Positions 1 to 42,302 of a stretch of 42,302 nt of DNA are shown in pieces. The DNA is from a virus, in the IMG/VR virus record IMGVR_UViG_3300033153_005813, positions 1 to 42,302 of that record; one strand, 5' to 3'. A program made the translations under genes and the position numbers. Below the pieces are notes generated by a model, which saw only the letters and a list, made by a program, of their open reading frames with translations, did no database searches and was not told where the DNA came from. Position 1 is the stretch's first letter; every line of letters starts with the position of its first letter.

Positions 1-564
1 GGCCTGCAACGTGTGCAGCTGGTCAAGTATCAGCACGTCGGCCCGCTGGGCATGCTCCAGCTTCTCGCCCTTCATACCTGCCACCCGCAAGGCCGTGGTG
101 CTCGCTACTGATTCACCCCTTCGAGCCGCCCGCATGGCGCACCACGTGGCAGTGTAGGTCTTGCCAACCTCGGTGACACCGAGCAGAAGCATGGACTCGA
201 CCCCGTCCCATTTCTCCATCACCTTGCGCTGGATCTCCGTGGTGGTGCGCGGATTCAAATCCTTGTCGCAGCCGATCTGCACGGCTTCGACGTGGAACGG
301 TGAGAGGCGCTCTAGTTGGCGCTCGTAGGACATGCGCGCTTCGTTGGCAATACGCTTGTCTTCCTCGGCGCGGTAGTCCGCGGCGCGGGCCTGATACTCA
401 GGGGTGCAATACTGGGCTTTGAGTTCGGCTAGGTAGCCGTCAAAGTCAACTGCATCGCCCAGCGGGTCATGGCCGAACAGTTCTTGGCAATCTCGGCGCA
501 CCTTGCGGATCAGCGGGTCATCCGGGTTGGGGACGGTGTGGGGGTTCGTGAATCGCTTTGGCAT
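1..564 (-). CDS. DnaC-like helicase loader ATPase, N-terminal part (runs off window start)
   Basis: This reading frame starts with ATG at 564, overlapping the upstream stop as ATGA, and stays open to position 1, giving 188 codons. A Walker A motif GVTEVGKT lies near residue 128 and a Walker B-like segment ADVLILDQLH near the window edge. These fit phage DnaC/IstB-like AAA+ loaders that place host DnaB helicase on DNA. The usual Walker B pair DD or DE is DQ here, which is odd. The missing C-terminal half appears to be at 42098-42302. It directly follows a Phg_2220_C replication protein, as expected for a loader. The family call is inferred from motifs and neighbours. Confidence 0.8.
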   Translation of the reverse strand, partial: MPKRFTNPHTVPNPDDPLIRKVRRDCQELFGHDPLGDAVDFDGYLAELKAQYCTPEYQARAADYRAEEDKRIANEARMSYERQLERLSPFHVEAVQIGCDKDLNPRTTTEIQRKVMEKWDGVESMLLLGVTEVGKTYTATWCAMRAARRGESVASTTALRVAGMKGEKLEHAQRADVLILDQLHTLQA

Positions 565-1223
565 CAGAAATCGTTCCCATCGTCGCGCTTCTGCGGCGTG
601 TAGTCCTGCTGCATGTGTTGGGGGGTCGGGCCGTAGGACATGGATCGCTGGCCGGTGCTCTCCGGCTGGCCGAGGTAGCCGTCGAAGTTGGAGGCCCTGA
701 ACAGGCAGGACGGCTTGAGATTGCCAGCGAGGCCGGTCCCGGCCCACTCGGCGCACTTCTTCCGGATGACGGTTTTCAGGTCGTCGACCGTGGCGCCCGA
801 GTCGAGCCGGGCTTGTATCAACGCGCGGTGTGCCTCCGCGTTGGGGCGCTGATTACTGCCGGCCTGTTCGTTCAGATAGCCGATGACGTCTTCAGAGACG
901 GGAAGCGGCGCGAGCCGCGTTCCTTTCTTCTCTTTCTTCTTCTTGGTCTTCTCTTCTTTCTTCTCCGGAGAATGCTCGCCCGCGCCCGCATCCCCAAGGG
1001 GTGGGGGGTTGTGGGGTGCTCCGTCATGCTCCGTCATGCTCGACACCCCAGAACACCCCACATCCTGAAAAGCACCTATGTTTTTAGTCATATCCAAGAG
1101 CATATTCCGCAGACAGGTGCCCCGGGGAAGCCAGCGAGAGTACGACTTGCACAACCGATCGATGTTGCGCAATTCGTCATCCGTGAAGGTCAACTGGACC
1201 CGGTTTCGTGTGTCCTTCGGCAA
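564..1223 (-). CDS. Phage replication-associated protein with conserved phage C-terminal domain (Phg_2220_C)
   Basis: A 219-aa protein. Its C-terminal third (about 110-190) has the Phg_2220_C pattern: VIGYLNEQAG, a stretch of hydrophobic/charged residues, then KCAEWAGT, LKPSCLFR and FDGYLGQ. This domain is usual in phage replisome-organiser or DnaD-like proteins encoded next to DnaC-type loaders, and the next gene here is such a loader. The middle is a low-complexity lysine/glutamate stretch (about 85-105), probably a flexible linker. The N-terminus (1-45) resembles a ribbon-helix-helix fold, but that is weak. The start is TTG at 1223, with only a weak GACGAG upstream. Its stop overlaps the loader ATG. 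Confidence 0.75.
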   Translation of the reverse strand: MPKDTRNRVQLTFTDDELRNIDRLCKSYSRWLPRGTCLRNMLLDMTKNIGAFQDVGCSGVSSMTEHDGAPHNPPPLGDAGAGEHSPEKKEEKTKKKKEKKGTRLAPLPVSEDVIGYLNEQAGSNQRPNAEAHRALIQARLDSGATVDDLKTVIRKKCAEWAGTGLAGNLKPSCLFRASNFDGYLGQPESTGQRSMSYGPTPQHMQQDYTPQKRDDGNDF

Positions 1224-1226
1224 CGG

Positions 1227-1646
1227 CTACTCGTCGTCCATCGTGAAGAGCACGCCTTCGCCATCCTCGTGTTTTCGCATGGTCGCGCGGCCGTCGATGA
1301 CCGCGTGGCAAGCGGCGCAGAGCAACCCGACCTCCAGTTCAAGCTCGACGACACGCTGAACCAGCGGATTCTGCTCGCATGCGGCGGCGTGCTCGGCGCC
1401 ACCTTGGCGGGACTCCTGCGTGGTGGACACCGGGTCACCGATCCACTCGCAATAGGCACAGCAAGGGCGGTGTATCGTCAGTATTTCCTTGGATTTGACG
1501 GCCTTTTCAACCTCGGTTTCCCACTCACTGAGCCGGTCAGCATCGTCAAGAAGTCCCTCCACGAAGGCCGCCTCTGGCGGGTGTAGAAAGCCAGGGTCAT
1601 CAAGGTGCAAGCGTGCGAGGTCACGATCTTCTTTCGTGGTCTTCAT
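1227..1646 (-). CDS. Hypothetical protein with Cys/His zinc-binding motifs
   Basis: A 139-aa protein of unknown function. The ATG is preceded by a good GAGGTGA ribosome site. Paired cysteines in CCAYCEW (about residue 62) and CAACH (about residue 110), with nearby histidines, suggest a metal-stabilised fold. The N-terminal region has the motif GLLDDADRLSEWE. Closely similar motifs occur in the plus-strand proteins at 30687 and 30925. It lies just upstream of the replication protein and ends 3 nt before that gene's start, so it is probably in the same transcript. The long leader before it contains an inverted repeat. Confidence 0.65.
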   Translation of the reverse strand: MKTTKEDRDLARLHLDDPGFLHPPEAAFVEGLLDDADRLSEWETEVEKAVKSKEILTIHRPCCAYCEWIGDPVSTTQESRQGGAEHAAACEQNPLVQRVVELELEVGLLCAACHAVIDGRATMRKHEDGEGVLFTMDDE

Positions 1647-1671
1647 TGGTCACCTCAAACGTCTCCCCGAG

Positions 1672-1721
1672 CCCCGTCAGGCTGCTGCGACTCATCCCGG
1701 AAGGAAGGTCACCTGACGGGG
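1672..1721. repeat. Perfect 10-bp inverted repeat in leader of the 1646 gene
   Basis: CCCCGTCAGG at 1672-1681 is mirrored by CCTGACGGGG at 1712-1721 with a 30-nt loop. Flanking GTCTCCCC (1661-1668) and GGGGAGAC (1718-1725) give an alternative pairing. It lies in the 156-nt gap (1647-1802) between the XF1762-like gene and the zinc-motif gene. In the minus-strand transcript it would form a hairpin upstream of the ribosome site. No T-tract follows, so it is not a standard terminator. It could be an operator or a leader structure. Nothing else is clear in this gap. Confidence 0.4.
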
Positions 1722-1802
1722 AGACGGGGAAGCGTATCGTCGTTATCATTGTGTTCCGAGACAGTCACAGCATCCACACCCTACCACCCACCACCGCCCG
1801 GG

Positions 1803-2246
1803 TCAACATTCCGTTTCCCATCTCAGCTTCCCCTGGGTCGGATGCTTATCGACCCGCGGGCGCGATTTGCAATCCCACGATCGGCCTTTTACTTCAGCCA
1901 CACATCGCCACCCTGCAGCGCGTAGGCTTGTTCCTGGCTCGGTGTCGAGGATATATGTCACGAGCTTTCGATAACCCATCGCCCGCGCTGCGCGCCAGCA
2001 GGCGGCGTACAGTATTGAACAGGCGTTATGTGATCCGTCTGTACAAAGTCGCGTGACCTCGGCTGTCCAACCATTTTGAAGCCCGCGCGCAACTGGTCGG
2101 CCAACAATGGCGACCCCTACCACTTGGTCGTTTTGGGATACACCGATAGCAAATAATCCGCCGACAGGTGCAGGGTGATGGCGATGATTCTGGTCAACGT
2201 AAGCTCGGGCCTCTCCCAGGGTCATCGGACACAACTCCAGGGACAT
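1803..2246 (-). CDS. XF1762-family phage protein, GNAT acetyltransferase-like
   Basis: A 147-aa protein matching a well-spread phage family (XF1762) with a GNAT-like N-acetyltransferase fold. Recognisable segments are MTLGEARAYV, HHPAPVGGLFAIGV, VVGVAIVGRPVAR, AEVTRLCTDG and ARAMGYRKLVTY, followed by a C-terminal GWRCVAEV strand. The substrate is unknown; members sit among phage early genes. The ATG at 2246 overlaps the upstream TGA as TGATG and has AAGGA about 9 nt upstream. A TTG at 2249 is an alternative start. The length is usual for the family. Confidence 0.8.
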   Translation of the reverse strand: MSLELCPMTLGEARAYVDQNHRHHPAPVGGLFAIGVSQNDQVVGVAIVGRPVARGLQNGWTAEVTRLCTDGSHNACSILYAACWRAARAMGYRKLVTYILDTEPGTSLRAAGWRCVAEVKGRSWDCKSRPRVDKHPTQGKLRWETEC

Positions 2247-2446
2247 CAACTACATTCCTTCACCCGGACACAGTGGTCCGGTACTCGTTTCCATCGCCCG
2301 TAGCGCATTTCAACGCCCCCGCGCCTGGTGGGCCGCATTGCCATCGTCCGCCAACCCCGCGCATCCGGGCGCCCGTAGATCACAACGTAGCACCCGGTCA
2401 GCGCGTTGCGGTATACGTCTCCCAGCCGCGGCTCCCGGGTGCTCAT
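2246..2446 (-). CDS. Small basic hypothetical protein
   Basis: A 66-aa Arg-rich protein, not recognised. It begins with the compact segment RLGDVYRNALTGCYVVIYGR, which looks like a small beta-rich (SH3-like) fold, but this is only an impression. Its start overlaps the stop of the upstream gene and its stop overlaps the XF1762 start, so it is translationally coupled on both sides. Confidence 0.55.
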   Translation of the reverse strand: MSTREPRLGDVYRNALTGCYVVIYGRPDARGWRTMAMRPTRRGGVEMRYGRWKRVPDHCVRVKECS

Positions 2447-2736
2447 CGCTGCCCCGGACCCGTGCGACCGAAGTCCACGGGCAACGCCAGGGTGCTATCC
2501 CCAGCGGCGTACTCGCGGACCCGACGATCTACGTCGCGCTCGGCTTCACAGGTCCGGGTCATCAGATGCCCCCACCACGCCCTGGCGTGGGCGGCGGCCT
2601 CCCGGAGGTCATCGTCGATATCCTCGACGGGGAGCTGCTCCACCAGTTCAAGCACCACCACCAGGGCATCCAGGGCACTGGCGAGTAGCTCGGACTGGGG
2701 GGCTACGCGGGCGAGTTCGGTTGGGTCTCTATTCAT
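2443..2736 (-). CDS. Hypothetical alpha-helical protein
   Basis: A 97-aa protein with no recognised family. The sequence is dominated by predicted helices, with a leucine/valine-rich acidic centre (residues 18-48) and an Ala/Arg-rich second half. The ATG at 2736 has AAGGA five bases upstream and overlaps the end of the Dam gene by 8 nt. The stop overlaps the next gene as ATGA. Confidence 0.55.
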   Translation of the reverse strand: MNRDPTELARVAPQSELLASALDALVVVLELVEQLPVEDIDDDLREAAAHARAWWGHLMTRTCEAERDVDRRVREYAAGDSTLALPVDFGRTGPGQR

Positions 2737-3268
2737 GGGATTCCTTCTCTAGGACGTCCATTGTAGTCTGCGGTCGCGCAAGGCTCACCATTCGCGGGGG
2801 CCACCCCCTGGACACCACCAGGACGCAGACGGGCATCGGTGCGTTCGCCGCGCCCCCGAAGCTCACCCGTCCACGAATGAAGCGGATCTCCCCGAGCATC
2901 GCGAAGTTATGCCACCACGCCTGATCGGACTTCACCGGGACCAGCAACACCGCGAGGTGGCAGCTGTTGTCCCTGGTCTCACGGTACGCCTTGGAGGCGA
3001 ACGCGGTGAGTTCCCGGTGGCCGTAAGGCGGGTTGCACCAAACCTGCTCACCTCTCCACGACTGCGCCAGGCCGTCCTGCTCCTTCGTGTAGAAACGCTC
3101 ACACCGGGCGTTCTCGGAGTTGGCAGCGACATCCACGGTGAAGTGGAACTCCGCGTCAAGCTGACGGAACAGCCACGAAGGAGTAGACCACTCGACGGTT
3201 GCGCTCGGGAGTAGGGCGCCGCGGGGCTTTGCGGGCGCATTCCAGAAGCCACCCTGATCGCCGCTCAT
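2729..3268 (-). CDS. Phage DNA N-6-adenine methyltransferase (Dam family)
   Basis: A 179-aa SAM-dependent adenine methylase of the phage Dam family (PF05869 type). The catalytic NPPY is at residues 79-82 within VWCNPPYG. Family features before it are EWSTP (26-30), FHFTVDVAA (41-49) and the RCERFYT/DGLAQSW segment. It would methylate adenine in phage DNA, most likely for protection from restriction. The chosen ATG at 3268 has GGGAGG five bases upstream; a GTG at 3280 in frame is less likely because it would place the ribosome site inside the gene. Length is normal for the family. Confidence 0.88.
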   Translation of the reverse strand: MSGDQGGFWNAPAKPRGALLPSATVEWSTPSWLFRQLDAEFHFTVDVAANSENARCERFYTKEQDGLAQSWRGEQVWCNPPYGHRELTAFASKAYRETRDNSCHLAVLLVPVKSDQAWWHNFAMLGEIRFIRGRVSFGGAANAPMPVCVLVVSRGWPPRMVSLARPQTTMDVLEKESHE

Positions 3269-3313
3269 GGCACCTCCCACCCTTCGCCGGTGTAGATGGT
3301 GGGGGTGGCCATC

Positions 3314-3814
3314 CTAAAACCCCGCCCTGTCCAAGTCACCGTTCGCCGTCGTCCGCTCCGGAGGGTCGTTCAACATCGCCACGAAGCGCTTGACCTGCAC
3401 CTTCGGGTACTCGGGGCGCGACTCGTTCGCCTGGACCTTGACCTCCAAGATCCGGTCGAGCATCTGACCGACCGACTGGCCCACCTCGCGCGCCGTCGTC
3501 GGCACGGGGTCCAGGCCCATCTTTGCCACGGTCTGCTTCAGGAACGTGATAGGCGCCCAGCTGCCCTTGGGGGTGTTGATGACCTTCTCGGGGTTGAACG
3601 ACTGCTTGACGAACAGCGTCGCGTTAGCGAACTCGCCAGAAACGATCTTCAGCTGCAGGTTGAGTTGGTGACAGTTGTCGTAGGTGTTGACGTCGATGTA
3701 GGCCTCTTCGACCCAGGCCTGATACGTCCCAGGGGTGACGATCGGGTAGTCACCGTCCGAGGCGTTCGCATAATCGTCGTCGTACTCTTCGAGCTCGTCG
3801 GGGTGAAAGTCCAT
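3314..3814 (-). CDS. DUF669-like phage protein, probable ssDNA-binding partner
   Basis: A 166-aa acidic protein resembling DUF669 family members, which are found next to phage recombination ATPases and are thought to bind single-stranded DNA. The supporting pattern is GTYQAWVEEAYI, then CHQLNLQLKIVSGEFANATLF, then a helical region and EVKVQ...EYPKVQVKRF. It follows a Sak4-like ATPase by 2 nt and is followed by a Dam gene, so it sits in a recombination/replication cluster. GAGAGG lies upstream of the ATG. Function is inferred from family and context. Confidence 0.65.
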   Translation of the reverse strand: MDFHPDELEEYDDDYANASDGDYPIVTPGTYQAWVEEAYIDVNTYDNCHQLNLQLKIVSGEFANATLFVKQSFNPEKVINTPKGSWAPITFLKQTVAKMGLDPVPTTAREVGQSVGQMLDRILEVKVQANESRPEYPKVQVKRFVAMLNDPPERTTANGDLDRAGF

Positions 3815-3816
3815 GG

Positions 3817-4536
3817 TTACTTGCCTCTCTTGGTTGGGTTGGTTGCGGTTTTAAACGCCTTCTCGAAGGCGTCGTAATTCAGGTTGATGGTGCCCGGCAG
3901 CCGGCCGGTGCGGTCCTTGGCGTAGCAATTCACGGTCGGCTGCGAACGAAGGATCCGCTGCTCCTCCACGCCGTCGTCGGTCTTGACCTGGATCAGCTCG
4001 GCGAAAAGGACGATGTCCATCGCCTCGGTGAACACCTTCCGGCTCGTCTTGGGCAGGCCCACGCTCGTGTAAGTTGTGGACCCGGTGCGACTCTCCAACT
4101 CCTCGACGGAGCAATGCGAGATAAACATCACGCCCACTTCGAGCTGAGTCATCTTGATCACCCAGTTACGGAACCGATTGTTGATCATGCCCCACGCCTG
4201 TAGGCCCATCTTGCCCCGCGGGTACGTGATGCCCAGCTCCTTGCAGACGGCGTCGATGAACAGGTGATGAACGCGGTCGACGGTGTCGACGACGACCAGC
4301 TTGAAGTCGTGGCCGCCGGCTCGGATGTCCAGGTAAACCGCGTCCATATCGTCGATACTCTCGACGGGGACCTGGTACACCTCCAGCGACTTGAGGCCCG
4401 GCTCCGTGGCCAGGAACAACGCGCCGTCGGCCTTCGACGCGAAGGTCGATTTTCCGAGTCCACCCGCGCCGTAGACACAGACGGAGAACTTCGCCGAGTC
4501 GGTGACGATGGGGGTTTTCTTTTTGGGTAGGGTCAT
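3817..4536 (-). CDS. Sak4-like RecA-fold ATPase (AAA_24 phage nucleotide-binding protein)
   Basis: A 239-aa ATPase. Walker A is GAGGLGKST (residues 23-31) and Walker B is KLVVVDTV (79-86). Conserved downstream segments are GVMFISH and a long basic/hydrophobic C-terminus. This matches phage AAA_24 proteins, which include the Sak4 single-strand-annealing recombinases. Its role is probably homologous strand pairing with the adjacent DUF669 protein and the nuclease at 4744. The ATG at 4536 overlaps the upstream stop as ATGA and has AGGAG about 10 nt upstream; a GTG at 4545 would add three residues. A non-recombinase ATPase role cannot be excluded. Confidence 0.8.
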   Translation of the reverse strand: MTLPKKKTPIVTDSAKFSVCVYGAGGLGKSTFASKADGALFLATEPGLKSLEVYQVPVESIDDMDAVYLDIRAGGHDFKLVVVDTVDRVHHLFIDAVCKELGITYPRGKMGLQAWGMINNRFRNWVIKMTQLEVGVMFISHCSVEELESRTGSTTYTSVGLPKTSRKVFTEAMDIVLFAELIQVKTDDGVEEQRILRSQPTVNCYAKDRTGRLPGTINLNYDAFEKAFKTATNPTKRGK

Positions 4537-4730
4537 CTTGACCACTCTCCTCTCTGGGATTCCCTGTTGTTCGAGTAATCGGCAAATTCATCATCATAGC
4601 GTTCGCTGCCGGTAGGCTCCATGCCTGCGCCACACCGACAAAGAATGCCTGCATTTGCCTCAAGATCAAAGGTACTGCCCCATTCTTCTGCACCACATGC
4701 CGGGCATTTGAAAAGCGTCTCTGCGTACAT
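4533..4730 (-). CDS. Small zinc-ribbon protein
   Basis: A 65-aa protein with two cysteine knuckles, CPACG (residues 9-13) and CRCG, followed by an acidic tail. This is a zinc-ribbon pattern; partner unknown. An ATG at 4730 preceded by TAGGAG is far better than an in-frame start further upstream that would overlap the nuclease gene. The stop overlaps the Sak4-like ATG. Confidence 0.65.
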   Translation of the reverse strand: MYAETLFKCPACGAEEWGSTFDLEANAGILCRCGAGMEPTGSERYDDEFADYSNNRESQRGEWSR

Positions 4731-4743
4731 GGTTCGGTTTCTC

Positions 4744-5811
4744 CTAGAATGTCTCGGTTTTAGGTTGGTTGTGGTTGTGGTTCGCGGGTGATTCGCGGGG
4801 CTCAAACTCCGCGTTGATGAGCTCGTCGGAAGCGCCGTTGGCACACAGAGCAGAGTACTCACACGGTCGGAAGTAGTCCCAGCACCGGCCGGTGTTCCGG
4901 TACCAGTAGCCCGTCCGGCGACAGCTGAGCAGCTCCTGAGTGACCTGCCAGACGTCCTCTCGCCAGTCGGCGATCTGTCGGTCGGAGATGTAGACCTCTT
5001 CGCGGTGGTAGGCGCCGGGGGTGTCCATGTGCCAGGCGTCGAGGCGCTGGTAGAGGTGCTTTTGAGCGACGACGTCGGCTGTGGTCTCGTCGATGGGGGT
5101 GGCCGCGGGATAGTCCGCCTTCCTCCATCGCAGCGCCCCGCCGAACTCGGCCCACTGTGTTTTCTGCTCGGTCACGTAGGCAAATCCCTCCAAGGTAGTC
5201 AACTTGTGCGTCGGCCTAGTCTTGCCCAGCTCAAGCTTCGGCTTCGCGGCGAGATCGTAGACCACACCCTCCACCGCGATCCCCATGTCCCGAAGTGCGG
5301 CGACGTACCCGGTGATCTGGCTATCACTCCAGAGCTTCTCGATGGTGGAGCCGTCGATGGACGCGGTGGTTTTGTGCTCCCACAACCAGATCCGCCCGTC
5401 CCGACGAAGGGCGAGCATATCGACGAAGCCGTACTGATTGAACCGCCTTGAGCTGCGACCCGTCGCCGGGTTGCGGATGGGCACCTCCAACGCCTGCTCG
5501 TGTAGAGTCATCAGGTGGTCGGCGAAGTCCCAGCGCTCCGCGTACCCGTTGATCATCGCGTGGACGCGGTGGGCGTCGTCGGGGGAGCCGGCATGCTGGC
5601 CGATGAAGGAGTTGATCCCATCGCGCCACCGGGGACCGGCTTGGAAACACCAAGCCAGCACCTTGTGCCAGAGCTTCCCGAAGTTCATTGCCGGCGACGC
5701 CTCACCACGCCGCCTGAGGCCGAGCCCATAGCGATACATGTACTTTCTCTTACAGTCGCGCGCGGCCTGCATACCGCCCTGGCTCAGGCGGGTTGTGAGG
5801 GGGCTGCTCAT
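4744..5811 (-). CDS. RecB/Cas4-type PD-(D/E)XK exonuclease with probable Fe-S cluster
   Basis: A 355-aa nuclease of the PD-(D/E)XK superfamily. The family signature is complete: GKLWH (His49), GFVD with Asp131, and EHKT with Glu145 and Lys147. A single N-terminal Cys20 and C-terminal cysteines 297, 310, 317 and 323 (the last two as CEYSALC) resemble the 4Fe-4S arrangement in Cas4/AddB-like nucleases. It probably resects DNA ends to feed the Sak4-like recombinase encoded directly downstream. The ATG overlaps the coiled-coil gene stop. The Fe-S cluster is inferred from cysteine placement. Confidence 0.8.
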   Translation of the reverse strand: MSSPLTTRLSQGGMQAARDCKRKYMYRYGLGLRRRGEASPAMNFGKLWHKVLAWCFQAGPRWRDGINSFIGQHAGSPDDAHRVHAMINGYAERWDFADHLMTLHEQALEVPIRNPATGRSSRRFNQYGFVDMLALRRDGRIWLWEHKTTASIDGSTIEKLWSDSQITGYVAALRDMGIAVEGVVYDLAAKPKLELGKTRPTHKLTTLEGFAYVTEQKTQWAEFGGALRWRKADYPAATPIDETTADVVAQKHLYQRLDAWHMDTPGAYHREEVYISDRQIADWREDVWQVTQELLSCRRTGYWYRNTGRCWDYFRPCEYSALCANGASDELINAEFEPRESPANHNHNQPKTETF

Positions 5812-6872
5812 GAGTTGCCACCCCCCACGCGAGCGGCGATGGCCAGGAGGTCATCCGTGGCAGCCCGGACGATTGCCTTTGCCGTCTCACTGGCAACATC
5901 CGGGATCTCATCGGCGAACTCGCTGATCAACTCTGCCCAGGCGCTCAGCTTCTCCAGGTCGGGCGCCATGGCGTCGATCTCGGCCTGGCGCTTGGCCTCT
6001 GCTTCGGCCGCCGCTTTGGCCTCTGCCTTGGCGGCCTCACGTTCGGCTTGCTCACGGGTGACCTTCTCGACCTCGCGACGCTCCGCGTCCAACTCGGCAC
6101 GCTCGGCAGCGATGCGATCCTCTTCGGCCTGGCGCTCCTCCTCGATCGCGGCACGTTCCGCGGCCAGCTTCGCTTCTGCGGCCTCCTGCTCGACGCGCCG
6201 GGCCTCGGCATCCTTGGCAGCCTGGACCTCTGCCGCGCGCTTCGCCTCCTCCAACTCCCGCCGCTCGGCTTCGATCTGCTCTCGCTCTGCGGCGAGTCGG
6301 GCCTCCTGCTCGGCGCGAATCTCCTCCAGGCGCTTCTCCTCGGCCTCGCGCTCGGCCTGCAGCTTCGCCTCCGCGGCGGCCTGCTTCTTGGCGGCCTTCG
6401 CGTCGTCGACCACCTTCTTCTTAATTTTGAGGGGCTCCTCGATGGCCTTCACGGCGCCGATCAACTCCTTGGCCGCCCCATCCACCGCCCGCCCGTACTC
6501 CAGAGCGTCCTTTTTCAGCTCCTTGCGGCGCTTCTCGACGGCAGCACGCTTTGTCCGGCAGTCGGCAATGGCAAGGGTGACCTCGCGGTAGCCGGTAGGG
6601 GTATCGGCCACGAGCGCCGCGTAGTCGTCGGACACCTCGGCGATCTTCTCCATCGTGACATCGTATTGCGTGCGGATGTCCTTGGCCAGCGCGGGAGTCG
6701 CCTGCTCGTCGGCGTCTGGTATGGTGGGCTTACTGGGCGCCCTCGGTTTGGTCATGCTGTCCTCCATTTTGGCGGCGCAGGGACGGCAGATGCCATCGCT
6801 GATACACTCACCAGGTTGTATCGGTCCCCGGCCATCTTTGGGTGTCTTGCACCATGAACAAATCAGGCGCAC
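5808..6872 (-). CDS. Long coiled-coil protein with N-terminal zinc-finger-like motif
   Basis: A 354-aa protein. A compact N-terminal Cys motif (CSWC at about 5-8, then GICRPC near 28-33) resembles the CxxC/GICxxC motif often attached to signalling proteins. Residues about 130-310 are an unbroken Ala/Glu/Lys/Arg coiled coil. The C-terminal 45 residues look globular. Similar coiled-coil proteins sit beside phage recombination genes, but the function is unknown. GTG at 6872 is chosen because a perfect GGAGG lies five bases upstream; an in-frame start at 6917 would put that site inside the gene. Confidence 0.7.
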   Translation of the reverse strand: MRLICSWCKTPKDGRGPIQPGECISDGICRPCAAKMEDSMTKPRAPSKPTIPDADEQATPALAKDIRTQYDVTMEKIAEVSDDYAALVADTPTGYREVTLAIADCRTKRAAVEKRRKELKKDALEYGRAVDGAAKELIGAVKAIEEPLKIKKKVVDDAKAAKKQAAAEAKLQAEREAEEKRLEEIRAEQEARLAAEREQIEAERRELEEAKRAAEVQAAKDAEARRVEQEAAEAKLAAERAAIEEERQAEEDRIAAERAELDAERREVEKVTREQAEREAAKAEAKAAAEAEAKRQAEIDAMAPDLEKLSAWAELISEFADEIPDVASETAKAIVRAATDDLLAIAARVGGGNS

Positions 6873-6989
6873 AGGGACCTCCAAATAACGCCGGCCTGCG
6901 GCGGCCACGGGATGCACTCCGGGACCGCCGGCAGGCCAGCAGGGAACGAATCAGGTTGTGTTTGGGTTGTGCATCTTCGGGAACGCTAG

Positions 6990-7007
6990 CACGCCGCGGG
7001 TGGCGTG
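6990..7007 (-). other. Intergenic hairpin
   Basis: CACGCC (6990-6995) and GGCGTG (7002-7007) form a 6-bp stem with a 6-nt loop in the 141-nt gap (6873-7013) between the RHH gene and the coiled-coil gene. No run of T follows on the minus strand, so it is not a convincing terminator. A TTGACC (rc of 7007-7012 area) lies nearby, but no good -10 box follows. I see no gene in this gap. Confidence 0.3.
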
Positions 7008-7013
7008 GTCAAA

Positions 7014-7196
7014 CTATTTTTTCTTGCGCCGACGCTCGCGACGGTCGAGCGCCTTGATCCACTCGGTCAGCGCAATCTCGAAAAACGCCGTCCGGCTCGG
7101 TCTGGCGATCTGCCTGTCGCGCCAGCGGTCGACTGCCTCAATAATCTCAGGAGGCAGGGTGACGGAAACGACCCTGCGATGGCGATTGACGGTCAT
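7014..7196 (-). CDS. Ribbon-helix-helix DNA-binding protein
   Basis: A 60-aa protein with an Arc/MetJ/CopG-type ribbon-helix-helix pattern: a strand VVSVTLPPEI (about 9-18), helix EAVDRWRDRQIA, a turn with PSRT, and helix AFFEIALTEWIKAL, then a basic RRKKK tail. Such proteins dimerise and act as repressors. It is probably a phage transcription regulator, perhaps of its own operon. The ATG at 7196 has GGAGAGGT upstream. An upstream in-frame extension overlaps the next gene and has no ribosome site. Confidence 0.75.
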   Translation of the reverse strand: MTVNRHRRVVSVTLPPEIIEAVDRWRDRQIARPSRTAFFEIALTEWIKALDRRERRRKKK

Positions 7197-7447
7197 GGGC
7201 GCACCTCTCCGTTGTAGTTGTCCGCCCGGATGCCCTCGTCCTCGAAGAGCGCCGTATGCGCCTCGTCGAGCGTATACCACCAGTCCATGCACGCAATCCC
7301 ACTGGTGAGTGTGTAGCGATGGGCGATGCCCCCTTGAGCTGCGGGCACATACCAAACCGTCCGGCCGCGATTGGGGCCGCGGTGAAGTGTGTGGCGGCCC
7401 AGGTCGCGGAGTCGATTTTCGATCTGTGCGCGCTTAGGGGTTTTCAT
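7193..7447 (-). CDS. Hypothetical protein
   Basis: An 84-aa protein of unknown function. Aromatic and glycine-rich segments TVWYVPAAQGGIAHRY and CMDWWYTLDEAH suggest a small beta/alpha fold. Two ATG codons lie close together. The second (7447) is preferred because AAGGAG lies 7 nt upstream, while the first would be only 1 nt away from it. The stop overlaps the RHH start as ATGA, so the pair is coupled. Confidence 0.6.
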   Translation of the reverse strand: MKTPKRAQIENRLRDLGRHTLHRGPNRGRTVWYVPAAQGGIAHRYTLTSGIACMDWWYTLDEAHTALFEDEGIRADNYNGEVRP

Positions 7448-7460
7448 GATCATGCTCCTT

Positions 7461-7478
7461 GCCCCGGTTGCCCGGGGC
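7461..7478 (-). other. GC-rich hairpin between early genes
   Basis: GCCCCGG (7461-7467) pairs with CCGGGGC (7472-7478), a perfect 7-bp stem with a 4-nt TTGC loop. It sits between the stop of the 57-aa gene and the AAGGAG of the next. Without a T-tract it is more likely an RNA-stability or partial attenuation element than a full terminator. Confidence 0.4.
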
Positions 7479-7485
7479 GGTGGGG

Positions 7486-7659
7486 TTAGCCGGCCTGGGA
7501 GATGACGTGGATTCGCACGGTGTCTCCGCGGCGCGTCCAATCGGTGACCTCGAACGCTTCCTGAATATCGCGAACGGCGCCCATCTCACCGAGGTTGCTG
7601 TCATAGACGAAGATCGGGTATTCGTCGTTGTTGGCGATGACTTCGATCTTGATATTCAT
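7486..7659 (-). CDS. Small acidic hypothetical protein
   Basis: A 57-aa protein, not recognised; alternating hydrophobic strands (IKIEVIANN, YPIFVYD, VRIHVIS) suggest a small beta-sheet fold. The ATG at 7659 is chosen for GGAGG five bases upstream; an upstream in-frame ATG at 7689 lacks a ribosome site. Confidence 0.55.
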   Translation of the reverse strand: MNIKIEVIANNDEYPIFVYDSNLGEMGAVRDIQEAFEVTDWTRRGDTVRIHVISQAG

Positions 7660-7692
7660 GCTGGCCTCCGTCGTGTTGTGTGTGGTCATCGA

Positions 7693-7887
7693 CTATCCCC
7701 ACGCCTTCTCGGTGCGAGTCGCGCGGCCCATATTCAGCCAGCCGGCGCCGATGCTCTCGTAGACCTCGACCACCTTGGCGTAGGTCACGAACTTCGGGAA
7801 CGTCGCGTCAACGAGGTGGAAAGGGTTCGGGTAGGTCTCGGTGGTGATTTTGTAGTGGCTGCCGTTGCGCTCGATGATGATGTCCAT
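7693..7887 (-). CDS. Small hypothetical protein, first gene of the left early segment
   Basis: A 64-aa protein with no recognised family. It begins MDIIIERNGSHYKITTE, a beta-hairpin-like pattern. The ATG at 7887 has CGGAG 7 nt upstream. An in-frame ATG at 7938 is rejected because it falls at the predicted transcription start. This is the first gene after the promoter candidate at 7945-7971. Confidence 0.55.
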   Translation of the reverse strand: MDIIIERNGSHYKITTETYPNPFHLVDATFPKFVTYAKVVEVYESIGAGWLNMGRATRTEKAWG

Positions 7888-7944
7888 GGTGTTGCTCCGG
7901 TTGGTGTGTGTCGTTGCGTCCATATCTATTTGTGACATACACGT

Positions 7945-7971
7945 ATTACACTAGCAACCCCTTATTTTCAA
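7945..7971 (-). promoter_or_regulatory. Candidate sigma70-type promoter for left early genes
   Basis: On the minus strand TTGAAA (7966-7971) is followed after 15 nt by TGTAAT (7945-7950), close to -35 and -10 consensus though with a short spacer. TAATAC two bases further gives a 17-nt spacer but a poorer -10. The region 7888-8000 is clearly AT-rich compared with its neighbours. Transcription would start near 7937, just before the gene at 7887, and downstream of the terminator at 8003-8030. Confidence 0.45.
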
Positions 7972-8002
7972 TAAAACGACAACCCCCTGAGATCGCTGTG
8001 TT

Positions 8003-8030
8003 AAAAACTACCCCCGTTTCAATGGGGGGT
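8003..8030 (-). terminator. Rho-independent terminator of the late operon
   Basis: Read on the minus strand, ACCCCCC is followed by an 8-nt loop and GGGGGT (stem 8010-8015 with 8024-8030), then AGTTTTT. It begins 4 nt after the stop of the 64-aa gene, the last gene of the long late operon that starts near 28.7 kb. The stem-loop plus T-tract is a classic intrinsic terminator. Confidence 0.75.
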
Positions 8031-8033
8031 GGT

Positions 8034-8228
8034 TTATTTTGGCCGACCCGTCCGAAACACCCTGACCCGATGGGCTAGGATGGACGCGAGCATCTGGCGG
8101 CCTTCGCTGCTCAGGTCGACGCGGCACCGAGCCAACTCCAGGGCCAGGCGGTCAATCCGGGCGTCTACACGCCCCGGGATAGGGGTGTGCTTAGGTAGGG
8201 GCTCACACGGGGGCGTCCATTCACTCAC
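8034..8228 (-). CDS. Small hypothetical protein, last gene of the late operon
   Basis: A 64-aa protein, not recognised. The central helix (DARIDRLALELARCRVDLSS) and basic C-terminus are the only notable features. It starts with GTG at 8228 inside the end of the transglycosylase gene, so it is translated by coupling. It ends directly before the terminator. A role in lysis is suggested only by position. Confidence 0.5.
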   Translation of the reverse strand: MSEWTPPCEPLPKHTPIPGRVDARIDRLALELARCRVDLSSEGRQMLASILAHRVRVFRTGRPK

Positions 8229-8763
8229 CGCGCAAGCGTCCCCGCACAGCCCCAGAACGGTCCACCAGGCGTTGCACGTAGTCCCGGGATACCCACGCTC
8301 TCCCTGACTGGTGGCGCGCGTAGCAGGCCGCTGTGTGGCCCCCGCAGCGCTGCAGGTGGTAATCGAGCATCCACGCGGCGAAGTGGACCCCGGTCTGGAT
8401 GTCCTTGCAGTGCTTCTCGCGGGTGCGCCGGCTCAGCAGGCGCCAGGGTGGCCGGAACCCCCGGACCTCGTCCCATGCCTGCGCCAACCACCCGCCCGGG
8501 ATGTGCTGCCAGAGGGACACCTCGGACGCACTACCCCGGATGTGATTTCGGTAGCCGCTTTCGGTCCAGGCGATGGCGCCGAGCATCGCGGGGTCCAGCC
8601 CGTAAACCAGCGCGTTGGTCAGGATGGCGTCGGCCAACTCGGCCGCGTACGCACACCGCGGGTAGACTCTCAGGATATGCGCCTCCAGCCGCTCGGCCTG
8701 GATGTCCCGCGGGTACTCGGGGGCAAAACTCCACAACAGGAGCGCGAGAACAAACTCGATCAT
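8221..8763 (-). CDS. Lytic transglycosylase (SLT-like), secreted
   Basis: A 180-aa protein. An N-terminal hydrophobic segment (MIEFVLALLLWSFA) looks like a signal peptide or membrane anchor. The domain that follows has the SLT lysozyme-like core: GLDPAMLGAIAWTESGYRN with catalytic Glu68 in the ES motif, then SLWQHIPGGW and a C-terminal helical region with NxxxA-like helices. It would cleave the glycan backbone of peptidoglycan, for lysis or DNA entry. The ATG at 8763 is preferred over an in-frame start at 8868, because it yields the signal segment and follows the upstream stop by 8 nt. Confidence 0.78.
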   Translation of the reverse strand: MIEFVLALLLWSFAPEYPRDIQAERLEAHILRVYPRCAYAAELADAILTNALVYGLDPAMLGAIAWTESGYRNHIRGSASEVSLWQHIPGGWLAQAWDEVRGFRPPWRLLSRRTREKHCKDIQTGVHFAAWMLDYHLQRCGGHTAACYARHQSGRAWVSRDYVQRLVDRSGAVRGRLRGE

Positions 8764-8771
8764 GGTGTCGG

Positions 8772-9092
8772 CTATTCGGTGGCCAGAGGCTCGACTACAT
8801 CGAAGCTCGCGACCGACGAGTATAGCACCAGGTCGGCGGTCATTTGGATGTTGGCGTAATACGTCCATCGCCCGGCCTGGGCAATTTCAGTTGGCAGTAG
8901 GGTTGTGTATTGGATTTTGCCGTCGGTGCCGTCGGTCGTGAACGCTGCAGTTTTTTTCAAACTGGTTCCGTCCGGGGCGATGAAAAAGATAACCTTCTTG
9001 CTGGACGTCGAAACATCGTAGATTGTTCCTGTTTCATCCCGGATTGTCAGTTGAAAAATCACGCCTTCTTCGTTTGTGTGAACGGTGCTCAT
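8772..9092 (-). CDS. BppU-like baseplate/fibre accessory protein
   Basis: A 106-aa protein resembling the N-terminal Ig-like domain of phage BppU baseplate upper proteins: VIFQLTIRDETGTIYDVS, then KKVIFFIAPDGT, then DGKIQYTT and AGRWTYYANIQM. Such domains attach receptor-binding parts to baseplates. Its location among cell-wall hydrolases is slightly unexpected but fits a tail-associated role. Its ATG overlaps the stop of the 41-aa peptide. Confidence 0.6.
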   Translation of the reverse strand: MSTVHTNEEGVIFQLTIRDETGTIYDVSTSSKKVIFFIAPDGTSLKKTAAFTTDGTDGKIQYTTLLPTEIAQAGRWTYYANIQMTADLVLYSSVASFDVVEPLATE

Positions 9093-9214
9093 ATTTCAAC
9101 CTCTGCGCGAATCGCCGTAGTGACCTGCACGGTTTCACTGACGGTAGTGGTTACGGTCGCCGCTGCACGGACTGTAGTAACCACCTTGACGGTCTCTGAT
9201 ACCGTGGTCGCCAT
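9089..9214 (-). CDS. 41-residue Thr/Val-rich repeat peptide
   Basis: A very small reading frame precisely joined to both neighbours: its ATG overlaps the DUF1906 stop as ATGA (9212-9215) and its TGA overlaps the BppU-like ATG. The peptide is an internal duplication, TTVSETVKVVTTV near residues 3-15 and TTVSETVQVTTAI near 23-35. This gives a strictly alternating Thr/Val beta-strand pattern. No family is known to me. The coupling at both ends supports translation. Confidence 0.55.
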   Translation of the reverse strand: MATTVSETVKVVTTVRAAATVTTTVSETVQVTTAIRAEVEI

Positions 9215-9966
9215 CAGGCAGCCACCACCAAAAAACGATCCGAGTGCCGTTTGTACTTGTGGTCCAGTGCGATGAGGTCGAAATCCACCCGAATCGTTAC
9301 GCGGACGAAGTCCTTCGCGCTGACGCCTGTGGTGGCCTGCCGCACCCAAATGTGCGAGTCGACCTCCATTCCCTGGGTGATGGTGCAGCCGCGGGTCGGA
9401 ATCTGTGGCACCTTCGACGCCGCACGCCAGTAGGCGCGGACGCGGGGCAGCCCGTAGAGTCGTCGGCCGGTCAGGTAGCCGGTCTTTTTGCTGCCGAGTC
9501 CCGCGCCGTAGTACAGGCCCATGGGGTAGTGGCCGCGTTGCTGCACCAGACTGGCCCCGTTGCACTCGGCTACCATCATAGCCGGGGTTGCCCGGGGGCA
9601 GGCTTCGAGGTCGTGCCAGGAGGTGATTCGCCTCGGCAGCCCCAGCGCCTTGCAGTTGTGCACCGCGGCGGCCCCTACCGTGGCGCCGAGGGCGCGTGAC
9701 ATGTAGCGACCGGCGCCGGTGCTGGCGTACCGGGTCGAGTAGTACTGCACCGGGCCCACGTCCACGCCTTCGTCGAGGATGCCCCCGAGCTCCCGCCGCG
9801 TCAGGTTCGTGCCCAGCCGGCCCCTGCTGTCCGGGTCACACTCCACGCGGTCGATGTAGCGAAACACGGTACGCACGCCGAGGTCGTACAGACCGCGGGC
9901 GGCCAAGCTGGTCAGCGGGGTTACGGTGTCGGCCGCGAGGCCCCGACGTGCTGCGCGGGCTCTCAT
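9214..9966 (-). CDS. DUF1906-like glycoside-hydrolase-fold protein (putative endolysin)
   Basis: A 250-aa protein resembling the DUF1906 (Rv2525c-like) TIM-barrel family related to GH25 muramidases. Supporting segments are VRTVFRYIDR (32-40), NLTRRELGGILDEGVDVGPV (54-73), VGAAAVHNCKALGLPRR and a strand ending WHDLEA with Asp119 and Glu121, then GLYYGAG and VRAYWRAAS. Family members act on cell-wall glycans. It lies in the lysis region with an SLT enzyme. Hydrolytic activity is inferred. Confidence 0.65.
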   Translation of the reverse strand: MRARAARRGLAADTVTPLTSLAARGLYDLGVRTVFRYIDRVECDPDSRGRLGTNLTRRELGGILDEGVDVGPVQYYSTRYASTGAGRYMSRALGATVGAAAVHNCKALGLPRRITSWHDLEACPRATPAMMVAECNGASLVQQRGHYPMGLYYGAGLGSKKTGYLTGRRLYGLPRVRAYWRAASKVPQIPTRGCTITQGMEVDSHIWVRQATTGVSAKDFVRVTIRVDFDLIALDHKYKRHSDRFLVVAA

Positions 9967-10205
9967 TTCGCATCCCTCACAGCGGAAACATTCGTGATGA
10001 ACTCACGCCGCGCCGGGCAACGCTCCTGAGCGAGCGCGCACCCGTCCTGGTCAACGCCCTCGGTCAGCTTTTCCTTGATCGATGCTACGTCCTGCTTAAT
10101 CAGGGCAAGCTGGACGGACACCTTGGCCCACAGGCCCGCAATACCACCCGCGAATACGGCTATGGTGATTCCAAACTGCAGCCACTTGAGCGTATCAGCA
10201 TTCAT
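9963..10205 (-). CDS. Small membrane protein, holin candidate
   Basis: An 80-aa protein with one strong membrane segment (about 9-27, FGITIAVFAGGIAGLWAKV), then an amphipathic helix with Lys/Gln/Ile heptads and a soluble tail with two cysteines. Single-span proteins of this form beside endolysins often act as holins. The ATG at 10205 is preceded by GAGGTGA. Its start overlaps the stop of the 29-aa membrane peptide, and its stop overlaps the DUF1906 start. Confidence 0.65.
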   Translation of the reverse strand: MNADTLKWLQFGITIAVFAGGIAGLWAKVSVQLALIKQDVASIKEKLTEGVDQDGCALAQERCPARREFITNVSAVRDAK

Positions 10206-10291
10206 CGCGTCACCTCTTCCAGCAGGTAAAGCGCCACCGCCACTGTCAGAAACGTCGCCACCTGGGCGCAAAATATGAGTCGGCGAATCAC
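10202..10291 (-). CDS. 29-residue membrane peptide
   Basis: A GTG-start frame overlapping the upstream stop as GTGA (10288-10291) and the downstream ATG as ATGA. CGGAG lies about 8 nt upstream. It encodes a basic N-terminus (VIRRLI) followed by one hydrophobic span (FCAQVATFLTVAVALYLL) and EEVTR. Position in the lysis cassette suggests an antiholin or accessory lysis peptide. It is short enough to be missed by ordinary gene callers. Confidence 0.55.
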   Translation of the reverse strand: MIRRLIFCAQVATFLTVAVALYLLEEVTR

Positions 10292-10479
10292 CGCGGCGGC
10301 TCCGGGTCGCCGGTCAGCTTGTCGTACTCGGCCTTTTCGTCGTCGGTGTCGGTCTCAGTGATCTGGCTGCCGACGATGAGGCACTCGGCGCGGGCTTCAT
10401 TCTCAGTCAACTCACCGGACACGAGACCAGCGGCAACCTCCACCAGCTTGGCGATGGCTTTGAAAATCACTTCGAGCAT
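10288..10479 (-). CDS. Small hypothetical protein with amphipathic N-terminal helix
   Basis: A 63-aa protein. The first 20 residues (MLEVIFKAIAKLVEVAAGLV) are hydrophobic/amphipathic and could associate with the membrane; the rest is acidic and ends PEPPR. It overlaps the lipoprotein gene by 13 nt and is followed by the 29-aa membrane peptide. A lysis role is suggested only by position. Confidence 0.55.
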   Translation of the reverse strand: MLEVIFKAIAKLVEVAAGLVSGELTENEARAECLIVGSQITETDTDDEKAEYDKLTGDPEPPR

Positions 10480-10964
10480 GCGAATCCCTCCAAGCTACGG
10501 AGCAGGCTCAGGAGCCCATCGGCTTTGGGACCTAACAGGGCCCGCCACTGGCCGACAGCCCGAATTAGGGCGCATACCCCAGGGCGGAGCTTGGCGACCC
10601 AGGTACTATCGGTCCGCTTCGCCTGGCGCGCTGTTTCCAGCCCGGCAAAGGTGGCGATCGTCGCGGTGTTGAGCGCGGGGCGGACGATCTTGATCCACGA
10701 GTCCAGCGCCCGGTGACAAGTCCGGAGGCATTCCTCCAGCTCGACGGTGCGGACGGCGCCGTACTGCTTCACGCAGGCCAGCCGCTTGACCTTGCACGCG
10801 GCGGCGAGGGTCCGGCCGGATTCGTTGCCCACCTTCACGGCCACGGTGACCGCCCGGTAACCCAGGGCGTTGTTCCCGCAGCCCGGCAGCCAGGCCAGGA
10901 TCATCGCCGCCACAACCAGGGCGCCCATGGTCAGGCCCGTCGTGTAGATCTTTTCGCGTCTCAT
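10467..10964 (-). CDS. Phage lipoprotein (signal peptidase II type), possible spanin component
   Basis: A 165-aa protein with a typical lipoprotein signal: basic MRREK, a hydrophobic core (LTMGALVVAAMILAWL) and lipobox LPGC with Cys29. The mature part is helical with several cysteines. An outer-membrane lipoprotein in a phage lysis region suggests an o-spanin-like or superinfection-exclusion role. No matching inner-membrane spanin was recognised, although the small membrane proteins downstream are candidates. It would imply a Gram-negative host. Confidence 0.6.
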   Translation of the reverse strand: MRREKIYTTGLTMGALVVAAMILAWLPGCGNNALGYRAVTVAVKVGNESGRTLAAACKVKRLACVKQYGAVRTVELEECLRTCHRALDSWIKIVRPALNTATIATFAGLETARQAKRTDSTWVAKLRPGVCALIRAVGQWRALLGPKADGLLSLLRSLEGFACSK

Positions 10965-10966
10965 GG

Positions 10967-11194
10967 CTACGCCTTCAACAGCTCGGCGTGCTTCGCCAAC
11001 AGGTCGTCGATCTCGGTCAGCTCGGCCTGCAGTTTCGCTTTCGTCTTGAGCAACGAGCTGACGTCGTAGGCTTTGACGACGGGAACCGCGACCTGCATCA
11101 ACAGGTTTCCCTCGTCGGTCAGCTGAAATTCCTTCTCGCCGATGGCCTTCGACTCACCGAGCTTCATGGGGGACAGTTTTTTCAGGTCGGGCAT
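10967..11194 (-). CDS. Small coiled-coil hypothetical protein
   Basis: A 75-aa protein. The N-terminal half is mixed (KKLSPMKLGESKAIGEKEF); the C-terminal half (about 46-73) is a Leu/Ala/Glu coiled coil. The family is unknown. It lies between the fibre gene and the lipoprotein gene and ends 2 nt before the latter. Confidence 0.55.
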   Translation of the reverse strand: MPDLKKLSPMKLGESKAIGEKEFQLTDEGNLLMQVAVPVVKAYDVSSLLKTKAKLQAELTEIDDLLAKHAELLKA

Positions 11195-11206
11195 GGTGTC
11201 TCCTTG

Positions 11207-13291
11207 TTATTTGGCGTCTTCCGAGCGACTCCCCATAGTATCGATCTGGTAGTGGAAATCAACCTCGTGGGCGATGGCATCCTGCGCAAGGTCGTCGTCC
11301 CCGTGACTGGAATTCCGGAAAACGCGACACATGAGCATGCTGGAAATCGTCTTTCCGGAGCCGCTGATGGTTCCGATCTCGGTCATGTAATGCTTATCTG
11401 CGACCAACGTCCCATCCTCGGAGGTGGTCGCGGTCGCAGCAGCGTCAGCGGCGGAGGTGATGATCGTGGAATTTCCGACAGTGCCGTCGATGTTGATCCA
11501 CGCGTACTCCAAGCCCCACTTGACGAACTCACCGGCGGCGCCGCCGACCAGAAGCTGCCAGTGGATGTGCACCTCGATATCGGTGCCCTCTTTGTAGCCG
11601 TGCGGCAGTTGCGCGGCGAACCACATCTGCTCTTCGTTGCCGGCCGCGCCTTCATCGGCAAAAGCCCACGCGTAGATACCGACGGAACCCGCGCCGTCGT
11701 CGATGATCTTGGTCCATGCCGGAGGCTTCAGACCGCCGGCATTCTGCCCGTAAAGCGCGACTCGCAGGTCATCCCAGACGACCTGGGAAAGTTTGAGGGT
11801 CTTGTTGGCCGGGAGGGTCAACACGAGGTCGCCCTTGCCGGACTCCAAGATGGCGTCGGTCTGGTTGTGCGCCAGGGAAAGCCACTGCGTCACGTCGGTT
11901 GCGTCTGCGCTGTGGATGTAGACCGTCGGGTTCGTCTGCTGGGCGTGTGCGAAGTCCGTTGCAACGTCCGCGATCTCGCAGAGAATCAGACTGCGCGACG
12001 CGGCGGACAACCCCCACACGAGAGCATTGACGGTCTGCCCGGTGTCATACTCCAAGGTTGTCTCGTCGCTATCGCCCAGCCTGAGTGTTACATCGGACAT
12101 CATTCGCAGGCCACCGCCGGCCTGTGCTAGACCATCGAGGTATGCGGCCCCGTCAACTTCGAGCTTCCCGGCGACACCGAGATCGCTCTTATCTACCAAC
12201 GAATGACCAGTGGTAAAGCCAGAGCCGATCTGAACAATGCCATCCTCGCCGGCTGTGTCCTTGTCGCCGCCTTCCAGGATCAGATGACCGCCGTCGTCCT
12301 TCGGGGGCGTTGCTCCACCGAAGGCGTTGCTGCCCTTGATGGTGAAGTCGTAGGTGGCGCGGTCGCTCGACATCGTGCCGCAGATCAGCCCATCGTAGGC
12401 CAGCCCGGCGAATTCACCGTTGTCGGTGTCCGGGTCCAGCGCCGAGTGAATGAACAGGATCGGGTCCGTGGCGACCGCGTGATCGTGATCGTTGGCGTAG
12501 TTGGCGATCTCAGTGAGAATGAGTTGACGGCCGTAATGGTCGCCGAGCCCCCACGTTGCCTGATCAAATCCAGTGCTGGGAAGTATCCCACAGTGCCCGG
12601 TGTTACCGACCCATAGGGATCCCTGGGCGGTGATGGTGGAGACACCGATTACCGCGGCGTCGAAATAGGCGATACCGTCGACCTCCAGAATCCCCGAGAT
12701 AAACAGGTCATCATTCGCCGCGAGGGAATGCGACGTCGATCCCGCGTCCCCGATCTGGGTGATGCCCGCCGGCAGCAGCTGGAGGTTGCCCGCGCCGGTT
12801 TTGATCACGCCGCTGGTCTGGTCGTGCGCTGCGCTGATCCACTGCGCGGGGGTGGTCGCGTCCGCCGACTGAATGAACAGCGTCGGGTTCGTCTCGGCCG
12901 CGTGGCCGAAGTCGGTGCTGACGTCAGCCTTCTCGCAGATAACGATCATGCGCCCGACGGCATCGACACCGAGCATCAGTGAGTCGACCGTCTGCGCGGT
13001 GTCGAACTCGAAGCGCGCATCGTCGCTATCGCCGAGGTGCAGCCCGATGTCGTCCGCGATGGTGATGTTTCCATCAAAGAAGGCGAATCCATCCACCTCC
13101 AACCGGCCCGAGACGAAAAAGTCGTCATTGGTCGGCGTGCCGAGGTGGCCCGGGCTGCCCGCGTCGCCGATGATCGTGATCCCACCCGCACCGGGAATCA
13201 GCGTCAGGTCCACGCCGGCAGGAGTCGAAATCGTCCCACCGACAATTACCAGGGTCGGCAGTCGCGTGGGGGGATTGTAAAGCGACTGCAT
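11207..13291 (-). CDS. Tail fibre/appendage protein with three large internal repeats
   Basis: A 694-aa structural protein. Three repeat units of about 140-175 residues cover roughly 40-179, 180-353 and 354-500. Shared blocks are IGDAGS or IGSG, a stretch with (R/I/K)LEVDG(F/I/A)A(F/Y)(F/L)D, (L/R)LGDSD, TVDSL or TVNAL, ICE or LCEIADV, and FIQSADAT or YIHSADAT. The C-terminal 190 residues (500-694) form a different, beta-rich domain. Tandem fibre repeats and a distinct tip suggest a receptor-binding or decoration role. The ATG at 13291 has GGAGG 7 nt upstream. Confidence 0.7.
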   Translation of the reverse strand: MQSLYNPPTRLPTLVIVGGTISTPAGVDLTLIPGAGGITIIGDAGSPGHLGTPTNDDFFVSGRLEVDGFAFFDGNITIADDIGLHLGDSDDARFEFDTAQTVDSLMLGVDAVGRMIVICEKADVSTDFGHAAETNPTLFIQSADATTPAQWISAAHDQTSGVIKTGAGNLQLLPAGITQIGDAGSTSHSLAANDDLFISGILEVDGIAYFDAAVIGVSTITAQGSLWVGNTGHCGILPSTGFDQATWGLGDHYGRQLILTEIANYANDHDHAVATDPILFIHSALDPDTDNGEFAGLAYDGLICGTMSSDRATYDFTIKGSNAFGGATPPKDDGGHLILEGGDKDTAGEDGIVQIGSGFTTGHSLVDKSDLGVAGKLEVDGAAYLDGLAQAGGGLRMMSDVTLRLGDSDETTLEYDTGQTVNALVWGLSAASRSLILCEIADVATDFAHAQQTNPTVYIHSADATDVTQWLSLAHNQTDAILESGKGDLVLTLPANKTLKLSQVVWDDLRVALYGQNAGGLKPPAWTKIIDDGAGSVGIYAWAFADEGAAGNEEQMWFAAQLPHGYKEGTDIEVHIHWQLLVGGAAGEFVKWGLEYAWINIDGTVGNSTIITSAADAAATATTSEDGTLVADKHYMTEIGTISGSGKTISSMLMCRVFRNSSHGDDDLAQDAIAHEVDFHYQIDTMGSRSEDAK

Positions 13292-13292
13292 G

Positions 13293-13580
13293 CTATGCCT
13301 CCAAGATGCGAGCGACCTGGGCGCCGCTGGTACAAATACCGTTGACCGCGCCAACGTGCATATTGTGCGGACCGATCTCGTAGTGACCGCCCGGGGCGAT
13401 GTAGATGCCCTTGTCCTGCACCGCGTCCACCCCGAGGCCGATGTACAGCTTCTCGGTGTTCGTGTCATCCCATTGGATGATGGCGTGAGTCCGGGCCCTG
13501 TTGAGCGCCAGGATGGCCGTGGTCGTGTTCCCCACGGTGACCTTCGTTTTCGCCTGGGGGCTGCTCATGTTGCTGATCAT
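13293..13580 (-). CDS. Small structural/decoration-like protein
   Basis: A 95-aa protein. The pattern NRARTHAIIQWDDTNTEKLYIGLG, then GIYIAPGGHYEIGP, resembles small phage beta-sandwich proteins encoded near fibres, often attached to the virion. It lies between two fibre-like genes and its stop is 1 nt before the fibre ATG. The exact role is unknown. Confidence 0.5.
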   Translation of the reverse strand: MISNMSSPQAKTKVTVGNTTTAILALNRARTHAIIQWDDTNTEKLYIGLGVDAVQDKGIYIAPGGHYEIGPHNMHVGAVNGICTSGAQVARILEA

Positions 13581-13589
13581 CGTTCTCTC

Positions 13590-14144
13590 CTAATTGCCGA
13601 ACTGGGCAATCACATGTGCGTGCTGAACTCGGCAGTCGTGCGTTGATGCATTTGTGCCAGAGGCAAGTGCAAAAAAGTATGAGTGCCCAGCTACAACCGT
13701 GATGTCGCCGGTGTCGTCGTAGTCCTGAGTGGTGCCCACGCCGCCAGTGTCCCAGCAGTTGGCCACTCCATCCATATCAACAAGGGTCACTGCAGCGTGA
13801 TCGCCATGGATGAATTTACAAGAACCACCGAGCGAACCAACGGCCCCAGAAACGGTGCAATGTACCGAGGTGATTTTCTGCCCGACATACAACTGCACTG
13901 GCAGAATCAATACGGCATCGTCCTCCGTATCATTTAGCCAATATGCCGGGTTGTTGTTGCGCTCCCACGCGTTGAACAGAGTATTAGCCGTGTGGTTTCT
14001 GCCATCCGACAACACCCCATATTCACGCGGCCCCATCATCGCCTTCAGTTGGTTCAGTAGCTCGACGTAGTCCGCCGCTGGGATCACGTTATTGGCGATC
14101 GGTACGAACGGGGCGTTGCCTTCTGCGAGTTTCGGATATGCCAT
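13590..14144 (-). CDS. Tail-associated hypothetical protein
   Basis: A 184-aa protein. The N-terminal part is helical with a YVELLNQLKAMMG segment; the C-terminal part (about 70-180) is beta-rich with an AVLILPVQLYVGQKITSVHC strand and TGDITVVAGHSYFFAL, resembling small receptor-binding or collar domains. It follows the gp48-like gene, where Mu-type phages encode fibres. Confidence 0.5.
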   Translation of the reverse strand: MAYPKLAEGNAPFVPIANNVIPAADYVELLNQLKAMMGPREYGVLSDGRNHTANTLFNAWERNNNPAYWLNDTEDDAVLILPVQLYVGQKITSVHCTVSGAVGSLGGSCKFIHGDHAAVTLVDMDGVANCWDTGGVGTTQDYDDTGDITVVAGHSYFFALASGTNASTHDCRVQHAHVIAQFGN

Positions 14145-14151
14145 CGGTCAC

Positions 14152-14790
14152 CTACGAGTAACAGGCGGTATTATAGCCGCCCTTTGTGTCGTACAAAGCT
14201 CCTTGAAAGGATCCGCCGAACCACTGCTGCCAGGTCGGCATCACGGCCCTGATCGTATCCCAAAGCGCCGCAAGGTCAGGTGAGTTGCCACCGACGTGAT
14301 AAACGAACATGGTGTTGAGCGCCTGAGCCCAGCCCTCCGGGGTGTCCGGATCCTGCGCAATCACGGCGGCCGTCGAAGCATACGAGAACTCGATCTGGCT
14401 CGGGTCTTCCTCGTCGAAGATCGGCGCGAAGATGGCCTGGAGCTGTTCCTTCGTAGCCGTCCCTCGCATGTATCGCTGATAGGCAATGATCGCGTTCTGT
14501 CGAAGTGCGGTCGTCGCCCGCTTGGCCACTCCATAACATTCCTCGAAAAGGTGCAGGAACATCGCGTCTTCGTCGAACTGTGGGAAGATTCGCCGCTTGA
14601 TCCACTCGCCACCCTGAGCGACCCAACTGAAAACAACACCCATGGCCTGGATGTCTTTGTATTCGTCGGTCGTCGTGTCCTCGTACAGGCCCCACGGGAA
14701 CTGTCGCGGGATGGCCTTCAGATAGATATCTTCGATGTCCGGGAAGGACGCCGGCCAGGACGGGAACCATGGGGGGCTCGTCGTCGGCAT
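14152..14790 (-). CDS. Mu gp48-like baseplate protein (DUF2313-type)
   Basis: A 212-aa protein in the position of Mu gp48, directly after the gp47-like gene and coupled by ATGA. The N-terminal region has a helical DIYLKAIPRQFPWG segment and a long helical middle ending RGTATKEQLQAIFAPIF; the C-terminus has WFGGSF and a beta-rich tail. It would be a wedge component at the baseplate edge, linking to fibres. The call depends mainly on order and length. Confidence 0.6.
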   Translation of the reverse strand: MPTTSPPWFPSWPASFPDIEDIYLKAIPRQFPWGLYEDTTTDEYKDIQAMGVVFSWVAQGGEWIKRRIFPQFDEDAMFLHLFEECYGVAKRATTALRQNAIIAYQRYMRGTATKEQLQAIFAPIFDEEDPSQIEFSYASTAAVIAQDPDTPEGWAQALNTMFVYHVGGNSPDLAALWDTIRAVMPTWQQWFGGSFQGALYDTKGGYNTACYS

Positions 14791-16325
14791 CAGGTTTTAT
14801 CCTCCCAAATGGTGGTCTCGGCAAGCGTGATGAAGTAGGTGTCAATTCCACTGCCGGCGGCGGGGCTCGCATCGGCGGGCGGGTTCGTAACGTCCGCGTC
14901 GATGATTACCGCTTCGCCTGCTTGATCACCCACGACGATGCAGGCCGACTGGATAGCCTGGAGACGAAGCTTGTACTCCCACCCGGGCTGTGGTGCGGCG
15001 TTGTTCCCTTTGTGCGGACCAAGGGATGCGACCAGTTCACGGATTCCAGTGATGCAGGCGAGGATACGCCCACCGCCAGACGTCACGTGATCGCCGGTTG
15101 GATCGTAGCCGTTAACCCAGCTGTATGGGTTCTGCTCGTCGTCTTCGATCTCGAACCACGTCACCACCTCGATCATGGTGTCCGCCGCGAGACCGTCGCC
15201 CGTGCCAACCTTGGCCACCACCGCCTGCGCCGAATAGATAATCACCCGATGCCCGACCTCAATATCGTCGTGGATGTCCTGGGAGCAGGTGATAGTTTTG
15301 TTGACCTCGTGGAAGGCCGCGACCGTCAGCCCACCGGCCTGGTCGAGCGCCCGCGCGTCGAAGTCACACCGATCGGCATCGCGGGCGGTGTCATTCAAAG
15401 TCAGTGACACCTCGACGATCGACGCCGCCGCAGTCGTGTCGAGTACCCGGGCGCGGTACATGCCACCCCATGGAAGCGACGCCTCCAGCGCGTCCTCGAT
15501 GGTCTGGTGTAGACTGTCGCCGTCCTGAATTTCCCGAGCGGCGCCCTGTTCGCCTCGCTGCAGACACGCAACGTCGGTGCAGCCGTACCCGTACGCCTCA
15601 TCATGGATGCCGTAGTAGACAAAGGCATCGACGTTGCCCGGGTCAGACTCCTCGGCCACCTCTCGCCAGTGCGCCCAGTTCCCACCCATGGGCGCGGTCT
15701 GTAGATGTTTCACGAGACGAGCGCGGCCTTCGCTGTCCGTCTCACGATTGGCACCGTGGTCCAGGTCGACAACCTGCGTGATGGTGGAGTCCATCTGCGC
15801 GGGTGTAGAATCCCAGGTGTACGTCTCAGAGTCCGTCACCTCGACGTTCGTATCCGCGCCGTTGTCGCCGTCCCAGCCTACGCCAATGACCCGGAGTGCT
15901 ACCGTGGTCCCCGCGCCCGCGGGGGTGTGCGTCTCGTCGATCTGGTACTGGTTGCCGGCCGTGTCGCTGAAGGTGTACCCGTCGAGGTCGACCCACCCGG
16001 GACCGCCGAGGGCTACGAACGTAAAAGAATCATCCGCGTACGAACCGCGGGCCTTGATACGGCCGAACCCGCCGGAGCCGTCCGACAGTCCGAAACCCCA
16101 CAGGTACGCATCGAGGATCCAGCCGCTCGCTTTGGTGTATATCAGGTTGTGAAGGAGCCCGTACTCCTGCATCAGGTAAAGGCCGTGGGTGATGTGCGCC
16201 AGGGTATGGCCCAGGATGTCGGCGTCACTACCGGGGCCAGTAGCCGCGCCGACGCGCTTCTCTCTAATCTTGTCGATGATCTCAACAAGTTTAGTCTTGA
16301 ACGTAGGTAGTTCAAAAATTGACAT
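14790..16325 (-). CDS. Mu gp47-like baseplate J protein
   Basis: A 511-aa baseplate wedge protein of the gpJ/Mu gp47 family. The early segment, ASGWILDAYLWGFGLSDGSG, corresponds to the region that joins the wedge; the middle contains WVDLDGYTFSDTAGNQYQI, and RARLVKHLQTAPMGGNWAHWREVAEE is the typical J-family block. The ATG at 16325 follows the upstream stop by 11 nt. An in-frame GTG at 16349 would overlap that gene. It is longer than average, with an extra beta-rich region near 280-420. Confidence 0.8.
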   Translation of the reverse strand: MSIFELPTFKTKLVEIIDKIREKRVGAATGPGSDADILGHTLAHITHGLYLMQEYGLLHNLIYTKASGWILDAYLWGFGLSDGSGGFGRIKARGSYADDSFTFVALGGPGWVDLDGYTFSDTAGNQYQIDETHTPAGAGTTVALRVIGVGWDGDNGADTNVEVTDSETYTWDSTPAQMDSTITQVVDLDHGANRETDSEGRARLVKHLQTAPMGGNWAHWREVAEESDPGNVDAFVYYGIHDEAYGYGCTDVACLQRGEQGAAREIQDGDSLHQTIEDALEASLPWGGMYRARVLDTTAAASIVEVSLTLNDTARDADRCDFDARALDQAGGLTVAAFHEVNKTITCSQDIHDDIEVGHRVIIYSAQAVVAKVGTGDGLAADTMIEVVTWFEIEDDEQNPYSWVNGYDPTGDHVTSGGGRILACITGIRELVASLGPHKGNNAAPQPGWEYKLRLQAIQSACIVVGDQAGEAVIIDADVTNPPADASPAAGSGIDTYFITLAETTIWEDKT

Positions 16326-16336
16326 TGCCGTTGCCC

Positions 16337-16714
16337 CTAGCTTTTCCACCCTGTCGGTAGGGTGTGCTTTATATTATCCCCGGTCGTGCGGTCTGTAAAG
16401 TCCGCATCGAACGACAGCGCCCCGTCGATATTCGGGTCGGCCTCAGATGTCACCTCTACGTCGGTCGCTTCGCCGGTGACAGTGAGAGGTTCCAAGGCAT
16501 CATCGACCATGCCGGGGAGCTCGTTCACGGTCTCCTCGTCCATCTTCTCAAGGTTGTGGAACTCGCCCCCGATGACCCGACCGCGACCACCTGGCCACTT
16601 GCCACGCTTCGCACAAATGAGCCGCAGCCCCCGCGACCCGATGCCGTCGTCGGTCTCATAGTTTCCGTCTACGGTGTTCGCGCCGCCCTGGGTGTATTTG
16701 CGATCGGTCGCCAT
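16337..16714 (-). CDS. Mu gp46-like baseplate protein
   Basis: A 125-aa protein at the GP46 position, between the spike and the J protein. Features are DDGIGSRGLRLICAKRGKWPGG near residues 22-43, a helix NELPGMVDDALEPL and a strand VTGEATDVEVT. These fit the Mu gp46/GpW-gp25-like family that joins the wedge to the tube. It overlaps no neighbour but is only 1 nt from the spike stop. Confidence 0.7.
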   Translation of the reverse strand: MATDRKYTQGGANTVDGNYETDDGIGSRGLRLICAKRGKWPGGRGRVIGGEFHNLEKMDEETVNELPGMVDDALEPLTVTGEATDVEVTSEADPNIDGALSFDADFTDRTTGDNIKHTLPTGWKS

Positions 16715-17260
16715 CTACTCCCCCTTGACCTTCGTAGCGGAGCCTCGCACTTTTCCAAGTGAAGTACCAAGGAACGCGGGAACTGGAACGCCAGCGGTCA
16801 CTGCGTCCATCCAGGTTTTCATTTTCGACCCCTGCTCTGCGCTGTCGTCGTCTAGCGCGAGCGCCTTTGTAGCCCCGTCGCCGAGCTTGATGTGTCGTCC
16901 GGACTTCGGCTCGTGGATCATGTCGCCGTTTTCGTCGAGATGGACCATACAACCCTGGGCGTTGTACAGCATGATCTCGCCGTCTTCCGGCTCGCTCAAC
17001 CCGAGGGCCTTGAAGTCGGCCGCATCCTCGCGCGAGGTCACCACAATCAACCCGCCCATGGTCTGCAAATAGACTAGCTCGTGGTCGGTGGGCGGGTTGC
17101 TCCGTAGGCCGTAGGGCTGGGCGTTGTGCACCCCCGCGAGTGGCTGGCCGTGGTAGCCCTCGCCGGTGATAAGCCCGTCCGCATAGGCGGTCTTATGGCC
17201 CCGGAACGCCTGCGCGGCAGCCTCTTGGATCTGGGGTGTTATGTCGTCGCGTGGTTCCAT
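16715..17260 (-). CDS. Mu gp45-like baseplate spike protein (gpV type)
   Basis: A 181-aa protein. The helical N-terminus is followed by an OB-like region and a beta-rich C-terminal part with GGLIVVTSRED, DGEIMLYNAQGCMVHLDENGD and SGRHIKLGDGATKAL. This is the membrane-piercing spike of contractile phages. The ATG at 17260 overlaps the upstream stop as TAATG; an upstream in-frame extension lies inside the hub gene and is rejected. Confidence 0.78.
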   Translation of the reverse strand: MEPRDDITPQIQEAAAQAFRGHKTAYADGLITGEGYHGQPLAGVHNAQPYGLRSNPPTDHELVYLQTMGGLIVVTSREDAADFKALGLSEPEDGEIMLYNAQGCMVHLDENGDMIHEPKSGRHIKLGDGATKALALDDDSAEQGSKMKTWMDAVTAGVPVPAFLGTSLGKVRGSATKVKGE

Positions 17261-18510
17261 TACAGCGCGTAGTATTCCATGGTGGCGCGGAGCTTGTTTG
17301 CCCACACCGAATCCGAGGTGGTGTCGTGATTCACGGCCATCCAGATGTCCGACGGGATAGGCGTCAGGTTGGTCTCCGGTCCACTGTCCCCGTCGTAGGT
17401 GAACTGGCGCCGTAGGACGTAGTGAGGGCCCTTGACCGCCTTCGGTTGATAATCCACGTCTACAATCGTATCCACGGCCCACAGGGGGCCTATTCCGCCG
17501 TCGTCTGTGGACATAATGTCCGTAGTGCGATGCCCTGCAACGTTCACCTGAAAGCCGTAATTCCGGACGATGTTCTCCTCAGCCATGGTCCGCGCTTTGC
17601 GGACCAACATTTTCTTGTCCTGGATGCGCTTGACGGCCTCGATGTGCGTCTTCGGAAGTCGCCGCTGCAGCGTGTCAAACCAGAACGACTTCGACGGGTC
17701 GCGGGCGACGGCGTAGGAGCTCAGTTCCTTGCCCTTTTGGGCCTTGCCTTTGTACCCCTGCCCGACCAGCGAATAATCACTGTATCGATCCCCGATGTCG
17801 GGCGACCGTGACGCCGTACAATTCGACGCGGTCAGGTTTCCGTCGTCGTCCATATGCACGAACAATTTCCCGACCGGATCCTGCTGGTATTCCGGGCGGG
17901 CCATGACCAAATGTCCATCGGGCGCCATCCAGGCATGCACCCCGATGAAGTTCGCGAGGGATTGGATCAGGGCGAACCGGGAACCACCCACCTGAGTCGG
18001 CTCCTTGAAAATACGCTCCCCGTTGAATGCGCCCCAGGGCGACCGCTTGCGAGTCTTCTTGCCCTTTCGGCCACTCACTGCAAACCTAAAATCTCCGTAG
18101 TCCGTGATTACGCCGGGGACAACTCCGCCCCACGGGTCGAGTAGCTTCGAGACGATGCGTTCGAGGGTCATATTCGTCAGGTCGAGCAGCGGCGCCTTAT
18201 CATCGTCCAGCAGGCCGCCGAAGTCCCGCCCGGTCAACTGCAGCTGTACGCCGCCGTCGTCAGCACTGTCGGGGGTCGCCTCGATGAGTCCTGTCATCTG
18301 CAACGAATCGCCGATAAACAGCCGGATGAAATGTCCCGGGATGCGGAAAAAATCTATGTAGTCCTTCCGGGGCTGTACCCTCAAAGTGAACGTATCGGCC
18401 GACTGCATCATGTCGGATTCGATCTCGTAGGATTCCCACGAGTCGATCACCATGATCTCCCCGGTCGGGTCCGTGAGGTGTTCCACCTCTATGCGGACCT
18501 TGTCGGTCAT
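17260..18510 (-). CDS. Mu gp44-like baseplate hub protein (gpP type)
   Basis: A 416-aa protein. The N-terminus (EVEHLTDPTGEIMVIDSWES, ADTFTLRV, RLFIGDSLQMTGLIEA, LQLTGRDFGGLLDD) is the typical gpP/gp44 hub pattern with the conserved GRD. The C-terminal two thirds contain RSPDIGDRYSDYSLVGQGY, typical of the family. It forms the central hub that holds the spike. It overlaps the gp43-like gene by 4 nt. Confidence 0.8.
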   Translation of the reverse strand: MTDKVRIEVEHLTDPTGEIMVIDSWESYEIESDMMQSADTFTLRVQPRKDYIDFFRIPGHFIRLFIGDSLQMTGLIEATPDSADDGGVQLQLTGRDFGGLLDDDKAPLLDLTNMTLERIVSKLLDPWGGVVPGVITDYGDFRFAVSGRKGKKTRKRSPWGAFNGERIFKEPTQVGGSRFALIQSLANFIGVHAWMAPDGHLVMARPEYQQDPVGKLFVHMDDDGNLTASNCTASRSPDIGDRYSDYSLVGQGYKGKAQKGKELSSYAVARDPSKSFWFDTLQRRLPKTHIEAVKRIQDKKMLVRKARTMAEENIVRNYGFQVNVAGHRTTDIMSTDDGGIGPLWAVDTIVDVDYQPKAVKGPHYVLRRQFTYDGDSGPETNLTPIPSDIWMAVNHDTTSDSVWANKLRATMEYYAL

Positions 18511-19430
18511 GCGGCCACCGGGATCGAAATGGTTACGGCCGGCGGAATTGCGAACGGGTCCAGGATGACATTGTCCGCCATCAGGGCGACAATGTTGTCC
18601 TCGTTGATCGCGATGCCGGCGTCCTGCATCATGCCAAACAGGTCAGCCGGGCCCTGGGTGACGAAGGCGGCGACAGTCCCCGCGGCGGCCTTCGCGTCGT
18701 CCACCGCGTCTCGAACGGTGGCCACGATAAGCCCCGGCCCCGACTGGATTGTGTCGGCCATCCCGCCCATGAACGACTCCACCTCGCGGGCGGCGTCCAC
18801 TAGCGTGTTGGCGGTCTCGGCCAAGGCGTCGAGCCCGCGGGCTAAGTCCTGCCAACTGGCCTCACCTGTGATCATGTCGGCGAAGGTATCGTCAACGTCC
18901 CCGAACGCCCCAGAGAAGGCGTCCCCGGCGTCACTGAATGCGTTCCCGTCCGCGGTGGGCATGTCGTCCAGATCGTCGACATCTCCCGCGAGTTTGTCGA
19001 AAATAGACAGCGCTTTCGCCTTCGCCGTCGGGATTGAGATGGTCCCCAGGTCCAGCGTTTGTACGGCCGGGTCGTTGCTCTCGACAAACGAGAAACCAAC
19101 CTGAAAATAACCCCACAGGCCCACGCTTGCGGGGATGTCCAGATCTTCCATGTGTCCGTCGATGGACTTCAGCAGCGGGTGAGTCCAAGTTACCGTGCTT
19201 GCACTGTCGCCCAGTGCGACAAGCTTCTTGACCTCGGGCACCGTACAAAGACAGGTCACCGAATCCACGATTGACGACCGCCCGTGCTTCTTGACGTTGT
19301 CGCCCTTTTCGCCCGGCGTCCCGTGCTTCGAGGTGCGCCACTGGTAGCGACGGCGGACGTCCACCACGAGTAGTGGCATGGTCTCCAGGTGGGCCTTTAC
19401 CGCGTAGGGTTTAAAGGTGCCGTCCATCAC
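18507..19430 (-). CDS. Mu gp43-like DNA circularisation/baseplate protein
   Basis: A 307-aa protein. The N-terminal part (about 40-125) has the DNA_circ_N-type pattern: a short basic region, SIVDSVTCLCTV, WTHPLLKSIDGH and WGYFQVGFSFVESN. In this family it acts as a tail/baseplate component after the tape measure. The C-terminal half is a long helical, Ala/Asp-rich region. It overlaps the tape measure stop by 4 nt and the hub by 4 nt. Confidence 0.72.
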   Translation of the reverse strand: MMDGTFKPYAVKAHLETMPLLVVDVRRRYQWRTSKHGTPGEKGDNVKKHGRSSIVDSVTCLCTVPEVKKLVALGDSASTVTWTHPLLKSIDGHMEDLDIPASVGLWGYFQVGFSFVESNDPAVQTLDLGTISIPTAKAKALSIFDKLAGDVDDLDDMPTADGNAFSDAGDAFSGAFGDVDDTFADMITGEASWQDLARGLDALAETANTLVDAAREVESFMGGMADTIQSGPGLIVATVRDAVDDAKAAAGTVAAFVTQGPADLFGMMQDAGIAINEDNIVALMADNVILDPFAIPPAVTISIPVAA

Positions 19431-21502
19431 TTCTTCTTCTTTCGACTGCGGCTGTTGGTTACGCCGGCCGGGGTGTTTTTTGGATTGGCGATCGTAACCT
19501 TGATGTTCTGCCTTGCTATCAACGCCTTCTCAATTTTCCCGAGCATCGCCAACACGGGCGCGGCGTCCGCTACCATGGCCTGCTTTTGAGATTCAGATGG
19601 CGCAAACTCGCCGGTCGGCAGGTCCATCGCCCCCGTGGTGGCTCCGGCGATGTGCTGCTTAAACCCGGAGAGCTTGTGAAGCAGAAGCTTCCGTTGATCC
19701 GCCGACAGGTTGGCAAGCTTCGACGGGTCGACCTCAAACTGTCCAGCGCCAAGCCCCTTTTGACCGACGTTCCCCAGTAGCTTGTCAACCATGGACATGG
19801 TGCCTTTGCCCTTGCCCCCGGCGAACGCCTGAAATCCTTCGGTGCCCTGTTGTTCAAATATGTCGCGCATGCCAGAGCCGCGACCGTACCAGTTTTTGTT
19901 TAGTTTTTTACGGTACCGATCTTCCCTTTGTGCACTCCCGATCGTCTCGCCCAGGTCTGCTATCTCCTCCACGTCGCCGAGAAGGGGCAGCGCGAAGGCC
20001 GCCGCGGTGGCAGCCCCGGATCCCATCTTCTGCCGTCGGGTTCGTTTTCTCCCGCCGCCGCCTGGAACTATCACGGCGCCGCCGCCACCGCCTGCGCCAC
20101 CGCCGCCACCGCCTGCAGCCACAGCGGTACGGGTCAGGCTACTAAGGAACATCGCCATTTTCGCGCCCGTCCAAAGAGTCAGCAACGTTCTCCAATTATC
20201 AATTAACCAACTCGCCCCCTTGCCCAGCGACGGCATCATCGCGCCCAGTTTGGTGAGCGCCGGCAAAAGGTGCTCGTGGATGTTGTTCTTAAGCCGCTCA
20301 ACCGACTTGTTCCAGGCGTCGAGTTGGGGTGAGAGCTTGCGCTTTCTGGCGACCCGCTTCCCGATAGTGGTCTCATCGCCCGAGCCTACCAGCGTGTCAA
20401 ACGAGGTCAGACCACCCTGACCGCTGGCCGTGGCGCCGACCTTGTTACCAAACCCGACGCGCGCCTGCTGCAACATCGGCAACATGGTCTTAATTCCACG
20501 CTTGCCAAAGGTTCCGTGCAGCCAGGCCATGATGCTCTTCTTGCCCTTTTTGCCGCCGATCTTCTTACCGGCCTTTTCGAGCTTCACGATGGAGTTAGTG
20601 ATGAGCTTGAACATGGTCGCCAGGCTTTTAAATTTCCCGCCGTCGGTCAGCTTAATCCCGAGCGCTTTTTCAATCGTCCCCTGTTTGGCGACCATTGCCT
20701 CCTGGGCACGCTTCAAGGACGTGACACCCTCGGCGAGTGTACCGCTACCACGGGCGGCGATCTGCAACGCCGCTCCATACTCCCGAAGTGCGCCCACCCC
20801 GGAGTGTTTGAACGCCGTAGTGGCATTCAAAATTTCCGGCAGGAATTGAGCCATCGCCGACAGGGGGACCTTGCCCTTGTCAGCCTGCGCGGCGAGAATA
20901 CCAAACGCCTCCTTGAACTGTGCGGGTGCAAGCTTCAACTTGCTCTGCATCTCCACCACGGTCCCGGCGAGGGCGGCCATGCTGGTATTGGTGGAGTAGG
21001 AAACGGCGGTCAAGTCGCGCATGGTGTCGACCGCCAACCGTGTGTTTCCGGTCTGGTCGATGATCACGCTTGCATACGCGGCGATCTCCTCCTTGCCTAT
21101 GCCGAACTCATTGGACGACGATTTGATTTTGGCGCGCAGTCCATCCATCCACTGCTTGGTTTTTTTACCGCGGACGGCGAGGTCAACCAGGGTCTCCTCG
21201 TATTGTTTCGCCTTGCGCATTTCGGACTGAAGACCATAGGCTCCACCGAACGCCGCAGCGGCCTTCAGCGCCCCGCCAGCACGGCCAGCAAAGCCGCCCA
21301 TCTGCCCGGATAGTCGCCGACCGATTCCCGGGGCAGCCGTAGACCGTCCGACCTTCGCAGCAGCGGTGCTAGTCCGGTTCAGGTCCTTCTGCATCCGCCG
21401 CGATGACTTCGAGACGACCTGCTCCGACTGCCGGAGCTTCGACCGCAAACTCTTGTTGTCGACCGTGAGCTCCGCGCCTATGGTGCGTCGTCGGTCAGCC
21501 AC
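19427..21502 (-). CDS. Tail tape measure protein
   Basis: A 691-aa protein that sets tail length. The N-terminus is a helical RAELTV-like/PhageMin-tail region; residues 190-240 contain VDTMRDLTAVSYSTNTSMAALAGTVVEMQ, typical of tape measures. A hydrophobic segment near 445-475 (LLTLWTGAKMAMFLSSL) is followed by an unusual Gly-rich linker (GGGGGGAGGGGG). It ends in a basic RSRKKKK tail. The start is GTG at 21502 with GAGGG upstream. It lies between the tail chaperones and the baseplate hub, as expected. At this length the tail would be roughly 100 nm (1.5 angstrom per residue estimate). Confidence 0.85.
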   Translation of the reverse strand: MADRRRTIGAELTVDNKSLRSKLRQSEQVVSKSSRRMQKDLNRTSTAAAKVGRSTAAPGIGRRLSGQMGGFAGRAGGALKAAAAFGGAYGLQSEMRKAKQYEETLVDLAVRGKKTKQWMDGLRAKIKSSSNEFGIGKEEIAAYASVIIDQTGNTRLAVDTMRDLTAVSYSTNTSMAALAGTVVEMQSKLKLAPAQFKEAFGILAAQADKGKVPLSAMAQFLPEILNATTAFKHSGVGALREYGAALQIAARGSGTLAEGVTSLKRAQEAMVAKQGTIEKALGIKLTDGGKFKSLATMFKLITNSIVKLEKAGKKIGGKKGKKSIMAWLHGTFGKRGIKTMLPMLQQARVGFGNKVGATASGQGGLTSFDTLVGSGDETTIGKRVARKRKLSPQLDAWNKSVERLKNNIHEHLLPALTKLGAMMPSLGKGASWLIDNWRTLLTLWTGAKMAMFLSSLTRTAVAAGGGGGGAGGGGGAVIVPGGGGRKRTRRQKMGSGAATAAAFALPLLGDVEEIADLGETIGSAQREDRYRKKLNKNWYGRGSGMRDIFEQQGTEGFQAFAGGKGKGTMSMVDKLLGNVGQKGLGAGQFEVDPSKLANLSADQRKLLLHKLSGFKQHIAGATTGAMDLPTGEFAPSESQKQAMVADAAPVLAMLGKIEKALIARQNIKVTIANPKNTPAGVTNSRSRKKKK

Positions 21503-21584
21503 CGATCGCCCTCTGTATCATCGCTCGCATCGTACCTTCCGCATCATCATCAACTAACCCGACCTGTCTGCGCGCTTCCCTCAC
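21495..21584 (-). CDS. Tail chaperone -1-frame extension (gpGT-type) or coupled 29-aa ORF
   Basis: A reading frame in -1 relative to the chaperone gene fills the 78-nt space between that gene's stop and the tape measure. It ends overlapping the tape measure GTG. Read through from the chaperone gene it would carry WWRLRRRWCAEVREARR and end MIQRAIGG. No canonical X XXY YYZ slippery heptamer is present in the overlap. A GTG at 21584, overlapping the chaperone TGA as GTGA, could instead start a separate 29-aa peptide. In lambda-like and Mu-like phages this slot encodes a frameshifted chaperone, so a frameshift product is my preferred reading. Confidence 0.45.
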   Translation of the reverse strand: MREARRQVGLVDDDAEGTMRAMIQRAIGG

Positions 21585-22258
21585 TTCGGCGCACCATCGG
21601 CGCCTGAGTCGCCACCAACCGACGACTTGGGCATCCGTGAGATCACGAGCTCCACCGCTTCGATCCGGGCAGCCAGATCTTCCTGCTCCATCATCTCGGC
21701 CAACTTCGTCTCCGCCTCGTGCAGTCGAACGGCCGTAATATGCAAGCAATGCCGAAGCACAGGCGAGCCGGATGATCTCAGAGCCGATCGCCCCTGGGGT
21801 TTTCCCGCCGTCGCTATGATCTCCTCGGTCTCGTCGTCGTCAATGTTCGCCGGGTCGTTGTCGTCACAGAACGCCAGATAGCGAGTCAGCAGGTCCAACC
21901 GCTCAAGCGGCGTATACTCGTCAGCCATCCACTGGGCGATCTCACTAGGGGAGCCATCGCGGATGGGGCTGCCGGTCCCCAGGGTGAGCGCCGCGGCAAG
22001 GCGGTACCAGTCATGCCACTCGGTCAGGATGTCGGCGTTGAACCCCGTCTGCAAGAGTTCCAACGACTCGCGGCGCTCGATGTCCAGCGACTCCATTAGT
22101 TGATCGCTGGCGTGCCGCTGCGCAGCCAGGCGGACGGCAATATCCTCCTTGCCGTCAAGCAGTCGCCACTGCCATTTTTTGCCCTTGAAATCGAATGGGC
22201 CTGAGCGTACTGGTCCGGTAGGCACCAGATCAAACAGTGACTTTTCAACGTCGGACAA
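21581..22258 (-). CDS. Tail assembly chaperone (gpG-type)
   Basis: A 225-aa acidic, helical protein located between tail tube and tape measure, the conserved place for tail assembly chaperones. It contains DFKGKKWQWRLLDGKED, a helical core and a low-complexity C-terminus. These proteins coat the tape measure during tail assembly. An overlapping -1 frame downstream suggests a longer GT-type product. The family call depends on position and size. Confidence 0.65.
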   Translation of the reverse strand: MSDVEKSLFDLVPTGPVRSGPFDFKGKKWQWRLLDGKEDIAVRLAAQRHASDQLMESLDIERRESLELLQTGFNADILTEWHDWYRLAAALTLGTGSPIRDGSPSEIAQWMADEYTPLERLDLLTRYLAFCDDNDPANIDDDETEEIIATAGKPQGRSALRSSGSPVLRHCLHITAVRLHEAETKLAEMMEQEDLAARIEAVELVISRMPKSSVGGDSGADGAPK

Positions 22259-22298
22259 AATGCCCTCCTATGTAGTGAACGGAATGCGGGGCGGACGG

Positions 22299-22679
22299 CT
22301 ACTCGTAGGAGTGATTCGCGAACTTGCCGGAGATGTCCTTCACCAGCTTTCCATCGTCGCGATTGTACGAGGTACCCACGGTATCCATGACCATGGTGAC
22401 GAAACGCTCCTTGCGCCCGCTACACGAGAACGCCCCGGCGTACTCCTCGTCGTTCTTACACCAGCCGTCGTAGTCGATCCCGAACGTCCCATCCGGGAAG
22501 GCGACGGCCTGGCCGGAGAACGTGAACAACACCGGGCCGGTGGTGAACCCCGTCACCTGATCCTTGCCGATGGCAGTGGTCGGAGTCTTCTCCTTGGAAA
22601 TCTCGAAGCTGATCTCCGCGATCCCGTGCTCGGTGACTCCGTCAAGCCGTAGCTCCGCGTTGGGTCCAATTTTTCCCAT
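22299..22679 (-). CDS. Tail tube protein
   Basis: A 126-aa protein directly downstream of the sheath gene, the usual place for a tube. Features are GPNAELRLDGVTEHGIAEISFEIS, an AVAFPDGTFGIDYDGW stretch, and a C-terminal YNRDDGKLVKDISGKF. This fits the beta-sandwich tail tube of Mu/P2-like phages. Confidence 0.7.
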   Translation of the reverse strand: MGKIGPNAELRLDGVTEHGIAEISFEISKEKTPTTAIGKDQVTGFTTGPVLFTFSGQAVAFPDGTFGIDYDGWCKNDEEYAGAFSCSGRKERFVTMVMDTVGTSYNRDDGKLVKDISGKFANHSYE

Positions 22680-22688
22680 GGTCTTCTC

Positions 22689-24227
22689 CTAGTTCCCGAT
22701 CACTCCGCCGCGCTGGCGCAGCGTACCGGCGATGATATACAGACCCATCATGATCGCGAAGTCGGTATCGAAATCGACCCGACCGTCCACGCTTCCGTTG
22801 ACTGCCGCGGTGGCCGCAGCCCAGAGGGTCTCGCGGTTGCGAAGGATGCCCTTCATGTTCTCCGCGTAGATCGTCGCGTGGACGATGTCCAGGACACCGG
22901 CCGGCGTGGTCGTGTTCTTGTCCAGGTTGGTCTCGCCATCCTCTGCAAGCTTCGTTCCGGCTGGGAATGCGGCTTCAAGGTTAGCCAGTAGGTTGTAGCG
23001 GAACCAGTCGGCCCCGTCGACGATCGCCCACGGCTGATGGTTACCCGAGAACAACCGCGCGCTGATGCCCTTGGTCATCAGGTACCGACCGCGGTTGACA
23101 TCCCATGTCAGCGGACAGACGGCGGCCTCCAGCAGAGCGTCGATCTCGTCGTTCGTGAGAACATCCCCGCTCGCCTCGGGCTGGACCATGTAGGGCATGG
23201 CCACGCCTTTGTAGGGGTAGGCCACGTCCGTCTGCTGGCCCCAGGCGTTCGCCATATAGGCGGCGGCGCTGACGTGCCAGGAGCCCGGCGTGGTGGCGGT
23301 GATGTCGAAGGGCATCCCTCCCAGGCGGGTGCGCTCGGCGTCGTCGTCGTCCAAAGCGTCCCGATCGCTGATGATGGTAGCCGACACCTTGCAGAGCGCG
23401 GCGACCTGAAATCCGCGATGACCGATTTCGGCCGCGCACTTCGTCTCCAGGTGCGCGCGAATCAGATCCAGGTTCGTCGTACTGCCGTCCGGCGTCTCGT
23501 CCCAACCGTGCACGATGCAGGGTGTGATGACGTTCACCATATTGGCGAGCGCCGTCGTCAGGGTCGGCCACAGCGTACCGGCGACGATGCCGCCGCCGAC
23601 GTTATCACCCATGCAGAACCCGCCGACCGTCAGCGTGGTGGTGGCCGGCTCGTCGCCGGTGATGATCTGCGCAGTCGGCGCGGTCATGGAGCAGGCGCCC
23701 TTGTTGTTCGCCGTGACCAACACGGTGCCCGCGGTGTTCACCGGGGTGAAGGGAGGCTTCGAGTCGACCGGCAGCAGCGTCCAGGCCGCGACCAGCGCAT
23801 CACCGCACTGGGTGATGGTGGCGCCAGAGTCGACCGAGAAGGAGAACTTCGTCCCGCCGATGTTGACGGTAAAGACGCCAGCGCTCGTGGTCGTGTCGAC
23901 GAATACGAACTCCTGGGTGGCGGCCACCCCGGCCGGCTCGTCCAGACCTACGCCATAGACCTTGCAACCGCCCTGGGAGAGCTTGCCACCCCGGAAGACC
24001 TGCGTCACGATCCAAGCGCCGAACGAACCCGCGCCGAAGAAGGCAATCCCGTCATCCGCGTTCGCGAATGGGGCCGCCGTGACGTCACCATCGCTGGCCG
24101 AGCCAGCGGCCAGGATCTCGCCCATCACGTAAATGTTTTTGTACCCCGCGGCGCTACCGCCTGCGGCGGCGCTCCACACGAGCTCCATCACGGTGCGAGG
24201 GCGTGTGCTGTTGGAAATCTCTCCCAT
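22689..24227 (-). CDS. Contractile tail sheath protein (Mu gpL-like)
   Basis: A 512-aa protein. The early region has GYKNIYVMGEILAAGSA and GAWIVTQVFRGGKLSQGGCKVYGV; the middle has VNVITPCIVHGWDETPDGSTTN and the C-terminal part has LEAAVCPLTWDVNRGRYLMTKGISARL. These fit Mu-like sheath proteins. It surrounds the tube and contracts. It is preceded by a small DUF2635-like gene and followed by the tube, as in Mu. Confidence 0.85.
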   Translation of the reverse strand: MGEISNSTRPRTVMELVWSAAAGGSAAGYKNIYVMGEILAAGSASDGDVTAAPFANADDGIAFFGAGSFGAWIVTQVFRGGKLSQGGCKVYGVGLDEPAGVAATQEFVFVDTTTSAGVFTVNIGGTKFSFSVDSGATITQCGDALVAAWTLLPVDSKPPFTPVNTAGTVLVTANNKGACSMTAPTAQIITGDEPATTTLTVGGFCMGDNVGGGIVAGTLWPTLTTALANMVNVITPCIVHGWDETPDGSTTNLDLIRAHLETKCAAEIGHRGFQVAALCKVSATIISDRDALDDDDAERTRLGGMPFDITATTPGSWHVSAAAYMANAWGQQTDVAYPYKGVAMPYMVQPEASGDVLTNDEIDALLEAAVCPLTWDVNRGRYLMTKGISARLFSGNHQPWAIVDGADWFRYNLLANLEAAFPAGTKLAEDGETNLDKNTTTPAGVLDIVHATIYAENMKGILRNRETLWAAATAAVNGSVDGRVDFDTDFAIMMGLYIIAGTLRQRGGVIGN

Positions 24228-24231
24228 GGTC

Positions 24232-24645
24232 CTACTGCTCCTTGCCGCCCTCGGCGGTCAGCTTGATGTCTTTTCGCTCAGCCTTGGGCGGGTCGCCCTC
24301 GGCGGCGGACCCGTCGCGGACCTGCTTCAGCAGGTAAACCGTCACCGGGTACCACTGGCCCCCTTTGGGGATCGGCTTCATGCCGGGCCCTGCGGGGCAA
24401 ATGAATCTGTTCCCGGTGGCCTTCTCGTACTCCGTAGCGCGGGGGCCGGGAATGAAAAAGCCCTCCTCGGTGGACTTCACGCGGCCGGGTTTGTTCCCGG
24501 CGAACTCGCGCCGCCTGGAGTGCTTCAGCACCGGTAGGGTGCGAGGCCCACGCTTGCGCGGCTCGGCCTTTGGCGGGGCCTTCTTGGGCGTCTCGTCGGG
24601 CTTTGGGGCCGGCGGCGTCGGGGTGTCGGTCTTCTTCTTCGTCAT
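24232..24645 (-). CDS. Hypothetical protein at DUF2635 (Mu gp38) position
   Basis: A 137-aa protein. The first 60 residues are Pro/Lys/Arg-rich and disordered. The second half has FICPAGPGMKPIPKGGQWYPVTVYLLKQVRDG, a Pro-rich pattern distantly like DUF2635, which also precedes sheath genes in Mu-like phages. The family assignment is weak. It ends 4 nt before the sheath ATG. Confidence 0.5.
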   Translation of the reverse strand: MTKKKTDTPTPPAPKPDETPKKAPPKAEPRKRGPRTLPVLKHSRRREFAGNKPGRVKSTEEGFFIPGPRATEYEKATGNRFICPAGPGMKPIPKGGQWYPVTVYLLKQVRDGSAAEGDPPKAERKDIKLTAEGGKEQ

Positions 24646-24647
24646 CG

Positions 24648-25319
24648 TTATTGCTTCCAGATAGATTGCAGCAGGGGGTCGGCCCCGGATTCGCCGGTCT
24701 CGGCAAGGTCGCCGTAGATGCTTACCAGGTCAGTCACAAGACCCGAGTCGCCACCGGTCATCCACGGCGGGCGCTTGAATTCGATGGTCAAGTCGGCTTC
24801 GAATGCTCGAAGTGCCTGATTGAATGGGGGCAACAGAGAGTAGCTCCCGACCTCCATTGCGTTGATGTGATAGGTGTCGCGTAGCACGCTCGAATCCGAG
24901 ACGAAGTCCGACGCGAGCACCTGACATATCACGTACCAAATATTGAAGCTGAAAAGAGCCTCGAACGTCATGGTAGTGGGGTCTTTGGCGCGGGGCTTGA
25001 ACAAGTACTGCAGACCAAGCGAGCAGCGCATCCCTACCGGGTAGGTCTTCCCGCCGCTCGATCCTTCGACGTCGGTGAACTCGGCGCGGTCGACGTAGAT
25101 AGCCAGGGCGGGCGCCGCTGCCTTCCCAAGGGGCAGCATCGGCACCACGCCGCCCTCGGCCACCTCGAACATTTTGTGCGGGTAGATGCTTTTGCAGACT
25201 TCGTCGGGAGTATAGTTGTACTGCCCCGAGCCATCGCCGGTCAGTTGGGTGTTCGCGCGTAGGCCCGCCTTCGCGGTCACGAGCAACCCGGCCAGCTGCT
25301 GAAAGATGGCATCCTTCAT
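24648..25319 (-). CDS. Mu gp37-like neck/tail terminator candidate
   Basis: A 223-aa protein between the connector and the sheath. It has an AIYVDRAEFTDVEG strand, YPVGMRCSLGLQYLFKP and a long TLTIEFKRPPWM-like strand. In Mu-like gene order this place holds a tail terminator or neck protein. The ATG at 25319 overlaps the upstream stop as ATGA; an upstream in-frame extension lies inside that gene. Confidence 0.55.
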   Translation of the reverse strand: MKDAIFQQLAGLLVTAKAGLRANTQLTGDGSGQYNYTPDEVCKSIYPHKMFEVAEGGVVPMLPLGKAAAPALAIYVDRAEFTDVEGSSGGKTYPVGMRCSLGLQYLFKPRAKDPTTMTFEALFSFNIWYVICQVLASDFVSDSSVLRDTYHINAMEVGSYSLLPPFNQALRAFEADLTIEFKRPPWMTGGDSGLVTDLVSIYGDLAETGESGADPLLQSIWKQ

Positions 25320-25693
25320 CAGCCGCGCACCATCAGCGTCTCGGACGCCTGCGATACACCGTCGTTCAGTTTGACCTCTTTCATCTCCTTGCGGTACCGC
25401 GCCCAATACGACTGCGACTTTTTGCCATCGTCGTCGATCTCAGATAGATCGTATAACCGAGCGAGCACGCAAAGGTGCGTCACGTACATCAGTTCGGTGG
25501 GGTCGTTCAGGTCGGACTCTTCCAACTCGGGACGACGGCGCAGCAGGTCACGCTTGACCTGTGACCACCCGCCCTTGTGAGGCTTAAGGGGTTCGTTGTC
25601 GAACTCCTCCGCGTCGAGCAGGCGGTCGATCTCGTCGTCGTACTCCAGACCCTCGGCGCGAAGTGTCGCGGTGGTGGTAATTGAGTCAGCCAC
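25319..25693 (-). CDS. Head-tail connector candidate (Mu gp36/DUF1320-like)
   Basis: A 124-aa helical protein. The regular helices with DEIDRLLDAEEF, VKRDLLRRRPEL, TELMYVTHLCVLARLYDL and YWARYRKEM are typical of small head-tail adaptors. Position directly after the gpS-like gene supports this. No residue-level signature allows a firm call. Confidence 0.5.
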   Translation of the reverse strand: MADSITTTATLRAEGLEYDDEIDRLLDAEEFDNEPLKPHKGGWSQVKRDLLRRRPELEESDLNDPTELMYVTHLCVLARLYDLSEIDDDGKKSQSYWARYRKEMKEVKLNDGVSQASETLMVRG

Positions 25694-25696
25694 GTA

Positions 25697-26245
25697 TCAC
25701 CGTAGCTTCCCTTCGAGCACCCGTTTGGGAATCGAGCCGATGTCCTGGAAGAAGCCACGCTCGGCCTTTTTCATGTGAGGCTTGAAGTGTTCGCGCTTCT
25801 GGCCGTCGTCCCAGACGTGCTTGACGATTTGAGCGTATCTGATTTTCCCGCGGCTCTTGAAACGCAGGAATTTGAGGCCGGTTTTTCCACCACCGCGAGA
25901 GGTAACGTCGGACCGAAAGCCCTTCGGGGTGATGAACCATTCTTTCGCAAACCGCGGGCCGAATTCCATCACCTCGCCGTGCGCGACGTTCCACCCCATC
26001 AGCTGCTCAAGCTTGCCTTGGGTGCGATTCGTCCAGAGGCCGCCGGTCAGGCTACCGCCACCACCACGGCGACGACTGCGGCCTTCCTTGTATTTGAAAA
26101 TGGAGTGATCGCCCTTGATCGATTTGATGATGTAGCGGCCCCAGTAGCTCAGACGTCGGGCAACGTGCCCCTTCACGACGGCGGACGAAGTCCGGAGCTT
26201 TTTCCGGAATTCCTTGTCGTGAATTTTCGCCTGAACTCGGGGCAC
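25697..26245 (-). CDS. Virion morphogenesis / tail completion protein (HK97 gp10/gpS-like)
   Basis: A 182-aa basic protein. Segments AKIHDKEFRKKLRTSSAVVKGHV, WNVAHGEVMEFGPRF and IVKHVWDDGQKREHFKPHMKKAERGFF fit the HK97 gp10 / Mu gpG-type family of neck proteins. It starts with GTG at 26245, overlapping the upstream stop as TAGTG. A longer in-frame extension through the upstream gene is rejected as out-of-frame shadow. Confidence 0.6.
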   Translation of the reverse strand: MPRVQAKIHDKEFRKKLRTSSAVVKGHVARRLSYWGRYIIKSIKGDHSIFKYKEGRSRRRGGGGSLTGGLWTNRTQGKLEQLMGWNVAHGEVMEFGPRFAKEWFITPKGFRSDVTSRGGGKTGLKFLRFKSRGKIRYAQIVKHVWDDGQKREHFKPHMKKAERGFFQDIGSIPKRVLEGKLR

Positions 26246-26580
26246 TACTTCGCCGCCTTCTTCTTCTTGCGCTTCTTGCGTAGCGCGGGGGCCGGGGATG
26301 CGGCCACCGGCTTCACTGCCGCACCCGTGGGCACGTACAGCCATTCGCCGTTGACGACGTCGCCCTTCCAGGTCAGGCGGTGGTTCGCCTTCGCCTCCCA
26401 GAAGTGGGTGATAGTCGCCATGCTGTTCTGCAGCAGAAGGCGCCCGGGGACCAGCTCGTCGAGCAGGCCATCGACGAACTCGTAGCCGCTGGACGGGCCG
26501 GTATACGTCGGCCCCGCCTGGTGGGCAACGGCGTACTCCTTGCCAGCCACGACCTCGGTGATTTGCGTTTGCGGTACCAT
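26245..26580 (-). CDS. Hypothetical protein following the capsid gene
   Basis: A 111-aa protein. The main part is unrecognised and beta-rich (VVNGEWLYVPTGAAV); the C-terminus ends in a very basic stretch RKKRKKKKAAK that could contact DNA or RNA. It follows the capsid gene and its hairpin, a place often used by head-tail joining or decoration proteins. Confidence 0.5.
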   Translation of the reverse strand: MVPQTQITEVVAGKEYAVAHQAGPTYTGPSSGYEFVDGLLDELVPGRLLLQNSMATITHFWEAKANHRLTWKGDVVNGEWLYVPTGAAVKPVAASPAPALRKKRKKKKAAK

Positions 26581-26599
26581 GCAGGCCTCCTTGAATTTC

Positions 26600-26644
26600 G
26601 CTGCTCCCCGGGGCGCTCATCCGGGCGGTTGCCCGGGGAGCAGC
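26600..26644 (-). other. Strong hairpin between capsid and next gene
   Basis: GCTGCTCCCCGGG (26600-26612) pairs exactly with CCCGGGGAGCAGC (26632-26644), a 13-bp stem with a 19-nt loop, 8 nt after the capsid stop. No T-tract follows on either side. It is likely a partial terminator or a 3' stability element that gives the capsid message a higher level than the genes after it. Confidence 0.6.
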
Positions 26645-26652
26645 GTGGATGA

Positions 26653-27954
26653 CTAGGAGGTGACGCCGTAGCGAATGGCGCAGGACTTGGAGCGCTTCAG
26701 CGCGGTCGCGATGCCGGCGCTGATTCTCCACTTGAAGTTCTGCGTGTTGTAGTCCTCCGCCAGCTTCCGCATGTAGACCGGGAGCTGGATGGACCCGCCC
26801 ACCGCGTCGTGGTCGGTCACCGCGGACATCACACCTTCGTTCGGACCGTTGTGGGCCCCGGCGATCATGTGGAAGCCGACGTCCTTGTTGAGACGCAGGC
26901 AGTAGACCGCCGAGCAGACACCGGAGCTCGAACCCTGGGTCTCAGTGATCGACACGTTCGAGTCGATGATGATGCGCTTCCCCTCGTAGGCGAGCGCACT
27001 CTTGGCAACGGTGCCATCCTGCATCTCGACGGGACGGGTGCCGCCCGCGGCCAGGATCAGGCCCTTGATCACCCGCGCGGTGCGATGACTCGTCAGGTAG
27101 ATCTTGTCGGACTCCGGGCCGAGCACCATGTCGTCCAACTCGTCGAGTTGGGCAAGGGTGATCGCGGCGCCGTTGGTGTCGATAGTCGGGACCTGGTTGG
27201 TGTCGAGCACGGCCAGCTGGCGGATACCCGCCATATTGGTTGGCATACCGAAGGTCAGCGCACCCGGCAGATCGAGGTCGACCGCGCCGCCGGTGAAGTC
27301 CGTTGCATCCACGGTCAGGGTAACCGACTTTTGCGAGTCGTCGCCGTCGGTCAGCGTGTAGTCCGCATCACCACCGGCGATGCTCACCCCGGTTCCGTAG
27401 GTCGTCGACCCGGGTGCCCTGAACGCGAGCAACGTCCCGGTGTGGGTGTACTCGACCCCGGCCACTCCGGTGGGCATGTTCGCCGAGATGGCGGTGCATG
27501 CGTCGAAGCCAGGCGTTGCCGCGAGGCCGGTTCCGGCGATGGTGCAGGCGGTGGTGGCCATGTACGCGCCGGTGAACAGCTTCCCGGAGATCGAAATCCC
27601 CATCGAGCGGATCAGGTCGAGCGCGTCGGCCATCTCCATGTTCGCCCCGGCCTGCATGGTCGAGCTCGAATGGATCGGGACCTCGATGTCACCGTGGCCG
27701 TACGCCAAGTACGTGGTGAGCTTCTTACGCAGCGCCTGGGTGCTCTCGTGGGTCGCGGTCTCGGCCTCCCACGTCACGGTGGGCGCGGTCTTGTTCAGGG
27801 TCCAGGAGTAGTCGACAGTGCCCGGCCACTGTTCGATCGGCATCATCCCCAACAGGGGGCGATTCTCGATCAGGGTGTTGATGATCTGCTTCTGCAGATA
27901 GTTGAGCCCGTTGTGCGAGCTCCACTCTGCAAAGGTTTGGGGGATATCCGCCAT
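26653..27954 (-). CDS. Major capsid protein (HK97-fold)
   Basis: A 433-aa protein. The N-terminal region includes KQIINTLIENRPLLGMMPIEQW, then QALRKKLTTYLAYGHGDIEVP; the C-terminus has VMSAVTDHDAVGGSIQLPVYMRKLAEDYNTQNFKWRISAG. Position after a scaffold gene and before neck genes, and size, fit a HK97-fold capsid. An extra beta-rich Ig-like insert lies near 165-240 (SVTLTVDATDFTGGAVDLDLPG). No separate protease gene was seen. Confidence 0.75.
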   Translation of the reverse strand: MADIPQTFAEWSSHNGLNYLQKQIINTLIENRPLLGMMPIEQWPGTVDYSWTLNKTAPTVTWEAETATHESTQALRKKLTTYLAYGHGDIEVPIHSSSTMQAGANMEMADALDLIRSMGISISGKLFTGAYMATTACTIAGTGLAATPGFDACTAISANMPTGVAGVEYTHTGTLLAFRAPGSTTYGTGVSIAGGDADYTLTDGDDSQKSVTLTVDATDFTGGAVDLDLPGALTFGMPTNMAGIRQLAVLDTNQVPTIDTNGAAITLAQLDELDDMVLGPESDKIYLTSHRTARVIKGLILAAGGTRPVEMQDGTVAKSALAYEGKRIIIDSNVSITETQGSSSGVCSAVYCLRLNKDVGFHMIAGAHNGPNEGVMSAVTDHDAVGGSIQLPVYMRKLAEDYNTQNFKWRISAGIATALKRSKSCAIRYGVTS

Positions 27955-27975
27955 GGGTCTTTTTCCTTCTTGACG

Positions 27976-28674
27976 TTACCTGCCGAACTCAGCGAATCCC
28001 TTCTTTAGGATTTGCTCAGGCGACAGTCCCTCCGTCGGGTCTTTCGGGGGCGGTGATCCAGGGGGCAGTCCCGCCCCCGGCCTCGGCAGGCCAGTCCCCT
28101 TTGCCTCGTGGAGGTCGTTTCGTTTTTTGTACCAGTCGCCGAGAGACGCGAGCGGATCATCCGCCGCGATCCCGTTGACCATTGCCTGGATGGAAAAGTC
28201 GCTTGGCTTGTCGCCGAGCACAGAAAGCTGATTCTCCGCGAGTGCCTCACGGGTGGCCGTAGCCATGTTCGCGGGGTTGACCCCGCTGGCGCGCAGTTGC
28301 TTACCGATCTCGCGGTGCAGCCAGTTCGCCTTCGCCTGGTCATAGAGGTCATCGCCGCGCTGCTTCTCGGCCGCGGTCGCGGCCTTGTGCGCTTCGATCT
28401 CCGTCTTGTGGTCGGCAATCTCACGGGCGGCGATCTGTTCGGCCGTCGCGTCGGCGTCCTGATACTTCTTGAGCGCGGCGCCCTGCTCGGTGTGCTCCTG
28501 TCGGAGCGCGGCAAGCGCAGCGTCGTGGTCAGCTTGAAGTGCCTGGCGCTTCGTGTCCTTGTCGGACAGTCGAGCTTTCAGGGTTCCCTGCGGGACGTAC
28601 CCGGGCAGGTCACCCGGATCGGCGTCGGCCAGGAGTGCGGTCATCTGTGTTTTCTGCTCGTCGGTCAGCGGCAT
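27976..28674 (-). CDS. Capsid scaffold protein
   Basis: A 232-aa protein, mainly a long Ala/Glu/Lys coiled coil (about 35-120), with a C-terminal region ending in SPEQILKKGFAEFGR and a Pro-rich linker PPGSPPPKDP. This is the form of phage scaffolding proteins and it sits just before the capsid gene. First gene of the late minus-strand operon; GGGAAGAGA precedes the ATG. Confidence 0.72.
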   Translation of the reverse strand: MPLTDEQKTQMTALLADADPGDLPGYVPQGTLKARLSDKDTKRQALQADHDAALAALRQEHTEQGAALKKYQDADATAEQIAAREIADHKTEIEAHKAATAAEKQRGDDLYDQAKANWLHREIGKQLRASGVNPANMATATREALAENQLSVLGDKPSDFSIQAMVNGIAADDPLASLGDWYKKRNDLHEAKGTGLPRPGAGLPPGSPPPKDPTEGLSPEQILKKGFAEFGR

Positions 28675-28885
28675 TCTCTTCCCTCTTTCACAGCGGAGTT
28701 ATGGGTCCGGGAGCCCGGCGGGTTTACGTCGACCCGCGGCGCGTAGGTGTGTCGTTGTGATTGCTTGGCCGGTGGCCGTTGAACCCCTGACGACATGCAA
28801 ATAGGATATCCAAGATTTAGCGGATTGGGTAGGTGGCGCAGGCGAGTGGTAGACATGTAGACAATGTAGTGGTATTCCTATCTGC
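28675..28885. promoter_or_regulatory. Divergent regulatory region between late operon and cargo block
   Basis: This 211-nt gap separates divergent genes and must hold promoters for both. Inverted repeats CCGGGAGCCCGG (28707-28718) and GCGGGT/ACCCGC (28718-28723 with 28732-28737) could be operators or leader hairpins for the minus transcript. On the plus side TAGACA occurs at 28850 and 28859; the first, with a 17-nt gap, is followed by TATTCC, a poor -10. No AGGAG precedes the plus ATG at 28886, so a leaderless start is possible. No promoter can be called with confidence. Confidence 0.4.
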
Positions 28886-29059
28886 ATGAACAAGCGCAAA
28901 ACACAGAACATCCGGGTTCACACGGTTCAACGGCACGCGCTCAAGATCGCGGGCGCTAGGCTGGACTGCCCTATTCATGAGGTGGTTGATCGGCTGATGG
29001 ATGGAGAGGCCGTGGCGCAAAAGGTATGCAAGGAAGCGAACAAGGAAGCGAAAAAATGA
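28886..29059 (+). CDS. Small RHH-like protein, first gene of the plus-strand block
   Basis: A 57-aa basic protein. NIRVHTVQRHALKIAGARL followed by CPIHEVVDRLMDGE resembles the strand-helix-helix pattern of CopG/Arc-type regulators. The Lys-rich tail fits DNA binding. It is followed by a strong terminator-like hairpin, so it may be transcribed at a different level from the rest of the block. As the first gene after a divergent region it is a candidate switch regulator. No good ribosome site precedes the ATG. Confidence 0.55.
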   Translation: MNKRKTQNIRVHTVQRHALKIAGARLDCPIHEVVDRLMDGEAVAQKVCKEANKEAKK

Positions 29060-29066
29060 ATCGGTC

Positions 29067-29134
29067 GGCCTTCTCTCGCGCCACCCATCACCTCCCAGTC
29101 CCCCCAAGGCGCGAGAGTCGGCTGGCCCTTTTTG
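29067..29134 (+). terminator. Rho-independent terminator or attenuator
   Basis: CTCTCGCGCC (29073-29082) pairs exactly with GGCGCGAGAG (29109-29118); outer GGCC (29067-29070 with 29125-29128) extends the stem, and CTTTTTG follows. It lies between the RHH-like gene and the gene at 29145. The 26-nt loop is long for a terminator, and the T-tract follows the outer stem. Partial termination would lower expression of the downstream block. Confidence 0.6.
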
Positions 29135-29144
29135 AAAGGACACC

Positions 29145-29468
29145 ATGAGCATCCAGAGCAAAGCACAAGACGCTATCATCGTCGTTTCCGCGATGGCGAA
29201 TCCGCACTGCCCCCACCCCAGAAAGCGGCTCGCGAAAATGCGGCGCATCCTGGAGGGTGGCGCCATCGACAGACTGGACCTGGCGCGGGTACTCCTGGCC
29301 GACGTGGGCGCCGAGAACTGCAGCCCTCGACGGCGTGCGCTATGGAGCAAGACGACGAAGCGACTCGCGGATGAAACGTCGCGCCGTTATCGCGTGGTCC
29401 GGTCGAAGGCGAAGGCTGCGAAGAAGGCAGCAGCGAAGGCGCGGGCCGAGGTCGAGGCGAACCGATGA
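29145..29468 (+). CDS. Basic hypothetical protein with histone-like Lys/Ala tail
   Basis: A 107-aa protein. The N-terminal 60 residues look globular (AIIVVSAMANPHCPHPRKRL, AIDRLDLARVLLADVG). The C-terminal 35 residues (VVRSKAKAAKKAAAKARAE) are an H1-like Lys/Ala helix, suggesting DNA or RNA binding. AAAGGA lies upstream of the ATG. Family not recognised. Confidence 0.6.
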   Translation: MSIQSKAQDAIIVVSAMANPHCPHPRKRLAKMRRILEGGAIDRLDLARVLLADVGAENCSPRRRALWSKTTKRLADETSRRYRVVRSKAKAAKKAAAKARAEVEANR

Positions 29469-29593
29469 CCGACTTCCACGCCGTATCCCTCGGCATCATC
29501 ATCGGCACTGTGCTGTTTTTCTTCTTACTCAAGATGGGATGGCTTGGACCAATGATGCACTGGCTGTTCACCCCAAGAAAGCGCCGACCATGA
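29465..29593 (+). CDS. 42-residue membrane protein
   Basis: A small frame with ATGA overlaps at both ends (29465-29468 and 29590-29593). It encodes one hydrophobic span (VSLGIIIGTVLFFFLLKMGWLG) and a basic tail ending RKRRP, predicting an N-out, C-in inner-membrane peptide. Function is unknown; the coupling directly to the SspB-like gene suggests co-expression. Confidence 0.6.
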   Translation: MTDFHAVSLGIIIGTVLFFFLLKMGWLGPMMHWLFTPRKRRP

Positions 29594-29934
29594 CCGAAGC
29601 AGTCCACACCCTGACCAGCAAGGTGCTCGCTACCGGCGCCATGGTCCGCATCGCGTTCCTGGTGAAGGTGCCCGGGGTGATTGTACCCGACCACCTTAGC
29701 GACAACGAAGCGCTGGCCCTGGACTTCGGGCACTTCGCGCCCACGCCTATCAAGGACCTGGTGTGCAACGAGTTCGGCATCGGCGGGACGCTTCGCTTCG
29801 GGGCTGAATTCGTCTGGTGTTTCATTCCGTGGATCGCGGTGGTCAGCGTCCACAAACACGGCGACGAGATGGCAGCACCCGAACCCGAGACGCCCCGATG
29901 GACGCCGACGGTTATCGACGGAGGGAAAAAATGA
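29590..29934 (+). CDS. SspB-like ClpXP adaptor homologue
   Basis: A 114-aa protein. SspB adaptors deliver ssrA-tagged proteins to ClpXP protease. The SspB-type core is recognisable at about 28-88: PGVIVPDHL, a strand ALDFG, then CNEFGIGGTLRFGAEFVWCFIPWIAVVSV, matching the family's VP...L, F-G and IPW/VP-V pattern. The C-terminal tail is Pro/Glu-rich and ends in IDGGKK, which in SspB carries the ClpX-binding motif. No standard ClpX-binding signature is evident here. The ATG overlaps the upstream stop as ATGA. The fold call is inferred from pattern. Confidence 0.62.
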   Translation: MTEAVHTLTSKVLATGAMVRIAFLVKVPGVIVPDHLSDNEALALDFGHFAPTPIKDLVCNEFGIGGTLRFGAEFVWCFIPWIAVVSVHKHGDEMAAPEPETPRWTPTVIDGGKK

Positions 29935-30194
29935 TCGACTGCTGCGAACGCTTAGCCCTGATCCTGGTGGCCGGAAACGTCATTGCCCTCGGTGATAGCC
30001 AGCTCGGCGCGAAGTGGCTTGCACACCAAACCAGGGTGCACACCATGGCCGGTGACGGGTGCGCGGAGTCGTGCGCGCTATGTCGCGAAGTGGTGGCGAA
30101 GATGGTCCCGGACATGCGAGCCGGGATGCTACCAGGTGCGGTGGCTGCCGTTGGTATGCGTCAGCTTGCGGTGGCGCTGAGTGAATTGCTTTGA
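29931..30194 (+). CDS. Cysteine-containing hypothetical protein
   Basis: An 87-aa protein. The N-terminal part (IDCCERLALILVAGNVIALGDSQLG) is followed by a cysteine group CAESCALC near 44-51; the C-terminus is Ala/Leu-rich and helical. Possible metal binding; function unknown. The ATG overlaps the SspB-like stop, so they are coupled. It is the last protein gene before the RNA tract. Confidence 0.6.
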   Translation: MIDCCERLALILVAGNVIALGDSQLGAKWLAHQTRVHTMAGDGCAESCALCREVVAKMVPDMRAGMLPGAVAAVGMRQLAVALSELL

Positions 30195-30205
30195 AGTGGC
30201 TTTCT

Positions 30206-30270
30206 GGACCTGTGGTTGCTGGAGCACGGCCCCGCATGCAGGCTCCCCGGTTCGATTCCGGGCAGGTCCA
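30206..30270 (+). tRNA. tRNA-like gene 1 (65 nt, possible CAT anticodon, reduced D/variable arms)
   Basis: Acceptor GGACCTG pairs perfectly with CAGGTCC, and a T-arm CCCGG-TTCGATT-CCGGG is complete. Only 33 nt remain between them. A 3-bp D stem (TGC/GCA with TGGA loop) and an anticodon arm with loop CGCATGC, placing CAT in the centre, are the best fit. Position 33 would be G rather than T, the anticodon stem has a C-A mismatch and the variable region is almost absent. No CCA is encoded. It may be a degenerate tRNA or a tRNA mimic. Confidence 0.5.
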
Positions 30271-30441
30271 TAGCTCGGTTGTAAGCGACCCAGGTAAGCG
30301 CTCGTGATGCGAGAAAGCTGCCAGGTAAATGACCAACCGTGTAAGAGCCGCTCTGGCCCAGGCGGCGGTGGAGGATGGGATAACCCGGACGGTGTTGTAT
30401 CGGCCACACGTTGGCACCGATCCGGGCCCCTATGGGCTTCT
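30271..30441 (+). ncRNA. Folded RNA spacer between tRNA-like genes 1 and 2
   Basis: No credible protein gene is seen. CCCGGACGGTG (30384-30394) pairs with CACCGaTCCGGG (30415-30426) as 11 bp with a single bulged A and a 20-nt loop. Smaller hairpins are CTCG-TGATG-CGAG (30301-30313) within AGC/GCT, and a GCCGC/GCGGC stem near 30350. The density of paired segments suggests a structured RNA co-transcribed with the tRNA-like genes. Its function is unknown. Confidence 0.4.
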
Positions 30442-30514
30442 GGAGCGATAGTACAAATGGCAAGTGCACCGGGCCGTAACCCCGCAAATCCTGGTTCGAA
30501 TCCAGGTCGCTCCA
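30442..30514 (+). tRNA. tRNA-like gene 2 (73 nt, GTA anticodon, Tyr-like but short variable arm)
   Basis: A full cloverleaf: acceptor GGAGCGA/TCGCTCC, D stem GTAC/GTGC with GG in the loop, anticodon stem CCGGG/CCCGC with one C-C mismatch, loop CCGTAAC and T-arm CCTGG-TTCGAAT-CCAGG. The central triplet GTA would read Tyr codons. Oddities are C at position 33 instead of U and a 4-nt variable region, where bacterial Tyr tRNAs have a long one. No CCA is encoded. It is the best tRNA of the three. Confidence 0.65.
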
Positions 30515-30602
30515 TCCCCACAGGGGTCCGCAAGCCATGGTGTGGTCGAGACACTCCATCAGGGCCCGGCATAATCGGCGATAGTCGCCCTGTGGGGATT
30601 TT
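30514..30602 (+). ncRNA. Spacer closed by a perfect 12-bp inverted repeat between tRNA-like genes 2 and 3
   Basis: ATCCCCACAGGG (30514-30525) is mirrored by CCCTGTGGGGAT (30588-30599), followed by TTT. The 62-nt interior contains a further hairpin ATGGTGT-GGTCGAG-ACA-ct-CCAT with a 7-nt loop, and CGA-TAG-TCG. The arrangement could be a self-contained small RNA, a processing signal, or a terminator with a short T-tract. No protein gene is seen. Confidence 0.45.
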
Positions 30603-30603
30603 C

Positions 30604-30674
30604 GCGCGGGTAGCTCAAGCAGAGACGCGGCCTTAATCGGCCGTGGGATGCAGGTTCGATTCCTGCCCTGTGCA
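30604..30674 (+). tRNA. tRNA-like gene 3 (71 nt, TAA-like anticodon with odd loop size)
   Basis: Acceptor GCGCGGG/CCTGTGC (two G-U pairs), TA, a 3-bp D stem CTC/GAG, and T-arm GCAGG-TTCGATT-CCTGC are clear. The anticodon arm is CGGCC-TTAATC-GGCCG, giving a 6-nt loop, or an 8-nt loop CTTAATCG if the top pair opens. The TAA triplet would read Leu UUA but the short variable region is unlike Leu tRNA. An 8-nt loop is typical of frameshift-suppressor tRNAs. No CCA is encoded. Confidence 0.55.
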
Positions 30675-30686
30675 TAGGAGGACGAT

Positions 30687-30920
30687 GTGACCAAGGCACA
30701 ACGAGCAATGGACCGAAGGAACTGGGCCGAGATTCGTCGAGCACGACGGCGCCAAATGGATATCAACCCAAACGGCGCGTTTTCGCTTCTACGACAAGAC
30801 CTCGAACGCCTGCTCGACGACGCCGACAAACTCGCCGAGTTGGAAGGTCTCATGAAGAAGTGGGTTCCAACCGTCGACGAAATCCGCGAGGCGTTCGCTG
30901 TGATGGATAAAGTGAGGTGA
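30687..30920 (+). CDS. Hypothetical helical protein with LLDDADKLAELE motif
   Basis: A 77-aa protein. The GTG at 30687 is preceded by AGGAGGACGAT, an excellent ribosome site located 4 nt after tRNA-like gene 3. Basic N-terminus, then a long helix with LLDDADKLAELEGL, shared in form with the proteins at 30925 and 1227. Family unknown. Confidence 0.65.
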   Translation: MTKAQRAMDRRNWAEIRRARRRQMDINPNGAFSLLRQDLERLLDDADKLAELEGLMKKWVPTVDEIREAFAVMDKVR

Positions 30921-30924
30921 CGCG

Positions 30925-31506
30925 ATGAAAACGACGCAGCAGGAGCGGGTGGTCGAGCTGGCGACGGAATGGCGCGCGATACTTCGCGCGGAACTTGAAC
31001 ACCAAGAAGATCAACCCCTCGACGCCATCGGGGCAATGCGGGTCCACACCGGCCAACTCCGCGCGCTACTCAACGACGCCGACCGGTGCGCCGAGCTGGA
31101 GAAGCGCTACGAGATACAAGCCGAGGAGGGCATGAAGTCCCTGACCGAACTGACCACCAGATACGCACGGCTGAAGGAACGAATCCGCATGGTGGCGAAC
31201 GATATGAACAACATGAGCACTGAGCGCGCAGGTTCATTCGTCGATGCGCTGCTGTATCTGACCGGCGACAAACCCGCCGAAGTCCGCGTCGAGCTGAAGG
31301 GTATCCCGGACCACTTCAAGAGCCACCGCGAACAGATCAACGACCTGGTGGAAGTGGTCGCGCGCCTAGAGGCCGAGTCGGCGCGGCTCAGGGCGGGGAT
31401 TGAGGGCGTATCGACGTACATCCACAGAAGGACGCTCGGCAAGGGTATGATGCGAGCAGACGCCGTGTACAAACGTGTTCGCGCGCTTCTGGAGGGCGGG
31501 GGATGA
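30925..31506 (+). CDS. Coiled-coil hypothetical protein with LLNDADRCAELE motif
   Basis: A 193-aa almost wholly helical protein with coiled coils near 1-60 and 125-160. LLNDADRCAELEKRYE near residue 48 repeats the motif of the neighbouring gene. VHTGQLRALL precedes it. The C-terminal segment (GVSTYIHRRTLGKGMMRADAVYKRVRALLEGG) may be a separate helical bundle. The family is unknown; a scaffold or adaptor role is only a guess. Confidence 0.6.
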   Translation: MKTTQQERVVELATEWRAILRAELEHQEDQPLDAIGAMRVHTGQLRALLNDADRCAELEKRYEIQAEEGMKSLTELTTRYARLKERIRMVANDMNNMSTERAGSFVDALLYLTGDKPAEVRVELKGIPDHFKSHREQINDLVEVVARLEAESARLRAGIEGVSTYIHRRTLGKGMMRADAVYKRVRALLEGGG

Positions 31507-31700
31507 GCGCATTAGTCGAGCCATGCTGTGACACACCGGAAATCGAATTGCGTGAGTACAGCAACCCAGCCGTCAGGGTTGTCCACACCCAGTGCAACAA
31601 CTGCGGCGCCCTGACTGTGACGTCTATCAGATACAAGCCGGCGGCTGCACCGGAAGTTATCGCAGTGAACGATACCCAACGAAAGGACCCCAACAAATGA
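31503..31700 (+). CDS. Small zinc-ribbon-like protein
   Basis: A 65-aa protein with CC (8-9) and CNNC (31-34), forming a probable zinc site around a beta hairpin (VRVVHTQCNNCGALTVTSIRY). It overlaps both neighbours by ATGA and is followed directly by the GroES-like gene. Confidence 0.6.
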   Translation: MSALVEPCCDTPEIELREYSNPAVRVVHTQCNNCGALTVTSIRYKPAAAPEVIAVNDTQRKDPNK

Positions 31701-32014
31701 GACCCATGAACGGACACATCCTGGTGAGAGAGCTGCAAGTAAACGGCAGCATCACCCCCGCCGGTGTCGTGCTCCCCGAGCCCATCAACTGTCAATACGA
31801 GATCGGCTCGGTGCTCGCCATCCACGAGGACACCGACGACGACGGGCGGCTCACCACGAAGCTCGACCTGGGCAACCTCGTCGCCTACCGCGCTGGAGCC
31901 GGGGTCGCCATCCGGGTGCAGGATACGCAATGCCGGTTCCTTTTCGAGGCGAACGTGATCGCCGTGTTGGAGGAGAAGCCGATGGAAGTTCCCGAGGATG
32001 GGGAGAAACATTGA
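31697..32014 (+). CDS. GroES-like co-chaperonin (Cpn10 fold)
   Basis: A 105-aa protein. The Cpn10 pattern is clear: MRPMNGHILVREL, then a mobile-loop region NGSITPAGVVLPE (about 17-28), then IGSVLAI, LGNLVAYRAGAG, RVQDTQCRFLFEANVIAVLEE. It has the length and strand order of GroES/gp31-like proteins. It would cap host GroEL during folding, for example of capsid protein. The expected GGIVL tripeptide appears as AGVVL. A trailing PEDGEKH extension is unusual. The ATG overlaps the upstream stop as ATGA. Confidence 0.75.
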   Translation: MRPMNGHILVRELQVNGSITPAGVVLPEPINCQYEIGSVLAIHEDTDDDGRLTTKLDLGNLVAYRAGAGVAIRVQDTQCRFLFEANVIAVLEEKPMEVPEDGEKH

Positions 32015-32148
32015 CCGACGAATTCCCATACGGTATCACACTCGCCGCGCTGGTCGAGTTGGAAGACAACCTGCCCAGGGAGTCATCTTACAACCTCGCC
32101 GAGTATTACGCATGGCTGTGGTGGTATCGGTCGGAGTGGCATAGATGA
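32011..32148 (+). CDS. Small hypothetical protein (TTG start)
   Basis: A 45-aa protein. TTG at 32011 overlaps the GroES-like stop as TTGA, and the stop overlaps the next ATG. The C-terminal part is Trp/Tyr-rich (AEYYAWLWWYRSEWHR). Function unknown; coupling at both ends supports it. Confidence 0.5.
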   Translation: MTDEFPYGITLAALVELEDNLPRESSYNLAEYYAWLWWYRSEWHR

Positions 32149-32441
32149 GCATCACGCGCTACCTGTGTACTATCCCCCGCACATTCCGCCTGCTGTTCAG
32201 TCAGTCCCGCGAATGCGAACGCCTGGCTCTCAACATAGTAATGGTGTACCCCGAGCTGGGGCGCGAGTGGATGGACACCATCATCAAGCGGGCTCACTAT
32301 GTGGCGTCACGGTCGGCGCTATACGGTCCGGTCGACCTGATGAATCGGCTCTACCACAAGTTGTTCTTGCTCGGCTTCAAGGCGCAACTGGACGACCTGC
32401 GCGACGTGGACAACGCCATCCCGGAGGAGTGGGCACGATGA
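32145..32441 (+). CDS. Hypothetical helical protein
   Basis: A 98-aa protein of mainly helical pattern (CERLALNIVMVYPELGREWMDTII, LMNRLYHKLFLLGFKAQLDDL). Family unknown. It overlaps neighbours at both ends by 4 nt. Confidence 0.55.
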   Translation: MSITRYLCTIPRTFRLLFSQSRECERLALNIVMVYPELGREWMDTIIKRAHYVASRSALYGPVDLMNRLYHKLFLLGFKAQLDDLRDVDNAIPEEWAR

Positions 32442-32653
32442 CCCCCTGCCCCAACTGCGCCGACACCGCCCGCATGGTCTACGACGCCGTCGAGGATTTC
32501 AAGAAACTGAAGCGCGATCGATTCATCATTCGGATCGGTTGCTCCTGCCCCGCCGAGTGGGGCCGCGCATCACACCGCGACTTCTCTCAGACTGAAAACG
32601 GTGAGCTGTTCTGGCGGGCGGACATCGGGATTGTGACGGAGTGGCCGGAGTAA
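32438..32653 (+). CDS. Small zinc-finger protein
   Basis: A 71-aa protein with CPNC (4-7) and CSCP near 35, separated by a helix (ARMVYDAVEDFKKLKRDRF), consistent with a treble-clef or ribbon zinc site. It ends with taa overlapping the next ATG (TAATG). Confidence 0.55.
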   Translation: MTPCPNCADTARMVYDAVEDFKKLKRDRFIIRIGCSCPAEWGRASHRDFSQTENGELFWRADIGIVTEWPE

Positions 32654-32907
32654 TGGCGCTCTTTGACGGCGTTCGTGCTGCACGTGGCACACATTCAGAT
32701 GCAGAGCATGCAGCGAAAGCGAAGTACTATAATTCTCTGCGCGGTCCTAGGCGGCTGTGGCGTGACCCATCCTGTGTGGTGGGCTGTGATCTCATCGCAA
32801 TCGAGTGGAATAAATTTGAGGTCGCGTGCAGTGCCTATCCTGCCGAGTCCAACCAGATGCCAGATGATTTCACCGAACCCGATCCGTCTGCTTTTTGGGA
32901 CATCTAA
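32653..32907 (+). CDS. Hypothetical protein, last gene of the plus-strand block
   Basis: An 84-aa protein. ATG at 32653 overlaps the upstream stop as TAATG; a GTG at 32641 is less likely. A beta-rich centre (CDLIAIEWNKFEVAC) is followed by an acidic C-terminus. It ends overlapping the converging minor head gene by 4 nt, with no terminator between. Confidence 0.5.
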   Translation: MALFDGVRAARGTHSDAEHAAKAKYYNSLRGPRRLWRDPSCVVGCDLIAIEWNKFEVACSAYPAESNQMPDDFTEPDPSAFWDI

Positions 32908-34193
32908 CTGAACTCCATCAACTCCTCGTCGCTGAGCGGTGCATTCAACCGCCGCTTGTCCATCACAGGTTCGAGCCAGCACATACAGTGAGGATGCGCC
33001 ATCAGCCGGGCATCCTTCCCGGCCACCGCTTCCCTCGATAGCCGCTTACCCGCGAGAGATTCGCACGCGCACCGTCGACGGCGCCGCTTGCCCTTGCCCT
33101 TGCGGCCAGGTAGCGAGAACGTCCGGCGTGGCTTCGTTGTGCTAACGAAGCCCGCCCGCGCCGACCTGTTCAATCTCCAGATATAGCCCACGATCCAGTC
33201 GTGCTTCTGGTCCGACAGGATCTGCTGACTCTTAAACGCGGCCTGCTGCTCGGTTTTTAGAATACGCTCGGCCGCGTACTTCTGCTTGAAAGCGGCGTGC
33301 TGTCGGATGGCGCGGTCGATGCCCTTCGCCGAGGTGTCCGACGTGCGCTGTAGTAGCTCCAACATGGACGACTGCGTCCGCCCACCCTCGGACAGACGCC
33401 GCATATACGACCGCATCTGCCGGCGGGTGGCCTGCCATTCCTTCAGCGCCTTCTCACCGCCCCGAGTGTTGAGGTCGCGGCCCGCCTTCTCGACCCGCTG
33501 CATCAGCTTGCTCATCTTCTGGTTTCTGCCGAGCTCGCCCGCGCCACCCTTCCGGACCTCGCGGATCATGTCGGTAGCCGCCGCGGTCAGCTGCTTCGAT
33601 TCACGGACCGCGGCCATGGCCTGAGACGCGACTTCGCGACCCGCCTTGACGCCCCGCCCGTGGAGCTTCGACGATATCACCCGGGCCTGCTTCCAGGGTT
33701 TGACGTGCTCACGGAGGAGCTTGTCCCCTAGGAACTTCGCAGGGGCCCGAGAAGCGGGCTGTGAGAGGAGTACTTCGGTCGATAGGGCCGTGGTGGTCTG
33801 CTGGCGCCCTTGGCTCAATACGCGTGCTGTGACGGTCCCTGAGAAGGGCTGAGGGTTGATGTACTGCACTGAGAAGGCGTCGATCATCTCGGCGTACCGG
33901 ATGCCCAGGGTGGCGGCTACCTCGATTTGCCCGGCCAGGGCCTCGCCGAGCCGCCCATAGTGGTGCTCCATCAGCCTGTTGACTTGGCGTTCGATGGTCC
34001 GTGGGTTGTAGTCGCTTCTTCGGATGGCGTCGACCGTGCGCCGCACATCGCCGTCAAGGGCAATCCCCAGGTCGTCGGCCGCGTCTGCCAGGTCGGCCAT
34101 CATCTTGTCTCGGATGCGGGCCATGCGGTCGACCTGCAGACGGGGCAGACGGACGACGTCGCGATCGTCGAGGATGGTTCGCGTGGTGACCAC
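32904..34193 (-). CDS. MuF/SPP1 gp7-like minor head protein
   Basis: A 429-aa protein, largely helical. The C-terminal part contains a KGKRRRRRCACESLAGKRL stretch and HPHCMCWLEPV, the Cys/His form typical of MuF C-terminal domains. It follows the portal gene by 0 nt, as head morphogenesis proteins usually do. GTG is the start. Its late location before the plus-strand block, with scaffold and capsid genes beyond that block, is unusual. Confidence 0.72.
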   Translation of the reverse strand: MVTTRTILDDRDVVRLPRLQVDRMARIRDKMMADLADAADDLGIALDGDVRRTVDAIRRSDYNPRTIERQVNRLMEHHYGRLGEALAGQIEVAATLGIRYAEMIDAFSVQYINPQPFSGTVTARVLSQGRQQTTTALSTEVLLSQPASRAPAKFLGDKLLREHVKPWKQARVISSKLHGRGVKAGREVASQAMAAVRESKQLTAAATDMIREVRKGGAGELGRNQKMSKLMQRVEKAGRDLNTRGGEKALKEWQATRRQMRSYMRRLSEGGRTQSSMLELLQRTSDTSAKGIDRAIRQHAAFKQKYAAERILKTEQQAAFKSQQILSDQKHDWIVGYIWRLNRSARAGFVSTTKPRRTFSLPGRKGKGKRRRRRCACESLAGKRLSREAVAGKDARLMAHPHCMCWLEPVMDKRRLNAPLSDEELMEFS

Positions 34194-35807
34194 CTACCGC
34201 GCGCCCCCGTCCGCCCGAATGTCGTCCATCTCCTCCTCTCCACCGTCGCCGCCCTTCTCGTCCAGCCGTTCCTTCGCGTCGGCGCCCCGGGCCTGCAGAT
34301 CGTCCGGATCGTTGTCGGCGTCCAGGTCGGCTTCCTCTTCGGATACTTTGACCTCATCGCGGATCGTCGTCCGGAGCTTCTCGTCCATGTCACCCAACGC
34401 GACGTTGGCCATCTTGACCTGCGCCTCCACCCGGGCTGCTTCGGACTTGACCTGCGCCAACACACGCTCCAACCCGTCCATCTCCTTCTCCACGTCCTTG
34501 GCGTCGAACTCAGACGGCCACGAGCAACGGACCTTCTCGTCGACCGGCTCGCCTTCTTCGAGACCTACCCGCGCCAGTGACCGCGACTCGCTACGGCTGA
34601 AGCTGTCGGCGGTGACTTGCAACAGCCTGACGATCTTGGCCATCTTGAATTGGAAGGCCACCCCCGTCTGACCCGAACCGCTATCGAAGTCGAGGCCCAT
34701 CGTGGATAGAATCTCCTCAACAAGCGCCACCCGCTTCGCCATGAAATGTTCGAGCACGTGAGGTGGCGGGGCCATCCAGAAGGGGACATTCGTCGCCTGG
34801 TCATCGAACCACCAGACGTTGTCGGACCCGGACTGCGCGACACGCTCGCCCTTCTGCGCCGGCCGCCCTGGAGAGGCGAGCATCGCGAAGGTAGTCTCTC
34901 GCTCCTGCTCCTGGATGAGCGAGTTGACGTTGAATGCCTCCCGCTGTACCGCGTTGGCGTCCTGGGTGAGCGCTCCACCACGAAGGGACCACACGACGAT
35001 CGGCATTCCATTCGCCCACTCACCCGCGATGGGCTTTCCGTCGTCGTCGAGGGCGATGGGGAGTTCCGATGCGGTCTTGTCCTTGTTGTCGTCGACCGCC
35101 CACCAACCCTCCTGCGTGTACCACGTGTAACGGTCGACTAGTACTTGCTGCTCGTCGAGTGGGCCGGTCTTGTCCACCACCGTCTTGACCTTCAGCCACT
35201 CGAACCCCGAGGTGCCGGCCTTCCAGTGGATGATATTCTCCGGGTTGATGACCTCCACCACCAGCTGGCCACCTTGGTCAATCTGCTGCTTCGCGGTCAC
35301 CGCGTCAGTTGGGGCACGGTAGAAGATGACCGGCAGCCAACCATAGTAAATGGTCTGGGGTACGATGTCGTGCGACTTGACCTGCTCCCACGTGTCGCCG
35401 TCCGCGTTGACACTAGACATCCAGTCCGTGACGGCCTTCGGGTACTTGTCATAAAACGGCTGCTTCTTCGTCAAGAAACCCGCCAGCATGTTGACGGCCT
35501 TTTTGATCACGTTCGTCAGGTAGCTCATCGCGTACCGACGATGAAACTTCATCTTCTCGCGTGGGTGTCTGAACAGGTGGGTCCGGACGTTGGCGTCGAT
35601 CTTGAACGACCCCGCCTGCTCGTCGTCGGGCTGAGTGTCGCTCAGGTTGACGTCCTCTAGAAACGGCGCGTAGCCGCCGCTACCCTCGTAGTTCTCACGC
35701 CCAAAGCGCAGGTCACGCAGCTGCGCCTGATATCTCGGATGCTCGACGATGACCGCCGCGCGTGGAATGGTAGTGCCCGGATCGGGGATGCCTAGAGATT
35801 GACCCAT
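34194..35807 (-). CDS. Portal protein
   Basis: A 537-aa protein. Portal features are the clip/wing pattern with PRAAVIVEHPRYQAQLRDLRFGRENY, MLAGFLTKKQPFY, VINPENIIHWKAG, DGKPIAGEWANGMPIVVWSLRGGAL, and the C-terminal helical VALVEEILSTMGLDFDS and LLQVTADSFSRSE segments. It forms the ring through which DNA enters. The acidic C-terminal tail (about 465-537) is typical. It overlaps TerL by 16 nt. Confidence 0.8.
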   Translation of the reverse strand: MGQSLGIPDPGTTIPRAAVIVEHPRYQAQLRDLRFGRENYEGSGGYAPFLEDVNLSDTQPDDEQAGSFKIDANVRTHLFRHPREKMKFHRRYAMSYLTNVIKKAVNMLAGFLTKKQPFYDKYPKAVTDWMSSVNADGDTWEQVKSHDIVPQTIYYGWLPVIFYRAPTDAVTAKQQIDQGGQLVVEVINPENIIHWKAGTSGFEWLKVKTVVDKTGPLDEQQVLVDRYTWYTQEGWWAVDDNKDKTASELPIALDDDGKPIAGEWANGMPIVVWSLRGGALTQDANAVQREAFNVNSLIQEQERETTFAMLASPGRPAQKGERVAQSGSDNVWWFDDQATNVPFWMAPPPHVLEHFMAKRVALVEEILSTMGLDFDSGSGQTGVAFQFKMAKIVRLLQVTADSFSRSESRSLARVGLEEGEPVDEKVRCSWPSEFDAKDVEKEMDGLERVLAQVKSEAARVEAQVKMANVALGDMDEKLRTTIRDEVKVSEEEADLDADNDPDDLQARGADAKERLDEKGGDGGEEEMDDIRADGGAR

Positions 35808-37165
35808 GATGTCCTCGGTGGTTGCTTTACCCGGGAAGTGTAGATGGCATATCGAAGGGCATCAATCGCGTGGTCGTCGCCGATGGTCTCGCCCTCTTTC
35901 GCCTTCCTGTCATCCTCGGGGTCGTTAGCGTCTCGCAGTTCGCGCAGTTCGCGGATTAGGTTAACACACCGGTCACTGATGTACAGTCGGGGAGCTCCAC
36001 CAGGGATATCCGGGTCGAGATGTTGAACGTGGCTACGACGGTGGAGCAAGTTGCGCACTTCGTCGGTACCCGCCTGCCAGGCGTTGTCAGCTGCAGCGGC
36101 GTCGAGCTCGTAGTGCTCGCCCTGCCACTCGAAGCCCTTGCGCCACTTGTCGATGTTACTCGGCTCGGACGGGTCACAGAAATAACTCGTCCCTCGCGGT
36201 GACTCCTTGTGCGTTTCCGCCCCCTGCTGTTCGATCTGCGTCTCCGTCTTGTACCATTCGCCCAGCACACCGAACGTTCCGCCGTCTCCACACCAGCCAC
36301 CCCAGATGCTCGACCCAGGTGCAGTCCAGCCCCAGTCAGCCCCGCCGATCCGCCGACGGATGGACCGCCTGTAGAGGTCCAGCACCATCGCGTGTGGTAC
36401 GACGTGCAGGCCCTTGGCGAAGTCGGAGTAAATGAGACCGGTCGCTTGGACGATGGCGCCGTCTAATTCTTGGGCCTCGAATGACCCCTCAAACACAGCG
36501 CGCATCCGCTTGGCGTATTGCCCGGGGTTGTGCGTATTCCATTCAGTCTTAGCCTGACGAACGAAGTAGTCGGGCCTCGGCGTGTAGCCGCCTGTCAGCG
36601 CCTCCACCGGCAAACCGTCCTGGACGTCGAATGCCTCTGGTAGCCAACCTGGCTTCGGCGTGGTGGTGATGAAAATCCCGTTGTACGGGGCATCGTACCG
36701 AAGGCGCTCAAGTGAATACTTCCACGCCAACGCGCCATGCTTGAATGCGCATGCCTCCTCCATGTAGACCCACGCCACGGTGAGCCCGATGATTTTCGCC
36801 ACATTGCGGCGGTCGTGTGCGCTGCGGATGTAGATCCAACTGGACCCCTCCGACGTGTACACCTCAATCGCCGGCCGGTTGCCTGAGACGCGGAAGTCGT
36901 AGACCTCGTCGGGCCAGATTTCCATTATCAGCGGCTTGATGACATCGTGGTAGGTCGGATAGTCGGGAACGACGATCAGGCCTGGGCAGCCGGGGTCGAC
37001 CACCGTGGCCATCTCCAACATTTCCTCGACGCCTGCGTAACTCTTGCCACCACCTACCCCGGTGCAGAGCCAGCGAAAGGTATGCGTCTCGCGTGCCTTG
37101 TGGAAGTCGTACTGATGCCACTCGGGCTCGTAATCCACATCAACCTGCAGGGCCGGCTCTGTCAT
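35792..37165 (-). CDS. Terminase large subunit
   Basis: A 457-aa packaging motor. Walker A GVGGGKS (36-42), Walker B WVYMEEA (132-138), coupling region TTTPKPGW, and nuclease acidic residues in ADWGWT (Asp277), FCDPSEP (Asp331) and DDHAIDALRYAI (430-441). All motifs are intact. It cuts and pumps phage DNA into the prohead. It is preceded by TerS with an ATGA overlap and followed by the portal. Confidence 0.92.
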   Translation of the reverse strand: MTEPALQVDVDYEPEWHQYDFHKARETHTFRWLCTGVGGGKSYAGVEEMLEMATVVDPGCPGLIVVPDYPTYHDVIKPLIMEIWPDEVYDFRVSGNRPAIEVYTSEGSSWIYIRSAHDRRNVAKIIGLTVAWVYMEEACAFKHGALAWKYSLERLRYDAPYNGIFITTTPKPGWLPEAFDVQDGLPVEALTGGYTPRPDYFVRQAKTEWNTHNPGQYAKRMRAVFEGSFEAQELDGAIVQATGLIYSDFAKGLHVVPHAMVLDLYRRSIRRRIGGADWGWTAPGSSIWGGWCGDGGTFGVLGEWYKTETQIEQQGAETHKESPRGTSYFCDPSEPSNIDKWRKGFEWQGEHYELDAAAADNAWQAGTDEVRNLLHRRSHVQHLDPDIPGGAPRLYISDRCVNLIRELRELRDANDPEDDRKAKEGETIGDDHAIDALRYAIYTSRVKQPPRTSWVNL

Positions 37166-37671
37166 GGCTTGGGACGTTCACCCGCGGGCTGCTTATGGTT
37201 GATCGTGATCTGGATTTGCCGCTTGCCGTCGCCCTTGTCGGTGGAGATGAGCTTCCGCGCTGCGACGGCCTGGGCGATGAGCGCGCCCCTCTTGCTGGCC
37301 TTCGCCGGGTCGCAGCCCATCAGCTCGATTTCCATCTGCACCGCGGCCAGGATATCCTCGTTTGACCAAAGCTCGTGCATCACCCGGAAGGCTCTGAGTC
37401 GCAGAGCATAACTCATCTCAGCCCAGTCGGTGCGAGCGAGCACCTCGGTTGCTTGCTCGACGGTCATCGCGTCCTTGGCCTTAGCCTTGGCAGCCCCCCT
37501 ACTTTGCGCGCGAACCGGCTTCCCTTGTGCCTTATGACCACCACAGCAGTCGAGCCCACTCAGCGCGTTGCGCTGACACTGCGTCCCTGATTTGGTGATG
37601 GCGACGCACTGGCGCCGCTTCTGACCGTTGCCCATGTCCCGCATGGTACCAGCGGATCGTGGGTCGGTCAA
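37162..37671 (-). CDS. Terminase small subunit with N-terminal zinc motif
   Basis: A 169-aa protein directly upstream of TerL. The N-terminal motif CVAITKSGTQCQRNALSGLDCCGGH has the spacing of a DUF5763-like zinc module. The rest is helical, with a basic Lys/Ala linker near 62-68 and a helical core ending in a strand RQIQITIN. The TTG at 37671 has AGGGA 6 nt upstream; internal ATGs at 37644 and 37635 lack a site. TerS identity is inferred from position and size. Confidence 0.7.
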   Translation of the reverse strand: MTDPRSAGTMRDMGNGQKRRQCVAITKSGTQCQRNALSGLDCCGGHKAQGKPVRAQSRGAAKAKAKDAMTVEQATEVLARTDWAEMSYALRLRAFRVMHELWSNEDILAAVQMEIELMGCDPAKASKRGALIAQAVAARKLISTDKGDGKRQIQITINHKQPAGERPKP

Positions 37672-37752
37672 CGTAGGTCCCTAAACCGCCCGGTCTACCC
37701 CAATCTCCCACCCGCCGTGATAGTAATTAACGAAAAACCCAATGATTGATCC

Positions 37753-37790
37753 TGACAATCTCTGACAATTCGCGACAATTCGCTGACAAT
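37753..37790. repeat. Four helically phased (T/C)GACAAT repeats before packaging operon
   Basis: TGACAAT at 37753, TGACAAT at 37763, CGACAAT at 37773 and TGACAAT at 37784 are spaced 10, 10 and 11 nt, one DNA turn each, on the same strand. They lie in the 183-nt gap (37672-37854) between the packaging operon and the upstream early gene, in an AT-rich stretch. This is typical of an activator/repressor binding array or an iteron-like origin. No clear -10/-35 pair could be set. The region holds no gene. Confidence 0.6.
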
Positions 37791-37854
37791 GTTTCTGTTT
37801 GCTGTGTGGTTTTGGGGCGTTGGTGGGCCTGGTATACAAAGGCTCTGATCCGTG

Positions 37855-38082
37855 CTATTCCGGATCCAGAACTTCACCGTCATCATGCCCCGCAGTGTTC
37901 CTGTCAAACATCTCTAGCGCATCGAACGCGGCCATCGTCCAACTACACAGAAAGATGTCACCCCTGTTTTTTTGCGCAAGCACCGCAGTGGTTGCCTTCC
38001 GCAGCAACCCGAGCTCCTGATGCAGTGCGGCATTTTCCTCTCGCAGGCCGTCCAGTATTTTCTGAATTCGCGTCGTCTCCAT
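37855..38082 (-). CDS. Small hypothetical protein with coiled coil
   Basis: A 75-aa protein. The N-terminal half (IQKILDGLREENAALHQELGLLRKA) is a short coiled coil. AAGGAGTGAACG precedes the ATG, the same form as other genes of this right-hand cluster. Family unknown. Confidence 0.6.
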   Translation of the reverse strand: METTRIQKILDGLREENAALHQELGLLRKATTAVLAQKNRGDIFLCSWTMAAFDALEMFDRNTAGHDDGEVLDPE

Positions 38083-38101
38083 CGTTCACTCCTTTTGGGT
38101 G

Positions 38102-38299
38102 TCAAACATCGTTCCCTTCCTCGTAGTCCCGGAGTGCTGGCGGTAGTGTTCCGCCTAGTCGCTCGATTGCTTCGGCGTACTCGTCATGGATTTTCCAGAG
38201 GGCGCGGAGTTCGGCTGCGATCGTTCCAAATGGTTCATTCTTGAACGCAAACCGAGGTGCACTCCGGTAAAACGCTTCAATCCGCTCTCGTCTAGTCAT
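38102..38299 (-). CDS. Small hypothetical protein
   Basis: A 65-aa protein. ATG at 38299 with GGAGG upstream overlaps the upstream gene's end by 8 nt. Helical pattern with a basic start (MTRRERIEAFYRS). An in-frame upstream extension to 38632 lies inside the large coiled-coil gene and is rejected. Confidence 0.6.
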   Translation of the reverse strand: MTRRERIEAFYRSAPRFAFKNEPFGTIAAELRALWKIHDEYAEAIERLGGTLPPALRDYEEGNDV

Positions 38300-39581
38300 C
38301 GCTATCCTCCTGGGAATCGGTACCAAGCAACGCCTCCAGGACTGGCATAATCGAAAATGATGCGGTGTTGGTGCCTCGTGATTTCTGGAGTGTCCGCGCC
38401 CTATCCCTCCTTGCCCTATCCTCTGCGGCGGTGGCTTCGAGGGCTGATAGGCGCTTTTCGAGCACCCCGACGTAGTCCAGCAGGATGGATACCCTGACGT
38501 GTTGCGCTGGTTCAAGGCGGGCCCTTTCAAGTGGTGGTTTGCATTCCGGCATCTCGGGGGAGTCCAATCGAGCGGCCATCGCCCTGACCTCTGCGTCCAT
38601 AGGGGAGTCGGACCAGCCGTACCGCGCTGCATTGTGCCGCTTACATGCTGCTAGGTAGCGAGCGCGGAGGTCGGTATTTTCCCCCTCCAACTCCCGGACC
38701 CTATCCCGCAGGGAATCGCATTCGTTCTCAGCCGTTGCTGCCCTTGCGCCCAATTCCCGATACCCGTTGAGTTTGTTATCTGCGGCATGGTCAACCATAT
38801 ATTGGTAGTTTTCCTCCGCCTCGTCCTTTGCCTTGATCGCGGCGTCACATTCGTCCCCCAATTGCCGGATGTCCTCTGCTGCTTCATCGACCTCGGTATC
38901 TGCTCGGGCGATAGCGGCGTCGCGTTCGGTGCGGGTTCGAGCGAGCTTATCGGCACATTCCCGCTCGACGGCTAGCCGCGACTTCGCGCCCTCTGCTAGG
39001 GTGGCCATCTGACGAGCGATCGTATCCTCTAGCGCCCGGACAGTAGCGGCGGGGTCGCAGTCGGAGCAGTCGTTGTGCAGTTGCTTGATTTCCTGGACCG
39101 CGATCTTCGCAAGGTGTGCCTGTGTTCCGCCCGCTAACCCGCATGCACCAAGCACCGACGACAGACTCTCCCGCACCCTCTCCAACTCCTGCTCGGCTGA
39201 CTCGGCGCGGGACTTCCACGCATCACGCATCTCGGCAAGACAGTGGGGGCAATCCGGGCCGTCTGCCAGATCGCGCCCGCAGAAATTGCACTCTCGCTCC
39301 TGCGGTGGGGGTGCGCCGTTCACGGGGACCTTGTACCTCTGGTGCGTGCTGTGATTGTACGGGGGCGGGGCTGTATGGACGCTAAGATCGTCGTCGTTAT
39401 CTGTCCACGCCCGGGGCACCTTGACCCACACCTCCGCTACCCCCGCCCCCTCGGCTGCGATGGCGGATAGGCGGGAGGCCCAGCCGTCAATAAACTGAGC
39501 GCGGCGGTCATCACCGCCGACGTGCATTCCTTTTGCAAAACTCTCCATCTCCGCCACGACTGCCGTTAGTTTGTCTTTCAT
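38292..39581 (-). CDS. Large coiled-coil protein with CxxC zinc motif
   Basis: A 429-aa protein. CNFCGRDL and CPHCLAEM near 98-118 form a zinc-finger-like group. Long coiled coils cover about 120-320, with Ala/Glu/Arg heptads, and the C-terminus is helical. CSDCD near 172 adds a second Cys pair. A structural or adaptor role in the early cluster is possible. GGAGGGAACG precedes the ATG. Confidence 0.65.
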   Translation of the reverse strand: MKDKLTAVVAEMESFAKGMHVGGDDRRAQFIDGWASRLSAIAAEGAGVAEVWVKVPRAWTDNDDDLSVHTAPPPYNHSTHQRYKVPVNGAPPPQERECNFCGRDLADGPDCPHCLAEMRDAWKSRAESAEQELERVRESLSSVLGACGLAGGTQAHLAKIAVQEIKQLHNDCSDCDPAATVRALEDTIARQMATLAEGAKSRLAVERECADKLARTRTERDAAIARADTEVDEAAEDIRQLGDECDAAIKAKDEAEENYQYMVDHAADNKLNGYRELGARAATAENECDSLRDRVRELEGENTDLRARYLAACKRHNAARYGWSDSPMDAEVRAMAARLDSPEMPECKPPLERARLEPAQHVRVSILLDYVGVLEKRLSALEATAAEDRARRDRARTLQKSRGTNTASFSIMPVLEALLGTDSQEDSDD

Positions 39582-39591
39582 CGTTCCCTCC

Positions 39592-39912
39592 TTATCGCTT
39601 CAAACACTCGTCCATAAATTCTGATGCCAACATCACCACCACCGGCACGGTCCTGTCCCTCTTGAGATACAGCAGAATCGGGCGCCCATCATTGGCGACC
39701 TTGCGGTCGTAAATCGCTTGCTGGAGTGCTGCCCAGAGTCCTATGGATTTGCCTGATTTTACTTCTACCCAAAACGGCGTTCCGTCGACATCGGGCTGCA
39801 TTGCCCCGGCGGCTTGGTTTGCACTGCGGCGGGCGTCTGGATAGATCGGTTTGATCCAGTTCGCTGCATCGCGCTCGTTTACTGCACCTTTTCTGCGTTG
39901 CATTTTTCCCAT
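39592..39912 (-). CDS. Hjc-like Holliday junction resolvase / PD-(D/E)XK nuclease
   Basis: A 106-aa nuclease. Motifs are KGAVNERD (Glu13), PDVDG (Asp41) and WVEVKSGK (Glu50, Lys52), the E...D...ExK layout of archaeal-type Hjc and related phage resolvases. It would cut branched DNA before packaging or during recombination. It may also act as a general endonuclease. Length fits the family. Confidence 0.75.
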   Translation of the reverse strand: MGKMQRRKGAVNERDAANWIKPIYPDARRSANQAAGAMQPDVDGTPFWVEVKSGKSIGLWAALQQAIYDRKVANDGRPILLYLKRDRTVPVVVMLASEFMDECLKR

Positions 39913-39955
39913 TATCCCAACACCTCGTCAGGAGTAACCACTGATTTGGGTAGTG

Positions 39956-40111
39956 TCATCGTCGCACCCTCTTAGCCCCCGCACACCCACACACAGGCAC
40001 GCAGATCACATTCCGATAGTCCGCCGCCCATTCGAGGCGCCAGGGCTTACCACACCTAGCGCATACCCAGATAACGCTATCGGCGTTGTTTTTGACGTGT
40101 CGGGATTTCAT
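39956..40111 (-). CDS. Small zinc-finger protein
   Basis: A 51-aa protein with CARC, CVPVCGC and several basic residues at both ends. ATG at 40111 overlaps the upstream stop as ATGA, with AAAGGA about 9 nt before. A start three residues earlier (40120) is possible. Nothing else is seen in the 43-nt gap before the nuclease gene. Confidence 0.55.
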   Translation of the reverse strand: MKSRHVKNNADSVIWVCARCGKPWRLEWAADYRNVICVPVCGCAGAKRVRR

Positions 40112-40728
40112 TTTGTGCATCCTTTGGCTATCTCTATCAGTAGGTCTCGGAATGGGACGGGGGTTGATAGGCGTTCGAGTGCCGATAACCGGCTGCGTGG
40201 TTTGATACCGGCTGCCCTTGCCGCCCGAGCATCCTCTGTGCTGTGAAATCCCTCGTCTAGCCGTTCCTTGCCCTCTGCTTTGCCCCAAATCAATGACGGC
40301 AAATCACAGCAACCTACGACATACAACCACGTCGCCTTACGGGCTCGGTGGCCGTAGTGTCCCTGCTCGACACAGCATGTCCATCCCATCCAGTCCCCAG
40401 CTGCCACCCACGGGCCGCCCTTCGGTGGTTTCTTGAGTCCAAACCGCTCCCACGCATGGCTGGCTTCGGGGTGTTCAAGTACGCCGCCATATTCGCGCAC
40501 GGCGGCTATGGCGGCGGCAAAGCACCCATCATCGTCTCCGAGTTTGCGCCGCACCTTGGCAGATGGACCACCAAACCAGTAACGACCCCACCTCTTGCAC
40601 GGCGGGTGCGCAATCACCGGATGCGGCCCCGCATACTCGCGTGCATCCCGCTCGGGCAACCCCCACGGGTCAACGCCGTCTAACCCGTAGTAGACGCCGC
40701 CGGGATGGACGTAGAGGGCGGCGATCAC
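40108..40728 (-). CDS. PPC-motif protein, cytosine methyltransferase-like but short
   Basis: A 206-aa protein. IAHPPCKRWGRYWFGG contains the PPC of C5-cytosine methylases; other segments are EYGGVLEHPEASHAW, VEQGHYGHRARKATWL and a C-terminal TPVPFRDLLIEIAKG. This is a common phage family labelled methyltransferase. The expected SAM-binding FxGxG and ENV motifs are not visible, so catalytic activity is uncertain. GTG start overlaps the upstream stop as GTGA. Confidence 0.6.
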   Translation of the reverse strand: MIAALYVHPGGVYYGLDGVDPWGLPERDAREYAGPHPVIAHPPCKRWGRYWFGGPSAKVRRKLGDDDGCFAAAIAAVREYGGVLEHPEASHAWERFGLKKPPKGGPWVAAGDWMGWTCCVEQGHYGHRARKATWLYVVGCCDLPSLIWGKAEGKERLDEGFHSTEDARAARAAGIKPRSRLSALERLSTPVPFRDLLIEIAKGCTK

Positions 40729-40943
40729 TTCCCCACCTCCCTGGCATGCAACTGCGTCTCTACGTCAACCACCCGGGCTCTCAGTGCGTCGAGTTCGGCG
40801 GTGGCTGTTAGCAACTCGTCACAGACGAGGAGGGCACTATCGCGTAGACATTCAACGTCTGCCATTGCCATGGATTCGCCACGGGTAGCGATTGAGTCGA
40901 GCGCCCATTGTGCGCGTTGGCGGATGTGGGATTTCCAGGTCAT
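40725..40943 (-). CDS. Small helical hypothetical protein
   Basis: A 72-aa protein. Two helices (MADVECLRDSALLVCDELLTATAELDALRARV) with leucine spacing near a coiled coil. Overlaps neighbours by 4 nt on each side. Family unknown. Confidence 0.55.
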   Translation of the reverse strand: MTWKSHIRQRAQWALDSIATRGESMAMADVECLRDSALLVCDELLTATAELDALRARVVDVETQLHAREVGK

Positions 40944-41512
40944 TCAACACCCCCTCCCGGCGTCCAGATCTGCCTGAGCCGGTCAGCTTGTCGTCTGCCG
41001 TCGGCGGCGGCGTCGGCGTCGGCGTAGGCGTAGGCGGCGGCGCAGGCGTCGGCGTAGGCGTAGGCGGCGGCGCAGGCGTCGGCGTAGGCGTAGGCGGCGG
41101 CGGCGTAGGCGTAGGCGGCGGCGCAGGCGTCGGCGTAGGCGTAGGCGGCGGCGGCGTAGGCGTCGGCGGATCGCTGGGCACGCTGCAGCTCCTCCAGTGT
41201 CGCCAGTCCCCGGAGATACCGCCACGCTACCCGGACAGCCTCGACGCTGCGCGGGCCTGGCTTGCATCCGCTGCGCTTGACCCATAGGCGATATGCCCGC
41301 TCGCGCCACTCGACGGCCAGCACGCGGAGGCTGTGCTCATCTACGTCGGCGTCCAGCGCTTGTATCAGCCAGAGCATCCAGTCCGCACGATGACAGTGCT
41401 GCCATGCGTCCGCCAGCGTCCAGTCCGGGTGCTCTCGGAGCCACTCCAGGGCCTCGGGGCAGGGCGTCTCATTATATAGCCGCAGGGTGCTGATTTGGTC
41501 GTATGCGTTCAT
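40940..41512 (-). CDS. Ala/Tyr-repeat protein with conserved N-terminal domain
   Basis: A 190-aa protein. The N-terminal 110 residues (PCPEALEWLREHPDWTLADAW, HRADWMLWLI, VEAVRVAWRYL) match a widely spread but uncharacterised domain often followed by Ala-rich repeats. Residues about 115-170 are imperfect 10-residue repeats of AYADACAAAY. The ATG at 41512 has AAGGGA upstream; an ATG at 41524 is an alternative. The repeats would form a long Ala helix or a repeat stack. Confidence 0.6.
   Translation of the reverse strand: MNAYDQISTLRLYNETPCPEALEWLREHPDWTLADAWQHCHRADWMLWLIQALDADVDEHSLRVLAVEWRERAYRLWVKRSGCKPGPRSVEAVRVAWRYLRGLATLEELQRAQRSADAYAAAAYAYADACAAAYAYAAAAYAYADACAAAYAYADACAAAYAYADADAAADGRRQADRLRQIWTPGGGVE
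41003..41170. repeat. 30-bp tandem repeats encoding AYADACAAAY units
   Basis: A GC-rich array of about five 30-bp units, built from GCGTAGGCG and GCGGCGGCG blocks, encodes the 10-residue repeats of the Ala/Tyr protein. Some units lack or swap one block, a sign of slippage or unequal recombination. Number of units probably varies between relatives. It is in frame throughout. Confidence 0.8.
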
Positions 41513-41520
41513 TGTTCCCT

Positions 41521-41787
41521 TCATTGGGCGGCCTCGTAGTCTGCGACTGCCATCCCGACCACGTCGTTTTCGAGGTAACAGCCCATGGTCATCACCGCGT
41601 CCACGACCGCCAGGGCCAGCCCGTAGTCCACGTGTAGCGCAGGGGGGCCAGACAGGCGCCACAGGCGAAGTTGTTCGGCCTGCCATAGGGCGCGCCCCCG
41701 GGTGGTAGTGTCGGCCCGCTGTGCGCGGCGTAGCTCGGCGCATAGGATGGCGTCCTTGTCGGGTGGGCGGTTGGATGGGTTGGTCAT
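41521..41787 (-). CDS. Hypothetical protein
   Basis: An 88-aa protein. Helical N-terminus, then a hydrophobic segment YGLALAVVDAVMTMGCYL. ATG at 41787 with GGAGG 7 nt upstream overlaps the upstream stop as ATGA. Family unknown. Confidence 0.6.
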   Translation of the reverse strand: MTNPSNRPPDKDAILCAELRRAQRADTTTRGRALWQAEQLRLWRLSGPPALHVDYGLALAVVDAVMTMGCYLENDVVGMAVADYEAAQ

Positions 41788-42101
41788 GGGGATGCCTCCT
41801 CCAAATCCCGCGTGTACCACGGCGTGTATTGCTGCTCGGTCTTTCGTACGTGACGCTCCATGCCCTCAGGGCACGGATGCGCGTTGAAACCGATTCCGCC
41901 GTTGTGGCCCTCTGGAAAAATAGTGTGCTCGCAGTCGCCGCATAGGGGCGCCCCACACACAAACTGCCCAGTTTCGTCGCAGCTGCGCGTTGCTGGGGCC
42001 CCGCAGGACTCACACACCAAATCGGCGTGCTTCTCACATGGGGCGGTGTTTTTGCATGGACCGATCCACGCCTGGTTAAATCCGCACGCTAATTCCGTCA
42101 T
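41784..42101 (-). CDS. Cys/His-rich zinc-binding protein
   Basis: A 105-aa protein with many metal-binding residues: CGFNQAWIGPCKN, CEKH, CESCG, a further CxxxxxC and CGDCEH, spread over residues 6-65. The pattern resembles a double treble-clef or B-box-like module. ATG at 42101 with GGAGGGAACG upstream overlaps the helicase-loader stop as ATGA. Function unknown. Confidence 0.6.
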   Translation of the reverse strand: MTELACGFNQAWIGPCKNTAPCEKHADLVCESCGAPATRSCDETGQFVCGAPLCGDCEHTIFPEGHNGGIGFNAHPCPEGMERHVRKTEQQYTPWYTRDLEEASP

Positions 42102-42302
42102 GTTCGTTCCCTCCTGGTGATGTCCTTGTTGTCCGAAGTGAGGCGCACGGGAAAGCGGCGCTTCACATCCAGCCCTAGCAGTTTCGCCATCGCCTTCGCG
42201 GAAATTGTTCCCGCGGCTATCGTCGTCAACTTCTGCTCGTAGCGAAAGGCGATCAGGTCCACAACGGGACCGACCGACCACCCCGCTACGGCTTTGCCCG
42301 AG
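42098..42302 (-). CDS. DnaC-like helicase loader ATPase, C-terminal part (enters from window end)
   Basis: An open frame from 42301 to a TGA at 42098-42100 gives 67 residues with no start in the window. VVDLIAFRYEQKLTTIAAG and LLGLDVKRRF match the region after Walker B in DnaC-like loaders, including the sensor-I type threonine and the arginine finger. It fits the truncated ATPase at 1-564 as the missing half. Direct end-to-end joining would be 2 nt out of frame, so a few bases are missing or the join is imperfect. Confidence 0.7.
   Translation of the reverse strand, partial: SGKAVAGWSVGPVVDLIAFRYEQKLTTIAAGTISAKAMAKLLGLDVKRRFPVRLTSDNKDITRRERT

Follow-up and report, generated by a model that had tools for sequence, protein, structure and literature searches.

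A contractile-tail phage without close known relatives encodes a compact protein, here called P0001, that is very probably a very divergent homologue of SspB. Bacterial SspB, a specificity-enhancing factor of ClpXP, delivers tagged proteins to this protease, and its tag binding is lineage-specific. The gene lies in the window, by which we mean the whole stretch of DNA analysed, a 42,302-base IMG/VR virus record with contractile-tail phage genes. The original prediction proposed a possible SspB-like ClpXP adaptor here on the basis of a few short motifs, and the open reading frame and these motifs are present exactly as it described them (PGVIVP at residues 28–33, FGIGGTLRFG at 62–71 and IPWIAVVSV at 79–87). 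The SspB-like reading is borne out as distant homology, with SspB alone among the meaningful family and genome matches. The gene and its parts are as follows:

29590–29934, + strand: coding sequence of the SspB-like protein P0001 (ATG start, 114 amino acids)
29626–29856, + strand: SspB-type core (PGVIVP ... LRFG ... CFIPW; residues 13–89), from a single-domain profile match and alignments
29908–29931, + strand: TVIDGGKK, a candidate ClpX-docking tail (residues 107–114) that resembles the end of a protein of phage PA7 and elements of SspB tails

The region behaves like a real gene, as indicated by its GC content by codon position (0.63/0.44/0.80), by codon usage that resembles that of the structural genes of the phage solely in this frame (+0.197, with the other five frames negative), and by ATGA overlaps with both flanking genes. 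The motif pair by itself is unremarkable: at least 119 IMG/VR viral contigs contain the same DNA pattern, and no SspB was found among the 10,275 ORFs of the motif-pair viral contigs listed. It is the match over the whole domain that exceeds chance.

SspB is the sole curated family matched by P0001 (Pfam E 0.067; NCBIfam E 0.075). These matches alone are weak support for SspB, and because they score under the curated cut-offs (13.7 bits versus 27 for Pfam PF04386; 13 versus 249 for NCBIfam), we name the protein SspB-like rather than filing it as SspB. Stronger matches were obtained with a profile built from 158 SspB proteins from fetched loci, from which P0001 was left out. With this profile P0001 scored 20.1 bits (P 1.9e-8) and ranked first among the 622 ORFs of the window, while the best of 20,000 shuffled versions of P0001 reached 12.0 bits and the reversed sequence gave no match. 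A profile of a divergent clade of SspBs scored higher still, at 23.0 bits (P 3.2e-9), as one domain over residues 13–89, with shuffles at or below 9.9 bits. The E. coli-type and alpha-type SspB profiles gave 13.2 and 5.1 bits, respectively. Correcting for every library family (taken as about 25,000) and every window gene (taken as about 60) brings the profile P values, by our estimate, to only about 0.005–0.03.

The reverse search, with P0001 as the query against 784 whole bacterial genomes (385 + 399), returned six matches at E ≤ 1e-3, each of which is the SspB gene of the genome concerned. These genes score 84.6–99.5 bits on the SspB profile, and the alpha-type, the E. coli-type and the divergent SspBs are all represented among them. 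Chance alone would give about 0.8 matches at this threshold, and landing on an SspB gene by chance would be rare; the six are related to one another and thus are not six independent proofs. Together, the profile P values and a reverse search that found only SspB point to a homologous SspB core domain in P0001.

The divergence of P0001 is considerable. Relatives close enough to show conservation were found in none of IMG/VR, GenBank phages, plasmids and GTDB genomes; a match to a Microvirga plasmid (E 0.1, DUF411) was put aside as probable chance. In a phylogenetic tree P0001 stands alone on a long unresolved branch, grouping with none of the sampled SspBs. Scans of IMG/VR with SspB alignments gave no confirmed SspB; GenBank phages do contain SspBs, so these scans miss divergent relatives. 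The core of P0001 aligns with that of cellular SspBs (PF04386) over approximately 75–90 residues, including the PGVxVP, LRFG and IPxxA positions, but with 10–25% identity, in a short form of 114 residues. The divergent clade (L122, L125–L127, L135 and L137–L139), which gives the best profile score, also has the signature LRFG....C.IP[YWF] in common with P0001, and several of its members carry an internal VI[DE]GG element similar to the P0001 tail. In contrast to P0001, its members are cellular and most also have a terminal LRLV-type end, and the tree does not place P0001 inside the clade. Within the clade itself, the signature takes the form LRFGGxPHYCxIPY, and several members have a second XB-like element, VIEGG, in a pre-terminal position.

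Structure prediction from the single P0001 sequence was uninformative (AlphaFold2, pLDDT 40), and a PDB search with that sequence gave chance matches only. When an alignment of 35 SspB sequences was supplied, AlphaFold2 produced a model with a mean pLDDT of 84.4, in which 73 of 114 residues reach at least 90, consisting of one helix (residues 2–14), six strands (residues 19–89) and a low-confidence tail. All 19 PDB matches of this model at E ≤ 0.001 are SspB, and the next fold appears at E 0.095; in a viral library, proteins annotated as stringent starvation protein B are among its first matches. Since the alignment given to AlphaFold2 held SspBs only, the model is to be read as showing compatibility with the SspB fold and not as independent proof. 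At that level, the helix and six strands of the model, and the flexible linker and tail that follow the core, are as in SspB. Neither a clearly different fold nor another family, the two outcomes that the original prediction named as grounds for abandoning SspB, turned up in the searches or in this model.

It is highly improbable that P0001 is not an SspB and that the likeness to it is a chance likeness of another small beta-barrel protein. The scores under the curated cut-offs would fit such a reading, as would the behaviour of a repetitive, out-of-frame control ORF, L264, which totals 25.9 bits with the divergent-clade profile. However, L264, which was rejected as an SspB and whose reading frame opposes a 763-amino-acid ORF, owes its total to a repeat in which two stretches of 19 residues match at about 12 bits apiece, whereas P0001 gives a single 77-residue match. 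The reverse search that finds SspB alone, the shuffles at or below 12 bits and the agreement of the tail also argue against chance likeness.

The C-terminus of P0001, which the original prediction did not mention, ends in PRWTPTVIDGGKK (TVIDGGKK). The cellular SspBs examined end in LRVVK-type or SLDAFRKK-type peptides (for C-terminal peptides of cellular SspB, see PMC12373786), and a canonical XB (ClpX-binding) end of the LRVVK or SLDxFRKK type is absent from P0001. Elements of the form VI[DE]G[GD] do occur in cellular SspB tails: SVIDGDKP precedes the XB of E. coli SspB, and VIEGG stands at the corresponding place in several divergent SspBs. The pattern [VI][IVM][DEK]G[GDN] within the last 14 residues was found in 1 of 10,275 viral control ORFs, a rarity that is suggestive only because the motif was defined after the tail had been seen. 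A counterpart is a protein of the phiKZ-like Pseudomonas phage PA7, which ends in TPKLTVIKGGKK (TVIKGGKK). Like P0001 it is phage-encoded, very divergent and SspB-like with a similar C-terminus, but it is 302 amino acids long, its tail is separated from its core by a long stretch, it comes from a phage of more than 260 kb, and the two cores are not especially close. Its gene (L006, 1971–2879) is annotated as hypothetical, and the KLTVIKGGKK end of its product, which follows an SspB-like core, resembles an XB motif plus GGKK. We infer that TVIDGGKK is a candidate atypical ClpX-docking peptide.

The genomic setting of the gene is that of a phage and not of a contaminating host, with virion genes on both sides of the cassette in which it lies. 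Family matches in the window include terminase, portal, major capsid protein, tail sheath, tape measure, and baseplate hub and wedge. Searches of IMG/VR for relatives through the capsid, terminase and GroES genes returned none. The genes of the head region are:

26653–27954, − strand: major capsid protein
27976–28674, − strand: 232-amino-acid ORF with no family match, located where a scaffold or protease gene usually lies
32904–34193, − strand: head morphogenesis
34194–35807, − strand: portal
35792–37165, − strand: terminase

This − strand head cluster is split, between the gene for head morphogenesis and the ORF beside the major capsid gene, by a cassette of about 28.9–32.9 kb (28886–32907) that holds small + strand genes and two tRNA genes and that looks like an accessory (moron-like) insertion. 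Besides the SspB-like gene, it includes:

29145–29468, + strand: gene of unknown function (107 amino acids, no family match), ATGA-coupled to the next gene
29465–29593, + strand: probable single-span membrane protein (42 amino acids, one hydrophobic stretch), ATGA-coupled to the SspB-like gene
29931–30194, + strand: Cys-containing protein (87 amino acids; CC ... CAESCALC), ATGA-coupled to the SspB-like gene
31697–32014, + strand: GroES-like co-chaperonin (Pfam Cpn10 1.2e-8, above cut-off; PHROG co-chaperonin GroES 7.6e-6)

The coupling of the SspB-like gene to the membrane and Cys protein genes holds as first proposed, while the unusual combination that was seen in it amounts to adjacency; family searches with the 42- and 87-amino-acid proteins gave no significant match. 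The GroES-like gene, to which the original prediction did not refer, lies 1.8 kb downstream of the SspB-like gene on the same strand of the cassette. To judge from their position, an adaptor and a co-chaperonin in one cassette would be in keeping with a protein quality-control function during infection. A search of a defence library gave nothing for the SspB-like gene. The tRNA gene at 30604–30674 (+) scores 43 bits with Rfam, and ARAGORN gives just a two-base anticodon for it. The segment at 30202–30272 (+) is tRNA-like: it has a long acceptor-like stem and TTCGATT in its 3′ arm, but neither ARAGORN nor Rfam accepts a D-arm in it; its fold is no better than that of shuffles (z −0.91), and it could be a degenerate tRNA.

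We consider it moderately likely that P0001 acts as a substrate adaptor that delivers proteins to the ClpXP of the host. The groove of its core would capture the tags of chosen proteins, which could be ssrA-tagged or could be phage or host proteins carrying their own tag. The flexible tail with its TVIDGGKK end may dock on the ClpX zinc-binding domain of the host, and ClpXP would then degrade the captured proteins during infection. The accessory cassette with its GroES-like gene suggests that the phage may bring its own protein quality-control factors. The original prediction also put forward possible consequences, namely that such a protein could redirect host proteolysis, shield phage proteins or aid the timing of lysis. 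A fuller version of the adaptor reading is decidedly unlikely as a whole. In it, P0001 would be a compact and deeply diverged ClpXP adaptor that recognises tags of its own and docks on ClpX through an alternative tail (VI[DK]GGKK), and the phage would use it together with its GroES to steer host protein quality control towards virion production.

An SspB-derived decoy or inhibitor, which would bind tags or touch ClpX unproductively and in this way shield proteins or compete with host SspB, is possible, though somewhat unlikely. The missing canonical XB end points in this direction, as does phage pf16, which carries an SspB-like ClpXP adaptor for which docking led to the proposal that it competes with host SspB for RseA (PMC5587285), but P0001 has kept an SspB-like tail rather than losing it. 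That the protein is an SspB homologue with another use, for example as a ClpX-independent peptide-binding module that helps to assemble or anchor phage proteins, perhaps jointly with the coupled membrane protein, seems very unlikely. The deep divergence, with its long unresolved branch, and the coupling to the small membrane protein gene would be in keeping with such a use; the tail, however, resembles SspB tails, and coupled adjacent small genes are common in phages and have little functional meaning. If P0001 does deliver specific proteins, as the preferred adaptor reading has it, it would reveal the benefit that phages draw from encoding a protease adaptor.

Phage SspB-like proteins are already known from pf16, RAY and phiKZ-like phages, so the find reported here is real but not unprecedented. 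The pf16 and RAY proteins are reported phage SspB-like ClpXP adaptors (PMC5587285, PMC10299810), and gp039 of RAY is cytoplasmic (PMC10299810). In contrast to P0001 they are nearer to cellular SspB (52.8% to E. coli for pf16) and have LRVVK or LTVVK ends; they come from larger phages and are not close relatives. The cited papers report no substrate of phage SspB-like proteins. To the earlier examples, which come from several large phages, P0001 adds, as its sequence indicates, a newly found SspB-like protein that is very divergent and compact, from a phage that lacks close known relatives. It also points to another, second kind of C-terminus, common to P0001 and PA7, as a candidate ClpX-docking peptide. 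In the GenBank phage collection, E. coli SspB matches 85 records, at least one of which is plainly a bacterial contig. The GenBank record L002 (CAKLQH020000054.1) is labelled as an Acinetobacter phage and carries rpsI-sspA-sspB together with accC, which marks it as a contig of a bacterial chromosome.
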